Source of the DNA: Buddleja alternifolia
Taxonomy: Eukaryota > Streptophyta > Magnoliopsida > Lamiales > Scrophulariaceae
Assembly (NCBI GenBank): GCA_019426215.1
Contig: CM033401.1
Location: forward strand, 6,081,134-6,145,133
Reading direction: 5' to 3'
DNA length: 64,000 bases
The translations under genes were made by a program, and so were the position numbers. Shown here piece by piece: positions 1-64,000 of this stretch (its first letter is position 1; every line of letters begins with the position of its first letter). The notes under the pieces are model-generated. The model ran no database searches and had not been told where the DNA came from. It was given only the letters and a program-made list of their open reading frames with translations.

Positions 1-1524
1 AATGTAGTGGCCGATGCACTGAGTAGAAAGACAGAGCGTGCGGCGATCTCCTTAGCCAAAGGGAATGTCCACGAGAAGATCAAGGAAGACCTGGAGCACG
101 ACCCAACGGCCAAGGAGTTGATGAGGCTTGCCAAGGAGGGCAAGACTCGACAATTTTGGGTAGAGGACGACTTACTCTACAGCAAGGGACGACGGTTATA
201 CGTTCCAAAGTGGGGCAACCTACGGAGGGACCTTATTAGAGAGTGTCAGGACACCAAATGGGCGGGACACCCCGGCCAAAAGAGAACTATGGTGCTATTG
301 GAGACAGCATACTTTTGGCCTCAAATGAAGGATGGCGTGGAGGTTTATGTGCGAACGTGTCTTGTGTGTCAACAAGACAAGATGGAAAACCGACAACCAG
401 CGGCCCTATTAGAGCCTTTATCCATCCCTAACCAACCTTGGGAGTCCATCTTGATGGACTTCATTAGTGCCTTGCCAAAATCCTAGGGTTCGAGTTTATT
501 ATGGTGGTGATAGACCGGTTCTCCAAGTATGGGAGCTTCATTGCCTGTTCGAGTGATTGCACGGCGGAGGAGGCAGCAAAGGCATTTTTCAAGAATGTTG
601 TGAAGTATTGGGGGCTGCCCAAGAGCATTATATGTGATCGAGACCCTCGCTTCACCGGACGACTATGGATGGAGCTTTTCAAGATTCTGGGTTCGGAGTT
701 ATGCTTCTCCACAAGCTTTCACCCACAAACCGACGGCCAAACTGAGAGGGTGAATGCCTTATTGGAATGTTATCTTCGGCACTTTGTGAGTGCCAATCAA
801 CACGATTGGGCAAAGCTTCTTGATGTGGCCCAATTCTCATACAACTTGCAAAGGAATGAGGCTACAGGGAAGAGCCCTTTTGAGTTAGCGACGGGACAAC
901 AACCACTCACACCTCACACTTTGGCTATATCTTTCGATAGTGCAAAGTGTCCCGAAGCAGCAAAAATGGCAAAGTCGTGGGCAGAGCAATCTGACTTAGC
1001 CAAATCTTTCTTGGAGAAGGCTCGACGAAAGATGAAGAAATGGGCCGACCCCAAGAGACGACACTTGGAGTTCAATGTTGGCGACAAAGTGTTAATCAAG
1101 CTAATCCCGCAACAATTTAAAGCATTTCGGGGCACGCACAAGGGGTTGGTGGGGAAGTACGAGGGTCCTTATCCGGTGGTCGCCAAGGTTGGAAAAGTTT
1201 CATACCGGCTCGACCTTCCAAGCACATTGAAGATTTATCTGGTCTTTCATGTGAGCATGCTATGACCATACCAAGGGATGAGGAAGATCGAAGCCGAGGA
1301 GAATCACATCGAGCACCTCTCGTGGTAACCAAGTCATTTGACAAAGAGATTGAAGAGGTTATAACTCACAAGGTTGTAAGGCGTCGAGGAATCAAGCCCA
1401 CTCATTACTTTATCAAATAGAAGGGGCTACCCGAGTCCGAGGCAACGTGGGAATCACAAGACGACTTGTGGCAGTTCCAAGATCGCCTTCAACAATACGA
1501 GGCGACGAGGGCGTCGCCACATTA
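1..1524 (+). pseudogene. Ty3/gypsy chromovirus pol remnant (RNase H end, integrase, chromodomain)
   Basis: Decayed 3' end of a retrotransposon polyprotein; the 5' part lies outside the window. It opens with the RNase H end motif VADALSR. The integrase zinc finger follows at 250-385 (GHPG, then CLVCQ); its first expected His is Gln (ECQDTKW). The catalytic core shows its Asp in LMDFIS (about 453-470), the second Asp in CDRDPRF (about 634-655) and the Glu in DGQTERVN (about 730-755). A chromodomain-like tail at 1345-1505 (VVRRRGIKPTHYF, then KGLPESEATWE) marks a chromovirus. One missing base creates the stop at 484-486, a TGA lies at 1263-1265 followed by a frame change, and a TAG replaces a conserved Trp near 1420. 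Only genomic integration is inferred for the ancestor; this copy cannot be active. Confidence 0.93.
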
Positions 1525-1536
1525 GGTGGGGGAGGA
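1525..1536 (+). other. Polypurine tract
   Basis: GGTGGGGGAGGA sits directly against the TG that opens the LTR, the usual place for the primer of plus-strand synthesis in an LTR retrotransposon. Confidence 0.8.
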
Positions 1537-2032
1537 TGTCATGTCCTGGCAATTCTCAAGACCTCTTCCCACAAATGAGGTTCCAAAGTGTTAAATCTCT
1601 ACACTACCTTGTATATATAGTAGTGAGTAGAATTATGTAGAATTGTTCTAGATGTGTAGAGACTTTGAGGAATTCTCTAGAATTATGTAGAATCATGTAT
1701 AGCTAGAATTCTCTAGAAAACACCATGTAAATATCTAGTAGAATTCTCTAGATCGTCGATTATAGCCGTTAGATCAAATTGATCACAACCGTCCATTTGT
1801 CCATTCTCAAATGGACTACTATAAATAGGGGGCTAGGCATCATTTGTAACCATACACAATTTGGAGAGCAATACAAGCACTTAAGAGTTTTCTAAACACT
1901 CTCGAGTTCTTTACTTAAATCCCGAGCACACGAGCACGAGTTAGAGCGAGGCTGACTTAGCAATCCTTGCAAGAGGCGGGGCGACTAGCTAAGTGCCGCA
2001 CCAGGCGTTAGTAAGAGACTAAGTCCGTGACA
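1537..2032 (+). mobile_element. 3' LTR of the chromovirus
   Basis: A 496-bp LTR that starts TGTCATGTCC after the polypurine tract and ends GTCCGTGACA, giving short TGTCA/TGACA inverted ends. It holds a TATA box (TATAAATA, 1820-1827) and several copies of GAATTCTCTAGA at 1670-1755. The 5' LTR is outside the window, so LTR divergence and the target duplication cannot be read. Confidence 0.9.
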
Positions 2033-3412
2033 TATAGCTATAGCTATAGAATAGAATATCTATTAAAAATGGAAGCTAAACAATATGTAGAATAACATTG
2101 AACCAACATACCGCCATAGCCCCCCCCCCCCCAGTTGTCACTGCAATTGTCGTAGACGTCCACCCGCCACCTTTGCTGCTCAAACACCCTTCCCCAGACA
2201 CCTACACTCCTCGCCAAATCTCCGACCACCCTTCCATACCAGTCTTCGTCGTCGCCACTGACATTCTAATCCATAAAGGGCTTTGGATTTTTATAGACCT
2301 AGTGTATCTGGACATATATATTATGTATATATAACAAATAAATAAATATATATATATATATATTAATGAATTATGAAATTATAATTAATAATATATATAA
2401 TATGTATAAATATAAATATAAAAGGTTAAATGTGGGTCATTGATCTATATCAAGATCTAAAGTTATTATTATTCAGCTAAATAAACATCTTAAATTTAAT
2501 ATTGATCATCAATTTTTAACATATGTTTACCACTCGCAAAACACGTGAGTGGCACGCATGGGGGCGTGCTTCAATAAATAGTATTATTCATTCATAACAA
2601 TACTTTGTAATAAAAGAATTATAATAATACTTGATATTAATACTAAACAATTAAGTAATGACAAAAGTAATAATTGATACTAATTAAAAATAGTAGGGAA
2701 GTCCTTTATTATTTGGTTCTATGCTCTTAATTAATTTATATTTTCTTTTTTAAATAGTGATAATTAAATTTCTACACTCTTAATCTTTCTTTAATAATAT
2801 TTTATTTTATAACATCACTATATAAAAAAGAAAGTATAAATCAATTTGAAGCATAATATTATTAAAGAAAGATTAAGAGTGTAGAAATTAATCATCACTA
2901 TATAAAAAAGAAAGAATAAATTAATTTGAAGCATAAACATATTGGGTTGGGCATGTACATTGGCTCTTGAATTAAACGTAGTCTCAAGGTTTGTACACTG
3001 AACAAACAATTTCTACAAAAAACATTTAATTTGAACACAATTTCTACAAAATGGTTTATTGTTCACACTTATCTGATGGTCAGTGCAAAATAGTATGTTG
3101 CTATCTTTGCAAACAACTCAAAATTTCTGTTGCTTGTGGAAAAGCTTACACCATTGCTAGGGATAAGCAGAAAACTACCTCAATTTTAAAGTTTAAAACT
3201 ACAAATATGAGGGAAACATGGAAAATTAAAGATGGAATGAGTATTTAGAGAAGAGGTGAAAGTCTTTTGAAATTTAAGAGAATAATTGTAATTAGTTATC
3301 TATTTAACAATATTGGATGTATTTGAAGCAAGACAAAAGAAAAGATGCGACATTGAACCATTCAACTTGATTTAATATTAAACTCAACTTAACAGAAACA
3401 TTGAACTAACTA
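2033..3412. other. AT-rich intergenic stretch with simple repeats
   Basis: No supportable gene. It contains a run of 13 C at 2120-2132, a (TA)n tract near 2347-2362 and the inverted/direct repeat cluster at 2767-2935. An open frame at 3051-3248 (65 codons) has no recognisable domain and no splice context. Confidence 0.6.
2767..2935. repeat. 34-bp perfect inverted repeat interleaved with 43-bp direct repeats
   Basis: Bases 2767-2800 are the exact reverse complement of 2856-2889. A 43-bp block at 2813-2855 recurs at 2893-2935 with a few changes, so one inverted arm lies between the direct copies. It could be a nested small transposon or a template-switch product. Confidence 0.85.
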
Positions 3413-3421
3413 ATTATGATA

Positions 3422-4259
3422 GGCTGATGATATAGACAGAGCAATTCTCCTCTTGCCAGAGCAATATAATTGAATTACCTTTTGTACCCTTTACAATCAA
3501 AGATCATAATTTAATTATTTAATGTTATTAATAAATTTTCCCAAAATAAACCGTATGTACAAGGAAAGGTGAGGATGGCAATCAATTAACATTTGACTGA
3601 GTATCAATTGCCAAATTTACTTTTTAAGTTTCTCCTCCTAGTAAATAAATTATGCCTATTTTCCTCGGCATTTTTTTCCAGCTTTTTATTATAAAAACTC
3701 ATTCTACACAACATTTAGGATTAATAATTTTATGAACTCAATTGTCCATAGCTTCTAGTTGGATTAAAAATTTATCAATTGCATTGTTTGTGTATAAATT
3801 TATTATTTAAATTTTAAAATGCAATCGATTCGAAAGGAAAGACCATTATGTTTTTTATGAATACATTTTACCCCAATAAATCAGTCAATAAAAATGAAAT
3901 AAAAATATAAACACAAAATTATACGTCTGTGGATAACTATTCACGAATTATCTTTAGTTGAGTTCTGGGAACAAATATCATAATGTTGCTTATTAGTAAT
4001 TTGTTACAATAAAAAGGAAAATACAAAATTAGTCATATTCCTAGAGAAGAAATATGGGGAACCGTCTTCACCAATCAAGAAGTGATGAAGTGATTTCCAT
4101 TTTTCAATCAGGAAAGAGTTGGACAGGCTGGTAGTTTCCCTTTTTTCAATAGGAGAAACATTGATAACAAAATGTTTCACTTGACTATAAAGGGCAAAAA
4201 AGAGAATTTAACAATTTTGCTCTGGGAAGAGGAGAATTGCTCTGTCTATATCATTAGCC
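3422..4259. mobile_element. Mutator-type TIR element (non-autonomous)
   Basis: Terminal inverted repeats of about 80 bp: the left end opens GGCTGATGATATAGACAGAG and the right end is its imperfect reverse complement, ending ATCATTAGCC. A perfect 9-bp target duplication ATTATGATA lies at 3413-3421 and 4260-4268. The 838-bp interior has no coding frame. The 9-bp duplication fits Mutator-like transposition. Confidence 0.88.
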
Positions 4260-4268
4260 ATTATGATA

Positions 4269-4689
4269 TAATAATTTCAAGTTAATGCATGACAATAATA
4301 ACAATTATTTCCTTTTATTAGAGGATTATATTAAATTCATTACTATGGAGTTATTTTAGTCTTAATAAAAAAGTTAAGAAGCGTAAATCATCCGATACCA
4401 TTCATACTTTTAGAATAGTTATTTATTATTTAATTATTATTTATTTTTTAGATTTATTTATTTATATATTTATTTTTATTATTTATATTTATCATTATTA
4501 TTACTACTACAATAAAATTATATTATATATATATATATTCAGATTCTTGTGAACCATTCACATTAGAATAATATATACAATGAACAAGTTTATTTACTAT
4601 TAATTACAAATTCGTGCACATTCATTTGGTAACAATAATTTTATTTTAATGCAATTGACTTTTCCCAAAAACAAAAAAAATAATAAATG

Positions 4690-4725
<36 letters not shown>

Positions 4726-5090
4726 CAGTATATGATATGGGGCCTATTCTTGAACACAATTCTGTGAAGCTACGGAGCCCACCAAAGGAGAAGCCCAAGC
4801 GTGAAAGAAAAAGGCCCGTTTGGTGATCTGACTTTATTTGAATGAGATTGTTAGACAATTCCTTGCATTTAGTAATCTGTTGCTTAATTTTAGTTCAGTA
4901 TTGTTGATGTTATTTCATGTCCGTGGTGGTCTGATAAGCGGAGCGGATCTTCTATCCCACATTAATGTCACACAATGGTGTCACATCAATGTGAAATTAA
5001 CAATGAGGAACACAAATTTGAAACGAATTAAGCAGAATCTATTTTCCTCAATATTCTCTCCCCTTTCTCAATTATTCAGGAGTTGGTTTC
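4269..5090. other. AT-rich intergenic stretch
   Basis: Contains a (TA)n tract at about 4690-4723 and a short repeat of ATTAATGTCACA/ATCAATGTGA type near 4960-4995. No supported gene. Confidence 0.5.
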
Positions 5091-5099
5091 TAACTCGTA

Positions 5100-5510
5100 T
5101 GGAAACAATTGAATTTCAAGCCTATCAGCATACTATTTTTGGTGTTGAACTTAGAGCCATTCAAAAAGGACTGGAGCTTGCTTGGCACATGAAGATGACC
5201 AACATCTCCCTTGAAACTGACTGTTGGGAACAATGCATTTTCCCATCGCCATTTTGATGTTATATCCTGCATTTCGAGCCTCTTAAACCTTTCTTAGCAC
5301 ATGAACATCTACCATATTTGGTGAGAAGCGAATATAGTGGCAGACTCGTTAGCAAGAAATGGTTTGAATCACGACATGACAATACTTGAGCCTCCAACTT
5401 TGGATTATATCATACACCTTGAACAAGATAAGGTGGGTCACACTTGGCCCAGAGCTACGACTGTTAACCTGGGTTGGTCGGGTTAGTTTTTCTGGGGTCG
5501 TCCCCTCATT
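5100..5510 (+). pseudogene. LINE-type RNase H domain relic with 3' tail
   Basis: Remnant of the C-terminal RNase H domain of a plant non-LTR retrotransposon. The first half reads VELRAIQKGLELAWHMKM then LETD (5145-5220). After a frame break the second half, from 5325, reads EANIVADSLARNGLNHDMTI and runs to TAG at 5484-5486. The E-A-N-x-V-A-D-x-L-A pattern is typical of this family. The bases across and after the stop (CTGGGTTGGTCGGGTTAG, then a CCCCT stretch) resemble the tail of the minus-strand LINE relic at 27930 and of the SINEs in this window. Broken, not functional. Confidence 0.75.
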
Positions 5511-5792
5511 CGCAGTTGATGCTCAGCATTTATTGTAATAAATCTCATACAATGTATATTTATAAATATTAGTCTTGCAAACAGAATCAAACATTTAATA
5601 CTTTAAGATATGCTACACAAACAGAACATAATTGCTTACAATTTCTACACATTTGAACACATTATAACTTGATTTTCCAGAACCCACGCATGGTTGCACC
5701 TTCTTCCCGGGCTAGCACATTGTAGGATAATTATCTTCCTTCTTACAGAGAGTTTATCACCTGGATAGTCATTACTAGTTTGAATAGATCCG
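5511..5792. other. Intergenic, downstream of the minus-strand LRR gene
   Basis: No gene seen. This would hold the 3' UTR of the minus-strand gene ending at 5793. Confidence 0.4.
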
Positions 5793-8700
5793 CTAGTGAT
5801 CAATATACAAGGTGGGCACACTCACAATGTTGATCCAATCCTCACCTTGCTCCTTGCATATTCGTTCTTTCAATTTGGGACAATCTTTCACCATGAGACA
5901 TTTGAGAGAAGTTGGTAAACCCTCTTCGGGCAAGCAGCAGAGCTCGGGACAGTCAATTATCTCCAAATGTTGAAGGGAAATCAAGTATGAAAGAGACCGA
6001 AGATCAACAAGTTTTGGACAGTATTTAATTATCAGCTCTTTAAGACACGGGAAATCGCCATCTGCAACACCTGTCCATTTTTCCAAATTAAACATCCCAT
6101 CAAATGATAGTTTTTCCAACTGAGGAAATGCGTGTTTTTCCCCGTTATCTTCCTTTCTACAAAATAATTTGTCGATATCTACCACTCCTTCCATTTTAAC
6201 AATATTCAAAAACTTCAACGATGGCAACTCCCCCAATGATGGCAATTTCTCACAATATCTACACGCATGCAAGGTTATGCTGGATATTTGAGTGAAAGAC
6301 GGATCACTCATCCAAGATGGAAGTAGCCCGCCACAGAAATAAACTATTGTTAACTCACGTATGCCAAAATGGGGCTGAAGAGATTCCAATATTTCCTCTT
6401 CAATGGTAATTTTGGCATCTTGGAGACCACTCCATATGAATTCTAATATTGTAAGGTCCTTTTTATCACATAGAAGTGCTTTTCCAGCTTCCTCCTTATT
6501 CGAGATGTTCTCCAGCTTCGTAATGCAAAGTGATCCTTTCAGTTTATTCATAGTCCTCAGCTCTCCAATGCGGGTTCCATCTTTGGTGCCAACAAGAAAT
6601 GTACCCAGTGTTTGCAAATTTGTCAATTTTCCAATTCCAATTGGCATTGATAGTAATAGAGAGGAAATATCAAGAACCAAATGCTGCATGTTTATCAACT
6701 TGTACATGCACTTGGGTAATCCGCAGAGCCTGAGACATCCAATGAGTATTAGAGTCTCTAAACTGCCCAAGGAATCTACTGATTCGGGCAACCGTCTGAT
6801 GGGCGTTTTGGACATATCAAGATACTGCAATGCCTTAAGATTTTCAATAGAACTCGGTAACTCCACTATATTTGTGCAACTCAAATCTAAAGTTGTTAAG
6901 AACTTTAGCTTCAAGAACAGATCATTCAATAGTTTCTCAAGTTTAGAACTATAACACTGATGTAACAAAAGCGTCTTCAAACGACTGCATTTTGTGAGAA
7001 TCTCAAAGTGAATTTGACCAATCCCCTCAAAAATCAAGGACAAGTGCTCAAGCTCGGCCACATCTGTGTCAATGTCCAAACTTTTTCTATACTGAATGTT
7101 TAAATATTCTTTGTTGAAGAAAACATTTTTCTCATTTCCAACTTTATACCTCATTTGATCAGCTAAGTGATCATATCCAGAGTGAAAAATGTAATTCGAC
7201 CTTACCAAGTTATCAAAGCATCTAATTGCCACTGCCTCCCTTTTGCCATTTTGCTCGGAGTTTATTAAACCTGCCGCAAGCCATGACCAAATCAACGTGT
7301 CCCTAGTAAATACGTAATCAGCAGGAAATATTGAGCAATAAAGTATGCATTCCCTCATATACCCTTCTCTCTCTAGTATCACATCAACCGGCACTTCTAG
7401 GTTAGTAACAACGTCTTCTGCCAAGGTAATATCCTCTGATGTTGCCGTAGGGGCTAATGAGGGAGGAGGACTTAAAGGTGGCATTATCTGGAATTAGGAT
7501 AACTACATTTCATTAAAGGTGAAGTAAAGTATCTATGATGAAAAGAACAAAGATGTAAAGCTTCTTACAGATTTAAGTATTAAGTCAAAGAGCGGGGCGA
7601 AAAACATTATTCTCCTGAACATTCATAATATACTCAAGCAGATGATCATGCTCACTAACTAAAATATGATGAACTGTTGTTTGATTTCATCTGCAATAGA
7701 TCCAAAAAGAATATTGATAATCCTACAACAATGTGTTAATGCTGGAAGACTTAGCTGCTTAAGCTTTTTTGTTGTAGTGTACTCTTTTTTCACCAAAAAA
7801 GAAAAAGTGTAAATGCTACAACAATTTATTGTTTATAAAACAATAACCTCTTCCAACAAATGACTACTCTGATCATGATTTTAATAATCTATCAATCCAG
7901 AAAATCCTTCTCACGAATCTTGAAATAGAAATCCAAAGGTGTGCTGATACAAGACTTAGACATATTAAACAGGGATTAATGTAAGCATAAATCCAACTAG
8001 TAAAACAATGTAATCAGAGCTGATAATTACCACAGTTTGAAAATCCACTTCTAGGTTAGTAACATCGTCTTCTGCCAAGGTAATCTCCTCTGACGTTGCC
8101 GTAGGAAGGGCTAATGAGGAAGGAGGACTTGGAGGTGGCCTTATCTGGAATTAGGATAACTACATTTCATTAAAGGTGACAAGCAAAGTATCTATGATGA
8201 AAAGAACAAAGACGTAAAGCTTCTTACAGATTTAAGTATTAACTCAAACAGTAGGGCTTAAAAAATTATTCTCTTTAACATTCATATTATACACAAGCAG
8301 GTGATTATGCTTACTAACTAAAATAATGATGAAGTGTTGTTTGATTTCACCTGCAATAGATCCAAAAAGAATATTGATAATGCTACAACAATGTGTTAAT
8401 GCTGGAAGACTTAGCTGCTTAAGCTTTTTTGTTGTAGTGTACTCTTTTTTTCACCAAAAAAGAAAAAGTGCAAATGCTACAACAATTTTATTGTTTATAA
8501 AACAATAACCTCTTCCAACGAATGACTACTCTGATCATGATTTTAATAATCTATCAATCCAGAAAATCCTTCTCATGAATCTTGAAATAGAAATCCAAAT
8601 GTGTACTGATACAAGACTTAGACATATTAAACAAGGATTAATGTAAGCATAAATCCAATAGTAAAATAATGTAATCGGAGCTGATAATTACCCTCGTCTG

Positions 8701-10579
8701 ATAATTTTCTATGAACTTTTCAATGCGTTCTTCGAAGGTTGCCACTGACGTTGCCGTAGGAGGGGCCAATGAGGAATGAGGACGTGGAGGTGGCCTTATC
8801 TGGAATTAGGATAACTACATTTCATTAAAGGTGACAAGTAAAGTATCTATGATGAAAAGAACAAAGACATAAAGCTTCATACAGATTTAAGTACTAAGCC
8901 TAAGAGCGGGGCGAAAAAAATTATTCTCCTTAGCATTCATATTATACATAAGCAGGTGATTATGCTTACTAACTAAAATATGATGAAGTGTTGTTTGAAT
9001 TCATCTGCGATAGATCCAAAAAGAATATTGATAATGCTACAACAATGAGTTAATGCTGGAAGACTTAGCTGCTTAAACTTTTTTGTTATAGTGTAATCTT
9101 TTTTCACCAAAAAAAAAAAAAGAAAAAGTGTGAATGCTACAACAATTTTATTGTTTATAAAACAATAACCTTTTTTGACGAATGACTACTCTGATCATGA
9201 TTTTAATAATCTATCAATCTAGAAAATCCTTCTCACGAATCTTGAAATAGAAATCCAAAGGTGTGCTGATACAAGACTTAGACATGTTAAATAAGGATTA
9301 ATGTAAGCATAAATTCAACTAGTAAAATAATGTAATCAGAGATGATAATTACCATATTCTGAAAATCCACTTCTAGGTTAGTAACGTCGTCGTCTGCCAA
9401 GGTGATCTCCTCTGACGTTGCCGTAGGGGCTAATGAGGAAGAAGGACTTGGATGTGGCATTATCTGGAATTAGGATAAATACATTTCATTAATGGTGACA
9501 AGTAAAGTATCTATGATGAAAAGAACAAAGACGTAAAGCTTCTTACAGATTGAATTTAAGTATTAACTCAAAGAGTGGGATTATTCTCCTTAACATTCAT
9601 ATTATACACAAGCAGGTGATTATGCTTACTAACTAAAATATGATGAAGTGTTGTTTGATTTCATCTGCAATAGATCCAAAAAGAATATTGATAATGTATG
9701 CTGATACAAGACTTAGACATATTAAACAAAGATTAATGGAAGCATAAATCCAACTAGCAAAATAATGTAATCGGAGCTGATAGTTACCACCACCTGAAAA
9801 TCCACTTTTCTTTTCGCTATATTAACATTTGGTCGTATAGACTGAAATCGCGCTAATGTGTCCCAAAAGTGAGCTATCAGCGATGTCATTATTCTTATTT
9901 TCACTGCTCCTCTTCTCGGAATAGCTCCACTTGTTCGATTTTCTGTCGACCCAATGTTGACCGCTGCTACGACAATGATCACCAGATTTAACATGAAAAA
10001 CACCTCGAACGGTGAGATTTTTAACACACTCAGTAATGGCAAGATCCAAATACAATAAGCAATTCGAGAAATAACCAGCAACAATGAGTGGTACGCAACA
10101 TCAAGTCCAGGTACTAAATCTCGACTAGTTTCTTGTTTTTCTTCATTTCTTTTCATGAATAATAGCCTTCCGATGCTCGAGAAAACCGCCGAAGCATACA
10201 AGGCTAGGGCACAACTGACTAGACTGAGAAGCATCATTGAACGGAGAGATAATATTTCTACCGCCCGTTTGGTTGCAAACATGTAATGCACAAGAGAGGT
10301 GGTCATTACAGCTGAAAGGAGCACGAATGTAAACTCTCTCACTAGTCCTAGCCAGCCTCCAACATTTACAAACATAATTTCGCGAATCAGAAAACAGATA
10401 GTTGAGGTGAACACAGATGTTTCTATTATCAAATTCGGGGTGATACGTACGAGCATCGCAGCAAACAAATCGATGGCGAGACAGAGACAACAGAACCGCA
10501 GAATATCCCGGTGATTATTTCCAGATGGCACTCCCAAAAATTGACCCATCGATCTCATCCAGGCTTTGATTTGGGCCAT
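5793..10579 (-). CDS. Predicted membrane protein fused to NLR winged-helix and LRR domain (5 exons, no NB-ARC)
   Basis: Exon model on the minus strand: 10579-9788 (264 codons), 9463-9353 (37), 8799-8692 (36), 8144-8031 (38) and 7487-5793 (564 plus stop), about 939 residues. All introns start GTAA and end TTCCAG, and all junctions are phase 0. Exon 1 encodes about six hydrophobic segments (near residues 27-46, 50-70, 76-98, 113-135, 162-185, 190-210). The three middle exons are Pro/Ser/Thr-rich then acidic (PTATSEEITLA). The last exon starts with the same peptide, then has a winged-helix motif (CILYCSIFP, about residue 423) and roughly 400 residues of CNL-type LRRs ending CPKLKERICKEQGEDW. P-loop, kinase-2 and GLPL are all absent, and the MHD position reads YKVGNEKN. 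If translated it would place an LRR domain at a membrane; that is inference. The alternative is a membrane-protein gene beside an LRR pseudogene. Confidence 0.68.
7440..9800 (-). repeat. Four tandem ~655-bp units, each carrying a mini-exon and its intron
   Basis: The mini-exon recurs at 7487 (start of the LRR exon), 8144, 8799 and 9463, spaced 657, 655 and 664 bp apart, with near-identical introns between. A fourth intron (9464-9787) lacks about 220 bp, and exon 1 ends in the same VDFQ peptide as the mini-exons, so it too derives from the unit. Each mini-exon is 108-114 bp with phase 0 at both sides, so copy number can change without shifting the frame. Confidence 0.88.
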
Positions 10580-10738
10580 CCTTATTACTTCTATTACACT
10601 TTCTTTCCAAGTAGATTAAACAAGGAAATCAATAAATGCTTTCAGAGGAATTAAACAGGAGAATTGAAGAGAACAGAAACCCTTTCGAGGCGTGAGCTAG
10701 AGCCGCCCAGTTGACTACTTTCGTATTTCTTGGCAAAC
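10580..10738 (-). promoter_or_regulatory. Putative leader/promoter zone of the membrane-LRR gene
   Basis: This is the sequence directly upstream of the ATG at 10579 on the minus strand, bounded by a TA/CA microsatellite at about 10739-10776. No clear TATA box was found, so the assignment rests on position only. Confidence 0.3.
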
Positions 10739-11389
10739 ATATATATATACACACACATATATATATATATATATATGGTATGATTAAATGCATCCTAAAG
10801 ATCCAATCTAGACCATTTAAATCATTTTATCCCAAGGTTCATAATTAAAGCCATTATTTCGGTTTTAATTTTTAATTTAATGATGATAGGGGCATTTTAG
10901 TCAATAGATCTAACATACCTATGCAAATAACATGCAGGATCAAAATCAAATCCCTTATTATACGCAATAACATATTCATCTTCCCTTTTTAATTTTTCAT
11001 TCCAATTTCAGCTCCCAGAAAGTTACAATTGATACAGAAAACCTTAAATTCATATTCAATTCATATATCATCAATTCATCATCGGCAATTTCAGCTCGGA
11101 ATCATCGACAATTCAACATCAATATAAGATATATTCATCGTCAATTCATTACCGTCATCAATTGGGCGTTCTTTCAAACATTAGCATAGTTTTTTATTAC
11201 GTTTTCATGGCTGAGATCGACACAGGTATGCGTAATTATCATCATATCTTCTGAGTTTTACGGAAAATGTATGTTTATGCTGTACATCGGCTTAGACGTT
11301 AATATACAGCATATATAAGTGTGATATAGAACAGCGTATACCAGAAATTACAATTGGTTTAATTGATCATGCAGCCAGTTTTTGTGTAT

Positions 11390-11790
11390 ATATTATACAG
11401 TAAATTAATCACCATTATACAGTATATTATATTACATTATACAGTTCATATAATGGGGTTATACAGTGTGGAATTAAATGCAATCCTCACAGTCAGTTGA
11501 ATACTATATACAGTAGAATGTACATAGGTATACAGTTAGCACAATAGTGATATACAGTGCATGTTAACACATTATACTTTTATGATACATTAACTAATTA
11601 AACAGTGTACAGAACATTTATTGATTTTATACAGCGGGTTATTCAATATTATACAGTAAGAAGTCTCGTTAATTATTCTATATTATATGTTAACACATAC
11701 TGTTTGTTACATATTAACATACTGTATATCACATGTATATTTACTGTATAATATTATATAAGTTACTGAATATTGTTTGTTTACATAGTG
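11390..11790. repeat. Left subterminal cluster of TTATACAGT-like motifs
   Basis: About ten copies of ATTATACAGT/TATACAGT lie between the left end of the Mutator-like element and the transposase exons, mostly in one orientation. Confidence 0.75.
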
Positions 11791-11832
11791 TATAATAGTA
11801 ATACACATAATGCATGTTATGATGTGTTATAC

Positions 11833-12659
11833 ACCCGCGCTGTTCTCTACGATGTTCAAGTGGAGATCAAAGATTCTGTGTATCAAGTGGTACTTCAAAG
11901 TCTAAACGTTGTTGATGGTGTGAAATTGTTTGTCGTATGCGACTCCGACAACGAATCAAAGATATACGAGGTATCTCCTTCTTTTCATACTGTATGACAA
12001 TGTTATACATACTGTATATGCACATTATAGAGTCTGTATGATACAGTTTTGTTTACTGTTTTTTTTATGTTTTGTAGGTGAAACATGTTATATCGAACAA
12101 TCATGTTGATTGTTCTTGCAGATTGTTTTTTAGGAGGGATATTTTGTGTAGACACATTTTCTTTGCATTCAACCATGGCCGAATACACAAACTGCCCGCC
12201 GAGTATGCTCTAAAGAGGTGGAGGAAAAACGCAGAAATTATGGCGTCCGATACAATCAACAACCAGGTCACACAATATCGCTCGATGATTCAGAAGACTA
12301 CAAATGATGAGAGTCAAATTTGGATCGACTTTCAAGCATGTTTAAATATTGCGGGTTTTAACAAAGAAAAACTCGAATACATAAAAAATCAATTGGTGGA
12401 TATAAAGTCTCATTTGAGTGTCGGTGCGGACGACAACAATAAAAACAACAAGAATGTTGTTATCGATACACTAGTGGGACCCCAAATTGAGAACGAGCTA
12501 GGGATCAGAAATTCTCAAATGAACCGAACTAAAGGGTGTGGTAAAAGAATTAAGAATAGTGTAGAGATATCCAAGCATGTTCCTAAGAGGAGAAAATGTG
12601 CTGCATGCAGAAAAGTTGATGGGCATAATGGAAGAACTTGTCCATCAAAGGAAAAATAG
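11833..12659 (+). pseudogene. FAR1/Mutator-type transposase C-terminal part (SWIM zinc finger)
   Basis: Two exons are visible. The first ends at 11970 (KIYEV-type end, donor GAG/GTATCT) and an intron at 11971-12077 ends TTTTGTAG. The second, 12078-12659, gives 193 residues. It contains the SWIM zinc finger CSCRLFFRRDILCRHIFF, then LPAEYALKRW, as in FAR1/FHY3 proteins and Mutator-like transposases, and ends with a zinc-knuckle-like CAACRKVDGHNGRTC. The upstream N-terminal DNA-binding and DDE catalytic regions are not found; a short MAEIDTG start near 11207 may be the relic of the first exon. Probably a deleted transposase. Confidence 0.78.
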
Positions 12660-12669
12660 AAATGTTTTC

Positions 12670-13040
12670 TTTACATTTGTTACTGTATAATGAAGTATTA
12701 TTCACTGTATCATATAGTCTTATACACTGTATACTGAAGTGTTATTCAATGTATAATGAATCCAGTTTTCAATGTATACTAAAACATTATTAACTGTACA
12801 ATGAAGTGTTATTCAATGTATGTAAAAAATGTCATAATGTCCATTGTATAATTGAGTGTTTTTTGTATTATATAGTTTAATTCTATACTACAATTGAGTA
12901 TTTTTTATACTGTATAACGAATATGTTGTTTTTTATACTGCATACATGTGTATTGTATAATGTAATTTTATTAACTGTATAATGAACCTTTAATTACTGC
13001 ATAACATGTATATTATGTACTGTATATGTTATGAACACTT
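12670..13040. repeat. Central cluster of ACTGTATAAT-like motifs
   Basis: The same motif as the left cluster but mainly in reverse orientation (ACTGTATAATGAAG and variants), directly after the transposase stop codon. Confidence 0.7.
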
Positions 13041-13233
13041 TAATGACACACTCAATGAACAGAACAATAACAGGTTATGTGCAGTGAATAAACTTTATAG
13101 ATTTAAACAACCCAAATAAAAGTTATATTGCAAGAAAAACTAATAAATAATAAAAAAAATGTACAATGAAATTTAAAAATCCAGTCTATTAACACCAAAT
13201 TTACTTGTTGTATCCATTACATGTTGATTACAT

Positions 13234-13677
13234 CTACCCCTTCTTCCCCTTGTTCTTTTGGGCTTGTTCCTGTTCCACCTCCTTTGACTGTCTGAGGATT
13301 TCGTCTTTGAGTGTGTTCAGCTCGGAAGTGAGGATCTTTTCCAGATAAAGCCCCTCAATCTATTGAGTTTCGTAACTTGTGATTTCTGCATTGTATAAAT
13401 ATTAAAGTTAGATAGATAGGAAATAAAGATTTTCACAAATTTTCATACATATAAATAAAAAAGTATAAAATATTACGTTTTCTGGACCCAATTCCGGATC
13501 CCAATTCTTCAGTCCTCCACCGAGGTAAGTCTCCATGTGACGCATTACAAAAACACCACAATCCTATTTGTTTCTATGTGTACGCCACGGCATTGGAAGC
13601 CTTACAATTTCTACCGTTGACAACGCACTTCCAGCTGGATGGTTGATATCCATCAGGAACTTGACAAACATGTCTTT
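13234..13677 (-). pseudogene. Ulp1-like cysteine protease (C48) C-terminal remnant
   Basis: Two minus-strand exons: 13677-13477 and 13385-13234. The first reads LPMPWRTHRNK, a stop, then DCGVFVMRHMETYLG; D-C-G-V-F is the catalytic cysteine block of Ulp1/SUMO proteases. The second reads IEGLYLEKILTSELNTLKDE and ends in a Lys/Gln-rich tail at TAG 13234-13236. In-frame stops lie just before the catalytic block and in the second exon. The His and Asp half of the catalytic domain is not seen; the region upstream is filled with short repeats. A small frame at 14389-14574 may be an old first exon. Confidence 0.75.
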
Positions 13678-13689
13678 CTGTTTGAAACA

Positions 13690-14370
13690 GCAAACTAAAA
13701 ATGTAAGATACAGTGTATAAATATATTAATATATAGTATATTAATATATCATTATACAGTAGAGTATTATTTTCATTATACAGTGAATAATAAATGATTA
13801 TGCAGTCCAATATTATACCATTATATAGTATGTTAATATATCAATACACAGTCACTGACTACATCATTATACAATGTTTTACTATATAATTATACGGTGC
13901 ATTACTGTATAATTTAAAGTTAATTGAGGCTATACATTGTGTTATAATGTAGATTTAACAATGATATTTGACATCAAAAAAAATATTAGTGCTTGAAGGA
14001 TAGGTACCAAAGTGAATGGCATATGTTGATATACAGGAAATACAATGATGATATACAGTGTGTGACTATTGACAGAACAATCAGTGATTTCAAACCATTA
14101 TACAGTGCCATTTAAAACATTATACAGTAAATTATAACACATTATACAGTATCATATAACTCAATATACAGTGTGTGTTTATACATCATACAATTACAAT
14201 ATAATAAACCATTATACAGTATATTCTAAAATATTATACAGTAACGTGTAAGGCAATATACAGTATGTGCACACATATAATACAGTAGCATTACACTCAC
14301 TAATTTAAAAATAAACAGTATGTTTTACAAAAATATGCATTCAAAATCAATAAAAACACATTATTTGTCC
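13690..14370. repeat. Right subterminal cluster of TTATACAGT-like motifs
   Basis: More than a dozen copies of ATTATACAGT and variants, upstream of the Ulp1 remnant on its strand. The spacing is irregular, so this is a dispersed motif array rather than a satellite. Confidence 0.75.
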
Positions 14371-14882
14371 CCAATAAACAGTGTATAGTTACAACAAATT
14401 AAACAAAGACGTATTTTTAACAACAAAATCAACAAAACACATGAATTTACCCTCTATATGTTTGAACAACAACTGAAAATGGACAGTTTCATTGGTACCT
14501 GTGACTCTTGATGGGTTTTTCGACCTCATTTTCTGCTGAAAAAAAATCGGGTTGGGTGAGATTTTAGGGTTCATGGTGTGCGAAATCCGAATATGCAGTT
14601 AGATTTGGAAAGATATGGCTTTAATACGGATTCAAATCGTGATTTACAGTTGATTATGCGTGGGTTTAAATGTGAGAGATTTTAAGGAGATTGTGGAGTT
14701 AATTTAGGGGCGTGCTTGCTGTATAATGGTGTGTATTTTACTATTATACCCCTCAGCCAATTACAATTGGGGTTTCCCGCATGTTTCTAGTGTTATTTTG
14801 GACTGTTTGATTTAATTGATCCAATGGTGTACATTGGATCTTATATCTTATCTAATATAGGGTATGTATTAAATCTTGACCC

Positions 14883-14907
14883 TATATATATATATATATA
14901 TATATGT
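14883..14907. repeat. (TA)n microsatellite at the right end of the Mutator-like element
   Basis: Pure TA dinucleotide tract, matching the (TA)n tract at the left end (about 10758-10776). Confidence 0.8.
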
Positions 14908-14959
14908 ATATCTATCTATAAGGCAAAACTGCTTAGCCCTGTAACTTATTGTCTTTGAC

Positions 14960-16330
14960 AATTTTAGTACCATTGCTTTAAAATTGGCAATTTTACTCCT
15001 CCACATTTCCCTTAGCCTTGGTTTTTTTCCCATTGGGTTCTTCCGAGGTAAGGTTTTTAACGAGGATGATAAGCATGAGTTTTACGTGTTTGAGGGCCCG
15101 GTATTTGGTTGGTTTAGAGTCGATTATGAGTGATTTTTACCACTTGTGGCTTTGATTTGTGTGTTAAATGAGTACAGGGTGAAAATCACAACAATCGAGC
15201 AAAAGGGGCAGAAAAACACATATTTTGATAATACACTACATTCAACGTTCGAACGTGGGCTTTGTGACATTCGAACGTGACACATCATCAATGTTCGAAC
15301 GTGAGGTTTCAACGTTCGAACGTTAGCCCAGTCAACTCCCAGTCAAACCACTTATGCCACGGCATCACGTTCGAACGTGAGGGAGGTGACGTTCGAACGT
15401 TGCAGTTGGCTGAAAGAATTTTTGGCAAGTTTTGATACCTAATTCAAGTAGAAGATTTGGGGATCCTCTTCTATAAATACCTCCTCTTATAACAACAATA
15501 GGGTTCGAAATTTTTAGCATTAGAAGAGACTTTTGAGCAAGGAGACGAGCGAGACGAAGAGAACGACGATTCTGCATCAATACATCAATTTGTATTAGGG
15601 AGACTTTTAGTTCTAGATTATTTGTCTATGAATAATTCTATGTTATTGATTGTTTTTCCAATTACAAGTATGAACTAAATTTTCTTTAACTAGGGCCATG
15701 TGAAGGCCGAATTTATGAGTTTATATATATGAAGTGATTTTTTGTATTAATTCTATCATTGCTTTGTGTGTTAATTTTGTGCTTTTATTTCAATCATATG
15801 CTTGATCACTATATGCTTGCTAATTTGCCTAGTCTATTTATTCAAGAGAATATAGGTTAGGGTTCAAAGGAATTAACATATCATTCGTAAAAAATAAGGA
15901 ATGGCCCCTAGATATTGGTAGAGGTTCCTGGGTGCAGTTAGCAAGATTTATCCAGGGAAATTCTAGAACATAAATGTACGGTTATTGATTAGATTCTCGG
16001 ATAGACATATTTAGAGAACCGTCAACTAGTCATAAGATTATTACAGCCAAGATATCGGATAGTAATTAATTAAGAAATTTCCACCAAAGCAATAGTAGCC
16101 TAATAATTCAAAAAATAATTCATATATATCAACGAGTAAATACGGTTGAAGCATGTGCCTTAGTTATTTTATCTCATAAGAATCTCAATCTAATTTGTCA
16201 GTCTTGTCTTCAATTTTTATTTGCTTTTGAGACAATCGTGGTAATTTAATTTAATTTCAATTGCTTTAAAACTTGTCAATCTAAATACGAGTCTCTGTGG
16301 GTTTGACATCCCGGACGTAAAAATCCATTT
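14960..16330. mobile_element. Decayed LTR-retrotransposon sequence, unclassified
   Basis: Contains a motif common in copia-type LTRs (CATTGGGTTCTTCCGAGG, then AAGGTTTTTAACGAGG, near 15028-15066), a TATA-like TATAAATA near 15472 followed by leader-like sequence, and a CTCTGTGGGTTTGACATCC stretch near 16292 that resembles an LTR/primer-site boundary. No coding domain was recognised and the boundaries are unsure. Confidence 0.4.
15245..15400. repeat. Six copies of the 12-bp palindrome ACGTTCGAACGT
   Basis: Perfect copies at 15245-15256, 15312-15323, 15367-15378 and 15389-15400; one-mismatch copies at 15267-15278 and 15291-15302. They lie just upstream of the TATA-like box near 15472, so they may be part of a U3 promoter. 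Confidence 0.9.
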
Positions 16331-16559
16331 TTATTACTGCACATGACTAGTCCACTTGCTGTTTCATATACGTAATGATTTCTCGTGTCAGAGGCAATCA
16401 GTGTATCAACAAGGATCAAACCCTCTTTGAAATCATGACAATTTATTGTACTCTCGAGACTGTTTGAGCCTTTTATTCCAAAATTCTCAAGAGTATGGGG
16501 GCTTATGATGCGGGTCATAATTTTCATTTCTCCTAAATAGGCTAACGTGGAGTGGGCTT

Positions 16560-17098
16560 GTGTCAAGACGAATAAATGAAGAAGGTTTATGAATGGAAAG
16601 CTCGTGAAAAGCCCAAGGATATGCTCGTGAGAATGCTAAGAGGAAAGCCCCAAGGAAAGCTCATGGAAATACTTATGAAAAAGCTCAAATAAAAGGATAT
16701 TTGGTTAAATCTTATCCTAAACTACCAAATCCTAAAAAGAGGGATATGACTTATCATATCCCCCAATATTTGAGAACAAGTTGGAAGCAATCCAAAGACT
16801 CCCCAACCTAGCAAAATCGGCTACTAGGGCCTATATAAAGATGTTTTACTTCATTTTTTGAAGTTAAGTTTTATTAGAGAAAGTCAAGTTTTTATTAAAT
16901 TGTATTACTCCAGAATTAGGGTTTATGTTCTTCAATATTCAAAATCAATAAAGAAGTTATCCTATTTCATTTTCCTCGATACATTTTGAGTGTTTTATTT
17001 GAGTGTGAATCAAGAGTTTAGATACATTAATTATAAAAATTAATCGAAAACCTTGTTTAGTTCTCCGATTTTTTTGGTGTGAAAATCCGAACCACATC
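16560..17098 (+). mobile_element. 5' LTR (partial) of a Ty3/gypsy-like element
   Basis: Ends ...CCACATCA directly before a primer-binding-like sequence. A TATA box CTATATAAAG lies at 16831-16840 and is followed by an AT-rich leader. The left boundary is uncertain. Confidence 0.55.
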
Positions 17099-17100
17099 AA

Positions 17101-17120
17101 GTGGCGCCGTCTGTGGGAAC
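17101..17120 (+). other. Primer-binding-site-like sequence
   Basis: GTGGCGCCGTCTGTGGGAAC begins two to three bases after the LTR end. TGGCGCCGTCTGTGGGAA is a form seen at the start of the internal region of plant Ty3/gypsy elements; the tRNA is not assigned here. Confidence 0.6.
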
Positions 17121-17153
17121 TTTTGAGTCTGAGACGTGAGTTCTTGCATTGAA

Positions 17154-17519
17154 ATGGAGGGTGTTCAAGGATTGAGACATTCGAAGAGGAGAAGCGCAGC
17201 CGTGCACCCGCCGGCGGCCACCGTGCAAGTGCAACCGGACACCTAGTCGGCCGAGGAGGATGCCGCGCACACCAGCGTCGCCACCGTGCTCCCTGGTGTT
17301 GCATCAAGGTAGCCATTGACGGCTGACCCCTCGTCTGCTTCAGTTTTCATGTTATCTGTTCCGGAAAACACCACCGTTGCATCGGGATCCATTCCATCAC
17401 CGCCCCAAGGAAGTTTACCCTCGCAACAGGCGGTTGTGCCGGGTATAACGCGTGTGTACATGTGGCGTCAGGAAGGAGAACACACGACCTCTCCTAATAG
17501 GATACAAATCTCAATATGA
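17154..17519 (+). pseudogene. gag N-terminal remnant of the LTR element
   Basis: A frame opens with ATG at 17154 just after the primer site and continues to 17519, with two internal TAG codons before 17316. The product is Ser/Pro/Ala-rich with no domain that can be named. Position alone suggests gag. Confidence 0.4.
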
Positions 17520-18319
17520 AATACCCCCCAAGTTGGTGGGTCTACACAAGAAACTATTATACCCACATTGGGTATCGTCAAAAAGACATTTATTTCTGCG
17601 GTAAAGAGGAACAATCATTAAATTATGCAAAAATCAATGAGATATGGTGAAAACACCCCTTATAAACTTACTCCTAGATATCTTAATAAACATATTAAGG
17701 AGTAGGGGGCAAGGAGGTGTTGATTTGTAGCTAGTGTTTTTTAAGCAAAATGCTAGCAAATGACGCCTAAGTATAACAAAACACCTCGCTAGTGCTCATG
17801 AAGCCATGGGGCACGGAAAAATAATTAAGCAATTGACCTAGTGCTCATGAAGTCACGTTGTGCAAAAAGTAAAGACTTACTCGAAGCCTAAAAAGGCCTA
17901 ATGTGTAAAGTCACGAGCAATCTGCAATGCGCACTAAAGTGGCGGAAGTTAAAACAACTCGAAATCAATCAAACCAACTCAAGTCTTGTTAAGCAAGAAA
18001 CTCGAGAAAAAGTCATGAAGCAACACACTTTGAGGCTCCACCTTAGGGCACCACCCCAAGGCTGTGAGGCACAGCCTCACGGCACACGGCCGCGAGGCAA
18101 CCACGGGGGACAGCGACAGAGCAACCCCCTCGCCCACCTCCTAGTGCTCGTTACCGATCCCCTTCTTGAAGTTAGAGACTCTCGTACATAAGGGGAAAGA
18201 AAAATTTGACATGTGGTCCTACCTACTTCATGGGTGTTACATAGAAAACATCCAACAAGCGCAAAAGGCCATAGGAAATAAATCTAACACTACAATGAGG
18301 GAAAAATAACCACCACACA

Positions 18320-18830
18320 TCGAGGCCAAGGACCTTGCTCCCTCACGTAGAGGCAAAGGACCTAGCCCACTCGCTATGGAGCGAATGCCCTTGCCCTCTC
18401 ACCTCGAGGCAAGGGACCTTGCCACCATACCTAGAGGCTAAGGACTTTGCCCCTTCATTTCGAGGCAAAGGACCTAGCCCACTAGCTATGGAACAAATGC
18501 CCTTGTCCCCTCGTCTCGAGACAAGGGACCTTATCACCATACCTAGAGGCCAAGGACTTTGTCCTCTCACCTCGAGATAAAGGACCTTGCCCACTCGTTA
18601 CGAAGCAGAGGCTCTTGCCCCTTACCACGAGACAAGGGACCTCGTCACCACACATCGAGGCCTAGGACCTTGCCTATTCACCTCGAGGTAAAGAAACCTG
18701 CCCATTCTCCATGGAACCAAGACCCTTGCCCCCTCACCTCGAGGCAAGAGACCTTGCCCCCATATCTCGAGGCCAAAGCCCTTATCCCCTCACCTCAGGG
18801 CAAAGGCCCGTCCACTAAAATTTCAAGTCC
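18320..18830. repeat. Degenerate tandem repeat with ~30-bp subunits and ~125-bp higher-order unit
   Basis: The subunit is close to CACCTCGAGGCAAGGGACC TTGCC, repeated with changes. A marker subunit containing CTATGGAGCGAATGCCC or CTATGGAACAAATGCCC recurs about every 125 bp, which shows a higher-order period. Open frames over this region on both strands are by-products. Confidence 0.8.
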
Positions 18831-19199
18831 CCTTCGGAGTGCAAATTGGTGGATTGAGGTAAAAAATTATAGGCCCCTTTTGGGATGCTGAAACCCCGGA
18901 TAAAGGCCTCAAAATTCTGGGTCTCCTCCGAGACGACAATCTTCCTATGGGCGAGGCGCAAGTCTCCCCTTAGGCCGGGCATGCACCTCTGCTCTTTATG
19001 AGGCACGTCTCGCAAGTAAAGGTGTGCTCGAAGCACATCTCACCAACTAAAATTATTCTAAAGTGCCTCGTTAACTAACTTAATAACCCCTCTGAGGTTA
19101 TTAGTCAAGGGGGGCAGAGGTTCATAACTTAAGAGCTCCCCCCTAAGACATGAAATGCATACCCAAATCGAAATACCTCGCACACTTTGGCATTATAAG

Positions 19200-19310
19200 G
19201 TATCTGACCTCAACGCGCTCGACCTCGAGGCATTCGACCTCACGGCGCTCGACCCCGATGCATCCGACCTCGCGGTGCTTGACCCCGAGGCATCAAACCT
19301 CAAGGTAGCT
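19200..19310. repeat. 15/30-bp tandem repeat (GACCTCGAGGCATTC type)
   Basis: About seven units alternating GACCTCxxCGCGCTC and GACCTCGAGGCATTC. The frame across it reads a periodic LDLEAFDLTALDPDA peptide, a shadow of the DNA repeat. Confidence 0.75.
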
Positions 19311-19479
19311 ATGGGTGTTTCCTTAAGGCGACACCTACATTGCCTCGAGATAACACTTACGATATCCCCCTTCAAGGGGCGACTCGTTAGACCCCCCGAG
19401 TCGACGAAGTTTTGCCACACACCCATACATATTCCTACTCCGGGTATCCTATACAGCACACCTGGGAGTGGGGAGCATT

Positions 19480-20160
19480 ATGATGTGCACCAATTTTGTT
19501 AAGGGCATAATTGTAATTAGCCCATCTATGGATTGGGACCGGGCTATCACCCCAATATAGCCGTGTACAATTAGTGTGGTTGAGCCCATGTGACCAAAAG
19601 ACTATCATCAAATGAGCCCAATCTGGCAAGTGAGCTACCATAATAATTGGGCCGACAATTAAGAAATATACATTCATTGGCTTAAATAAATAAGCAAATG
19701 GGCCAATAATCAAGCCCTGACCCATAACTCATAATCAGCTCTATATATACCCCAAAAAAAGCTGATTACAAGGCATTATTAGCTCTCCCCACCAAATAGA
19801 GTGCTGGAGAGAAAACAACTGGCAATTACATAGAATAATCCCACTATTAAACTACGAAGAGAATTGATCTCACCAAAGTAAGTATGTAGACAGTTTGCCA
19901 ATAGCAAGTGCAGTCTATACATTACACAAACCATCACCTAGTTTGTCGTGTGTTGGATCGAGATTTCCTCCCCACGTGGTAAATCACGTGACATAAACTT
20001 ACTGACAAATTTTACCAGCATCGTTACTAGTTCCCGTAAAAGCCTTGGATCCAGTCCCTATTTTCATCCTGGATGGTACCGCCGATTCCAGCTTTCCTCA
20101 ATCTTTGTTCTCAATTATTTTTGGAACTCAAATTAGGTATTTTTCAAAAAAAAAAATTTT
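19480..20160. mobile_element. LTR-like segment with TATA box and duplicated G-box
   Basis: TATATATA at 19742-19749 is followed by leader-like sequence. Two CACGTG elements lie close together at 19974-19991. The last ~70 bp (from about 20078, CCGATTCCAGCTTTCCTCAA) match the arms of the palindrome at 39170-39493. No coding domain. Confidence 0.4.
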
Positions 20161-20182
20161 AAACTTGTATTATGAACTAAAG

Positions 20183-20382
20183 TTTTTTTTTTTTTTAATA
20201 CAAGAGGGAGGGGGATACCCTATATATCTAGTTCGACAAACCCGGGTTGATAGTTTTCAACTGAGCTATAAAGACTTTATCAAACTCCATAAAGGAGGGA
20301 GAGCCACACAACTGTGGCTCCTGGGTTTTGAACCCAGGACCTCCCACTCACAAGTGGGAGGTGGTACCGCTAGACCAAAGCC
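20183..20382 (-). mobile_element. tRNA-derived SINE, copy 1
   Basis: Read on the minus strand, a 200-bp unit begins GGCTTTGGTCTAGCGGTACC and ends in a poly(A) tract (poly(T) at 20183-20196). It has RNA polymerase III box A (TGGTCTAGCGG) and box B (GGTTCAAAACC). A hairpin CCTCCCACTTGTGAGTGGGAGG lies between the boxes. Copies at 22616 and 38426 confirm the family. Confidence 0.88.
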
Positions 20383-20849
20383 TAATTTTCAATTTTTGAA
20401 GTCTAAAGTTGAAAGATCATATTTTATAGACTTTTTTATGTTTGTTTTTTAATTAAAACGATAGGATCACTTTCTAGTTTCTACTTTATTTTAGAACCTA
20501 CATTATATTACATTAATTATGAATTTATGTCCGCTATCATTTATTTAATAAGAAAAGTAACATTAAGCATGATAATTTTATGGCTAGTGATGAGGCTAGG
20601 GGTGACCAACGTAGGCACCCCTAGATGAAGCCATAGCAATGCCAGCGCAAAAGTAATAAGTTGCTGCATATGCCCTTCGATTAATATGAAAAGTAAACGA
20701 TCCCATTACTTTAATTAACTCTCCCTTCCCTTTCCCCACCGCTCCCACGCTCATTCCCACCTGCCTCGCCTAACCACCCTTCCCTTCCCTTTCCAGATCC
20801 ACACCGTCCAACGCCACCACGCCTCCATAAACTCATTTAAGGAAGAAAT
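20383..20849. other. Intergenic, shared with 40550-40740
   Basis: The stretch around 20440-20600 (GTTTCTACTTTATTTTAGAA, then CATTAAGCATGATAATTTTA) matches 40575-40735 imperfectly, so upstream flanks of two CNL loci share ancestry. No gene. Confidence 0.5.
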
Positions 20850-21257
20850 TTGAGGCAATTCTCAAGAGTTTATGCAAACAAAATTTTCATTAACCATCTC
20901 CAACCTACGCCATTTTGGATTTGAGATGATCATTTTGGTCCACATGGACTCTTCAACCCATGCTATTATTTGCACCAAATTTGGTGCAAATAAACAGTAG
21001 TACGCTATATTTGGTGTGCAATTGTTCATTTGCACCAAATTTGGTGCAAGGCCGTCCTTTTCTTTTATTTGTTGAAAAATGGATAATAGTGTAAAAAGAG
21101 GTGTAAAAAAGAATATTTTAAAGAATATTATTTTTGGCGTTAAAAATAGAGTTGTGAGTTGGAATAAATCTACTATACAACACTAAAATGGTACAAAAGT
21201 TGCATCATTTTTGTATTAATGGGTTGGAGATGCTCTAACTCTTGAGAATAGCCTCAA
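20850..21257. mobile_element. Inverted-repeat MITE-like element
   Basis: TTGAGGCAATTCTCAAGAGTT at 20850-20870 is inverted at 21237-21257 with one mismatch, and the inner parts CATCTCCAACC / GGTTGGAGATG are also inverted. The interior holds two large palindromes. No target duplication could be defined. Confidence 0.65.
20968..20991. repeat. 24-bp perfect palindrome, with a second 22-bp copy at 21028-21049
   Basis: The palindrome is built from ATTTGCACCAAA and its reverse complement. The second copy is 36 bp downstream, inside the same MITE-like element. Confidence 0.9.
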
Positions 21258-21735
21258 TTTTTTTATTTTGTTTGCAGAAAGACAATTTAGGTGGGATGGG
21301 TATTAAAAAATTCAGATTATAATTTCCAGAAAAAAATCAAATAATGGGTTGAGAATATCTTTTGCTCTTTCATCATTCTAGTGTGAATTAATTCAATATA
21401 AGAATGTCAATTGATTCAATACAGGAATGGTTAAATCTGGAGATGAAACCAGATTATTGTACTACAATGGTTTCAGGACAAAGACAAAAATAATACTCTA
21501 ATTTTAGTGATTGATTTAGGTCCTCTTGTGAGAAGAGATGAATTGTTTGTGCGGTAGAGAGAGCAATGGTGGCGCAAGAACAACTGAACGAGGGACGGTG
21601 GTGTGTCCGAGAGAAATGAGATTCTTTTTTCTCTTTCTTAAGGTTGATTTTGAAATTAAGGTTAAATATGTAAATTTTCACATTTTTGCTATGGTATTAT
21701 CACCAGCCTAATTTTATTGACTTTGAATCCCAAAT
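21258..21735. other. Intergenic
   Basis: AT-rich; no gene. A minus-strand open frame at 21454-21681 has no recognisable features. Confidence 0.45.
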
Positions 21736-21888
21736 GGAAAATTCTGGCCCGTTTTTGGCTCGGCCAAATTCATGTGTATTTTATAATATAATTTATCAAT
21801 TATAAGACAAGTGTAATACACTTTACTTATGAAATACATTTGAGTGTGACCAAATTGGGATTAGGCTAGAATGGGGCTAGAATTTTCC
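21736..21888. mobile_element. 153-bp MITE-like inverted repeat
   Basis: The left end GGAAAATTCTGGCCC pairs with the right end GGGCTAGAATTTTCC, and the complementarity continues imperfectly inward. The target duplication is not clear. Confidence 0.6.
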
Positions 21889-22615
21889 ATGCCAAACATT
21901 CAAAATTATTTAACAAATTCGGCCTGCAGAATTTCCTTACTATGAATATTATGGCTATGTATGATTAGGAATTTTAAAAATATTTTTATTTTTTGGATCA
22001 CCAAAAAATGAAAATGCACAGTTCAAGCCAAATTCTACAGAAAATGGTCAAATTTTAAATACTACTACACATTCCCCTATATAACAACCAATCATTTCAT
22101 CATTTCAATCTTTTATCATTAATTACACCATCTCACTATCCAACTCATTCTCTTTCTTACTTTTTCATAATTTATATAATAAAAATTCATATTCAATTTT
22201 TCAAATATTCTAATTATTATTATTAAATAATATTTAATAATATATAATTTAAATAATATATAATTCCCACTACCCACTATTCCTCCCCTGCACAACCCCC
22301 CTCCCCCCGCCCCCACTATTCCAATTATTATTATTAAATAATATTTGACTATTTTTTGAAAATTTTATTTTACGTTTGAAGAATTTTTTTGGATCTACAG
22401 CAGTTCAATTGACACTATTTATATTCAATTTTTTTAAATTCGTTTATGTGTTCTTTTTGTGTTTGTTTTTTTGTTAATAAGATATATGTGAATGTATGGT
22501 TTATTGGTAGGTTATCCTAATATGTTGGAGTCCTAATGACTTATGAGCCTTGTGTGAACCATAATGTGTATTGTATAAATTTTTAGTCTTAAATCTAAGT
22601 GACAGTATATTTAAA
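21889..22615. other. Intergenic, AT-rich
   Basis: Contains TAATAATATATAATT-type low-complexity runs at 22190-22265 and a pyrimidine-rich run near 22290-22315. No gene. Confidence 0.45.
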
Positions 22616-22809
22616 TTTTTTTTAATACAAGAGGGAGGGGGATACCCTATATATCTAGCCCGACAAACCCGGGTTGATAGTTTTCAACTGAGTCATAAAG
22701 ACTCTATCAAACTCCATAAAGGAGGGAGAGCCACACAACTGTGACTCCTGGGTTTTGAACCCAGGACCTCCCACTCACAAGTGGGAGGTGGTACCACTAA
22801 ACCAAAGCC
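22616..22809 (-). mobile_element. tRNA-derived SINE, copy 2
   Basis: Same family as the 20183 copy and close to it in sequence. TATATTTAAATT occurs directly at the poly(T) side (about 22606) and again about 15 bp beyond the head (about 22822), consistent with a 12-bp target duplication if the head is slightly longer than drawn. Confidence 0.88.
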
Positions 22810-23250
22810 TTAGTGGTAACAATATATTTAAATTGATTGGCTTTTATTGATGGTTGTATATATTTTGAATTTGATTTATCTATTGGTATATATTCTATTT
22901 CTTAACCACCTATCTAAACCTAACTTAATTTAATATTAATGTTTATCAAATAAGGAATTCAAATTATTATTAGCTATTCTCACCAATGTTATTAGCTATT
23001 TCCGCCTCACTTGGTCTTCATCTTGAATCTGCCTTCCAATTTATGTTTATGTTTGCAGAAGAAAAAAAGTTGATGTTAAAGTCTTCAGTTGTATTCTTTT
23101 TTCAAATGTCAATTCCTAGTAAATGTACAAAGCTAGACCCTAGTCCCTAGGTGTATGTGAAATTGTAGCTTTTGACCTTTTTGTCATACTATGGCCGTGT
23201 AGTAGCATGTAGGTAGTGGGTGGCATATTAGTTAGATTTATGATTTCAAA
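22810..23250. other. Intergenic
   Basis: No gene or clear repeat seen. Confidence 0.4.
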
Positions 23251-23259
23251 TTTTTAATT

Positions 23260-24208
23260 GGACAAATGTCACTTATAGTCCCTAAAGTATTCAATTTGTC
23301 TCACTTACGTCCCTAAACTGAAATTTGTTACACTACCATCTCTAAAGTAATAATTTTGTCTCACTTTAGTCCTTTTAGGTCAAAATTGAACCTAAAGTAA
23401 GGGTAAAATGGTAAAATCAAGTTTTTTTGTCCTTTTTAGGGAATTTTTTGGAGCTTCTCGGCTGTGCTGACAGCTGTGCGCGTTTTCACGAGAAAATTCA
23501 TAACTCATTGTAGAAAGTTCGGATTCATGAACCGTTTTCTTCCCATGAAACTAGACACATAGGGCTATCCACACATATATCGCACATAATCAAGAGATGT
23601 CTAGAACAAAGCATTTTTGTATTCAAAGTTAGAGAAAAATCTATTGGCTGTGCAGACAGCTGTGCGCGTATTCACGAGAAAATTCACAACTCATTGTAGA
23701 AAGCTCGTATTCAAGAACCGTTTTCTTCCCATAAAATTAGACACATAGGGCTATCCACACATATATTGCACATAATCAGTAGATGTCTATAACAAAGCAT
23801 TTTTGTATTCAAAATTAGCATCAAGCAGACAGATTTTTGGCTAACTTTGAATACAAAACTGCTTTGTTCTAGAAATCTCCTAATTATGTGCGATATATGT
23901 GTGGATAGCCCTATGTGTTTAGTTTCATGGGAAGAAAATGGTTCATGAATCCGATCTTTCTGAGTTATGAATTCTCTAGTGAAGACACGCACAGCTGTCT
24001 GCACAGCCGAGAAGCTCCAAAAAATTCCCTAAAAAGGACCAAAAAACTTGATTTTACCATTTTACCCTTACTTTAGGTTCAATTTTGACCTAAAAGGACT
24101 AAAGTGAGACAAAATTATTACTTTAGAGACGGTAGCATAACAAATTTTAGTTTAGGGATGTAAGTGAGACAAATTGAATACTTTAGGGACTATAAGTGAT
24201 ATTTGTCC
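23260..24208. mobile_element. Mutator-type foldback element, long TIRs
   Basis: A 949-bp element with inverted repeats of several hundred bp, opening GGACAAATGTCACTTATAGT and ending with the near reverse complement. The perfect 9-bp target duplication TTTTTAATT lies at 23251-23259 and 24209-24217. A ~185-bp block of the left arm is duplicated directly (from about 23450 to about 23635), so the arms are unequal. No transposase. It sits about 400 bp upstream of the intact CNL start codon. Confidence 0.9.
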
Positions 24209-24217
24209 TTTTTAATT

Positions 24218-24476
24218 TAAGTTAAAAGTTGATTAGAAATAAATTTATGCAAAGATATTAGTATGAATAAGGTATAAAAAAAAAATATAAACTATTATAA
24301 AATATTGTATTAAAATATTGAAATATGAAAAGAAGTTTATTATTATAAACTATAATGTTAGTGGCCGACACTCTTATTGACTTCCATAAGGCAAAGGAAA
24401 TTACCACGTAATTTAACCTGATATTCCCATAACATTCTCGTCCATGACCTCACGCGGATTCTCTCTTTCCCACTGC
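24218..24476 (+). promoter_or_regulatory. Promoter zone of the intact CNL
   Basis: An AT-rich stretch with TATAAA-like words (TATAAACTATTATAAAATA at 24285-24305) lies between the foldback element and the duplicated leader. The core promoter cannot be fixed from sequence. Related sequence lies upstream of the CNL fragment at 41607. Confidence 0.35.
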
Positions 24477-24584
24477 AAAATTCAGAACTATAGAGTACAG
24501 AGATCTGTACCCCCAACTTAGTGAAATTACAAAATTCTGAACTATAGAGTACAGAGATCTGTACTCCCAACTTAGTGAAATTAC
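24477..24584 (+). repeat. 54-bp tandem duplication in the CNL leader
   Basis: 24477-24530 is repeated at 24531-24584 with two changes. Each unit has the hairpin GTACAG-AGAT-CTGTAC and ends CAACTTAGTGAAATTAC. The related locus at 41570 has the CCCAACTTAGTGAAA part once, so the duplication is specific to this copy. Confidence 0.9.
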
Positions 24585-24608
24585 AAATCTCTCATTCTCT
24601 CTTTCAAA

Positions 24609-27329
24609 ATGCCTGATTCTTCATTTATTTCTGGCTTCAGTACAGGCTTTGGATCTGCTTTCCTTCAGTTTGCCTTGGAAAGATTGGCAAATTTCGGATC
24701 TTTTGCCTGGAAAGAGATACGATTGATATTGGGTGTTGAGGAAGAGCTCCGCAAGCTGCATAGGACTTTCCTGAAAATCCAGGACCTAGTAGATTACGTG
24801 GAGAGCAGCCCTTTGAGGTTCTCGAACGGGAGCAAGGCGTGGCAGATATGGTTTGAAGATCTCAGAAGGCTCTCCTATGATGCCGACGCCCTTCTTGATC
24901 ATATATCACTCAGTCTCTCCAAGCCCGACTCTAAAGACTCACTCGATTTGTCTCGAGAAAGTCATAACGTCCAACCGAAGATTCGTTCGGCTCTTGAGCT
25001 TCATCTTCCACATAAGATCAATGAAATGCAGATGAAACTCGAGGATCTTGCTAAAGAAATGAAAAGTCTCCTCAAAATTGAGAAGGTGAAAATGGATATT
25101 ATTCATCATAAGAGAAAAACTAAAACCGGGGAGAGATCTCACTCTACTAGTTTACTAGTTGATGAAGGAGTTATTGTGGGAAGGCAACAGGACAAAGAAA
25201 ATATAATCAAGTTGCTTGGTGAGAAACATGATGATGATGATGTATCTATAATCCCACTTGTGGGAATGGGGGGAATTGGTAAGACAACTCTGGCTCGACT
25301 CATTTTCAATGATGCAGAGGCGTGCAAGGATTTCAAGAAGAAAATTTGGGTTACTGTTTCTGAAGATTTTGACATGGTTATGATTACAAAGTCTATTATC
25401 GAGTGTGCAACGCAGAGGATTTGTGAGATGTCAGACTTGGACTGGCTTCAGCGCGAGCTTCAAAAGATATTGATCTGTAGTGGAAAGTTCTTGTTGGTTC
25501 TGGATGATTATTGGAACGAGAGCCACGATGATTGGGAATTATTGTTTTCACCTGTAAGATCTGCATTCAGAGGAAGCAAAGTTATGGTGACCACTCGGAG
25601 CAGCACGGTCGCAACAGTCGTGGGCTCGACTGGATCGTACCAACTGCAAGGTTTACGTGATGATGATTGTTGGAAGTTAATGAAACATATAGCTTTCTTC
25701 AAAAAGCAGAATAAGAAAAATCTTGAATCATTAGGACAAGAAATAGCAAAGAAGTGCAAAGGTTTGCCTTTGGCAGCCAAGACTCTTGGAAGAGTATTGC
25801 ATTGTAAATCTTCTGAGGATGAGTGGCATTCCATATTGAAAAGTGAGTTGTGGGACTTGCCACAAGATCGAAATAGCGTATACCCCTCGTTAATGCTGAG
25901 TTATCTTCATCTCCCGGCTCATTTGAAAAAATGTTTTGCTTATTGCTCTATTTTCCCTCAAAATCACGAGTTTGAATTGGAGGAACTGGTCCTACTATGG
26001 GTGGCGGAGGGCTTTATTCAACCGGGAGGAGAAAGGAGAATGGAAGACGTCGCGGCCGACTATTTCTATGATCTCCACTCAAGATCTTTCTTCACGCAAG
26101 GTAAAAATTCTTCAAATAAAATAATTTACAAAATGCATGACCTCATTCACGACTTAGCAAGGCTAGTATCTACCGATACGTGCTTCCAAATGAAAACGAA
26201 TCACTACTCGTTATTTGGAAATGCTTGTCATTTGGCTTTACACCACGATAATGTGCAACCTTTACACTTAAAAGCATCCTACAAAAATGAGAGGTTGCGA
26301 ACGTTTTTGGTGATTTGTAAAAATGGCGTTTCTGGAGGACTAATAGACCGGGAACTATTTCTCAACCTAAAATTTGCGAGGGTGCTGGATTTGAGTAATA
26401 TTGGTCTTGGGGAGGTGCCGGATTCAATCTTCCACTTAATATATCTTCGGTACCTCAACGTGTCTGGAAACCGTATTCAAAGTTTACCAACATCAGTGTG
26501 TGAACTTTTAGCATTACAAACTCTCAAGCTCTCCAATTGCCCTAAGCTTATTGATTTGCCAGATGTGAAAAAACTTTCAAACCTAAGGCATCTTGTTTTC
26601 GATATGGGAGCCAAAGTACAATGCATGCCATACGAATTGGGAAATTTGACAAATCTACAAACTTTGACTGCGTTTGTCGTGAGAAACAAAAAAGGCTGTC
26701 GCATTGAGGAACTGAAGGAAATGAACTCCTTAAGGGGATCACTCTCCATCAAGAATGTTGAGAATGTCATTAACGAAAAGGATGCAAGGGACGCAAACCT
26801 AGACAAGAAGCCATACTTGAACAAGCTTAGGTTGTTGTGGGAAGAGCTCAAAGATGAAGATAGTCTCATGGTGAAACAAGCCCAAGTGCTTGAAAACCTT
26901 CGGCCTCATGAAAATTTGAAAGAATTGGAAATAAAGAATTATAGTGGCATGATATGTCCTGGTTGGTTAAGTAATTCGTGTAGCAAATTTACGAGTATCC
27001 ATTTGCAGGGTCTTGGTAACTGCACGGAGCTTCCATCTTTTGGGCTACTCCAACACCTGAAATCTCTCACTATTGGAGAAATGCATGCTTTGAAGTGTGT
27101 TGATGATAAGTTTTATGGAAATGGAAATGGTGAGAAGTTCCCATCACTAGAGTTTCTTGAAGTATATCAGATGGAAAAATTGGTTCAATGGAAGGTGGAC
27201 TCAAACGGTAGCATTTGCATGCGTCGCCTTACTAATTTCAGCATTGATAATTGCCCAGAACTCACCGATTGTCCTTCGTATCTCCGATCTATACGACATT
27301 TGAATATCAGCCGTTGTCCGGGGCTTTAG
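24609..27329 (+). CDS. CNL-type disease resistance protein, intact
   Basis: A single-exon, 906-residue coiled-coil NB-ARC LRR protein, the only complete one in the window. N-terminal Rx-like coiled coil about residues 1-150 (DLRRLSYDADALLD). NB-ARC: P-loop GMGGIGKTT 219-227, kinase-2 LLVLDDYW 295-302, RNBS-B GSKVMVTTRS from 322, GLPL 385-388, winged-helix CFAYCSIFP from 442, MHD in YKMHDL 509-511. LRRs run from about 570 to the end. All ATP-binding motifs are intact, so switch function is plausible. Family knowledge: intracellular receptors that sense pathogen effectors and trigger cell death; the ligand here is unknown. The ATG at 24609 is the first in frame and follows a short leader. Tyr in kinase-2 (DDYW rather than DDVW) is shared with the neighbouring copies. 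Confidence 0.96.
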   Translation: MPDSSFISGFSTGFGSAFLQFALERLANFGSFAWKEIRLILGVEEELRKLHRTFLKIQDLVDYVESSPLRFSNGSKAWQIWFEDLRRLSYDADALLDHISLSLSKPDSKDSLDLSRESHNVQPKIRSALELHLPHKINEMQMKLEDLAKEMKSLLKIEKVKMDIIHHKRKTKTGERSHSTSLLVDEGVIVGRQQDKENIIKLLGEKHDDDDVSIIPLVGMGGIGKTTLARLIFNDAEACKDFKKKIWVTVSEDFDMVMITKSIIECATQRICEMSDLDWLQRELQKILICSGKFLLVLDDYWNESHDDWELLFSPVRSAFRGSKVMVTTRSSTVATVVGSTGSYQLQGLRDDDCWKLMKHIAFFKKQNKKNLESLGQEIAKKCKGLPLAAKTLGRVLHCKSSEDEWHSILKSELWDLPQDRNSVYPSLMLSYLHLPAHLKKCFAYCSIFPQNHEFELEELVLLWVAEGFIQPGGERRMEDVAADYFYDLHSRSFFTQGKNSSNKIIYKMHDLIHDLARLVSTDTCFQMKTNHYSLFGNACHLALHHDNVQPLHLKASYKNERLRTFLVICKNGVSGGLIDRELFLNLKFARVLDLSNIGLGEVPDSIFHLIYLRYLNVSGNRIQSLPTSVCELLALQTLKLSNCPKLIDLPDVKKLSNLRHLVFDMGAKVQCMPYELGNLTNLQTLTAFVVRNKKGCRIEELKEMNSLRGSLSIKNVENVINEKDARDANLDKKPYLNKLRLLWEELKDEDSLMVKQAQVLENLRPHENLKELEIKNYSGMICPGWLSNSCSKFTSIHLQGLGNCTELPSFGLLQHLKSLTIGEMHALKCVDDKFYGNGNGEKFPSLEFLEVYQMEKLVQWKVDSNGSICMRRLTNFSIDNCPELTDCPSYLRSIRHLNISRCPGL

Positions 27330-27665
27330 TTTTTTTTTCTTTTTTTGTAAATTGGCTTTAGTTGTTTAAAATGTACAAAGGCTGCAATTTCTTCTTTTAT
27401 GCAATCACATTGATGTAATATGTAACCGATTAATTTAAAAAAAAAAAATTGGTTATAGATGCATAATGTTGGACAATATCTACTTTTATGCAAGCACAAA
27501 CTTCTCCGTCAAAAACATCAAAGCAGTTGGTAGATGATATTTTCTTTTTACTATTTTAAATATAATATTTTTACTAATGTATTTTTTCTCTTTAATACAA
27601 GATGAGCAATATTATATTGTTTCTTACTTTACATAGGGATGAGGCTTAGTTGAGCATTTATTTAT
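27330..27665. other. 3' flank of the CNL, part of a duplicated segment
   Basis: Matches 36780-37380 and 62120-62460 (TGTACAAAGGCTGCAA, ATTGATGTAATATGTAACC). Probably includes the 3' UTR. Confidence 0.7.
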
Positions 27666-27927
27666 GGGATAATTACACTAAATATCCATCTTGTTTAGTG
27701 TAATTACAGTTCAGTCTGCTTATTTTGAGCATATAACAAATATATCCTCTTATAATAAAATCTTCTAATAGCCCCTTTCCTTTAAAAAACTAATGAAATT
27801 TGCTGACATCCTCAAAAATTAATTTATAGATTCCCTATTTTATCCTTGAGGGATTGTTATGGGCCAACACCAAAAGGATCGGACCGTAATTACACTAAAT
27901 AAAAGAGGCAGTTATTGTAATTAACCC
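27666..27927. mobile_element. 262-bp Mutator-type MITE
   Basis: Begins GGGATAATTACACTAAATA and ends GTAATTAACCC. The copy at about 62461-62722 has TTTATTTAT at both sides, and the matching place in the 37373 flank is empty, which proves an insertion. Here the right-hand duplication was replaced by the LINE relic that follows. Confidence 0.8.
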
Positions 27928-27929
27928 TT

Positions 27930-28270
27930 CTTCTTTTTTTATTCCAGGGGGTACCCAAAAAATATAGTTCGCTAGCCCGACATACCCGGGCTAATAGTCA
28001 CAAAACGAGGTCATTTAAGGCCATCCCTATCATTGTCTAATAGGTGATAAATTTGTGAATACGGTACATCCATGTGGTGCATATTGGTGTTAATACCCAT
28101 TTTTGTTAAAGTATCAGCTACTTGATTCGCTTCCCGATAAACAAGCTGAAAAGAGACATCCTAATCTCGAGTGTGCACACTACGGATGCTAAAAATCACC
28201 TCAAAGCGGTGATGTTCCCTGGAGGCGTCCCCAATGCTCTGAAGTGCGGCTCGACAGTCGGTTTCCACAA
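27930..28270 (-). pseudogene. 5'-truncated LINE, RNase H end and 3' tail
   Basis: On the minus strand an RNase H C-terminus reads LVYREANQVADTLTKMGI then HLLDNDRDGLK and a stop, followed by a short tail and poly(A) (poly(T) at about 27930). The upstream part reads VVETDCRAALQSI and contains a stop. The sharp 5' cut and poly(A) end fit a truncated LINE insertion between the MITE and the shared flank, which resumes at CAAATTGCATAATTTGATGG. The 3' tail resembles that of the SINEs. Confidence 0.82.
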
Positions 28271-29059
28271 CAAATTGCATAATTTGATGGATGAGGGCAA
28301 TTTTCATTTCATGTTTGAGATTTTGTCATCCGAATTCCACATACTATGTACATTACATTCTTAAATTGATGATTTAAATTTTTTATTGACTGACTTATAT
28401 TTTGGGATTCGTCTAAAATTGTAGAACAATTCAAAGTTTAAATTTATGTATCTATTATTTGATATGTAACAAAATAATAAATAAATTATAATATCTCTTT
28501 TTGATAGCATAAAGTTAATTTTGGAACTCAACAATGAAGTTTTAATTTATTTTTTTTACTCTATGGAGATTATTATTGTAATGTCTTAATATAAAAGTTA
28601 AAATTGCTCATATAACTATTTGTTGAGTGCCAATATTATTCTCATGTGTGTATAGACACCCTTGGATAAATGATAGGAAAAATACTTTCATCACTACAAA
28701 TAATGTATATACTTTTTTGTTCAAATATATATAGATAGATAGATAAACTTACTTTTCTCCATACAATACAACAAGAAATTCAAACAATAGTAATTTGAAT
28801 CTCTTTTTTATTGAAGCGATTAAATATCAACGACTATTTCAGATAACCACCAATATCTAATTAATTGCAAGGCATAATGAATTATTAATCTCACATATAC
28901 AATATATTCCAGTGATTCACAACCAAAAATTATTTATACTTGATAACATTTTAAGAAAAAGAAACACCATAAATCAGGATCAATTTCAAACAATAATGGT
29001 AAAAAAGGATCAAGCAATCCGGCCACACAGCAAGTAAAAGAACTAAGATCTAACAAATG
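28271..29059. other. Shared CNL downstream flank, copy A
   Basis: Matches 37400-38240 and 62770-63820 at high similarity over several hundred bases (for example TGTGTATAGACACCCTTGGAT and AGAACTAAGATCTAACAAATG). No gene. Confidence 0.8.
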
Positions 29060-29068
29060 AAAAATAAA

Positions 29069-30480
29069 GGGAAATTTTCATTTTTGTTCCCCCCTATTAT
29101 ACACCTAATCCGATTTTGGTCCTCCAATTACCCCGCTCATCAAATGTAGTCCCTAAACTACCATAACTTAATCAAATGTGACTCATCCATCTAATTTTCC
29201 ACCAAATTGGTAGTTGTTGGTGTTAAATCGAAATGTCAAAAATTAAATTTTGCACCCGAGAAGCACAACTTTTGACACTTTCCACCACAAAAAAGAATAA
29301 TTGACAAATTTACCATTTAATCGTAATTTTAAAGACAAATTACATCACAATCACTTCTCATCCATATCTACGGCTTTAGCGAATGACCAGATGTGTCTTT
29401 CTTTTAGTAAGTAATTGAGTATGCCCATTTTTTACACGGGATTCTATTAAAGTATTGTTCTGTGCTTCGGGACTAGAAGTTGATTCCTTTATAGAACTAA
29501 ATGAAAGTCAAAGTACTACGCTCCTTCCTCAATGGATGTTAAACTGGGGCTATTTTATTGCAACAACTATCAGAGCTTCTACATTATTCAAAACAACAAA
29601 ATATAAAAAATAAGGCAATAACAAAAAAGAAAAATCCTTTGGTAATTTATATTTAGGTGGTGATCTGCATTTTAAATTGTATATAGTGTTTTCCATGTTC
29701 CCACGAGTTAATATTTGTTTAAAATGGCCACCACAATTGTTGCAAAATGGGGTTATCCACGTCTAATTGAGATAACTGATGCTAATTCAAGGTAAGAAAA
29801 AGAAAAAGATATTTGTTGATATATTTGTTAATTTATTGCACGATTTGTAACCGTCTCTCAGTTATCCAAATCCTATAACTTTTCCACAAAATCACATAAT
29901 ATCATGTTTGTTTCGAAAGGAGCTGCAAACAAGTGATGTATCTCCAACTTTTTCTCCTCCTTTTACAAATAGTGAATGAAACAACAAGATAGAGATTAAC
30001 AAATTTGTCTCCACAATCCCTCTCTCTATCTAAAATCATATTTTATTCTCTTGGTCCTCTCTACTTCTTTTAGTTTTTATTTTTTCTTTTATCTTGATGG
30101 TTTTTCATATTGTTGTTGTTTTGTTTGCAAATCTATATATTTACAGTGACGGAATGGGTTTTGGAAAGTGTATAAGATCAAAATTACCATTAAAAAGCGT
30201 CAAAAAATATCACAAAGTAAAATTATGATAAAAGAGTGAAATTTGTTAGTTATTTTTTTTCTGGGGTGGAAACTATCAAAATTTGTGCTTTTGGGGTGCT
30301 ATATATAATTTTTGACATTTCAATTACCCCCAATATTTACCAATTTGACGAAAAATTAGATGGAGAGACCACAATTAATGAAAATATTGTAGTTTAGGGA
30401 CTAAATTTGATAAGTGGTGTAACTGTGGGAGCAAAATCGGATTAGTCGTACAACTGAAGGGCTAAAAATAAAATTTTTCC
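29069..30480. mobile_element. Mutator-type TIR element, 1.4 kb, possible captured sequence
   Basis: Ends GGGAAATTTTCATTTTTGTT and, on the opposite strand, GGAAAAATTTTATTTTTAGC, with inverted repeats of roughly 240 bp. The perfect 9-bp target duplication AAAAATAAA lies at 29060-29068 and 30481-30489. The flanks at about 38230 and 63810 are empty. The interior has an open stretch of about 60 codons near 29424-29611 (LEVDSFIELNESQ, then LLPQWMLNWGYF) that I do not recognise. Confidence 0.88.
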
Positions 30481-30489
30481 AAAAATAAA

Positions 30490-30861
30490 CGACAAAGTTA
30501 AGTCAGGCATGAGGAGGGTGTAAACTTACGAGCTAGAACTAATACAACTATTATTAGTTAGATTAAATATACATATAATTATAGCATAGTATTCATAAAC
30601 AGATATATCTTGAACAAATTATATCATAGTATTCATAAACACATATATCTTGAACACTTTCGCATAACATCAAAAAGTTACACTTACTTCTAAACGACCA
30701 CTTCTTCTGTAGGCGCTAAGTCCCTCCAGCAAACTGCTTTTGGAGATCCTGAAACGATGCTGTGGCAGATCCATGCGTTTTAGTTCTCGGCTGGGACGGG
30801 TGTTCCTTCCATCCTGTCATGTATATCACTTGAAAATGAAAAACATATTTACAGGGATGGC
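30490..30861. other. End of shared flank and junction to next CNL copy
   Basis: 30540-30712 continues the shared flank, including the empty SINE site AAAAAGTTACACTTACTTCT at about 30674. 30713-30861 is not recognised. Confidence 0.6.
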
Positions 30862-32473
30862 GGTTTCTGAGATGTCAGATTTGAACTCGCTTCAGCGCAA
30901 GCTTCAAAAGATATTGAACAGCAGTGGAAAGTTTTGTTGGTTCTAGATGATTATTGGAACGAGAGTCCCGATGATTGGGAATTATTGTTTTCCCCTTTAA
31001 GATATGCCTTCAGAGGAAGCAAAGTTATGGTGACCACTCGGAGCAGCACGGTTGCAATGGTTGTGGGCTTGACTGGACCGTACCATCTGCAGGGTTTATG
31101 TGATGATGATTGTTGGAGGTTGATGAAACAAATAGCTTTCTTCAAAAAGGAGAGTAATGAAAATCTTGAATCATCAGGACAAGAAATAGCAAAGAAGTGC
31201 AAAGGTTTGCCTTTGGCAGCCAAGACTCTTGGAAGAGTATTACATTGTAAATCTTCTGAGGATGAGTGACATTCCATAATGAAAAGTGAGTTTTAGGACT
31301 TGCCACAAGATCGAAATACCGTATACCCCTCGTTAATGTTGAGTTATCTTCATCTCTCGACTCATTTGAAAAATTGTTTTGCCTATTGCCCTATTTTTCC
31401 TCAAAATCACGAGTTTGAATTGGAGGAATTGGTCCTACTATGGATTGGATGGTGGAGGGTTTTATTCAACCGGAAGGAGAAAAGAGAATGGAAGACGTGA
31501 CGGCCGACTATTTCTATGATCTTCACTCAAGATCTTTCTTCATGCAAAGTAAAATAAGATAATAATTTACAAAATGCATGACCTCATTCATGACTTAGCA
31601 AGGCTAGTATCTCGTATCTACCGATACATGCTTCCAAATGAAAACGAATCACTACCCGTTATTTGGAAATGCTTGTCATTTGGCTTTACATCACAACAAC
31701 GTGCAACCTTTAGAGTTGAAAGCATCCTACAAAAATGAGAGGTTGCCAACGTTTTTGGTGATGTGTAAAAATGGCGTTTCTGGAGGACTAATAGATCAGG
31801 AACTATTTTTCAACCTAAAATTTGCGAGGGTGTTGGATTTGAGTAATTTTGATCTTGGGGAGGTGCCAGATTCGATCGACCACTTAATATATCTTCGGTA
31901 ACTCAACGTGTCTGGGAACCATATTCAAAGTTTACCAAGATCCGTGTGTAAACTTTTAGCATTACAAACGCTCAAGCTCTCCAATTGCCCTGAGCTTAAG
32001 GTTTTGCCGAATGATATGAAAAACCTCACAAACCTAAGGCATCTTGTTTTCGATGTGGGAGGCAAACGACGTTTCATGCCACGAGAATTTCAAAAGTTGA
32101 CCAATCTACAAACTTTGACCGCTTAGTGAGAAAACGAAAAGGGCATGGCTGTGAGAAATTGAAGAAAATGGATTTCCTCAGGGGAACACTCTCCATCAAG
32201 TTTATTGAGATGTTCCTAATGGAAAGGATGCAATAGATGTGAGACTAGACAAGAAGCCATATTTGAACACTCTGTTGTGGGAAGAGCGTGAAGATGGCCT
32301 CGACCGGCAGGCTCGCGATCGGGTTAAGCAGGAACAAGCTCAAGTGCTCGTAAACCTTCGGCCTCATCGAAATGTGAAAGAATTGGAAATAAAGAATTAT
32401 AGTGGCATGAGATGCGCTAATTGGTTAAGTGATTCGTGTAGCAAATTTACAAGAATTCGTTTGCAGGGGCTAT

Positions 32474-32698
32474 GAACAGTATATATATTACACCTAAAAA
32501 CAGGTCCATCCAAACGTGTTCTTGTGTTTTCTTCACTGCAAAGCGGTTTCATCCAAACGCATTCTCAGAGAACATATATTCTGCAAAATAGTGGGCCAAA
32601 CAAGTTTTCAACAAATTTTATTCTTCAAAAAGTATTCTACAGAACTGTTCTACAAAACTGTTTTGCAGAATTACGAAAACAAAAACATGCCAAACAGA
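32474..32698. mobile_element. ~225-bp insertion in the CNL pseudogene (MITE-like)
   Basis: The LRR sequence stops at LQGL (32474) and resumes at GYCTILPSF (32699). The inserted DNA has loosely inverted ends (GGTCCATCCAAACGTG and GCATGCCAAACAGACC) as in small hAT-like elements. The exact ends and duplication are unclear. Confidence 0.6.
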
Positions 32699-32737
32699 CC
32701 CTTGGTTACTGCACGATCCTTCCATCTTTCGTGCAAC

Positions 32738-33567
32738 CATGGTCTTAAATTTTGCACGAAATATCGAGATTTTGGGTTTCTGGGGATCTCGAAGCGAAAT
32801 CGAACTTTCGATCCAATTTTACAGAGTATCTTTCGAAATTTCGCCTGAAATTTCCCGAAATTTTTATCGAAACTCAAAATTCCCCGAAATTAAAAATAAT
32901 ATCTGCTAAATATCCATCGAAATTTTGACCGAAACCCGAAGTTTTTTCGAAACTCGAAATTTCCCAAAATTTAAAATAATATTTATTTTTTTATTTTTTT
33001 AATATTTTATAGTTAAAAATTAGGGTCAAATGATCATTCATATTAAAAGAAAATATAATAAATGATCAATTATGTAAACCAATAAGCAATAAATTTAAAT
33101 ACGAATCTAAAAATGATATTAGGCAATAAGTTAATAAAAATTCGGGCATGAACACAAATATTATTTAAATAAGTTCTCATAAAAATCCTCTTAGAAGATT
33201 GATTTGGTTTTGAATAATGATTTTTACTAAAATTGTGGTACACTTTATTTTAATGAAATCCTTATGATATTTAATTATTATTTTATTACCATTATTTCAT
33301 ATTTTCAGCAGCAGGGTTTAGTCATTCTATTCAACAAGATTCATTATGCATATATTATACATGGAATATTATTAATATAAAAAATGCATAATTATCATAT
33401 TTAAAGTTACATAAAGTTTCATTGTAAATTTTCAAATATTTTTATAAATTTTCATGATTTTTTTTAAAATCGAAACCGAAATTTTTGAATATTCCCTAAA
33501 TTTCCATCGAAATTTCCGTAAATTTACTACCCCAATATCGACATTGATACTGAGATTTAATACCCTG
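32738..33567. mobile_element. hAT-like element, 830 bp
   Basis: The ends CATGGTCTTAAATTT and, reversed, CAGGGTATTAAATCT form an imperfect inverted pair. Flanking 8-mers CGTGCAAC (32730-32737) and TGGGCAAC (33568-33575) fit a decayed 8-bp target duplication. The intact relatives read CGGGCAAC at this place. The left interior is rich in CGAAATTTCG-like words. Confidence 0.75.
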
Positions 33568-33853
33568 TGGGCAACTTCCACTCCTGAAGTCTCTTATTAT
33601 TGGAGAAATGCATGCTTTGAAGTGTGTTGATGATGAGTTCTATGGTGATGGAAATGGTGTGAAGTTCCCATCACTAGAGATTCTTGAAGTATGTCAGATG
33701 GCAGAGTTGGTTGACTGGAAGTGCTCAAATGGCAGCATTTACATGCCTTGTCTTACTACTTTGAGAATTGAAGATTGCCCGAAACTCGTTCGTTTCCCTT
33801 CGTATCTCCAATCTCCACTCCATTCGAATATCAGCCGTTGCCCGGGGATTTAG

Positions 33854-34567
33854 CTGTTTAAATTGTACAAGGGATGCAATGATGGGGATCAAAGTAATTG
33901 TAGATCCGGTGTGTCGTAGATGACTGCTATCTAACGAATTTGGAAGATCTTAATTTGTCGTGATTGATTCATTTCTAAGTTAGGAGATTTCAATTAAGTA
34001 TTTGTTTTATCATGTTTCCTTAGCTTATGTTATTTCCTTTCTTTTCATCTTGGTAAAAGCCTATATAAGGTGCGTATGTTATTTCCTTTCTTGTCTTCTT
34101 GGTAAAAGCCTATTTAAGTTGAGGCTTTGTTATTGTTAAAGACACCTTTGAATTATTGAATAAAACCATATTTAGTTTTCTTACATTATTAGTTTTAGTT
34201 TTAATTTAGATAGCTTGTTCTACATAATGCAACTTCTTATATGCAAATTGCAATCACGAATGTTATGTAACATGTACCTGATTCACTAAAAAAAAAAAAG
34301 TGCGGAAAGTGAAATAAAGTCTGGGGATGGATGTGAAATTTTTTCACAAAAATTTTGCCTCAAAAACATTATTGTTTCAAAAAATACATGTTCTGTAAGA
34401 TATGGAATTTTTCCCTCAAATATTACATTATTTTCTACTCTCAGTTCAGATGAATACCCTTAGTACACCCCAAATATATGTATATGGAAATTAATGAATG
34501 TTATTACTGTTGCTTGGAGAACCAGCAATAAACAATGTCAGGATAACATTTTCACATATAAACAAAA
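33854..34567. other. Intergenic with 49-bp tandem duplication
   Basis: 34026-34074 is repeated at 34075-34123 (TATGTTATTTCCTTTCTT... GGTAAAAGCCTAT). No gene. Confidence 0.6.
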
Positions 34568-36780
34568 GGGGAGAGATCTCACCCTACTAGTTTACTAGTT
34601 GATGAAGGAGTTATTGTGGGTAGGCAGCAGGACAAAGAAAATGTTATCAAGTTGCTTAGTGAGAAACATGATGATGATGTATCTATAATCCCACTTGTGG
34701 GAATGGGGGGAATTGGTAAGACAACTCTGGCTCGACTTGTTTTCAATGGCGCGGAGGCGTGCAAGGATTTCAAGAAGAAAGTTTGGGTTTCTGTTTCCGA
34801 AGATTTTGATGTGGTTATGATTACAAAGTCAATTATCGAGTCTGCAACACAGAGGATTTGTGAGATGTCGGACTTGGACTCACTTCAGCACGAGCTTCAA
34901 AAGATATTGATCTGCAGTGGAAAGTTTTTGTTGGTTCCGGATGATTATTGGAACGAGAGCCACGATGATTGGGACTTACTGTCTTCACCTGTAAGATCTG
35001 CATTTAAAGGAAGCAAAGTTATGGTGACCACTCGGAGCAGCACAGTTGCAACGGTCGTGGGCTCGACTGGACCGTACTATCTCCATGGTCTGATAATGAT
35101 TGTTGGAATTTGATAAAACAAATAGCTTTCTTCAGAAAGGAGAATAAGGAAAATCTTGAATCATTAGGACAAGAAATAGCAAAGAAGTGCAAAAGTTTGC
35201 CTTTGGCAGCCAAGACTCTTGGAAGAGTATTGCATTGTAAATCTTCTGAGGATGAGTGGCATTCCATATTGAAAAGTGAGTTGTGGGACTTGCCACAAGA
35301 TCGAAATAGCGTATACCCTTCGTTAATGCTGAGTTATCTTTATCTCCCGCCTCATTTGAAAAAATGTTTTGCTTATTGCTCTATTTTTCCTCAAAATCAC
35401 GAGTTTGAATTGGAGGAACTGGTCCTGCTATGGATGGAGGAGGGCTTTATTCAACCGGGAGGAGAAAGGAGAATGGAAGACATCGGGGATGACTATTTCA
35501 ATGATCTCCACTCAAGATGTTGCTTCACACAAGGTAAAAATTCTTCAAATAAGATAATTTATAAAATGCATGACCTCATTCACGACTTAGCAAGGCTAGT
35601 ATCTACCGATACATGCTTCCAAATGAAAACGAATCACTACCCCTTATTTGGAAATGCTTGTCATTTGGATTTACCTCACAATAACTTGCAACCTTTAGAG
35701 TTGAAAGCATCCTACAAAAATGAGAGGTTAAGAACATTTTTGGTGATGTGCAAAAATGGCGTTTCCGGAGGACTAATAAATCAGGAACTATTTTTCAACC
35801 TAAAATTTGCGAGGGTGTTGGATTTGAGTAATATTGGTCTTGGGGAGGTGCCGGATTCAATCAACCACTTAATATATCTTCAGTAACACGTCGTGTCTGG
35901 AAACCATATTCAAAGATTACCAAGATCCGTGTGTAAACTTTTAGCATTACAAACACTCAATCTCTCCAATTGCCCTGAGCTTATTGCTTTGCCCGATGAT
36001 ATGAAGAACCTTTCAAACCTAAGGCATCTTATTTTCAATGTGGAAGGCAAACTACGTTTCATGCCATGAGAATCTAGAAAGTTGACCAATCTACAAACTT
36101 TGACCGCGTTTGTCGTAAGAAGACGAAAAGGGCATTGCATCGAGGAATTGAAAAAAATGGATTCCTTAAGAGGATCACTCTCCATCAAGAATATTGAGAA
36201 TGTCACTAACAAAAAAGACACAAAGGAAGCGAAACTAGACACGAAGCCATACTTGAACAAACTTAGGTTGTTGTGGGAAGAGCTGGAAGATGACCTCGAC
36301 CGGGAGGCTCAGGATCGTCTCATGGATAAACAAGCTCAAGTGCTCGTAAACCTCCGGCCCCATCGAAATCTGAAAGAATTGGAGATAAGGAATTATGGTG
36401 GCATGAGATGCCCTGATTGGTTAAGTGATTCGTGTAGCAAATTTACGAGAATCCATTTGCAGGGTCTCGGTTACTGCACGATTCTTCCGTCTTTCGGGCA
36501 ACTTCCACTCCTGAAATCTCTCAATGTTGGAGAAATGCATGCTTTGAAGTGTGTTGATTATGAGTTTTATGGTGATGGAAATGGTGTGAAGTTCCCATCA
36601 CCGGAGTTTCTTAAAGTATATCAGATGGCAGAGTTGGTTCGATGGAAAGGCTCAAATGGCAGCATTTGCATGCCTTGTCTTACTACTTTCAGCATTGATG
36701 ATTGCCCGAAGCTTGTAAGGTTTCCGTCGTATCTTCGATCTCTACCACAGTCGAATATCAACCGTTGTCCGGGGCTTTAA
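34568..36780 (+). pseudogene. CNL pseudogene, coiled coil missing
   Basis: Begins abruptly at GGGGAGAGATCTCACCCTAC, homologous to a point between coiled coil and NB-ARC of the intact gene. The P-loop (GMGGIGKTT) is intact; kinase-2 has Leu to Pro (LVPDDYW). A small deletion near 35090 shifts the frame, TAA interrupts at about 35884 and TGA at about 36067. LRRs continue to CPGL at 36779. Of all the broken copies it has the fewest lesions. Confidence 0.94.
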
Positions 36781-36840
36781 TTCTTTAAAATGTACAAAGG
36801 CTGCAACTTCTTTTATGCAATCACATTGATGTAATATGTA

Positions 36841-37116
36841 GGGGTGTGCATGGTTCGGTTGACTGCTCAAACCAAATTGAACACCAAAATTTCGGTTCTT
36901 ACCGAACCGAACATTTCAGTTTGGGTTTTTCAAACAACATTGGTTTTTTGGAGGTTTTGGTATTCGGTTTGGTTTACCGAAAACCGAATTATTTATATTT
37001 ATGTATAAATATTGGCTAATTTTTTTTAAATTTTTTTCCAGAAATTCAGTTTAACCAAAAGCCAATCGAACCGAATTTTGGCTCGATTTTCGATCTAATC
37101 AGACCGAAGAACACCT
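36841..37116. mobile_element. hAT-type MITE, 276 bp
   Basis: Opens GGGGTGTGCATGGTTCGGTT and ends GAACACCT. The 8-bp target duplication AATATGTA lies at 36833-36840 and 37117-37124. The same flank downstream of the intact CNL (about 27415) is uninterrupted, a direct empty site. Confidence 0.92.
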
Positions 37117-37124
37117 AATATGTA

Positions 37125-38414
37125 ACCGATTAATTAAAAAAATTGGTTATAAACGCATAATCTTGCACGATATCTAGTTTTATGCAAGCACAAACTTCTC
37201 CGTCAGAAACATCAAAGCAGTTAGTTGGTTACTGGTAGATGATATTTTATTATGCATTCAAATATAAAATATATACTAATGTATTTTGTCTCTTTAATAC
37301 AAGTTAGAGAAATAATTAACTACCTGTAATATTATATTGTTTCTTGCTTTAGATGAGGCTTAATTGAACATTTATTTACTTAAATATTAGACTAACTACT
37401 ATAACAAATTGCAAAAATTTGATGGATGAAGGCTATTTTAATTGCAAGTTCGAATTCTTGTCATCCGAATTTCACATACCGTGTACATTATATTTTGGTA
37501 TTAGTATAAAACTTTAGAACTAATCAAGTTTTCAATTTGTGTATCTAAAATTTCACATATCGTGTACGGTACAGCCCTAGTGATATCTAAATTTTTCATC
37601 GATAGAATTATATATTGGGATTCGTATAAAATTTTAGAACTATTCAAATTTTCAATTTGTGTACCAACAATTTGATATGTAATAAAATAGTAAATGAAAT
37701 ATAATAATAACTGTTTTGATAACATAAAGATAGTTTTTGAACTCAACAATATAGTTTTTAATATTTTTTTGACTCTAGACATTATTGTATTGTAATATCT
37801 TAATATAAAAGTTAAAATTGCTCATATAATTATTTGTTGAGCGCCAACACTATTCCCTTTGTGTGTATAGACACCCTTGGATAAAATAATAAGAAAATTA
37901 CTCTCATCACTCCAAATAATACAGACTTTTCTCCATAGAATATAACAAGAAATTCGAACAATAGTATTTTGTATTTATTTTTTATTGAAGCGATTAAATA
38001 TCAACGACAAATTCAGATATCACTAGTATCCCATTAATTGCAAGGCATAATGAATTATTAATCTCACAGATACATCTATTTCATTGATTCACAACCGACA
38101 ATTATTTATACTTGATAACATTTTAAGAAAAAGAAACACCCTAAATCAGGATCAATTTCAAACAATAATGGTAAAAAAACGATCAAGCAATCCGGTCACA
38201 CAGCAAGTAAAAGAACTAAGATCTAACAAATGAAAAATGAAATCAGGCATAAATGGTACAACTTTTCAAGAGATTTGATGAAAAATGATTAAGGAGGGTG
38301 TTAACTTTTGAGCTAAAACTAATACAACTATTATTAGTTAGATTAAAAATACATATAATTATATCATAGTATTCATAAACACCTATATCTTGAACACTTT
38401 CACGTAATATTAAA
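37125..38414. other. Shared CNL downstream flank, copy B
   Basis: Matches copy A (27420-29060 and 30490-30712) and copy C (62220-64000). It lacks the MULE and LINE insertions of copy A. Confidence 0.85.
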
Positions 38415-38425
38415 AAGTTACACTT

Positions 38426-38625
38426 CTTTTTTTTTTATTATTCAAGAGGAAGGGGATACCCTACATATCTACCCCACAAATTCGGGTTGATAGTTATAAT
38501 TCTGAACTATAAAGATTCTATCTACCTCCATGAAAGAGGGAAGAGCCACAACTTGTGGCAGCCTGGATTCGAACCGAGGACCTCTCACATAAAGTGGGAG
38601 GTGGATACCACTAGAGGTATTTGGT
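38426..38625 (-). mobile_element. tRNA-derived SINE, copy 3
   Basis: A 200-bp diverged copy with box B GGTTCGAATCC. It is bounded by the exact 11-bp duplication AAGTTACACTT (38415-38425, 38626-38636). The empty site is present at about 30676 in copy A of the shared flank, and copy C reaches it at the window end. Confidence 0.95.
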
Positions 38626-38636
38626 AAGTTACACTT

Positions 38637-39047
38637 ACTTCTAAACGACCACTTCTGGTAACAAAATACCAAAAACATTATTTATTTTCTTATTTTAGCT
38701 CAAAAAGTATTGTATAATACTAAAAAAATAATTTGGTGTTCAAGATACGTCGGATACTTCAAATTTCATATTGGTGTTTAGAATTTTCTCTTTTCTTTTT
38801 ATTTTTAGACACTTCAAAAATGTTTCGAACGCTCATCTTGTGTGGATCTTATGCTCGCCAGCATGACCTACTTTAAAATTCCACAATAAGCTTTGGTTAG
38901 TGTCAAATCTACCACGTTTTTTTAGGATGTCTTTTTGAATGTCTCTAAGTTCACCCACACGAACAACAGTATGCTGTCCAATATTCCTGTGAAAGCCGCG
39001 GATCCCACTCCCCATGTTCATGGATGATACTTGGTGGGTACCGAAGC
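38637..39047. other. Intergenic
   Basis: 38990-39047 is related to the outer part of the palindrome that follows. No gene. Confidence 0.4.
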
Positions 39048-39166
39048 CCAACTCCGGATGAATCTCCACCACACATAATGTAAAGACATGATAAAATATT
39101 TATATATATTGGTGGACCCTACACATGTTTTTACATTGCGTGTGGTGGAGATTCATCCGGAGTTGG
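39048..39166. mobile_element. 119-bp hairpin element, copy 1
   Basis: Terminal inverted repeats of 43 bp with three mismatches, beginning CCAACTCCGGATGAATCTCC. The loop contains TATTTATATATATTGG. A near-identical unit lies at 39273-39391. Confidence 0.88.
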
Positions 39167-39169
39167 AAA

Positions 39170-39493
39170 AAATATAAGTCCAAAAATAATTGAGAAGAAA
39201 GATTGAGTATAGCTGGAATCGGCTGTATGATCGGGGATGAACATGGGGTGATACTTAGTGGGTACCGGGAGCCCAACTCCGGATGAATCTTCACCACACA
39301 CAATGTAAAGACATGATAAAATATTTATATATATTGGTGGACCCTACACATGTTTTTACATTGCGTGTGGTGGAGATTCATCCGGAGTTGGGCTCCCGGT
39401 ACCCACTAAGTATCACCCCATGTTCATCCCCGATCATACAGCCGATTCCAGCTATACTCAATCTTTCTTCTCAATTATTTTTGGACTTATATA
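39170..39493. repeat. 324-bp palindrome containing hairpin element copy 2 (39273-39391)
   Basis: The arms are about 145 bp each (39170-39315 and 39349-39493), nearly perfect, centred on the loop of the second hairpin element. The arm sequence outside the element (GGAATCGGCTGTATGATCGG) matches the LTR-like segment ending at about 20120. Frames reading SIRRQ-like peptides on both strands here are shadows of the symmetry. Confidence 0.9.
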
Positions 39494-39893
39494 TTTTTTT
39501 TTTTTGTGTAAAGTTAGAACTTCATTACCAAACAAGCAAACTGTACAACAAAACCAACACACAGCATTTACAAAGCCATATATGCTCTTGTGTAGCATGA
39601 AAAACAGACCTATACTATTCTCTAATTTTCAACAAATTTTAATGTAAAATAGATTCTATGTATATTCTATCTTTACTTGTCATTTTTCCTTGCCTGCATC
39701 CTGCTAGTCTAATACTCAACTCCTTCTTTAGATTTTCAGCAAACTTTCTACTATGTATATTATAAGGTACTTTTCATATACTTTTTTTCTTTCCTTTATA
39801 ATAGGTCATAATTTCTGGTTTTTCTTTTTTCCACATTCGATTTCTATGAATTAATTGGTGATGGAATATAACACCTTTTGGTGTTTTCAATTT
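39494..39893. other. Intergenic
   Basis: AT-rich, no gene seen. Confidence 0.4.
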
Positions 39894-39902
39894 TAAAATT
39901 TA

Positions 39903-40522
39903 GGGAAAATTACTAACCCCCTAAAATAAATTTTTATATCCAAAAAATTTATGAAAATATTTTTCGATCTCAAAAATCCACTCTACAAATTTTTCATTAA
40001 AAAAACCCAAAAGTTCAGATTAAGAACTTTTTTGACTACACTACCCTTCATTCACTATTAAGAGTTAATCAATTGACTTTTTTTATCAATCTTTTTTTGT
40101 TTTGAAACTTTAAATTGATAAGATGAATAATACAGATTTTTAGTTTTAGTATTAAATATTTTTATATAATTTATTTTTTATTTTACTATGATAATTATCT
40201 AACAAATATATTTTTTAAATTTTTTTAGAAGATAAAAATATAAAAGTTTAAAAATAAAATTATATTTAGTCAATTATCAATATAAAATTTGTAAATAAAT
40301 AAATCTCTATACAAAACTACAATTGATTAATTTTTTAGTCCAGAAGGCTAAGGGCAATTAACTCCATAAATATTTAAGGGCAATTAACTCCATAAATATT
40401 TACCCTTAGTCTTGGGCTTTTTGGAATGAAAAGCCAGTGGAATGAGTTTTTTTATTGAAAATTTTTATCATAGATTTTTTGGATATAAAAATTTATTTTA
40501 AGGGATTTTTAGTAATTTTTTC
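39903..40522. mobile_element. Mutator-type TIR element, 620 bp
   Basis: Left end GGGAAAATTACTAACCCCCT; right end, reversed, GAAAAAATTACTAAAAATCC, with inverted repeats of about 90 bp. The 9-bp duplication TAAAATTTA lies at 39894-39902 and 40523-40531. An internal 26-bp tandem duplication (AGGGCAATTAACTCC...) lies near 40349-40400. Confidence 0.82.
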
Positions 40523-40531
40523 TAAAATTTA

Positions 40532-41238
40532 TAAGTCGAAGTTGCATATCCAGGTCATAATTCATAGACTTTTTAATGTTCATTCTTATTTCAAATGATA
40601 GGTTAATTTTGTAGTTTGTACTTTATTTTAGAAGCTACATTTTATCATATTAGTAATGACTAGATGTCAGATATTATTTAAATGAATTTAACTAGTAAAA
40701 GTATTACATTTGAATTGCATTAAGCACGATCATTTATTAACTGGAATAAAGAAGACACCAAAAAGAAATATCCCAAACATTCAAAATTACATAATAAGCT
40801 AGGCCTGAGAGTATCTTTTGTTGTAACTATGTTACATACTTATATCTTCTGTAGTAAATTCTCGAGTGAATGACATGTGTCGAATAAAAATTGAACAATT
40901 GCATGTTTCATTCATTGGGTAATTCTATGCCATATCGAGTTCAACGGTTCAAGTATTTATTCTGTATTTATCTCTTTTACATAACTGTGTGTAGGGACCA
41001 TACACAATGTACTTTATTGTGCAAAAGAGATAGACACTAGGACCATTACACTCAATCAAACATAGATTTTTCCGTCTTTCCCAATACTATTGCAATAAGA
41101 GAAGGACCACAGCCTGCATCAAAAGACCTCATTTGATATGCTATGAGTATATTATAACATTACTCTTATCAAAAAAAAATATTATAACATTAGTGGTTGA
41201 CTGTATTGACTGCGAAAAAGCAAAGGAAATTTGGCACG
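40532..41238. other. Upstream flank of a CNL fragment
   Basis: 40575-40735 is related to 20440-20600, and 41185-41238 to 24355-24410 upstream of the intact CNL. Confidence 0.5.
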
Positions 41239-41247
41239 TTATATTAA

Positions 41248-41503
41248 GAGATAATTACACTCACACCCACTCACTGATGGAGTAATTATACAAACTTTTT
41301 CTCACTAATTAATAATTATAAATATACACCCTCATATTAAAAATTTCTTACAATTGCACTTCCGTATGTAATAATTCTTACAACTGCACCCCCTATAAAC
41401 CTTACGAATAGACCCCTGAAGGGGTGTGTTTATAATTATCAAATTAATGAGGAGAGGTTTGTGTAATTACCCATCATTGAGGGGCTGTGAGTGTAATTAT
41501 TCC
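41248..41503. mobile_element. Mutator-type MITE, 256 bp
   Basis: Ends GAGATAATTACACTCACACC and, reversed, GGAATAATTACACTCACAGC. The 9-bp duplication TTATATTAA lies at 41239-41247 and 41504-41512. The matching place upstream of the intact CNL (near 24410) is empty. Confidence 0.9.
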
Positions 41504-41606
41504 TTATATTAACCTCATATTCATTCCCAATACACATCTCTCATCCATAGCATCAATCTCTCTGTTACTCCATCTCCCAACTTAGTGAAACAAACTTTCT
41601 TTAGCC

Positions 41607-41941
41607 ATGAAAATATTGGCAAATTTCGCATCTTTAAAAGCCTGGAAAGAGATACAATTGATATGGGGTGTTGAGGATGAGCTCCGCAAGTTGAAGAGGA
41701 CTTTCGAGAAAACCCAGGAACTAGTAGATGACGTCGAAACGAGCCCTTTGAGGTTCTCGAACGGGAGCGGGGCGTGGAAGATATGCTTTGAACATCTCAG
41801 AAAGCTCTCATATGATGCCGATGCCCTTCTTGATCATATATCCCTCAGGATCTCCATCTACAACTCTAAACACTCACTCGATTCCCATCAAGAAAATAGT
41901 AGTGTCCGTCCGATGATTCTTTCGACTCTCCAGCTTAATGT
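41607..41941 (+). pseudogene. CNL 5' fragment (coiled-coil domain) cut by an LTR insertion
   Basis: Encodes the N-terminal Rx-like domain (LANFASLKAWKEIQLIWGVE, then SYDADALLDHISL) with the same leader end as the intact gene (CCCAACTTAGTGAAA). It lacks the first ~25 residues of the intact relative. It stops at AATGT (41937-41941), where the copia-type LTR begins. The right half of this gene is found at 48691. Confidence 0.92.
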
Positions 41942-43138
41942 TGTTGGAAAATATTGATCGAGTGAGTTGTGATTTAGCACAATTTTGATAAGAAATTAAG
42001 TGAGTTTCATTTGTCAAAAGTCGAATGTGTTTGGATCAAATTAATTTATGTTTCGAGTAGATAAATTTTGAGTATTTAATTACTCAATCCCAATTTAGGG
42101 TGAATGAGAAATTAATTAACAAAGTATGTCACTTAAAAGTTAGTTTATAATTGGAATCAATGAATCGATATGAACGTATATGATTAAATGATCAAATTCA
42201 TACGACGGCCGCGATCGTATGGAAAATGGTTCATTTAGTTCGGGGGGAAAAAGTGTTCAAAACAAAAAATTGAGGGACCAATTTAAAAGGACCTAATTAA
42301 TCAAGATTGAAAGTTTTGGGGTCAATTTGCAAGTTCTGAAAAGTTAGGGGCTGAATTGCACAGAAATGGGTGCAACCGCCCGCACAGGATAATCGCCCTA
42401 ATAACCGCACGTCCTAGTGGGTATTTCACTGGATCCGCGCTCCTGCCAGGGGTGTTTCTCGACTTTTGGGGACAAATTGCACTTTCCGAAAAGCTGCTTC
42501 ATGGGGGCTTTTCGTCCAAAAATCACATCTTTTGGGCCCTTCTGAAATGTACGAAAAGTTGCAACTTTTGACTCAAAACTCTTCATTCTCTATAAATAGA
42601 CCCCCATATTTTGAGATTAAACACACGGAAGTATTAACTTCACATTTTCTCTTCTCCCTTCTTCTTTTAAATACTATTTTGAGTATTTTGAGAATTCTTT
42701 GTTTTCTTAAATATTAGTTTTAATATTTTAAGAATAGTGTTGAATATTAAATGTTAATTTGAGCATTTAAAATATTCTCAAAGTTCTTGAATATTATTTT
42801 AAGAACTTGTTAGTGCTAATTTGAGTACTTTGGAGATTCTTAAGTATTAATTTAATTTTTGGAGAATAGTTTTGCATGTTCAATGTCTATATATGCATTT
42901 AATTCATCATAGTCCATTGAGAGAGTTTGAAACAAAGTTTTGTTCGTAGAGTATCGAAGTTTGTAGTGCTACTACTTCTTTACTAAGTCGTTAAATCTTG
43001 GAAAACGATCTCCAAATCCAGCAAGCACCGTGAGCGGGGCAATTTCATTTCAAAGATAAAGTGTAGAACACTTGCTTCGATTTTGAAGTCGTTCTTGAAG
43101 ATACTAAGCCCGAGTAGACTCACGTATATTTTCTAACA
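41942..43138 (+). mobile_element. 5' LTR of a copia-type element inserted in the CNL
   Basis: A 1197-bp LTR that begins TGTTGGAAAATATTG and ends TTTTCTAACA. TATA box TATAAATA at 42591-42598. Target duplication AATGT at the left edge; the partner AATGT follows the LTR end at 48691. Confidence 0.9.
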
Positions 43139-45615
43139 ATTTCGAAAACGAAATTTTTGTATCTTGAAGAATGTCGAGTTCATCACCCAACAACTTAAGA
43201 CAATATTTATCGAATGTTTCTTAAAGATAACGTTATTCGATGGAAAGATGATGAAAGCAAGAGGAAATTTCATTTAATTTTATTTTTGTCATGATTTACA
43301 ATTCTAATTATTTTTATGACTAATTCAAGTTTGAATTTATTTTTGTAGTAAAATTCAAATTGAACGAAGGAAGATTCGAACTTCCATGGCGTCAAGGATA
43401 TTAGTCAAATACGTGGAAGCAATTGAAGGAGAAATATTAGTTACGAAACCAATAATGAGATAAGTTCATATTGTGAATTATCAATTTTATAATTGCTTCA
43501 TTTGATTACATATCATGTTGAATAATATTAAATGTGATTTAATATTTAGCTATGCAACAATGATGTAATCGCATTAGAGGAATTTGAGCATGCAATATAT
43601 ATATATATATATATGTGTGTGACTTAAATATTTAATTATATTTCATCTTTGTGATTTATTCTTGATAAAGAATAAATAATCGCATGCTTAAGACTACTTT
43701 ACGCATATATGAAATAATTGTTTAGTAGTTTCCTTTCAGCTAATTATGCAATAGGTAATATTCTTCACTATGTTTGACAATCTTTAGTATAAAGCCTGAT
43801 CACAATGAATGAAGAAATGCATTATTTAAATAGTTGATTTAAATTGTTTGTATGTTCTTTTCATGTGATAGTGACGTTTATTTAAAGAAGTCACTTGTGT
43901 GTCAAGAATAATTATTGTATTACTTAGAGATGTAGCCTACAATTTTCATCGCAAAAGTGAAATAATTATTGAGGCTAAACCATCCATGATTTCATTTAGC
44001 GAAAGGAAATCGTGTCTAATTTTAAAAAATTAAAATAGACAATATGGAACGTCGTCACTATGAACCTGTAAGGTTGGTAAGTGAGAATTTCCAAATGTTT
44101 CATATTATGAAACATGCTTTCCAAATAGAGGAATTCAAGCCGACGTATTGTACAAAGTACACAACTTGGTCAAGAATAAAGGACGTTAATTTTCGGAGTC
44201 AGATCAAAGAAGTCGATCAAACGTCTAAATTAAATCCAAGAAAATGACTATAAAGTCGTAGATAATTTGGCCAAACCAAAGTAGAGTTGGTGTACAGACA
44301 ATAGTTGAAATAAAGACAAAATTATCTTTAATCGAGGACAAATTGAACCATATAAATGGTGGGTGTTCATTAAGACAATCCGAACCACATAAATGGTGGG
44401 TGATCGTCAAGACAAACCAAGCTAGGTAAATGGTGGGTGATTAAATCACAAAAACCAAGCTAGGCAAATGATGGGTGGTCGGACCTTACACTCTCGACTG
44501 TAGTAACTAACACCTATTATGGGAGGTAACTAAGCGAATGGTGGGTCGATACCGGTGCTACAAATACATCCGAGCTGGAAAGGTAGATGTATTGAGTATC
44601 ATAAGTAATCAACGTAATGACCTTTTGAAGGCATAGACTAGAGTTCGTAGATATCTGAGATATGCTATGAACTGTGATTACTCTGATATATCTGAGTGTA
44701 CCGATATAATACACTAAGGAAAACTGGATATTCTTTATTGGCTAGATTTTGTGCCACCTATTCCGATACATTGTACAAAAAAAGTCGACAGTCAGAAGGG
44801 CACAAAGTAGCATGTAAAATGGTAGTCTCGACACATACATCAAAGACATAAAACCATTAAGCAGTTGATCTCTAGTGGCATCATCTCTATCAATTATATA
44901 AAATCAAAAGAGAATATTGCGGATCCATTAACAAAAACTTTGCCTAGAGTTCAAATATACTGCCTATCGAGGGGAATGTGATTAAATCCTACATCTTAAG
45001 AATCGACATAGCGATAACCTAACTATGTTGACTGGAGATCCCAAGATCATGGTTCAAAAGGGACAACTAAGTTATGAAGATTCAAGGTCACTTGAGGAGT
45101 TTTAAATAATCTCCTACTCATTCCTCGGATAGAACAAGTGCAAAACCTGTAGATCGTAGGTAAGGTTAAGCTAAAATATTTTAATGATTCCTATACTGTC
45201 TCAAATGGTGATGAGACGTAACAAAGTAGAGTATGGAAGGGTACTCTTGATAGGAGTGTCACCCATATAAGTGTGAAGTGAGGGCCGCTTCAAATGTTAG
45301 ACATTAACATTAAACACTAATTCAAGATGCGTTCCATGGCCAAAACGGGCACAACAGTGAGAACAAATAACTTTCTTAGAGAAGTTATTGTGTGTGTATC
45401 ATTGTCTTGGTTTACACAAAACGCTGACCAGCTCAAGACATCACGTTCACTACCCAGCAAGTAAATCCGATGGTATTACACTAAGGAAGGTTCATAGCAA
45501 AAAAACTACCTCTCCTGATGCAATAGCTTCTCGATCGAACTCTCTCACCATCGGTATGGTCTGCATTAGCGTCTGCATAGTCTGCATTTGCATTAATTTC
45601 ATTCATGGTGGGTAT
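43139..45615 (+). pseudogene. Internal region of the copia-type element, mostly deleted
   Basis: Remains of gag and pol. A protease motif WWVDTGAT is visible at about 44540, and the RNase H end KSRHIHQRHKTIKQLI, then NIADPLTKTLP, lies at about 44815-44990. Integrase and reverse transcriptase are gone. Only 2.5 kb separate the LTRs. Five in-register copies of a (G/A)AATGGTGGGT word lie between 44354 and 44549, the last being the protease motif itself. Confidence 0.82.
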
Positions 45616-46696
45616 TGTTGGAAAATCTTGATTGAGCAAGTTGCGATTTAGCACGATTTTGACAAAGAAATTAAGTGAGTTCTATTTTTCAAAAGTGGAA
45701 TGTCTTTAGCTCAAATTAATCTACGTTTCGAGTAGATAAATTTCGAGTATTTAATTACTCAATCCCGATTTAGGGTGAATGAGAAATTAATTAACAAAGT
45801 GTGTCACTTAAAAGTTGGTTTATAGTTGGAATCAATGAATCGATATGAACGTACATGATTAAATGATCAAATTCATACGATTGACGGCCGCGATCGTAAG
45901 GAAAATGGTTCATTTAGTCATGTACATTCATATCGATTCATTGATTTCAATTATAAACCAACTTTTAAGTGACATACTTTGTTAATTAATTTCTCATTCA
46001 CCCTAAATTGTGATTGAGTAAATAAATACTCGAAATTTATCTACTCAAAACGTAAATTAATTTGAGCCAAAGACATTTCACTTTTGACAAATGGAACTCA
46101 CTTAATTTCTTTGTCAAAATCGTGCTAAATCACAACTCACTCAATCAAGATTTTCCAACAATTAAGTTGTTGGAAAAAATTATCTAGCCCGATAACGGGA
46201 GGCGTTTATGAAGATGCAAAATAATATTGTCTTGAGGAGAGCGAGTCTAGACTTCATTCTCTATAAATAGACCCCCATATTTTGAGATTAAACACACGGA
46301 AGTATTAACTTCACATTTTCTCTTCTCACTTCTTCTCTATAATACTATTTTGAGTATTTTGAGAATTCTTTGTTTTCTTAAATATTAGTTTTAATATTTT
46401 AAGTATAGTGTAGAATATTAATTGCTAATTTGAGCATTTAAAATATTCTCAAAGTTCTTGAATATTATTTTAAGAACTTGTTAGTGCTAATTTGAGTACT
46501 TTGGATATTCTTAAGTATTAATTTAAAATTTGGAGAATAGTTTTGCATGTTAAATGTCTAGACATGCATTTAATTCATCATAGTCCGTCGAGAGAGTTCG
46601 GAACAAAGTTTTGTTCATAGAGTATCGAAGTTTGTAGTGCTACTACTTCTTTACTAAGTCGTTGAATTTTAGGAAACGATTGCCAAATCCGGTAAG
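45616..46696 (+). mobile_element. 3' LTR with inverted U3 duplication, fused to a CNL fragment
   Basis: Starts TGTTGGAAAATCTTGATTGA. At about 45918 it turns back on itself: 45919-46161 is the reverse complement of the left ~280 bp, ending TTTTCCAACA. The normal second half, with its TATA box near 46262, then follows. At about 46697 it changes into CNL sequence at the shared word GCAACG. Confidence 0.85.
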
Positions 46697-47694
46697 CAAC
46701 GATTGTGGGCTCGACTGGACCGTACCATCTGCATGACCTATGTGATAATGATTGTTGGACGTTCATGAAACAAATAGCTTTCTCCAAAATGGAGAATAAG
46801 GAAAATCTTGAATCATTAGGACAAGAAATAGCAACGAAGTGCAAAGGTTTGCCTTTGGCAGCCAAAACTCTTGAAAAAGTATTGCATTGTAAATCTTCTG
46901 AGGATAAGTGGCATTCCATATTGAAATGTGAGTTGTGGAAATTGCCACAAGATCGAAATAGCGTATAACCTTCGTTAATGCTGAGTTATCTTCATCTCCT
47001 GGCTCATTTGAGAAAATGTTTAGCATATTGCTCTATTTTTCCTCAAAATTACGAGTTCGAATTGGAGGAACTGGTCCTGCTATGGATAGCAGAGGGCTTT
47101 ATTAAACCGGAAGGAGAAAAAAGAATGGAAGACATCAGAGCCGACTATTTCTATGATCTCCACTCAAGATCTTTCTTCACATAAGGTAACAGTTCTTCAT
47201 ATATGATCATTTACAAAATGCATGACCTCATTCACGACTTAGCAAAGCTAGTATCTACCGATACCTGCTTCCAAATGAAAATGAGTCACTACCCGTTATT
47301 TGGAAATGCTTGTCATTTGGCTATACATCACGATAACGTGCGACCTTTAGAGTTGAAAGCCACCCACAAAAATGAGAGGTTGCGAAAGTTTATGGTGATG
47401 TGTAGAAACGGCAGTTTTGGAGTACTAATATTAGATAAGAAACTATTTTACAACCTAAAATTTGCGAGGGAGTTGGATTTGAGTAATATTGGTCTCCAGG
47501 AGATGCCAAATTCGGTCGGCTACTTGATGTATCTTTGGTATCTCAACGTGTCTGGAAACCGTATTCAAAGTTTACCAAGATTTGTGTATAAACTTTTAGC
47601 ATTACAAACGCTCAAGCTCTCCAATTGCCCTAAGCTTATTGCTTTGCCCGATGATATGAAGAACCTTTCAAACCTAAGGCATCTTGTTCTTGAA
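46697..47694 (+). pseudogene. CNL fragment: late NB-ARC to first LRRs, between LTR pieces
   Basis: Reads from GSTGPYHLHDLCDNDCW through GLPLAAKTL, the winged helix, MHDLIHDLAKL and the first LRRs to NLSNLRHLV. Stops at 46966-46968 and about 47182. Both ends are joined to LTR sequence. The insert GKKLF-type residues (LDKKLFYN) distinguish this subgroup from the intact gene. Confidence 0.92.
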
Positions 47695-48690
47695 GTTGGT
47701 TTAAAATTGGAATTAATGAATCGATATGAACGTACATGATTAAGTGATCAAATTCATATGATTGACGGCCGCGATCGTATGGAAAATGGTTTATTTAGTC
47801 ATGTACGTTCATATCGATTCATTGGTTCCAATTATAAACCAACTTTTAAGTGACATACTTTGTTAATTAATTTTTCATTCCCCCTAAATCGGGATTGAGT
47901 AATTAAATACTCAAAATTTATCTACTCGAAACGTAGATTAATTTGAGCCAAAGATATTCCACTTTTGACAAATGGAACTCATTTAATTTCTTTGTCAAAA
48001 TCATGCTAAATCACAACTCACTCAATCAGGATTTTCCAACAATTAAGTTGTTGGAAAGAATTATCTAGCGCAATAACGGGAGATGTTTATGAAGATGCAA
48101 AATAATATTGTCTTAAGGAGAGCGAGTCTAAACTTCATTCTCTATAAATAGACCCCCATATTTTGAGATTAAACACACGGAAGTATTAACTTCACATTTT
48201 CTATTCTCGCTTCTTCTCTTAAATACTATTTTGAGTATTTTGAGAATTCTTTGTTTTCTTAAATATTAGTTTTCATATTTTAAGTATAGTGTTGAATATT
48301 AATTGCTAATTTGAGCATTTAAAATATTCTCAAAGTTCTTGAATATTATTTTAAGAACTTGTTAGTGCTAATTTGAGTACTTTGAATATTCTTAAGTATT
48401 AATTTAATATTTGGAGAATAGTTTTGCATGTTAAATGTCTAGACATGCATTTAATTCATCATAGTCCATCGAGAGAGTTTGGAACAAAGTTTTGTTCGTA
48501 GAGTATCGAAGTTTGTAGTGCTACTACTTCTTTACTAAGTCGTTGAATCTTGGAAAACGATTGCCAAATCCAGTAAGCACCATGACCGGGGCAATTTCGT
48601 TTGAAAGATAAAATGTAGACCACTTGCCTCGACTTTGAAATCGTTCTTGAAGATACTAAGCCCGAGTAGGCTCACGTATATTTTCTAACA
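47695..48690 (+). mobile_element. LTR derivative with inverted U3 (copy 2)
   Basis: Begins inside U3 (GGTTTAAAATTGGAATTAATG), folds back at about 47800, continues with the LTR second half (TATA near 48145) and ends TTTTCTAACA at 48690. Confidence 0.85.
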
Positions 48691-49498
48691 AATGTTCCAC
48701 GTGAGATCAATAAAATGCAGAAGAAACTCGAGGATCTTGCCAAAGAAATGGAAAATCTACTCACTCTTGAGAAGGTAAAAATGGATATTATTTATCACAA
48801 GAGTAAAACTAGTAAAACCGGGGAGGGATCTCCCTCTACTAGTTTACTACCTGATGAAGGGATAATTGTGGGAAGGCAGCAGGACAAAGAGATTGTTATC
48901 AAGTTTCTTGGTGAGAAACATGATGATGTATCTATAATCCCACTTGTGAGAATAGGGGGAATTGGTAAGACAGCTCTGGCTCAACTTGTTTTGAATGATA
49001 AGGAGTCATGCAAGGATTTCAAGAAGAAAATTTGGGTATCTGTTCCCAAAGATTTTGATGTGGTTATGATTACAATGTCTATTATCAAGTCAGCATTGAT
49101 TGGTGAGATGTCGGACTTGGACTCACTTCAGCACGAGCTTCAAAAGCGGAGGATTTGTGAGACGTGGGGTTGGACTCACTTCAGCGCGAGCTTCAAAAGA
49201 TATTGATCTACAGTGGAAAGTTATTGTTGGTTCTGGATGATTATTGGAACGAGAGCCGCGATGATTGGGACTTACTGTCTTCACCTGTAAGATCTGCACT
49301 CAAAGGAAGCAAAGTTATGGTGACCACTCAGAGCAGCACGGTTGCAACGGTTGTGGGCGCGAATGGACCGTACCATCTGCATGACCTATGTGATAATGAT
49401 TGTTGGAAGTTGATGAAACAAATGGCTTTCTCCAAAAATGAGAGTAAGGAAAATCTTGAATCATTAGGACAAGAAATAGCAACTAAGTGCAAAGGTTT
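48691..49498 (+). pseudogene. CNL fragment: NB-ARC, right half of the LTR-split gene
   Basis: Begins AATGTTCCACGTGAGATCAA directly after the LTR end, carrying the target duplication. It continues MQKKLEDLAKEME, then a P-loop with changes (RIGGIGKTA), then kinase-2 LLVLDDYW. A ~60-bp internal duplication at 49110-49200 repeats the DLDSLQ..ELQK segment and shifts the frame. It ends at CKGF, where foreign DNA starts. Confidence 0.92.
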
Positions 49499-50530
49499 CG
49501 GATTCAATAAATTTAAAAAATATAATTAGAAAGCATAAATGGAACTTCTAATTTACATTATATACTTTGATATTTTTATAATACTAGTTAGGGGTATAAT
49601 AGTCTTTAAAGAAAAATATAACGGAGAAATGGATGGAAATCATCCATGAGGTACCAATTTGACAAATATGGTAGAAGTTGTGTACCAATTGAATCATTTG
49701 TCAACACACATGTACCAATTTGACATTAATTGTTAATCTCAGGTACCAAAATAAATTTACCTTTTTTGTATTTATAATTTAATTCATATTTAATATTGTG
49801 TATGTTATATATATTTCTTTTCGAGCTCTAAATGTTGACTCGAGCTTGAGCTTGAGCTAGAGCCAATCAATAGGGTCAAGCTCAATTTGAATTCGACTCA
49901 TTTGCATCCCTAAGTGTGACACATATTGTGGCTTTGAGGATGCAAAAACAGATCAATGGAATAAATTTCTTTTGGTTCGTGGTCCTGGGTTGAAAACTAT
50001 GCAAAAAAAAAAAAGGATGAAGAAATTAGAAATTAGCTAATTTGGGTCTTGATGAATATGAAATGAGAAAGAGATTTCTTTTCTTTTTTTGAAATTTAGG
50101 AAATTAGATAACATGTTTATCTCACGCAGACAAGTCCGGATCAAATTGATATCAATTCTAGTTCAGGATCAAATTAGTATAATTTTAAAATTATTGGACC
50201 AAAATTGACGTACTCATACTTACAAGACCGATTTTGATTCCCTCCCAAACAGATAGGATGTAAAATGGAATTTTTGTCCTCTATTTTCAAATAAAAAAAT
50301 GTTTTATTTACTTGCAAGTCTGCAATAATGATATGGTGCAATGGGATCATTAATGAAATTTTGTCCTTTACTTCACGTAACAAAAACGGCTGCAAAAGCA
50401 TGCAACAAATATACACAACGGAAATACCATGGTGCACTGGGAGTATTGCTCCTAGTGTATCAAACACCACAATTTAGGGTGGGTGGTTTTTCATCACGCA
50501 CCCCCTACTTCTCTAGTAAGTCGTGTCGGA

Positions 50531-50557
50531 TGTACTGGGAGTACTACTCCCAGTACA
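50531..50557. repeat. Perfect 13-bp-stem hairpin, with related copies at 50432-50460 and 51491-51517
   Basis: TGTACTGGGAGTA and its reverse complement are separated by one base. The other copies are imperfect versions and two of the three are followed by CCATAGTA. Probably ends or cores of a small repeat family. Confidence 0.75.
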
Positions 50558-51954
50558 CCATAGTATAGCCCCATACACGCGCTTGCAAACCTACGTCTGT
50601 ACTCCATCCCATTTATTCTCTCTCCTGAGTATATATCTTCCCTCTTCCTCTCCTAATTATATCCGTCCGTACTCTTTATTTTACTAAATCTTTATTTGCC
50701 AAAAATACATACTTTTTCTCCACAATTATGTTGAATTTTGAAGAAATATTTGATAATAGAATTTATATTAATTAATCATATAAATTCGATGAAATTCACA
50801 TTCATGTCAATATGACCATCTCGCACTCAAGAGTACATACAAATATCTTTTGTCTGTAAAAATTAAACAAACAGGAATCGTTAATGACAATAGAATGACT
50901 TATAGTGGTTTAAGACATTTATATATCGAGCTCATTAAGAAAATGAGCTTCTTTGTTATTTCAACTGTTAACTTAATGAATCTGTAAAAGTTTGTTGTAT
51001 ATAATTTTTGAAAATAACATACATTCTAAAAAATGGATAAAATAATTTTAAAAATTGTTGGTAATTGTTTACGATTTTATTTTATTTCAATATTTTATCA
51101 ATTAAAGAGAAAAAAAACATCAACAGTCATATATTGAATGAGGGGAAACGATAATTGAATATTTAAAAAAGAAAAATAAAAAAAATCTATAAAACAAACT
51201 TAAAAAACAATAGTCAATCAGAGGAAACAAGAGAATTCGTAAAGTTCAAGTTATTATAGTTTATGTAATATGATTTCACATAATTAAATAATGATTTAGA
51301 TTTTTCTAAATGTTCAATAATATATGGGACCAAAGTTGACGTAAATTCATACTTACAATACCAATTTTGATTCCCTCCCATCCCAAACATATAGGAAGGG
51401 TGTAAAATGAAATTTTGTCTTCTACTTAAAAAAATAACAACCCCCCCCCCCCCCCCCCAACAAGGAAAAATACTATTGTATGGTGATGGATGCACCGGGA
51501 GCATTGCTCTCAATGCACCATAGTAATTTCCCACACACTCGCCTTGCAACCGTACGTACATCCTCCCGCTCACGTGCTCCGTCCCTCCCTCCCCCCTTAT
51601 TCTCTCTCTCCTCCTGATTATATTATATATATATATATATAACCTCTCCCTCTCCCTCTACCTCTCTACTCACTTCTCCCACTGTAAGTCCCTTTTTGCT
51701 GAATATGATTTTTCATTTTTCTCTTTTTTTTTGCTAATTAAATGTGTTAAACTCTCTTCTTAACTAGCTTTTTCATTTTTGCTGAAAAAAATAAAAAAAA
51801 TTGAGCTGCTTATGTGTTGTTTTTGTTGTTGATGTTGTTGCTAAATTTTGAGCTGATTGTGTGTTTCTCCGCCTGATTTTCTGCCCAGTTCGTGTTTGGC
51901 TTCGTGTAATTTCCCAATCCCCCAACCATTTTGAGCACTCCATCTTTAGCGTCT

Positions 51955-52510
51955 TCTCCTTCCTTATGTCTCTTGTCGTAGTGCTCTTACACTCTGAATC
52001 GTGACCTGTTAGTTCTATGCTCGAATTGAAATGTGTTGCCATTAATGCATTAGCTTTTTTTTTTATTATTGTTTGTGATTATTGATTCAAATTTTGTGCT
52101 AGTATTTAAACCGATTGATGATATTTGATATGTGTAGTCCTCTTCTCCTTGTGTATCTTGTCGTTGTGCTGTTCTTACTCTCTGAATCGTGACCCGTTAG
52201 TTTTATGCTTGAATTGAGATGTGTTGGTATTAATCTCATTAGCTTTTTTTATTATTGTTTGTGATTATTACTTCCTCGGATTCAAATTTTGCGCTAGTGT
52301 TTAAACCGATTGATGATATTTGATTTGTGTAGTCGTCTTCTCCTTATGTATCTTATCGCCGTGCTCTTATCGTCACCTGTTAGTTTTGTGCTTAAATTGA
52401 AATGTGTTGGCATTAATGCATTAGCTTTTTTTATTGTTTGTGATTATTGCTTCCTCGGATTCGAATTGTGTGCTAGTGTTTAACCGATTGATATTTGATT
52501 TGTGTAGTTA
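51955..52510. repeat. Three tandem copies of a ~170-190-bp unit
   Basis: Each unit begins near CTTCTCCTTATGTCTCTTGTCG and includes GTGACCTGTTAGTT, TTAGCTTTTTTTATT and AACCGATTGATGATATTTGA. The copies start near 51955, 52141 and 52335. The composition resembles a leader or intron rather than coding DNA. Confidence 0.8.
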
Positions 52511-52596
52511 GTTCTCCAATTGTATTGGCCGTGCTTCTTGAATGCCACACACATTCGTGCTTTAATTAGTTGTAATCAGTTGCTCTTGCCTCTATA

Positions 52597-53268
52597 TATG
52601 CATGTTTTGCATATTGCTCTATTATTCCTCAAAATCACGAGTTCGAATTTGAGGAACTGGTCCTGCTATGGATAGCGGAGGGCTTTATTAAACCGGAAGG
52701 ATAAAAGAGAATGGAAGACATCGGGGCTGACTATTTCTATGATCTCCACTCAAGATCTTTCTTCACACAAGGTAAAAGTTCTTCATATATGATCATTTAC
52801 AAAATGCATGGCCTCATTCATGACTTAGCAAGGCTAGTATCTACCGATACCTGCATCCAAATGAAAACGAGTCACTACCCGTTATTTGGAAATGATTGTC
52901 ATTTGGCTTTACATCAAGATAACGTGCGACCTTTAGAGTTGAAAGCCACCCACAAAAATGCGAGGTTGCGAAAGTTTATGGTGATGTGTTGAAACGGCGG
53001 TTCTGGAGTACTAATATTAGATAAGAAACTATTTTACAACCTAAAATTTGTGAGGGTGTTGGATTTAAGTAATATTGGTCTCCAGGAGATGCCAAATTCG
53101 GTCGGCTACTTGATGTATCTTTGGTATCTCAACGTGTTTGGAAACCGTATTCAAAGTTTACCAAGATCCGTGTATAAACTTTTAGCATTACAAACGCTCA
53201 AGCTCTCCAATTCCACTAAGCTTATTGTCTGATGATATGAAGAACCTTTCAAACCTATGGCATCTTAT
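52597..53268 (+). pseudogene. CNL fragment: winged helix to first LRRs
   Basis: Resumes at FAYCSIIPQNHEFEFEELV, with a TAA at about 52702 and a TGA at about 52990, then MHGLIHDLARL and LRRs to NLW. The right junction enters LTR sequence at the same gene position as in the copies at 47694 and 55920. Confidence 0.9.
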
Positions 53269-54269
53269 TTTTGAATTGGTTTATAATTGGAACCAATGAA
53301 TCGATATGAACGTACATGATTAAGTGATCAAATTCATACGATTGAAGGCAGCGATCGTATGGAAAATGGTTCATTTAGTCATGTACGTTCATATCGATTC
53401 ATTGATTCCAATTACAAACCAACTTTTAAGTGACATACTTTGTAATTACTTTCTCATTCACCTTAAATCGGGATTGAGTATTTAAATACTAAAAATTTAT
53501 TTACTCGAAATGTAGATTAATTTGAGCCAAAGACATTCCACTTTTGACAGATTGGACTCATTTAATTTCTTTGTCAAAATCGTGTTAAATCACAACTCAC
53601 TCGATCAAGATTTTCCAACAATTAAGTTGTTGGAAAAAATTATCTAGCGCAATAACGGGAGATGTTTATGAAGATGCAAAATAATATTATCTTAAGGAGA
53701 GCGAGTCTAAACTTCATTCTCTATAAATAGACCCCCATATTTTGAGATTAAACACACGGAAGTATTAACTTCACATTTTCTCCTCTCGCTTTTTCTCTTA
53801 AATACTACTTTGAGTATTTTGGGAATGCTTTGTTTTCTTAAATATTAGTTTTAATATTTTAAGTATAGTGTTGAATCTTAATTGCTAATTTGAGCATTTA
53901 AAATATTCTCAAAGTTCTTGAATATTATTTTAAGAACTTGTTAGTGCTAATTTGAGTACTTTGGATATTCTTAAGTATTAATTTAATATTTGGAGAATAG
54001 TTTTGCATGTTAAATGTCTAGACATGCATTTAATTCATCATAGTCCATCGAGAGAGTTTGGAACAAAGTTTTGTTCGTAGAGTATCAAAGTTTGTAATGC
54101 TACTACTTCTTTACTAAGTCGTTGAATCTTGAGAAACGATTGCCAAATCCGGTAAGCACCATGAGCGGGGCAATTTTGTTTGAAAGATAAAATGTAGAAC
54201 ACTTGCCTCGACTTTGAAATTGTTCTTGAAGATACTAAGCCCGAGTAGGCTCACGTATATTTTCTAACA
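53269..54269 (+). mobile_element. LTR derivative with inverted U3 (copy 3)
   Basis: Same structure as 47695-48690: truncated U3, fold-back around 53360, LTR second half with TATA near 53720, end TTTTCTAACA. Confidence 0.85.
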
Positions 54270-55920
54270 AATGTTCCACGTGAGATCAAGAAAATGCAGA
54301 AGAAACTCGAGGATCTTGCCAAAGAAATGGAAAATCTACTCAATTTTGAGAAGGTGAAAATGGATATTATTCATCACAAGAGTAAAACTAGTAAAACCGG
54401 GGAGGAATCTCCCTCTACTAGTTTACTACCTGATGAAGGGATAATTGTTGGAAGGCAGCAGGACAAAGAGATGGTTATCAAGTTGCTTGGTGAGAAACAT
54501 GATGATGTATCTATAATCCCACTTGTGGGAATAGGTGGAATTGGTAAGACAGCTCTGGCTCAACTTGTTTTGAATGATAGTGAGTCATGCAAGGATTTCG
54601 AGAAGAAAATTTGGGTATCTGTTCCCAAAGATTTTGATGTGGTTATGATTACATTGTCTATTATCGAGTCAGAATTGATTGGTGAGATGTCGGACTTGGA
54701 CTCACTTCAGCGTGAGCCTCAAAAGCGGAGGATTTGTGAAATGTGGGGTTGGACTCACTTCAACGCGAGCTTCAAAAGATATTGATCTACAGTGGAAAGT
54801 TATTGTTGGTTCTGGATGATTATTGGAACGAGAGCCGCGATGATTGGGACTTACTGTCTTCACCTGTAAGATCTACATTCAAAGGAAGCAAAGTTATGGT
54901 GACCACTTTGAGCAACACGGTTGCAACGGTTGTGGGCTCGACTGGACCGTACCATCTGCATGACCTATGTGATAATGATTGTTGGAAGTTGATGAAACAA
55001 ATGGCTTTCTCCAAAAATGAGAGCAAGGAAAATCTTGAATCATTAGGATAAGAAATAGCAACGAAGTACAAAGGTTTGCCTTTGGCGGCCAAAACTCTTG
55101 GAAGAGTATTGCATTGTAAATCCATTGAGGATGAGTAGCATTCCATATTGAAATGTGAGTTGTGGAAATTGCCACAAGATCGAAATAGCGTATACCCTTC
55201 GTTAATGTTGAATTATCTTCATCTCCCGGCTCATTTGAGAAAATGTTTTGCATATTGCTCTATTTTTCCTCAAAATCACGAGTTCGAAATGGTGGAACTA
55301 GTCCTGCTATGGATAGCGGAGGGCTTTATTAAACCAGAAGGAGAAAAGAGAATGGAAGACATCGGGGCTGACTATTTCTATGATCTCCACTCAAGATCTT
55401 TCTTCACGCAAGGGAAAAGTTCTTCATATATGATCATTTACAAAATGCATGACCTCATTCACGACTTAGTAAGGCTAGTATCTACCGATACCTGTTTCCA
55501 AATGAAAACGAGTCACTACCCGTTATTTGGAAATGATTGTCACTTGGCTTTACATCAAGATAACGTGCGACCTTTAGAGGTGAAAGCCACCCACAAAAAT
55601 GAGAGGTTGCGAACGTTTATGGTGATGTGTAGAAACAGCGGTTCTGGAGTACTAATGTTAGATAAGAAACTATTTTACAACCTAAAATTTGCGAGGGTGT
55701 TGGATTTGAGTAATATTGGTCTCCAGGAGATGCCAAATTCGGTCGGCTACTTGATGTATCTTTGGTATCTCAAGGTGTCTGGAAACCGTATTCAAAGTTT
55801 ACCAAGATCCGTGTATAAACTTTTAGCATTACAAACGCTCAAGCTCTCCAATTGGCCTAAGCTTATTGCTTTGCCTGATGATATGCAGAACCTTTCAAAC
55901 CTACGGCATCTTGTTTTTGA
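54270..55920 (+). pseudogene. CNL fragment: NB-ARC to first LRRs
   Basis: Starts AATGTTCCACGTGAGATCAA after the LTR end. The P-loop is GIGGIGKTA, with the same ~60-bp internal duplication as the 48691 copy, then LLVLDDYW. Stops at about 55049 and 55136. The winged helix onward is open to 55951, giving 267 residues and running into LTR sequence. Unlike the 48691 copy it is not interrupted by the 3.1-kb block. Confidence 0.92.
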
Positions 55921-56419
55921 AATTATATTGGTTTATAATTGGAATCAATGAATCGATATGAACGTACATGATTAAGTGATCAAATTTATACGATTGACGG
56001 CCGGGATCGTATGGAAAATGGTTCATTTAGTCATGTACGTTCATATCGATTCATTGATTCCAATTATAAACCAACTTTTAAGTGACATACTTTGTTAATT
56101 AATTTCTCATTCACCCTAAATCGGATTTGAGTAATTAAATACTCGAAATTTATCTACTCGAAACGTAGATTAATTTGAGCCAAAGACATTCCACTTTTGA
56201 CAAATGGAACTCATTTAATTTCTTTGTCAAAATCGTGCTAAATCACAACTCACTCAATCAAGATTTTCCGACAATTAAGTTGTTGGAAAAAATTATCTAG
56301 CGCGATGACGGGAGGTGTTTATGAAGATGCAAAATAATATTATCTTAAGGAGAGCGAGTCTAAAATTCATTCTCTATAAATAGACCCCCATATTTTGAGA
56401 TTAAACACACAGAAGTATT
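55921..56419 (+). mobile_element. LTR derivative with inverted U3 (copy 4, truncated)
   Basis: Same fold-back LTR structure, with TATA near 56374, cut after CACACAGAAGTATT by the next element. Confidence 0.85.
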
Positions 56420-58049
56420 TGTTAGAGTTAGTGCCCAGCGCACCAATTATTGGGCGTCATTCTTTGTAATAGTAACTCTAGAGTTGAACATTCATTTTCA
56501 TATAAATAAAGTCAATCTCTTTTATATGTGTGGCATGTCTTTATTCTTAAATTAGTTTTTACTTTGGCTTAGAATAAAGTCCCGTAGGATCACACATAGC
56601 TATGGGACATCATTGCACATTAGGTGTGGCAATAATGGAATATGTCTCAAAGGCTGTGATCTTTAAACATTGTTCCAAGTCGTAAAAGGGTTCATCGAGA
56701 TAAAAGGATATCGATGCAACCCAAAAGACTTGTTCATATAATGCATACTCTGGGAGAAATGTATCTCGTTCCATAGATACTAGCACGGTGAAAGCCAATG
56801 CATATATGAGGGTTGCCATTGTGGTAATGGGTGAACTGAACAACCCCATGGAAGTTCCTAAAATGGATTCCCAGTCGAATGTGGAACTTCCAGTGGTCTT
56901 GTAGTATAAGAGCAATCCTTATGGACCTAAGTTCTTGATTTGTTACATGATCACTTTTGATGATCGAATATGGGCAAACTCAGACATGCACGTCTTACGT
57001 AGTAAGGCACGTGAGAATCGAAGGGAATCTATCTCTGACATTAGCCAGTCGGTTAATCTCCTATGATTACATAGTGAATCGACTTAAAGAATCTTCGGTC
57101 CAAGTATGATATCTAAAGAGGCGTAGGGTTTCCTCGTTTAGATAGTCGAAGTCGATTTCACATAACGTGGGAAACATAGTATTGAATTAATAGAGCTTCG
57201 ACCTTAGCCACTGCTCTAGATTCAATCGGAAGATTAGATAGAGGGATCTTACTTATGCGAAGATCAAGATTGCAAAAGGCGTATCTTTACTTTCGTTTTA
57301 TCTAGGTCTTCGGGACCCTATGCTAGGTGGGCAACCGCGATTTGTAAGTGCCGAGAATTAGCTTGGTGACTAATTCAAGGCTTAATTAAATCAAATGATT
57401 GATTTAATCTAGTACTTTCCATTTTAAGAAGGTACACTAGCACTGTGGGAAGGTGTACTTACAACTAGATAGAAATGAGCCTAAGGGGTCACACACTAAC
57501 TCGAGAGAGTCACTGCTTGAATAGATGTGATTAATCAATTTCGAAAAAATTGAGGGAATTAGGAAAGTGTAGTATTTTCCTAATATGGAATATAAATTAA
57601 TTGAAGGATTCAATTAATTTTACTCTTTTAATTAATCTTGTAGAATTAATTAAATTAATGAACTTAGTAGAGTCCAAGTATTTTATTTAATTGGGTAGAG
57701 CCCAAGTTAAATAAATAAATGTTGGAATTAGTTGGTAGGATTTAATTTGACTTGTATTTAATTGGTGGGTTGGGCCTTTAATTGTATTGAGAAGTCAAAA
57801 TTAAATCCTAGAGTCCAATTGACTTGTGTTGACCGATTTTTATGAGTAAAAATAAGGGAAGGACGTTTTTTATGTGGTGGGGGAGGAAAAGAGTTTTCCC
57901 CTCCTCCAAGTCTTCATCATTGATAAGTTGTTTGACTTATTACCTTATAGGATGAGGATTACTAGAGAGTTTAGGAGAAATGAAGTTTCTTTTTCCTAAT
58001 TGGACTCTAGGTAATCTTTACCTATAAATAAGAGATAAAGGAAAAAATT
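56420..58049 (+). mobile_element. Non-coding LTR-like element, ~1.6 kb
   Basis: Starts TGTTAGAGTTAGTGCCCAGC like an LTR 5' end. Near its right end it has a TATA box (TATAAATA at 58023-58030) and leader-like sequence, then joins CNL sequence at GCTCATTTGAG. No coding domain was found; a minus-strand frame at 56610-56915 is not supported. Best read as a long U3 of an unclassified LTR element. Confidence 0.55.
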
Positions 58050-60595
58050 GCTCATTTGAGAAAATGTTGTGCATATTGCTCTATTTTTCCTCAAAAACAT
58101 GAGTTCGAATTGGGGGAACTGGTCCTGCTATGGATAGCGGAGGGCTATATTAAACGGGAAGGAGAAAGGAGAATCAAAGACATCGGGGCCGATTATTTCT
58201 ATGATCTCCACTCAAGATCTTTTTTCACACAATTTAAAAGTTCTTCATATATGATCATTTACAAAATGCAGGGATTATTGCATAATATACCTCTGTAAAA
58301 TACGAAACTTGCACACATCCCCCCTGTGTTAAAAAAAATAGCCTTATATGCCCTTATGTTAATTTTTAGATTGCACACTCTCCCCTTTCCGTTAGTCTTC
58401 ACTAACGCCGTTAGTCTTCCGTTAGTCCCCTTGTGTTAAAAAATTTCTGAAAATCAGGAAAAATAGAAAATAAAACCAAAAAATTAAGAAAAAAATTTAT
58501 AAATCTAATTAAAAATATTTGAAAATTTTTGAAAAAAGTTAAAACCATCACAATAAAAAAAAAACAAATATAAAAAACAAATCAGAACATAACAAATTAT
58601 AACAAAATGAAATTCAAATAATAAAAAAAAATCATTGTTCGTCTTCATTGTGAAGACGATGAACAGTGAACCCAAATTTCCCCCCCAACACACACACATA
58701 ATCACACATACATATATAGACACACACATATACATATATAATATGTATATATATACACACAAAATTATATAATATATTATATATAAAAAAATCATTGTTC
58801 ATCGTCTTCACTGTGAAGACGATAAATAGGGAACCCAAATCCCCCCCCCCCCCCCCCCCCCTCAACACACACACATAATCACACATACACACACATACAT
58901 ATAGACACACACATAGACATATATAATATTTATATATATACACACAAAATTATATAATATATTATATATAAAAATAACCAAATAAAAAATCACTGTTCAT
59001 CGTCTTCACTGTGAAGGCGATGAACAGTGAACCCAAAATATCCCCCCCAACACACACACATAATCACACATACATCATACATATATAGACACACATATAG
59101 ACATATATAATATGTATATATATACACACAAAATTATATAATATATTATATATAAAAATAACAAAAAAAATAAAAAATATATATAACACAAAAGGTAACC
59201 CAGTCTCGATCCCAGCGAGTGCACAACACTCTCCGTTAGAATCGGAGAGGAGTTTTCGCGCAGAGTTTTTAAAATTACAGGGGCATCTAAGGCTATTTTT
59301 TTAACACAAGGGGAATGTGTGCAGGTTTCGTATTTCACAGGGGTATATTATGCAATAATCCCCAAAATGCATGACCTCATTCACGACTTAGCAAGGCTAG
59401 TATCTACCGATACCTGCTTCCAAATGAAAACGAGTCACTACCCGTTATTTGGAAATGCTTGTCTTTTGGCTTTACATCACGATAACGTGCGACCTTTAGA
59501 GTTGAAAGCCACCCACAAAAATGAGAGGTTGCGAACGTTTCTGGTGATGCGTAGAAACGGCAGTTCTGAAGTACTAATATTAGATAAGAAACTATTTTAC
59601 AACCTAAAATTTGCGAGGGTGTTGGATTTGAGTAATATTGGTCTCCTAGAGATGCCAAATTTGGTCAGCTACTTGATGTATATACAATATCTCAACGTGT
59701 CTGGAAATCGTATTCAAAGTTTACCAAGATCCGTGTATAAACTTTTAGCATTACAAATGCTCAAGCTCTCCAATTGCCCTAAGCTTGCTTTGCCCGATGA
59801 TATGAAGAACCTTTCAAACCTAAAGCATCTTGTTTTTTATGTGGAAGGCGAATTACGTTCCATACCACAAGAATTTGGAAAGTTGACCACTCTACAAACT
59901 TTGACCGCGTTTGTAGTGGGAAACAAAAAAGGGCATTGCATCGAGGAATTGAAAAAAATGGATTCTTTAAGGGGATCACTCTTCATGAAGAATATTGAGA
60001 ATGTCATTAACGCAGAGGACGCAAAGGACGCGAAACTAGACACGAAGCCATACTTGAACAAGCTTAGGTTGTTGTGGAAAGAGCTCAAAGATGGCCACGA
60101 CTGGGAGGTTCGGGAAAATATCCTGGAGAAACAAGCTCAAGTGCTTGAAAACCTTCGGCCTCATCGAAATTTGAAAGAAATGGAAATAAAGAACTATAGT
60201 GGCGTGAGATGCCCTAATTGGTTAAGTGATTCGTGTCGCAAATTTACGAGAATCCATTTGCAAGGTCTCAGTTACTGCACGGAGCTTCCATCTTTTGGGC
60301 GAATCCCACATCTGAAATCTCTCATTATTGGAGAAATGCGTGATTTGGAGTGTGTTGATGATAATTTTTATGGTGATGGAAATGGTGAGAAGTTCCCATC
60401 ACTAGAGTTTCTTGAAGTATATCAGATGCCAAAATTGGTTCAATGGAAGGTGGACTCAAACGGAAGCATTTGCATGCGTAGCGTCGTCTTACTACTTTCA
60501 GAATTGATGATTGCCCGAAGCTAGTAAGGTTTCCGTAGTATCTCTGATCTCTACCACATTCGAATATCAGTCGTTGTCTAGGGCTTCAGTTGGGC
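58050..60595 (+). pseudogene. CNL fragment: winged helix to C-terminus, split by a MULE
   Basis: Begins at LRKCCAYCSIFPQKHEFEL and continues to IIYKM. After the 1.1-kb element at 58271-59362 it resumes at HDLIHDLARLVSTD and runs through a nearly full LRR region to 60480. There a small insertion shifts the frame, with a stop soon after (about 60535). N-terminal and NB-ARC parts are missing. Confidence 0.92.
58271..59362. mobile_element. Mutator-type foldback element with three internal hairpin repeats
   Basis: Terminal inverted repeats of about 90 bp, opening GGGATTATTGCATAATATAC. The perfect 9-bp duplication CAAAATGCA lies at 58262-58270 and 59363-59371. The interior has three direct copies of a ~165-200-bp block, each with the hairpin CGTCTTCACTGTGAAGACG (58640, 58803, 59001), a C-run (21 C at 58841-58861) and CA/TA tracts. 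Confidence 0.93.
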
Positions 60596-60606
60596 TTTTT
60601 TTTTTT

Positions 60607-62119
60607 AGGATGAGTGGCATTTCATATTGAAAAGTGAGTTGTGGGACTTGCCACAAGATCGAAATAGCATATACCCCTCGTTAATGCTGAGTTATCTTCA
60701 TCTCTTGGCTCATTTGAAAAAATGTTTTGCTTATTGCTCTATTTTTCCTCAAAATCACGAGTTTGAATTGGAGGAACTGGTCCTGCTATGGATGGCGGAG
60801 GGCTTTATTCAACCGGGAGGAGAAAGGAGAATGGAAGACATCGAGGCCGACTATTTCTATGATCCCTACTTAATATCTTTCTTCACACAAGGTAAAATTT
60901 CTTCAGATAAGATCATTTACAAAATGCATGACCTCATTCACGACTTAGCAAGGCTAGTATCTACTGATACATGCTTCCAAGTGAAAACGAGTCACTACCC
61001 GTTATTTGGAAATGCTTGTCATTTGGCTTTACATTACGATAACGTGCGACCTATAGATTTGAAAGCCACTCACAAAAATGAGAGATTGCGAACGTTTACG
61101 GTGATGTGTAAAAACTGCGGTTCTGGAGTAGTAAAATTAGTTAAGAAACTATTTTACTACCTAAAGTTTGCGAGGGTGTTGGATTTGAGTAATATTGGTC
61201 TTGGGGAGGTGCCAGAACCGATCGACCACTTAATATATCCTCGTTACCTCAACGTATCTGGAAACAGTATTCAAAGATTACCAAGATCCGTGTGTAATCT
61301 TTTAGCATTATAAACTCTCAAGCTCTCCAATTGCCCTAAGCTTATTATTTTGCTCGATAAAATGAAGAACCTTTCAAACCTAAGGCATATTGTTTTCGAT
61401 GTGGGAGGCAAACTTAGTTCCATGCCACAAGAATTTGGAAAGTTGACCAATCTACAAACTTTGACCGCTTTTGTAGTGGAAAACAGAAAAGGGCATCGCA
61501 TCGAGGAATTGAAAAAAATGGATTCCTTAAGGGGATCACTCTCCATCAAGAATATTGACAATGTCACTAATGCAGAGGACGCAAAGGACTCGAAACTAGA
61601 CATGAAGCTATACTAGACATGAAGCTATACTGAAGCTATACTCGAAACTAGACATGAAGCTATACTGACCACCCAACAAGCTCAAGTGCTTGAAAACCTT
61701 CGGCCTCATCAAAAATTGAAAGAATTGGAAATAAAGAATTATAGTGGGGTGAGATGCCCTAATTGGTTAAGTGATTCGTGTTGCAAATTTACGAGAATCC
61801 ATTTGTAAGGTCTCGGTTACTGCACGGAGCTTCCATCTTTTGGGCTACTTCCTCACCTGAAATCTCTCATTATTGGAGAAATGCGTGATTTGGATGTGTT
61901 GATGATAAGTTTTATGGTGATGGAAATGGTGAGAAGTTCCCGTCACTAGAGATTCTTGAAGTATATCAGATGGCAAAATTGGTTCGATGGAAGGTCTCAA
62001 ATGGCAGCCTTTGCATGCGTCGTCTTACTTCTTTCAGAATATATGATTGCCCAATACTCAACGATTTTCCTTCGGATCTCCGATCTAGACCCAATTTGAA
62101 TTTCAGTCCAGGGCTTTAG
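60607..62119 (+). pseudogene. CNL pseudogene, 3' half
   Basis: Begins after a T-run at DEWHFILKSELWDLP (end of NB-ARC), with winged helix, MHDLIHDLARL and LRRs to the TAG at 62117-62119. Stops at 61309-61311, near 61614 and near 61807; a frameshift lies near 61890. A CTAGACATGAAGCTATACT word is repeated at 61605-61670, a local micro-duplication. It is closer to the intact CNL in 3' flank than the LTR-linked copies. Confidence 0.92.
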
Positions 62120-64000
62120 TTGTTTTTAAAAAAAAAAAAAAAATTGGCTTTAGTTGTTTAAAATGTACAAAGGCTGGAATTTCTTCTTTTATGCAATCAC
62201 ATTGATGTAATATGTAGCCAATTAATTTAAAAAAAAAAAAAAATTGGTTAGAGTTGCATAATGGTGGACAATATCTACTTTTATGCAAGCACAAACTTCT
62301 CTGTCCGAAACATCAAAGCAGTTGGTAGATGATATTTTCTTTTTATTATTTTAAATATAATATTTTTACTAATGTATTTTGTCTCTTTAATACAAGTTGA
62401 GAAATATTATATTGTTTCTTATTTTACATAGGGATGAGGCTTAGTTGAGCATTTATTTATGGGATTACTATACTAAATATCCCTCTTATTTAGTGTCATT
62501 ACAATTTAGTCTGCTTATTTTGAGCATATAACAAATATCCCCTCTTATAATAAAATATTATAATCGCCCATTTCCAATAGAAAACTAATGAAATTTGCCG
62601 ACATTATCAAAAATTAATTTTTAGATTCCCTATTTTATCCTTGAGGGATTGTTATTGGCCAACAATAAAAGGATTAGACTGTAATTACACTAAATAAAAA
62701 AGGCAATTATTGTAATCAACCCTTTATTTATACTTAAATAGTAGACTAACTACTATAACAAATTGCATAATTTGATGGATGAAGGCAATTTTCATTTCAA
62801 GTTCGAGATTTTGTCATCCGAATTCCACATACTATGTACATTACACTCCTAAATTGATGATCTAAATTTTTTATTGACGGACTTATATTTTGGGATTCGT
62901 CTAAAATTGTAGAACAATTCAAATCTTAAATTTATGTATCTATTATTTGATATGTAATAAAATAGTAAATAAAATATAATTCTCTTTTTGATAGCATAAA
63001 GATAATTTTGGAACTCAACAATGAAGTTTTAATTTATTTTTTTATTTTATGGAGATTATTGTAATGTCTTAATATAAAAGCTAAAATTGCTCATATAACT
63101 ATTTGTTGAGTGCCAATATTATTCCCATGTGTGTATAGACACCCTTGGATAAATAATAAGAAAAATACTTTCATCAGTCCAAGTAATGTATATACTTTTT
63201 TGTTCAAATATATATAGATAGATAGATAGATAAACTTATTTATATTGACGGACTTATATTTTGGGATTCATATAAAATTTTAGAACTATTCAAATTTTCA
63301 ATTTATGTACCTACAATTTGATATGTAATGAAATAGTAATTAAAATATAATAACAACTCTTTTTGATTGCATAAAGATAGTTTTTGAACTCAACAATGAA
63401 GTTTAAAATGTTTTTTTTGACTCTATAGACATTATTATTATATCTTAATATAAAATTTAAAATTGCTCAATCATTACTTTCATCACTCCAAATGATACAG
63501 ACTTTTATCCATCCAATATAACAAGAAATACAAACAATAGTATTTTGTATTATTTTTTATTGAAGCGATTAAATATCAACAACAAATTCAGATATCACTA
63601 GTACTATCCCATTAATTGCAAGGCATAATGAATTATTAATCTCAAAGATACATCTATTTCAGTATTTCACAACCGACAATTATTTATACTTGATAACATT
63701 TTAAGAAAAAGAAACACCATAAATCAGGATCAATTTCAAACAATAATGGTAAAAAAACGATCGAGCAATCCGGTCACACAGCAAGTAAAAGAACTAAGAT
63801 CTAACAAATGAAAAATGAAATCAGGCATAAATGGTACAACTTTTCAAGAGATTTGATGAAAAATGATTGAGGAGGGGTGTTAATTTGAGCTAAAACTAAT
63901 ACAACTATTATTAGTTAGATTAAAAATACATATAATTATATCATAGTATTCATAAACACCTATATCTTGAACACTTTCGCGTAATATTAAAAAGTTACAC
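62120..64000. other. Shared CNL downstream flank, copy C
   Basis: Matches the flanks after 27330 and 36780. It carries the 262-bp MITE as copy A does, and a local duplication around 62870-63010 / 63245-63390 (GACGGACTTATATTTTGGGATTC). The window ends at the SINE target word AGTTACAC. Confidence 0.85.
62461..62722. mobile_element. 262-bp Mutator-type MITE, second copy
   Basis: Same element as 27666-27927, flanked on the right by TTTATTTAT (62723-62731) and on the left by the matching TTTATT word. The left edge is accurate to about two bases. Copy B of the flank (about 37373) is empty here. Confidence 0.82.

What the first reader, a model, noticed from the sequence alone, without database searches (positions are those of the whole stretch)
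5793..10579. A membrane protein spliced to an NLR winged-helix/LRR domain without NB-ARC
Five exons, all with phase-0 junctions and matching GTAA/TTCCAG intron ends, give one open frame of about 939 residues: six hydrophobic segments, a short Pro-rich/acidic linker, then the winged helix and LRRs of a CNL. The P-loop and the rest of the nucleotide switch are absent. Most known LRR receptors at membranes are single-pass kinases or receptor-like proteins, so a multi-pass anchor with NLR-type LRRs would be a different architecture. The open frame over 939 codons, unlike the many broken CNLs nearby, argues for selection.
Basis: partly seen in the sequence, partly recalled or inferred. Interest (0 to 1): 0.86.

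Follow-up and report, generated by a model that had tools for sequence, protein, structure and literature searches.

The report
Membrane-anchored immune-receptor tail without switch
A plant gene is predicted to join a multi-helix membrane anchor to the back half of a disease-resistance receptor (winged helix plus leucine-rich repeats) with the ATP switch missing; a predicted Buddleja protein has the same plan end to end, and related receptor tails sit behind several other kinds of front end, so it is likely a reusable part of plant immunity that does not use the usual switch.

Summary
Five phase-0 exons on the minus strand (10579-9788, 9463-9353, 8799-8692, 8144-8031, 7487-5793) read as one 939-residue frame: hydrophobic multi-helix head, Pro-rich acidic linker, winged helix, R13L1-type LRR. 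No P-loop; the MHD motif reads VGN. It is not a private accident: a predicted Buddleja alternifolia protein matches exon 1 joined straight to exon 5 along its length (603 of 797 aligned residues identical). This supports the junction and marks exons 2-4 as extra, a tandem duplication of intron plus exon edges joined at AAGTG. The WH-LRR tail belongs to a lineage (44 rows, split 100/100 from 13 classical CNLs) in which none of 43 readable members keeps MHD; heads differ: multi-helix membrane, kinase-like, NB-ARC, TIR-LRR, CNL, or none. The five multi-helix-headed rows lie in one 100/100 clade, its named members Lamiales. In the sets compared the LRR is at least as conserved as the winged helix, unlike classical CNLs; the head varies most. 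I infer a switch-less adapter: a conserved LRR docking a host partner, held at a membrane by a fast-evolving head. No transcript was available; topology and function are predictions.

The parts
9788..10579 (-). Exon 1: ATG, short basic N terminus, multi-helix hydrophobic head, basic stretch ending KRKVDFQVV
   Evidence: Open frame; 57% identity over 285 alignment columns with Buddleja P0001 and 24% over 188 with Andrographis P0004 (E 4e-10 in a comparison among six sequences only)
9947..10507 (-). Six predicted membrane helices (about residues 25-46, 50-72, 76-100, 106-135, 161-186, 190-211)
   Evidence: Hydropathy strong for four, weak for two; helices in models of low to middling confidence; K+R excess on the sides that would face the cytosol
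9464..9787 (-). Intron 1, 324 bp; lacks about 220 bp present in introns 2-4
9353..9463 (-). Exon 2, 37 codons, Pro-rich/acidic linker cassette (phase 0-0)
8692..8799 (-). Exon 3, 36 codons; its 3' half differs from the other copies
   Evidence: 70% identity to exon 4 against 92% between exons 2 and 4; the differing part has no second copy in the window
8031..8144 (-). Exon 4, 38 codons, linker cassette (phase 0-0)
5793..7487 (-). Exon 5: linker start, winged helix, R13L1-type LRR, stop
   Evidence: tail 80% identical to Buddleja P0001
7113..7394 (-). Winged-helix region with the RNBS-D motif (CILYCSIFPADY)
   Evidence: Pfam WH_DRP E 9.4e-11; the model of the Buddleja protein aligns from residue 306 to ZAR1 residue 412 on
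7134..7142 (-). VGN at the place of the MHD motif
   Evidence: Alignment of 117 winged helices
5796..7112 (-). LRR region, R13L1/DRL21 type
   Evidence: Pfam LRR_R13L1-DRL21 E 1.2e-41, LRR_14 E 1.3e-28
7392..9807 (-). Tandem array of exon-edge plus intron units, about 654-664 bp each (the first, with intron 1, is shorter); joins at AAGTG (exon 1 at 9807-9803, exon 5 at 7396-7392)
   Evidence: introns 92.5-95.9% identical; the AAGTG join read from the sequence

Best explanation
The gene is predicted to encode a membrane-anchored, switch-less relative of plant NLR receptors, in which a likely six-helix head would hold a winged-helix/LRR tail at the cytosolic face of a membrane and the tail likely docks a conserved host partner rather than firing by itself. 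Shown by sequence: head, linker, winged helix and LRR lie in exons that join into one open frame; P-loop and MHD are absent; a Buddleja gene prediction has the same plan end to end; the tail belongs to one MHD-less lineage whose database members carry several kinds of head. Inferred: splicing as drawn, six membrane passes with both ends in the cytosol, and the division of labour, in which the slow-evolving LRR is the coupling surface to a shared host protein (plausibly a partner NLR or signalling complex) and the fast-evolving, exchangeable head decides where the complex sits and what is sensed. On this reading a pathogen's action on the head or its membrane would shift the tail, and an NLR partner with a working nucleotide switch would give the output. 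The tandem linker cassettes would let the tether be lengthened, or varied by skipping phase-0 exons.
Confidence: 0.45

Rival explanations
1. Executor-type head: the multi-helix head is itself the killing part, like the small multi-pass executor R proteins (Xa10), and the WH-LRR tail keeps it in check until a ligand releases or clusters it.
For: Multi-helix heads in five rows of one clade; introns of phase 0 lie between head and tail; Xa10 has four potential membrane helices, forms hexamers, sits in the ER membrane and mediates Ca2+ depletion (passages of PMC4542534).
Against: No sequence relation to executor proteins was tested; group 2 executors in that review are short proteins; the head varies most of all parts, which one would not expect of a pore.
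Confidence: 0.15
2. Direct receptor or decoy: the LRR binds a pathogen effector at the membrane, and the protein either sequesters the effector or reports to a helper.
For: NLR-type LRR; concave residues more variable than the rest of the LRR in the membrane clade and the NB-ARC-RLK set; the gene sits in a window with many CNL copies.
Against: In the lineage sets compared the LRR as a whole is more conserved than the winged helix, unlike classical CNLs, and it is 81% identical between the window and Buddleja.
Confidence: 0.2
3. Two neighbouring genes, or a chimeric gene model: a membrane-protein gene and a truncated NLR pseudogene that merely lie in line, with no joint transcript.
For: Exon 5 has an ATG as its second codon; truncated NLRs are common (recalled); 11 of the 43 lineage proteins from the database have no or a short head (labels, lengths).
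Against: The same junction in the Buddleja prediction, clean GT-AG phase-0 introns, no stand-alone head protein found, and lineage-wide loss of MHD, which a recent truncation does not explain.
Confidence: 0.12
4. A functionless relic still open because it is young: the fusion is old, but this copy, swollen by tandem cassettes, is decaying.
For: Tandem duplication with introns 92.5-95.9% identical, one cassette with a differing 3' half; no dN/dS could be computed.
Against: No stop or frame break in 939 codons; all three cassettes keep frame and splice sites.
Confidence: 0.08

Closest known systems
BUALT_Bualt12G0041100 of Buddleja alternifolia (P0001), a hypothetical protein
   Same: Same head, linker, winged helix and LRR, same junction; best hit
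   Different: Lacks the three linker cassettes (exons 2-4), has an insertion and two deletions in the head region, and ends differently at the C terminus
Classical R13L1/RPP13-like-1 CNLs, such as the neighbour at 24579-27329
   Same: Winged helix and R13L1-type LRR
   Different: The neighbour has Rx_N, NB-ARC and MHD; the finding has none, and its tail lies on the other side of a 100/100 split
ZAR1 with the pseudokinase RKS1 (NLR plus separate adapter)
   Different: ZAR1 has a CC domain and a working NB-ARC; here the switch is absent
Wheat NLR-ID fusions with membrane segments
   Same: NLR parts with several predicted membrane segments, seven in one named protein (passage of PMC7422411)
   Different: That survey counted NB-ARC-encoding genes; here NB-ARC is absent
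Executor R proteins (Xa10, Xa23, Xa27, Bs4C-R)
   Same: Multiple potential membrane helices in a resistance context
   Different: They are described as relatively short proteins (passages of PMC4542534); no LRR in them is recalled

Membership tests
CNL / NLR receptor | NB-ARC domain with P-loop | tested here: not met
   No NB-ARC by Pfam in exon 5 or exon 1 at E <= 1; no G-x4-GK[ST] in 939 residues
CNL / NLR receptor | MHD motif in the winged helix | tested here: not met
   VGN at that place
CNL / NLR receptor | Winged helix and LRR of NLR type | tested here: met
   WH_DRP, LRR_R13L1-DRL21; ZAR1 superposition of the Buddleja model
CNL / NLR receptor | N-terminal CC (Rx_N), TIR or RPW8 | tested here: not met
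   Exon 1 matches no Pfam family at E <= 1; by sequence only
Receptor-like protein or kinase (RLP/RLK) | Order: N-terminal LRR, one membrane pass, then kinase or short tail | tested here: not met
   LRR is C-terminal to a multi-helix head; no kinase
Receptor-like protein or kinase (RLP/RLK) | LRR faces the apoplast | tested here: inconclusive
   Charge distribution favours a cytosolic tail; a prediction only
MHD-less WH-LRR tail lineage (defined here) | Tail inside the 44-row lineage and MHD lost | tested here: met
   Split 100/100 from 13 CNLs; VGN
Lamiales membrane-head subclade (defined here) | Tail in the 6-row clade and multi-helix head | tested here: met
   100/100; four strong hydrophobic segments, six helices in models
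Lamiales membrane-head subclade (defined here) | All heads homologous | tested here: inconclusive
   Homology shown for window, Buddleja and Andrographis; not detected for Sesamum and Penstemon
NLR with integrated domain (NLR-ID) | NB-ARC plus an extra domain | tested here: not met
   No NB-ARC
Executor R protein | Short multi-pass protein | tested here: not met
   939 residues with an LRR tail
Executor R protein | Promoter switched on by a TAL effector | not tested
   The promoter was not examined

The most novel reading that the evidence does not exclude
Flowering plants carry a portable NLR-derived adapter, a winged helix plus LRR that lost its nucleotide switch and has since been joined to kinase-like, RLK, NB-ARC-LRR, TIR-LRR, CNL and multi-pass membrane heads; in Lamiales the membrane branch turns it into a sensor wired directly to a membrane head that can act as channel or executor, so that the LRR gates a membrane protein without ATP.
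Probability: 0.18. Interest if true: 0.92.

Novelty: new variant of a known kind. Interest (0 to 1): 0.68.

Why it matters
NLR biology treats the nucleotide switch as the heart of the receptor. A lineage that keeps the winged helix and LRR, drops the adjoining NB-ARC and the MHD sensor, and carries different heads would show that the LRR half has an independent, conserved job, most simply binding a shared host partner. It gives a direct test: find what the conserved tail binds. If one partner binds tails with membrane, kinase and TIR heads, a common hub of plant immunity is named. The membrane branch adds a design, an NLR-type LRR behind a multi-pass head without NB-ARC, that I did not find described in eight searches of open-access full text. 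The linker cassettes also show how an intron with its exon edges can be copied through a 5-base match into new in-frame exons.

Tried and rejected
A stand-alone homologue of the head: none among 1319 candidates; that search needs shared 5-residue words. Fold of the head: exon 1 with three rows gave pLDDT 43, too weak for a fold search, so none was run on it; the fold comparison with the Buddleja model tested residues 305-825, so nothing can be said about the head's fold. Solved-structure relatives of the head: two hits at E above 1, taken as chance. Homology of the Sesamum and Penstemon heads to the window head: not detected. A W/Y-x-x-FP-like motif seen by eye in the heads was not pursued. 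dN/dS: not possible, only proteins of relatives were at hand. Papers: eight searches for the architecture (two returned no paper, the others listings that I saw as listings) and two for executors (56 none, 58 a listing); passages were seen in PMC4542534, PMC7422411, PMC11139913 and PMC8813719, no paper in full. A simple truncation of the neighbouring CNL was rejected: the tail is on the other side of a 100/100 split from it.

Rows dropped: the trees took 57 rows, namely the window, P0001-P0045, ten further hits of the 120 listed, and the neighbour CNL; P0046 (Crotalaria, headless) and P0092, which carry no NB-ARC label, were left out of the trees. One search listed 120 of 267 hits, from 7991 scored candidates. 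The MHD count took the hits whose match starts within the first 30 positions, so P0046, P0049, P0057, P0092 and P0109 were not counted. Head labels rest on precomputed Pfam for all 43 and on my own scans for 17 of 43. The conservation sets were chosen by me: 6 membrane-clade rows, 10 of the 13 rows of the sister clade, 10 of the kinase subclade, 9 of the 13 CNLs.
Full report
Observation. On the minus strand five exons, 10579-9788, 9463-9353, 8799-8692, 8144-8031 and 7487-5793, each a multiple of three with GT...TTCCAG introns, read as 939 codons and a stop. Exon 5 matches WH_DRP (E 9.4e-11), LRR_R13L1-DRL21 (1.2e-41) and LRR_14 (1.3e-28); exon 1 matches no Pfam family at E <= 1. No P-loop pattern is present. 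From base composition an open run as long as exon 1 is expected 0.0003 times in the window. Four head segments pass a strict hydropathy cut, two more only a lenient one that also flags two LRR segments; the predicted models show six long helices there, besides a short N-terminal helix and one after the six.

The fusion is shared. Searching the first 470 residues against candidates of full length gave two proteins at E <= 1 among 7988 scored: Buddleja alternifolia P0001 (E 1.8e-117, whole stretch) and Sesamum radiatum P0002 (E 2e-13, 14% of it). P0001 reads ...KRKVDFQKV|IMPPPSP..., exon 1 joined to exon 5. That 828-residue form aligns to the 825 residues of P0001, 603 of 797 aligned identical: N terminus 22 of 24, helix region 107 of 167 (20 of 187 residues unaligned), winged helix 70 of 88, LRR 349 of 433; the last residues differ. 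The head alone found no stand-alone relative: none of 1319 candidates at E <= 1. So the junction is supported by a relative's gene prediction, not by a transcript.

The linker cassettes. Exons 2-4 with introns 2-4 are a tandem array of about 654-664 bp. Each of exons 2 and 4 begins like exon 5 (ATAATGCC or ATAAGGCC ... CTAGAAGTG) and ends like exon 1 (AAGTGGATTTTCA..|GT): the join lies on AAGTG, present at both places (9807-9803 and 7396-7392). So the intron was copied with its two exon edges, and the edges fused into a new phase-0 exon. Introns are 92.5-95.9% identical, exons 2 and 4 are 92% identical; exon 3 has a different 3' half with no second copy in the window. Intron 1 lacks about 220 bp of the others. 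Buddleja's protein lacks the cassettes. Exon and intron copies are about equally alike, so these copies give no sign of selection.

The tail lineage. A search with residues 400-939 gave 267 hits at E <= 1e-10 among 7991 scored candidates, 120 listed. The best 43 carry, by precomputed Pfam, length and hydropathy: multi-helix heads in 4 (Buddleja, Sesamum, Andrographis, Penstemon), protein kinase in 17, NB-ARC in 9, TIR-LRR in 1, a full CNL in 1, no or a short head in 11. I rescanned 17 of the 43. A maximum-likelihood tree of 57 winged-helix/LRR parts puts the window, the four multi-helix proteins and one headless Sesamum protein in one clade, 100/100. The 44 lineage rows lie on one side of a branch and 13 classical CNLs, the window's neighbour included, on the other, 100/100. 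The nine NB-ARC-headed rows are not one clade (p-AU 4e-29; the group was named after the tree was seen), and the two RLK-type kinase rows lie apart from the other kinase rows, so heads have changed more than once. The tree needs 15 changes over six labels, most of them to 'none or short' (11 for that label alone), which may be losses or faulty gene models.

Loss of the sensor. At the place of the MHD motif 0 of 43 readable lineage rows have MHD (44 rows, one gap), while 69 of 72 other hits have MHD and all 72 have MH. The rows are related, so this is one or few events, not 43. MHD is needed for ADP binding in NLRs (passage of PMC8813719). With the NB-ARC gone next to it, the motif would have no work.

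Which part is constrained. Mean pairwise identity per column, winged helix / LRR concave / other LRR: membrane clade 0.60, 0.65, 0.71; NB-ARC-RLK set 0.64, 0.65, 0.74; kinase set 0.67, 0.70, 0.73; nine classical CNLs 0.57, 0.37, 0.46; window, Buddleja and Sesamum alone 0.73, 0.70, 0.77. Pairwise, LRR exceeds winged helix in 6 of 6 lineage pairs and in 0 of 3 CNL pairs, one of these by little (87.4 against 85.8). So the order differs from that of CNLs, but the concave face varies more than the rest of the LRR (p 0.05, 0.005, 0.19 in the three sets), which speaks for some ligand-driven change. Against Buddleja the head is the fastest part, and among five multi-helix heads only three are demonstrably homologous (window-Andrographis E 4e-10 in a comparison of six sequences, 0 of 200 local shuffles as high, profile probability 90%; Sesamum and Penstemon not).

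Reading. A tail that is conserved, switch-less and found behind many heads is best explained as an adapter with a fixed host partner; the head, exchangeable and fast, sets place and perhaps what is sensed. The kinase-headed relatives recall ZAR1 with RKS1, where a pseudokinase sits on the LRR of an NLR (PMC8813719 passages), here in one chain. All of this paragraph is inference. Rivals are an executor-like head, a direct effector receptor, a chimeric model, and a decaying copy.

Novelty. NLR-ID proteins with several membrane segments have been mentioned for wheat, seven in one protein (PMC7422411 passage), but that survey started from NB-ARC genes. None of my listings showed an NB-ARC-less winged-helix/LRR lineage or its membrane branch (open-access full text only, titles and abstract starts seen). 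I rate it a new variant of a known kind. The species of the window is not known; the four named relatives with multi-helix heads are Lamiales of four families, so the window is likely of that order. The window's own genome could not be searched (eleven tries unanswered).

Noticed in passing
P0020, P0023, P0024, P0028, P0030-P0032, P0035-P0040, P0042, P0043: Kinase-headed WH-LRR proteins (among the named ones Sesamum, Paulownia, Perilla, Salvia, Striga, Cuscuta, Coffea, Handroanthus, Erythranthe) look like pseudokinases: an HRD-like motif reads HGD or HND in 14 of 15, and by eye the DFG place reads LYxG or similar (the script's two DFG flags, in Striga, lie before that place).
   Followed up: partly
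7392-9807: New in-frame exons born by tandem copying of an intron with its exon edges through a 5-base AAGTG match; the phase-0 junctions would allow variable linker length.
   Followed up: yes
8750-8692: The 3' half of exon 3 (VATFEERIEKFIENYQTR) is unlike the other cassettes although the introns on both sides are 92-96% identical to the other copies; origin unknown, no second copy in the window.
   Followed up: partly
intron 1, 9787-9464: About 220 bp present in introns 2-4 are missing from intron 1, likely a later deletion.
   Followed up: partly
24579-27329 (+): An open 916-residue classical CNL (Rx_N, NB-ARC, WH, R13L1 LRR) amid CNL pieces in several frames (such as 34562-36780, 47185-47739, 59199-61313).
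   Followed up: partly
468-1265 (+): Retroelement integrase fragment with a Tf2-1-like SH3 end, Gypsy type by recall.
   Followed up: no
12078-12659 (+): 193-residue open frame with a CxC...CxH pattern recalling the SWIM finger of FAR1/MuDR proteins; no Pfam match at E <= 0.001.
   Followed up: no
20312-20385 and 22739-22812 (-): Two tRNA-like calls with an unreadable anticodon; Rfam gave no match at gathering score, so likely false.
   Followed up: no
P0005, P0008, P0009, P0012-P0014, P0016, P0019, P0041: Proteins with an NB-ARC head followed by an MHD-less WH-LRR tail in Cinchona, Rehmannia, Sesamum, Handroanthus and Perilla; in P0005 and P0016 my scans show RPS2-like LRR between the two: a second LRR module at the C terminus.
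   Followed up: partly
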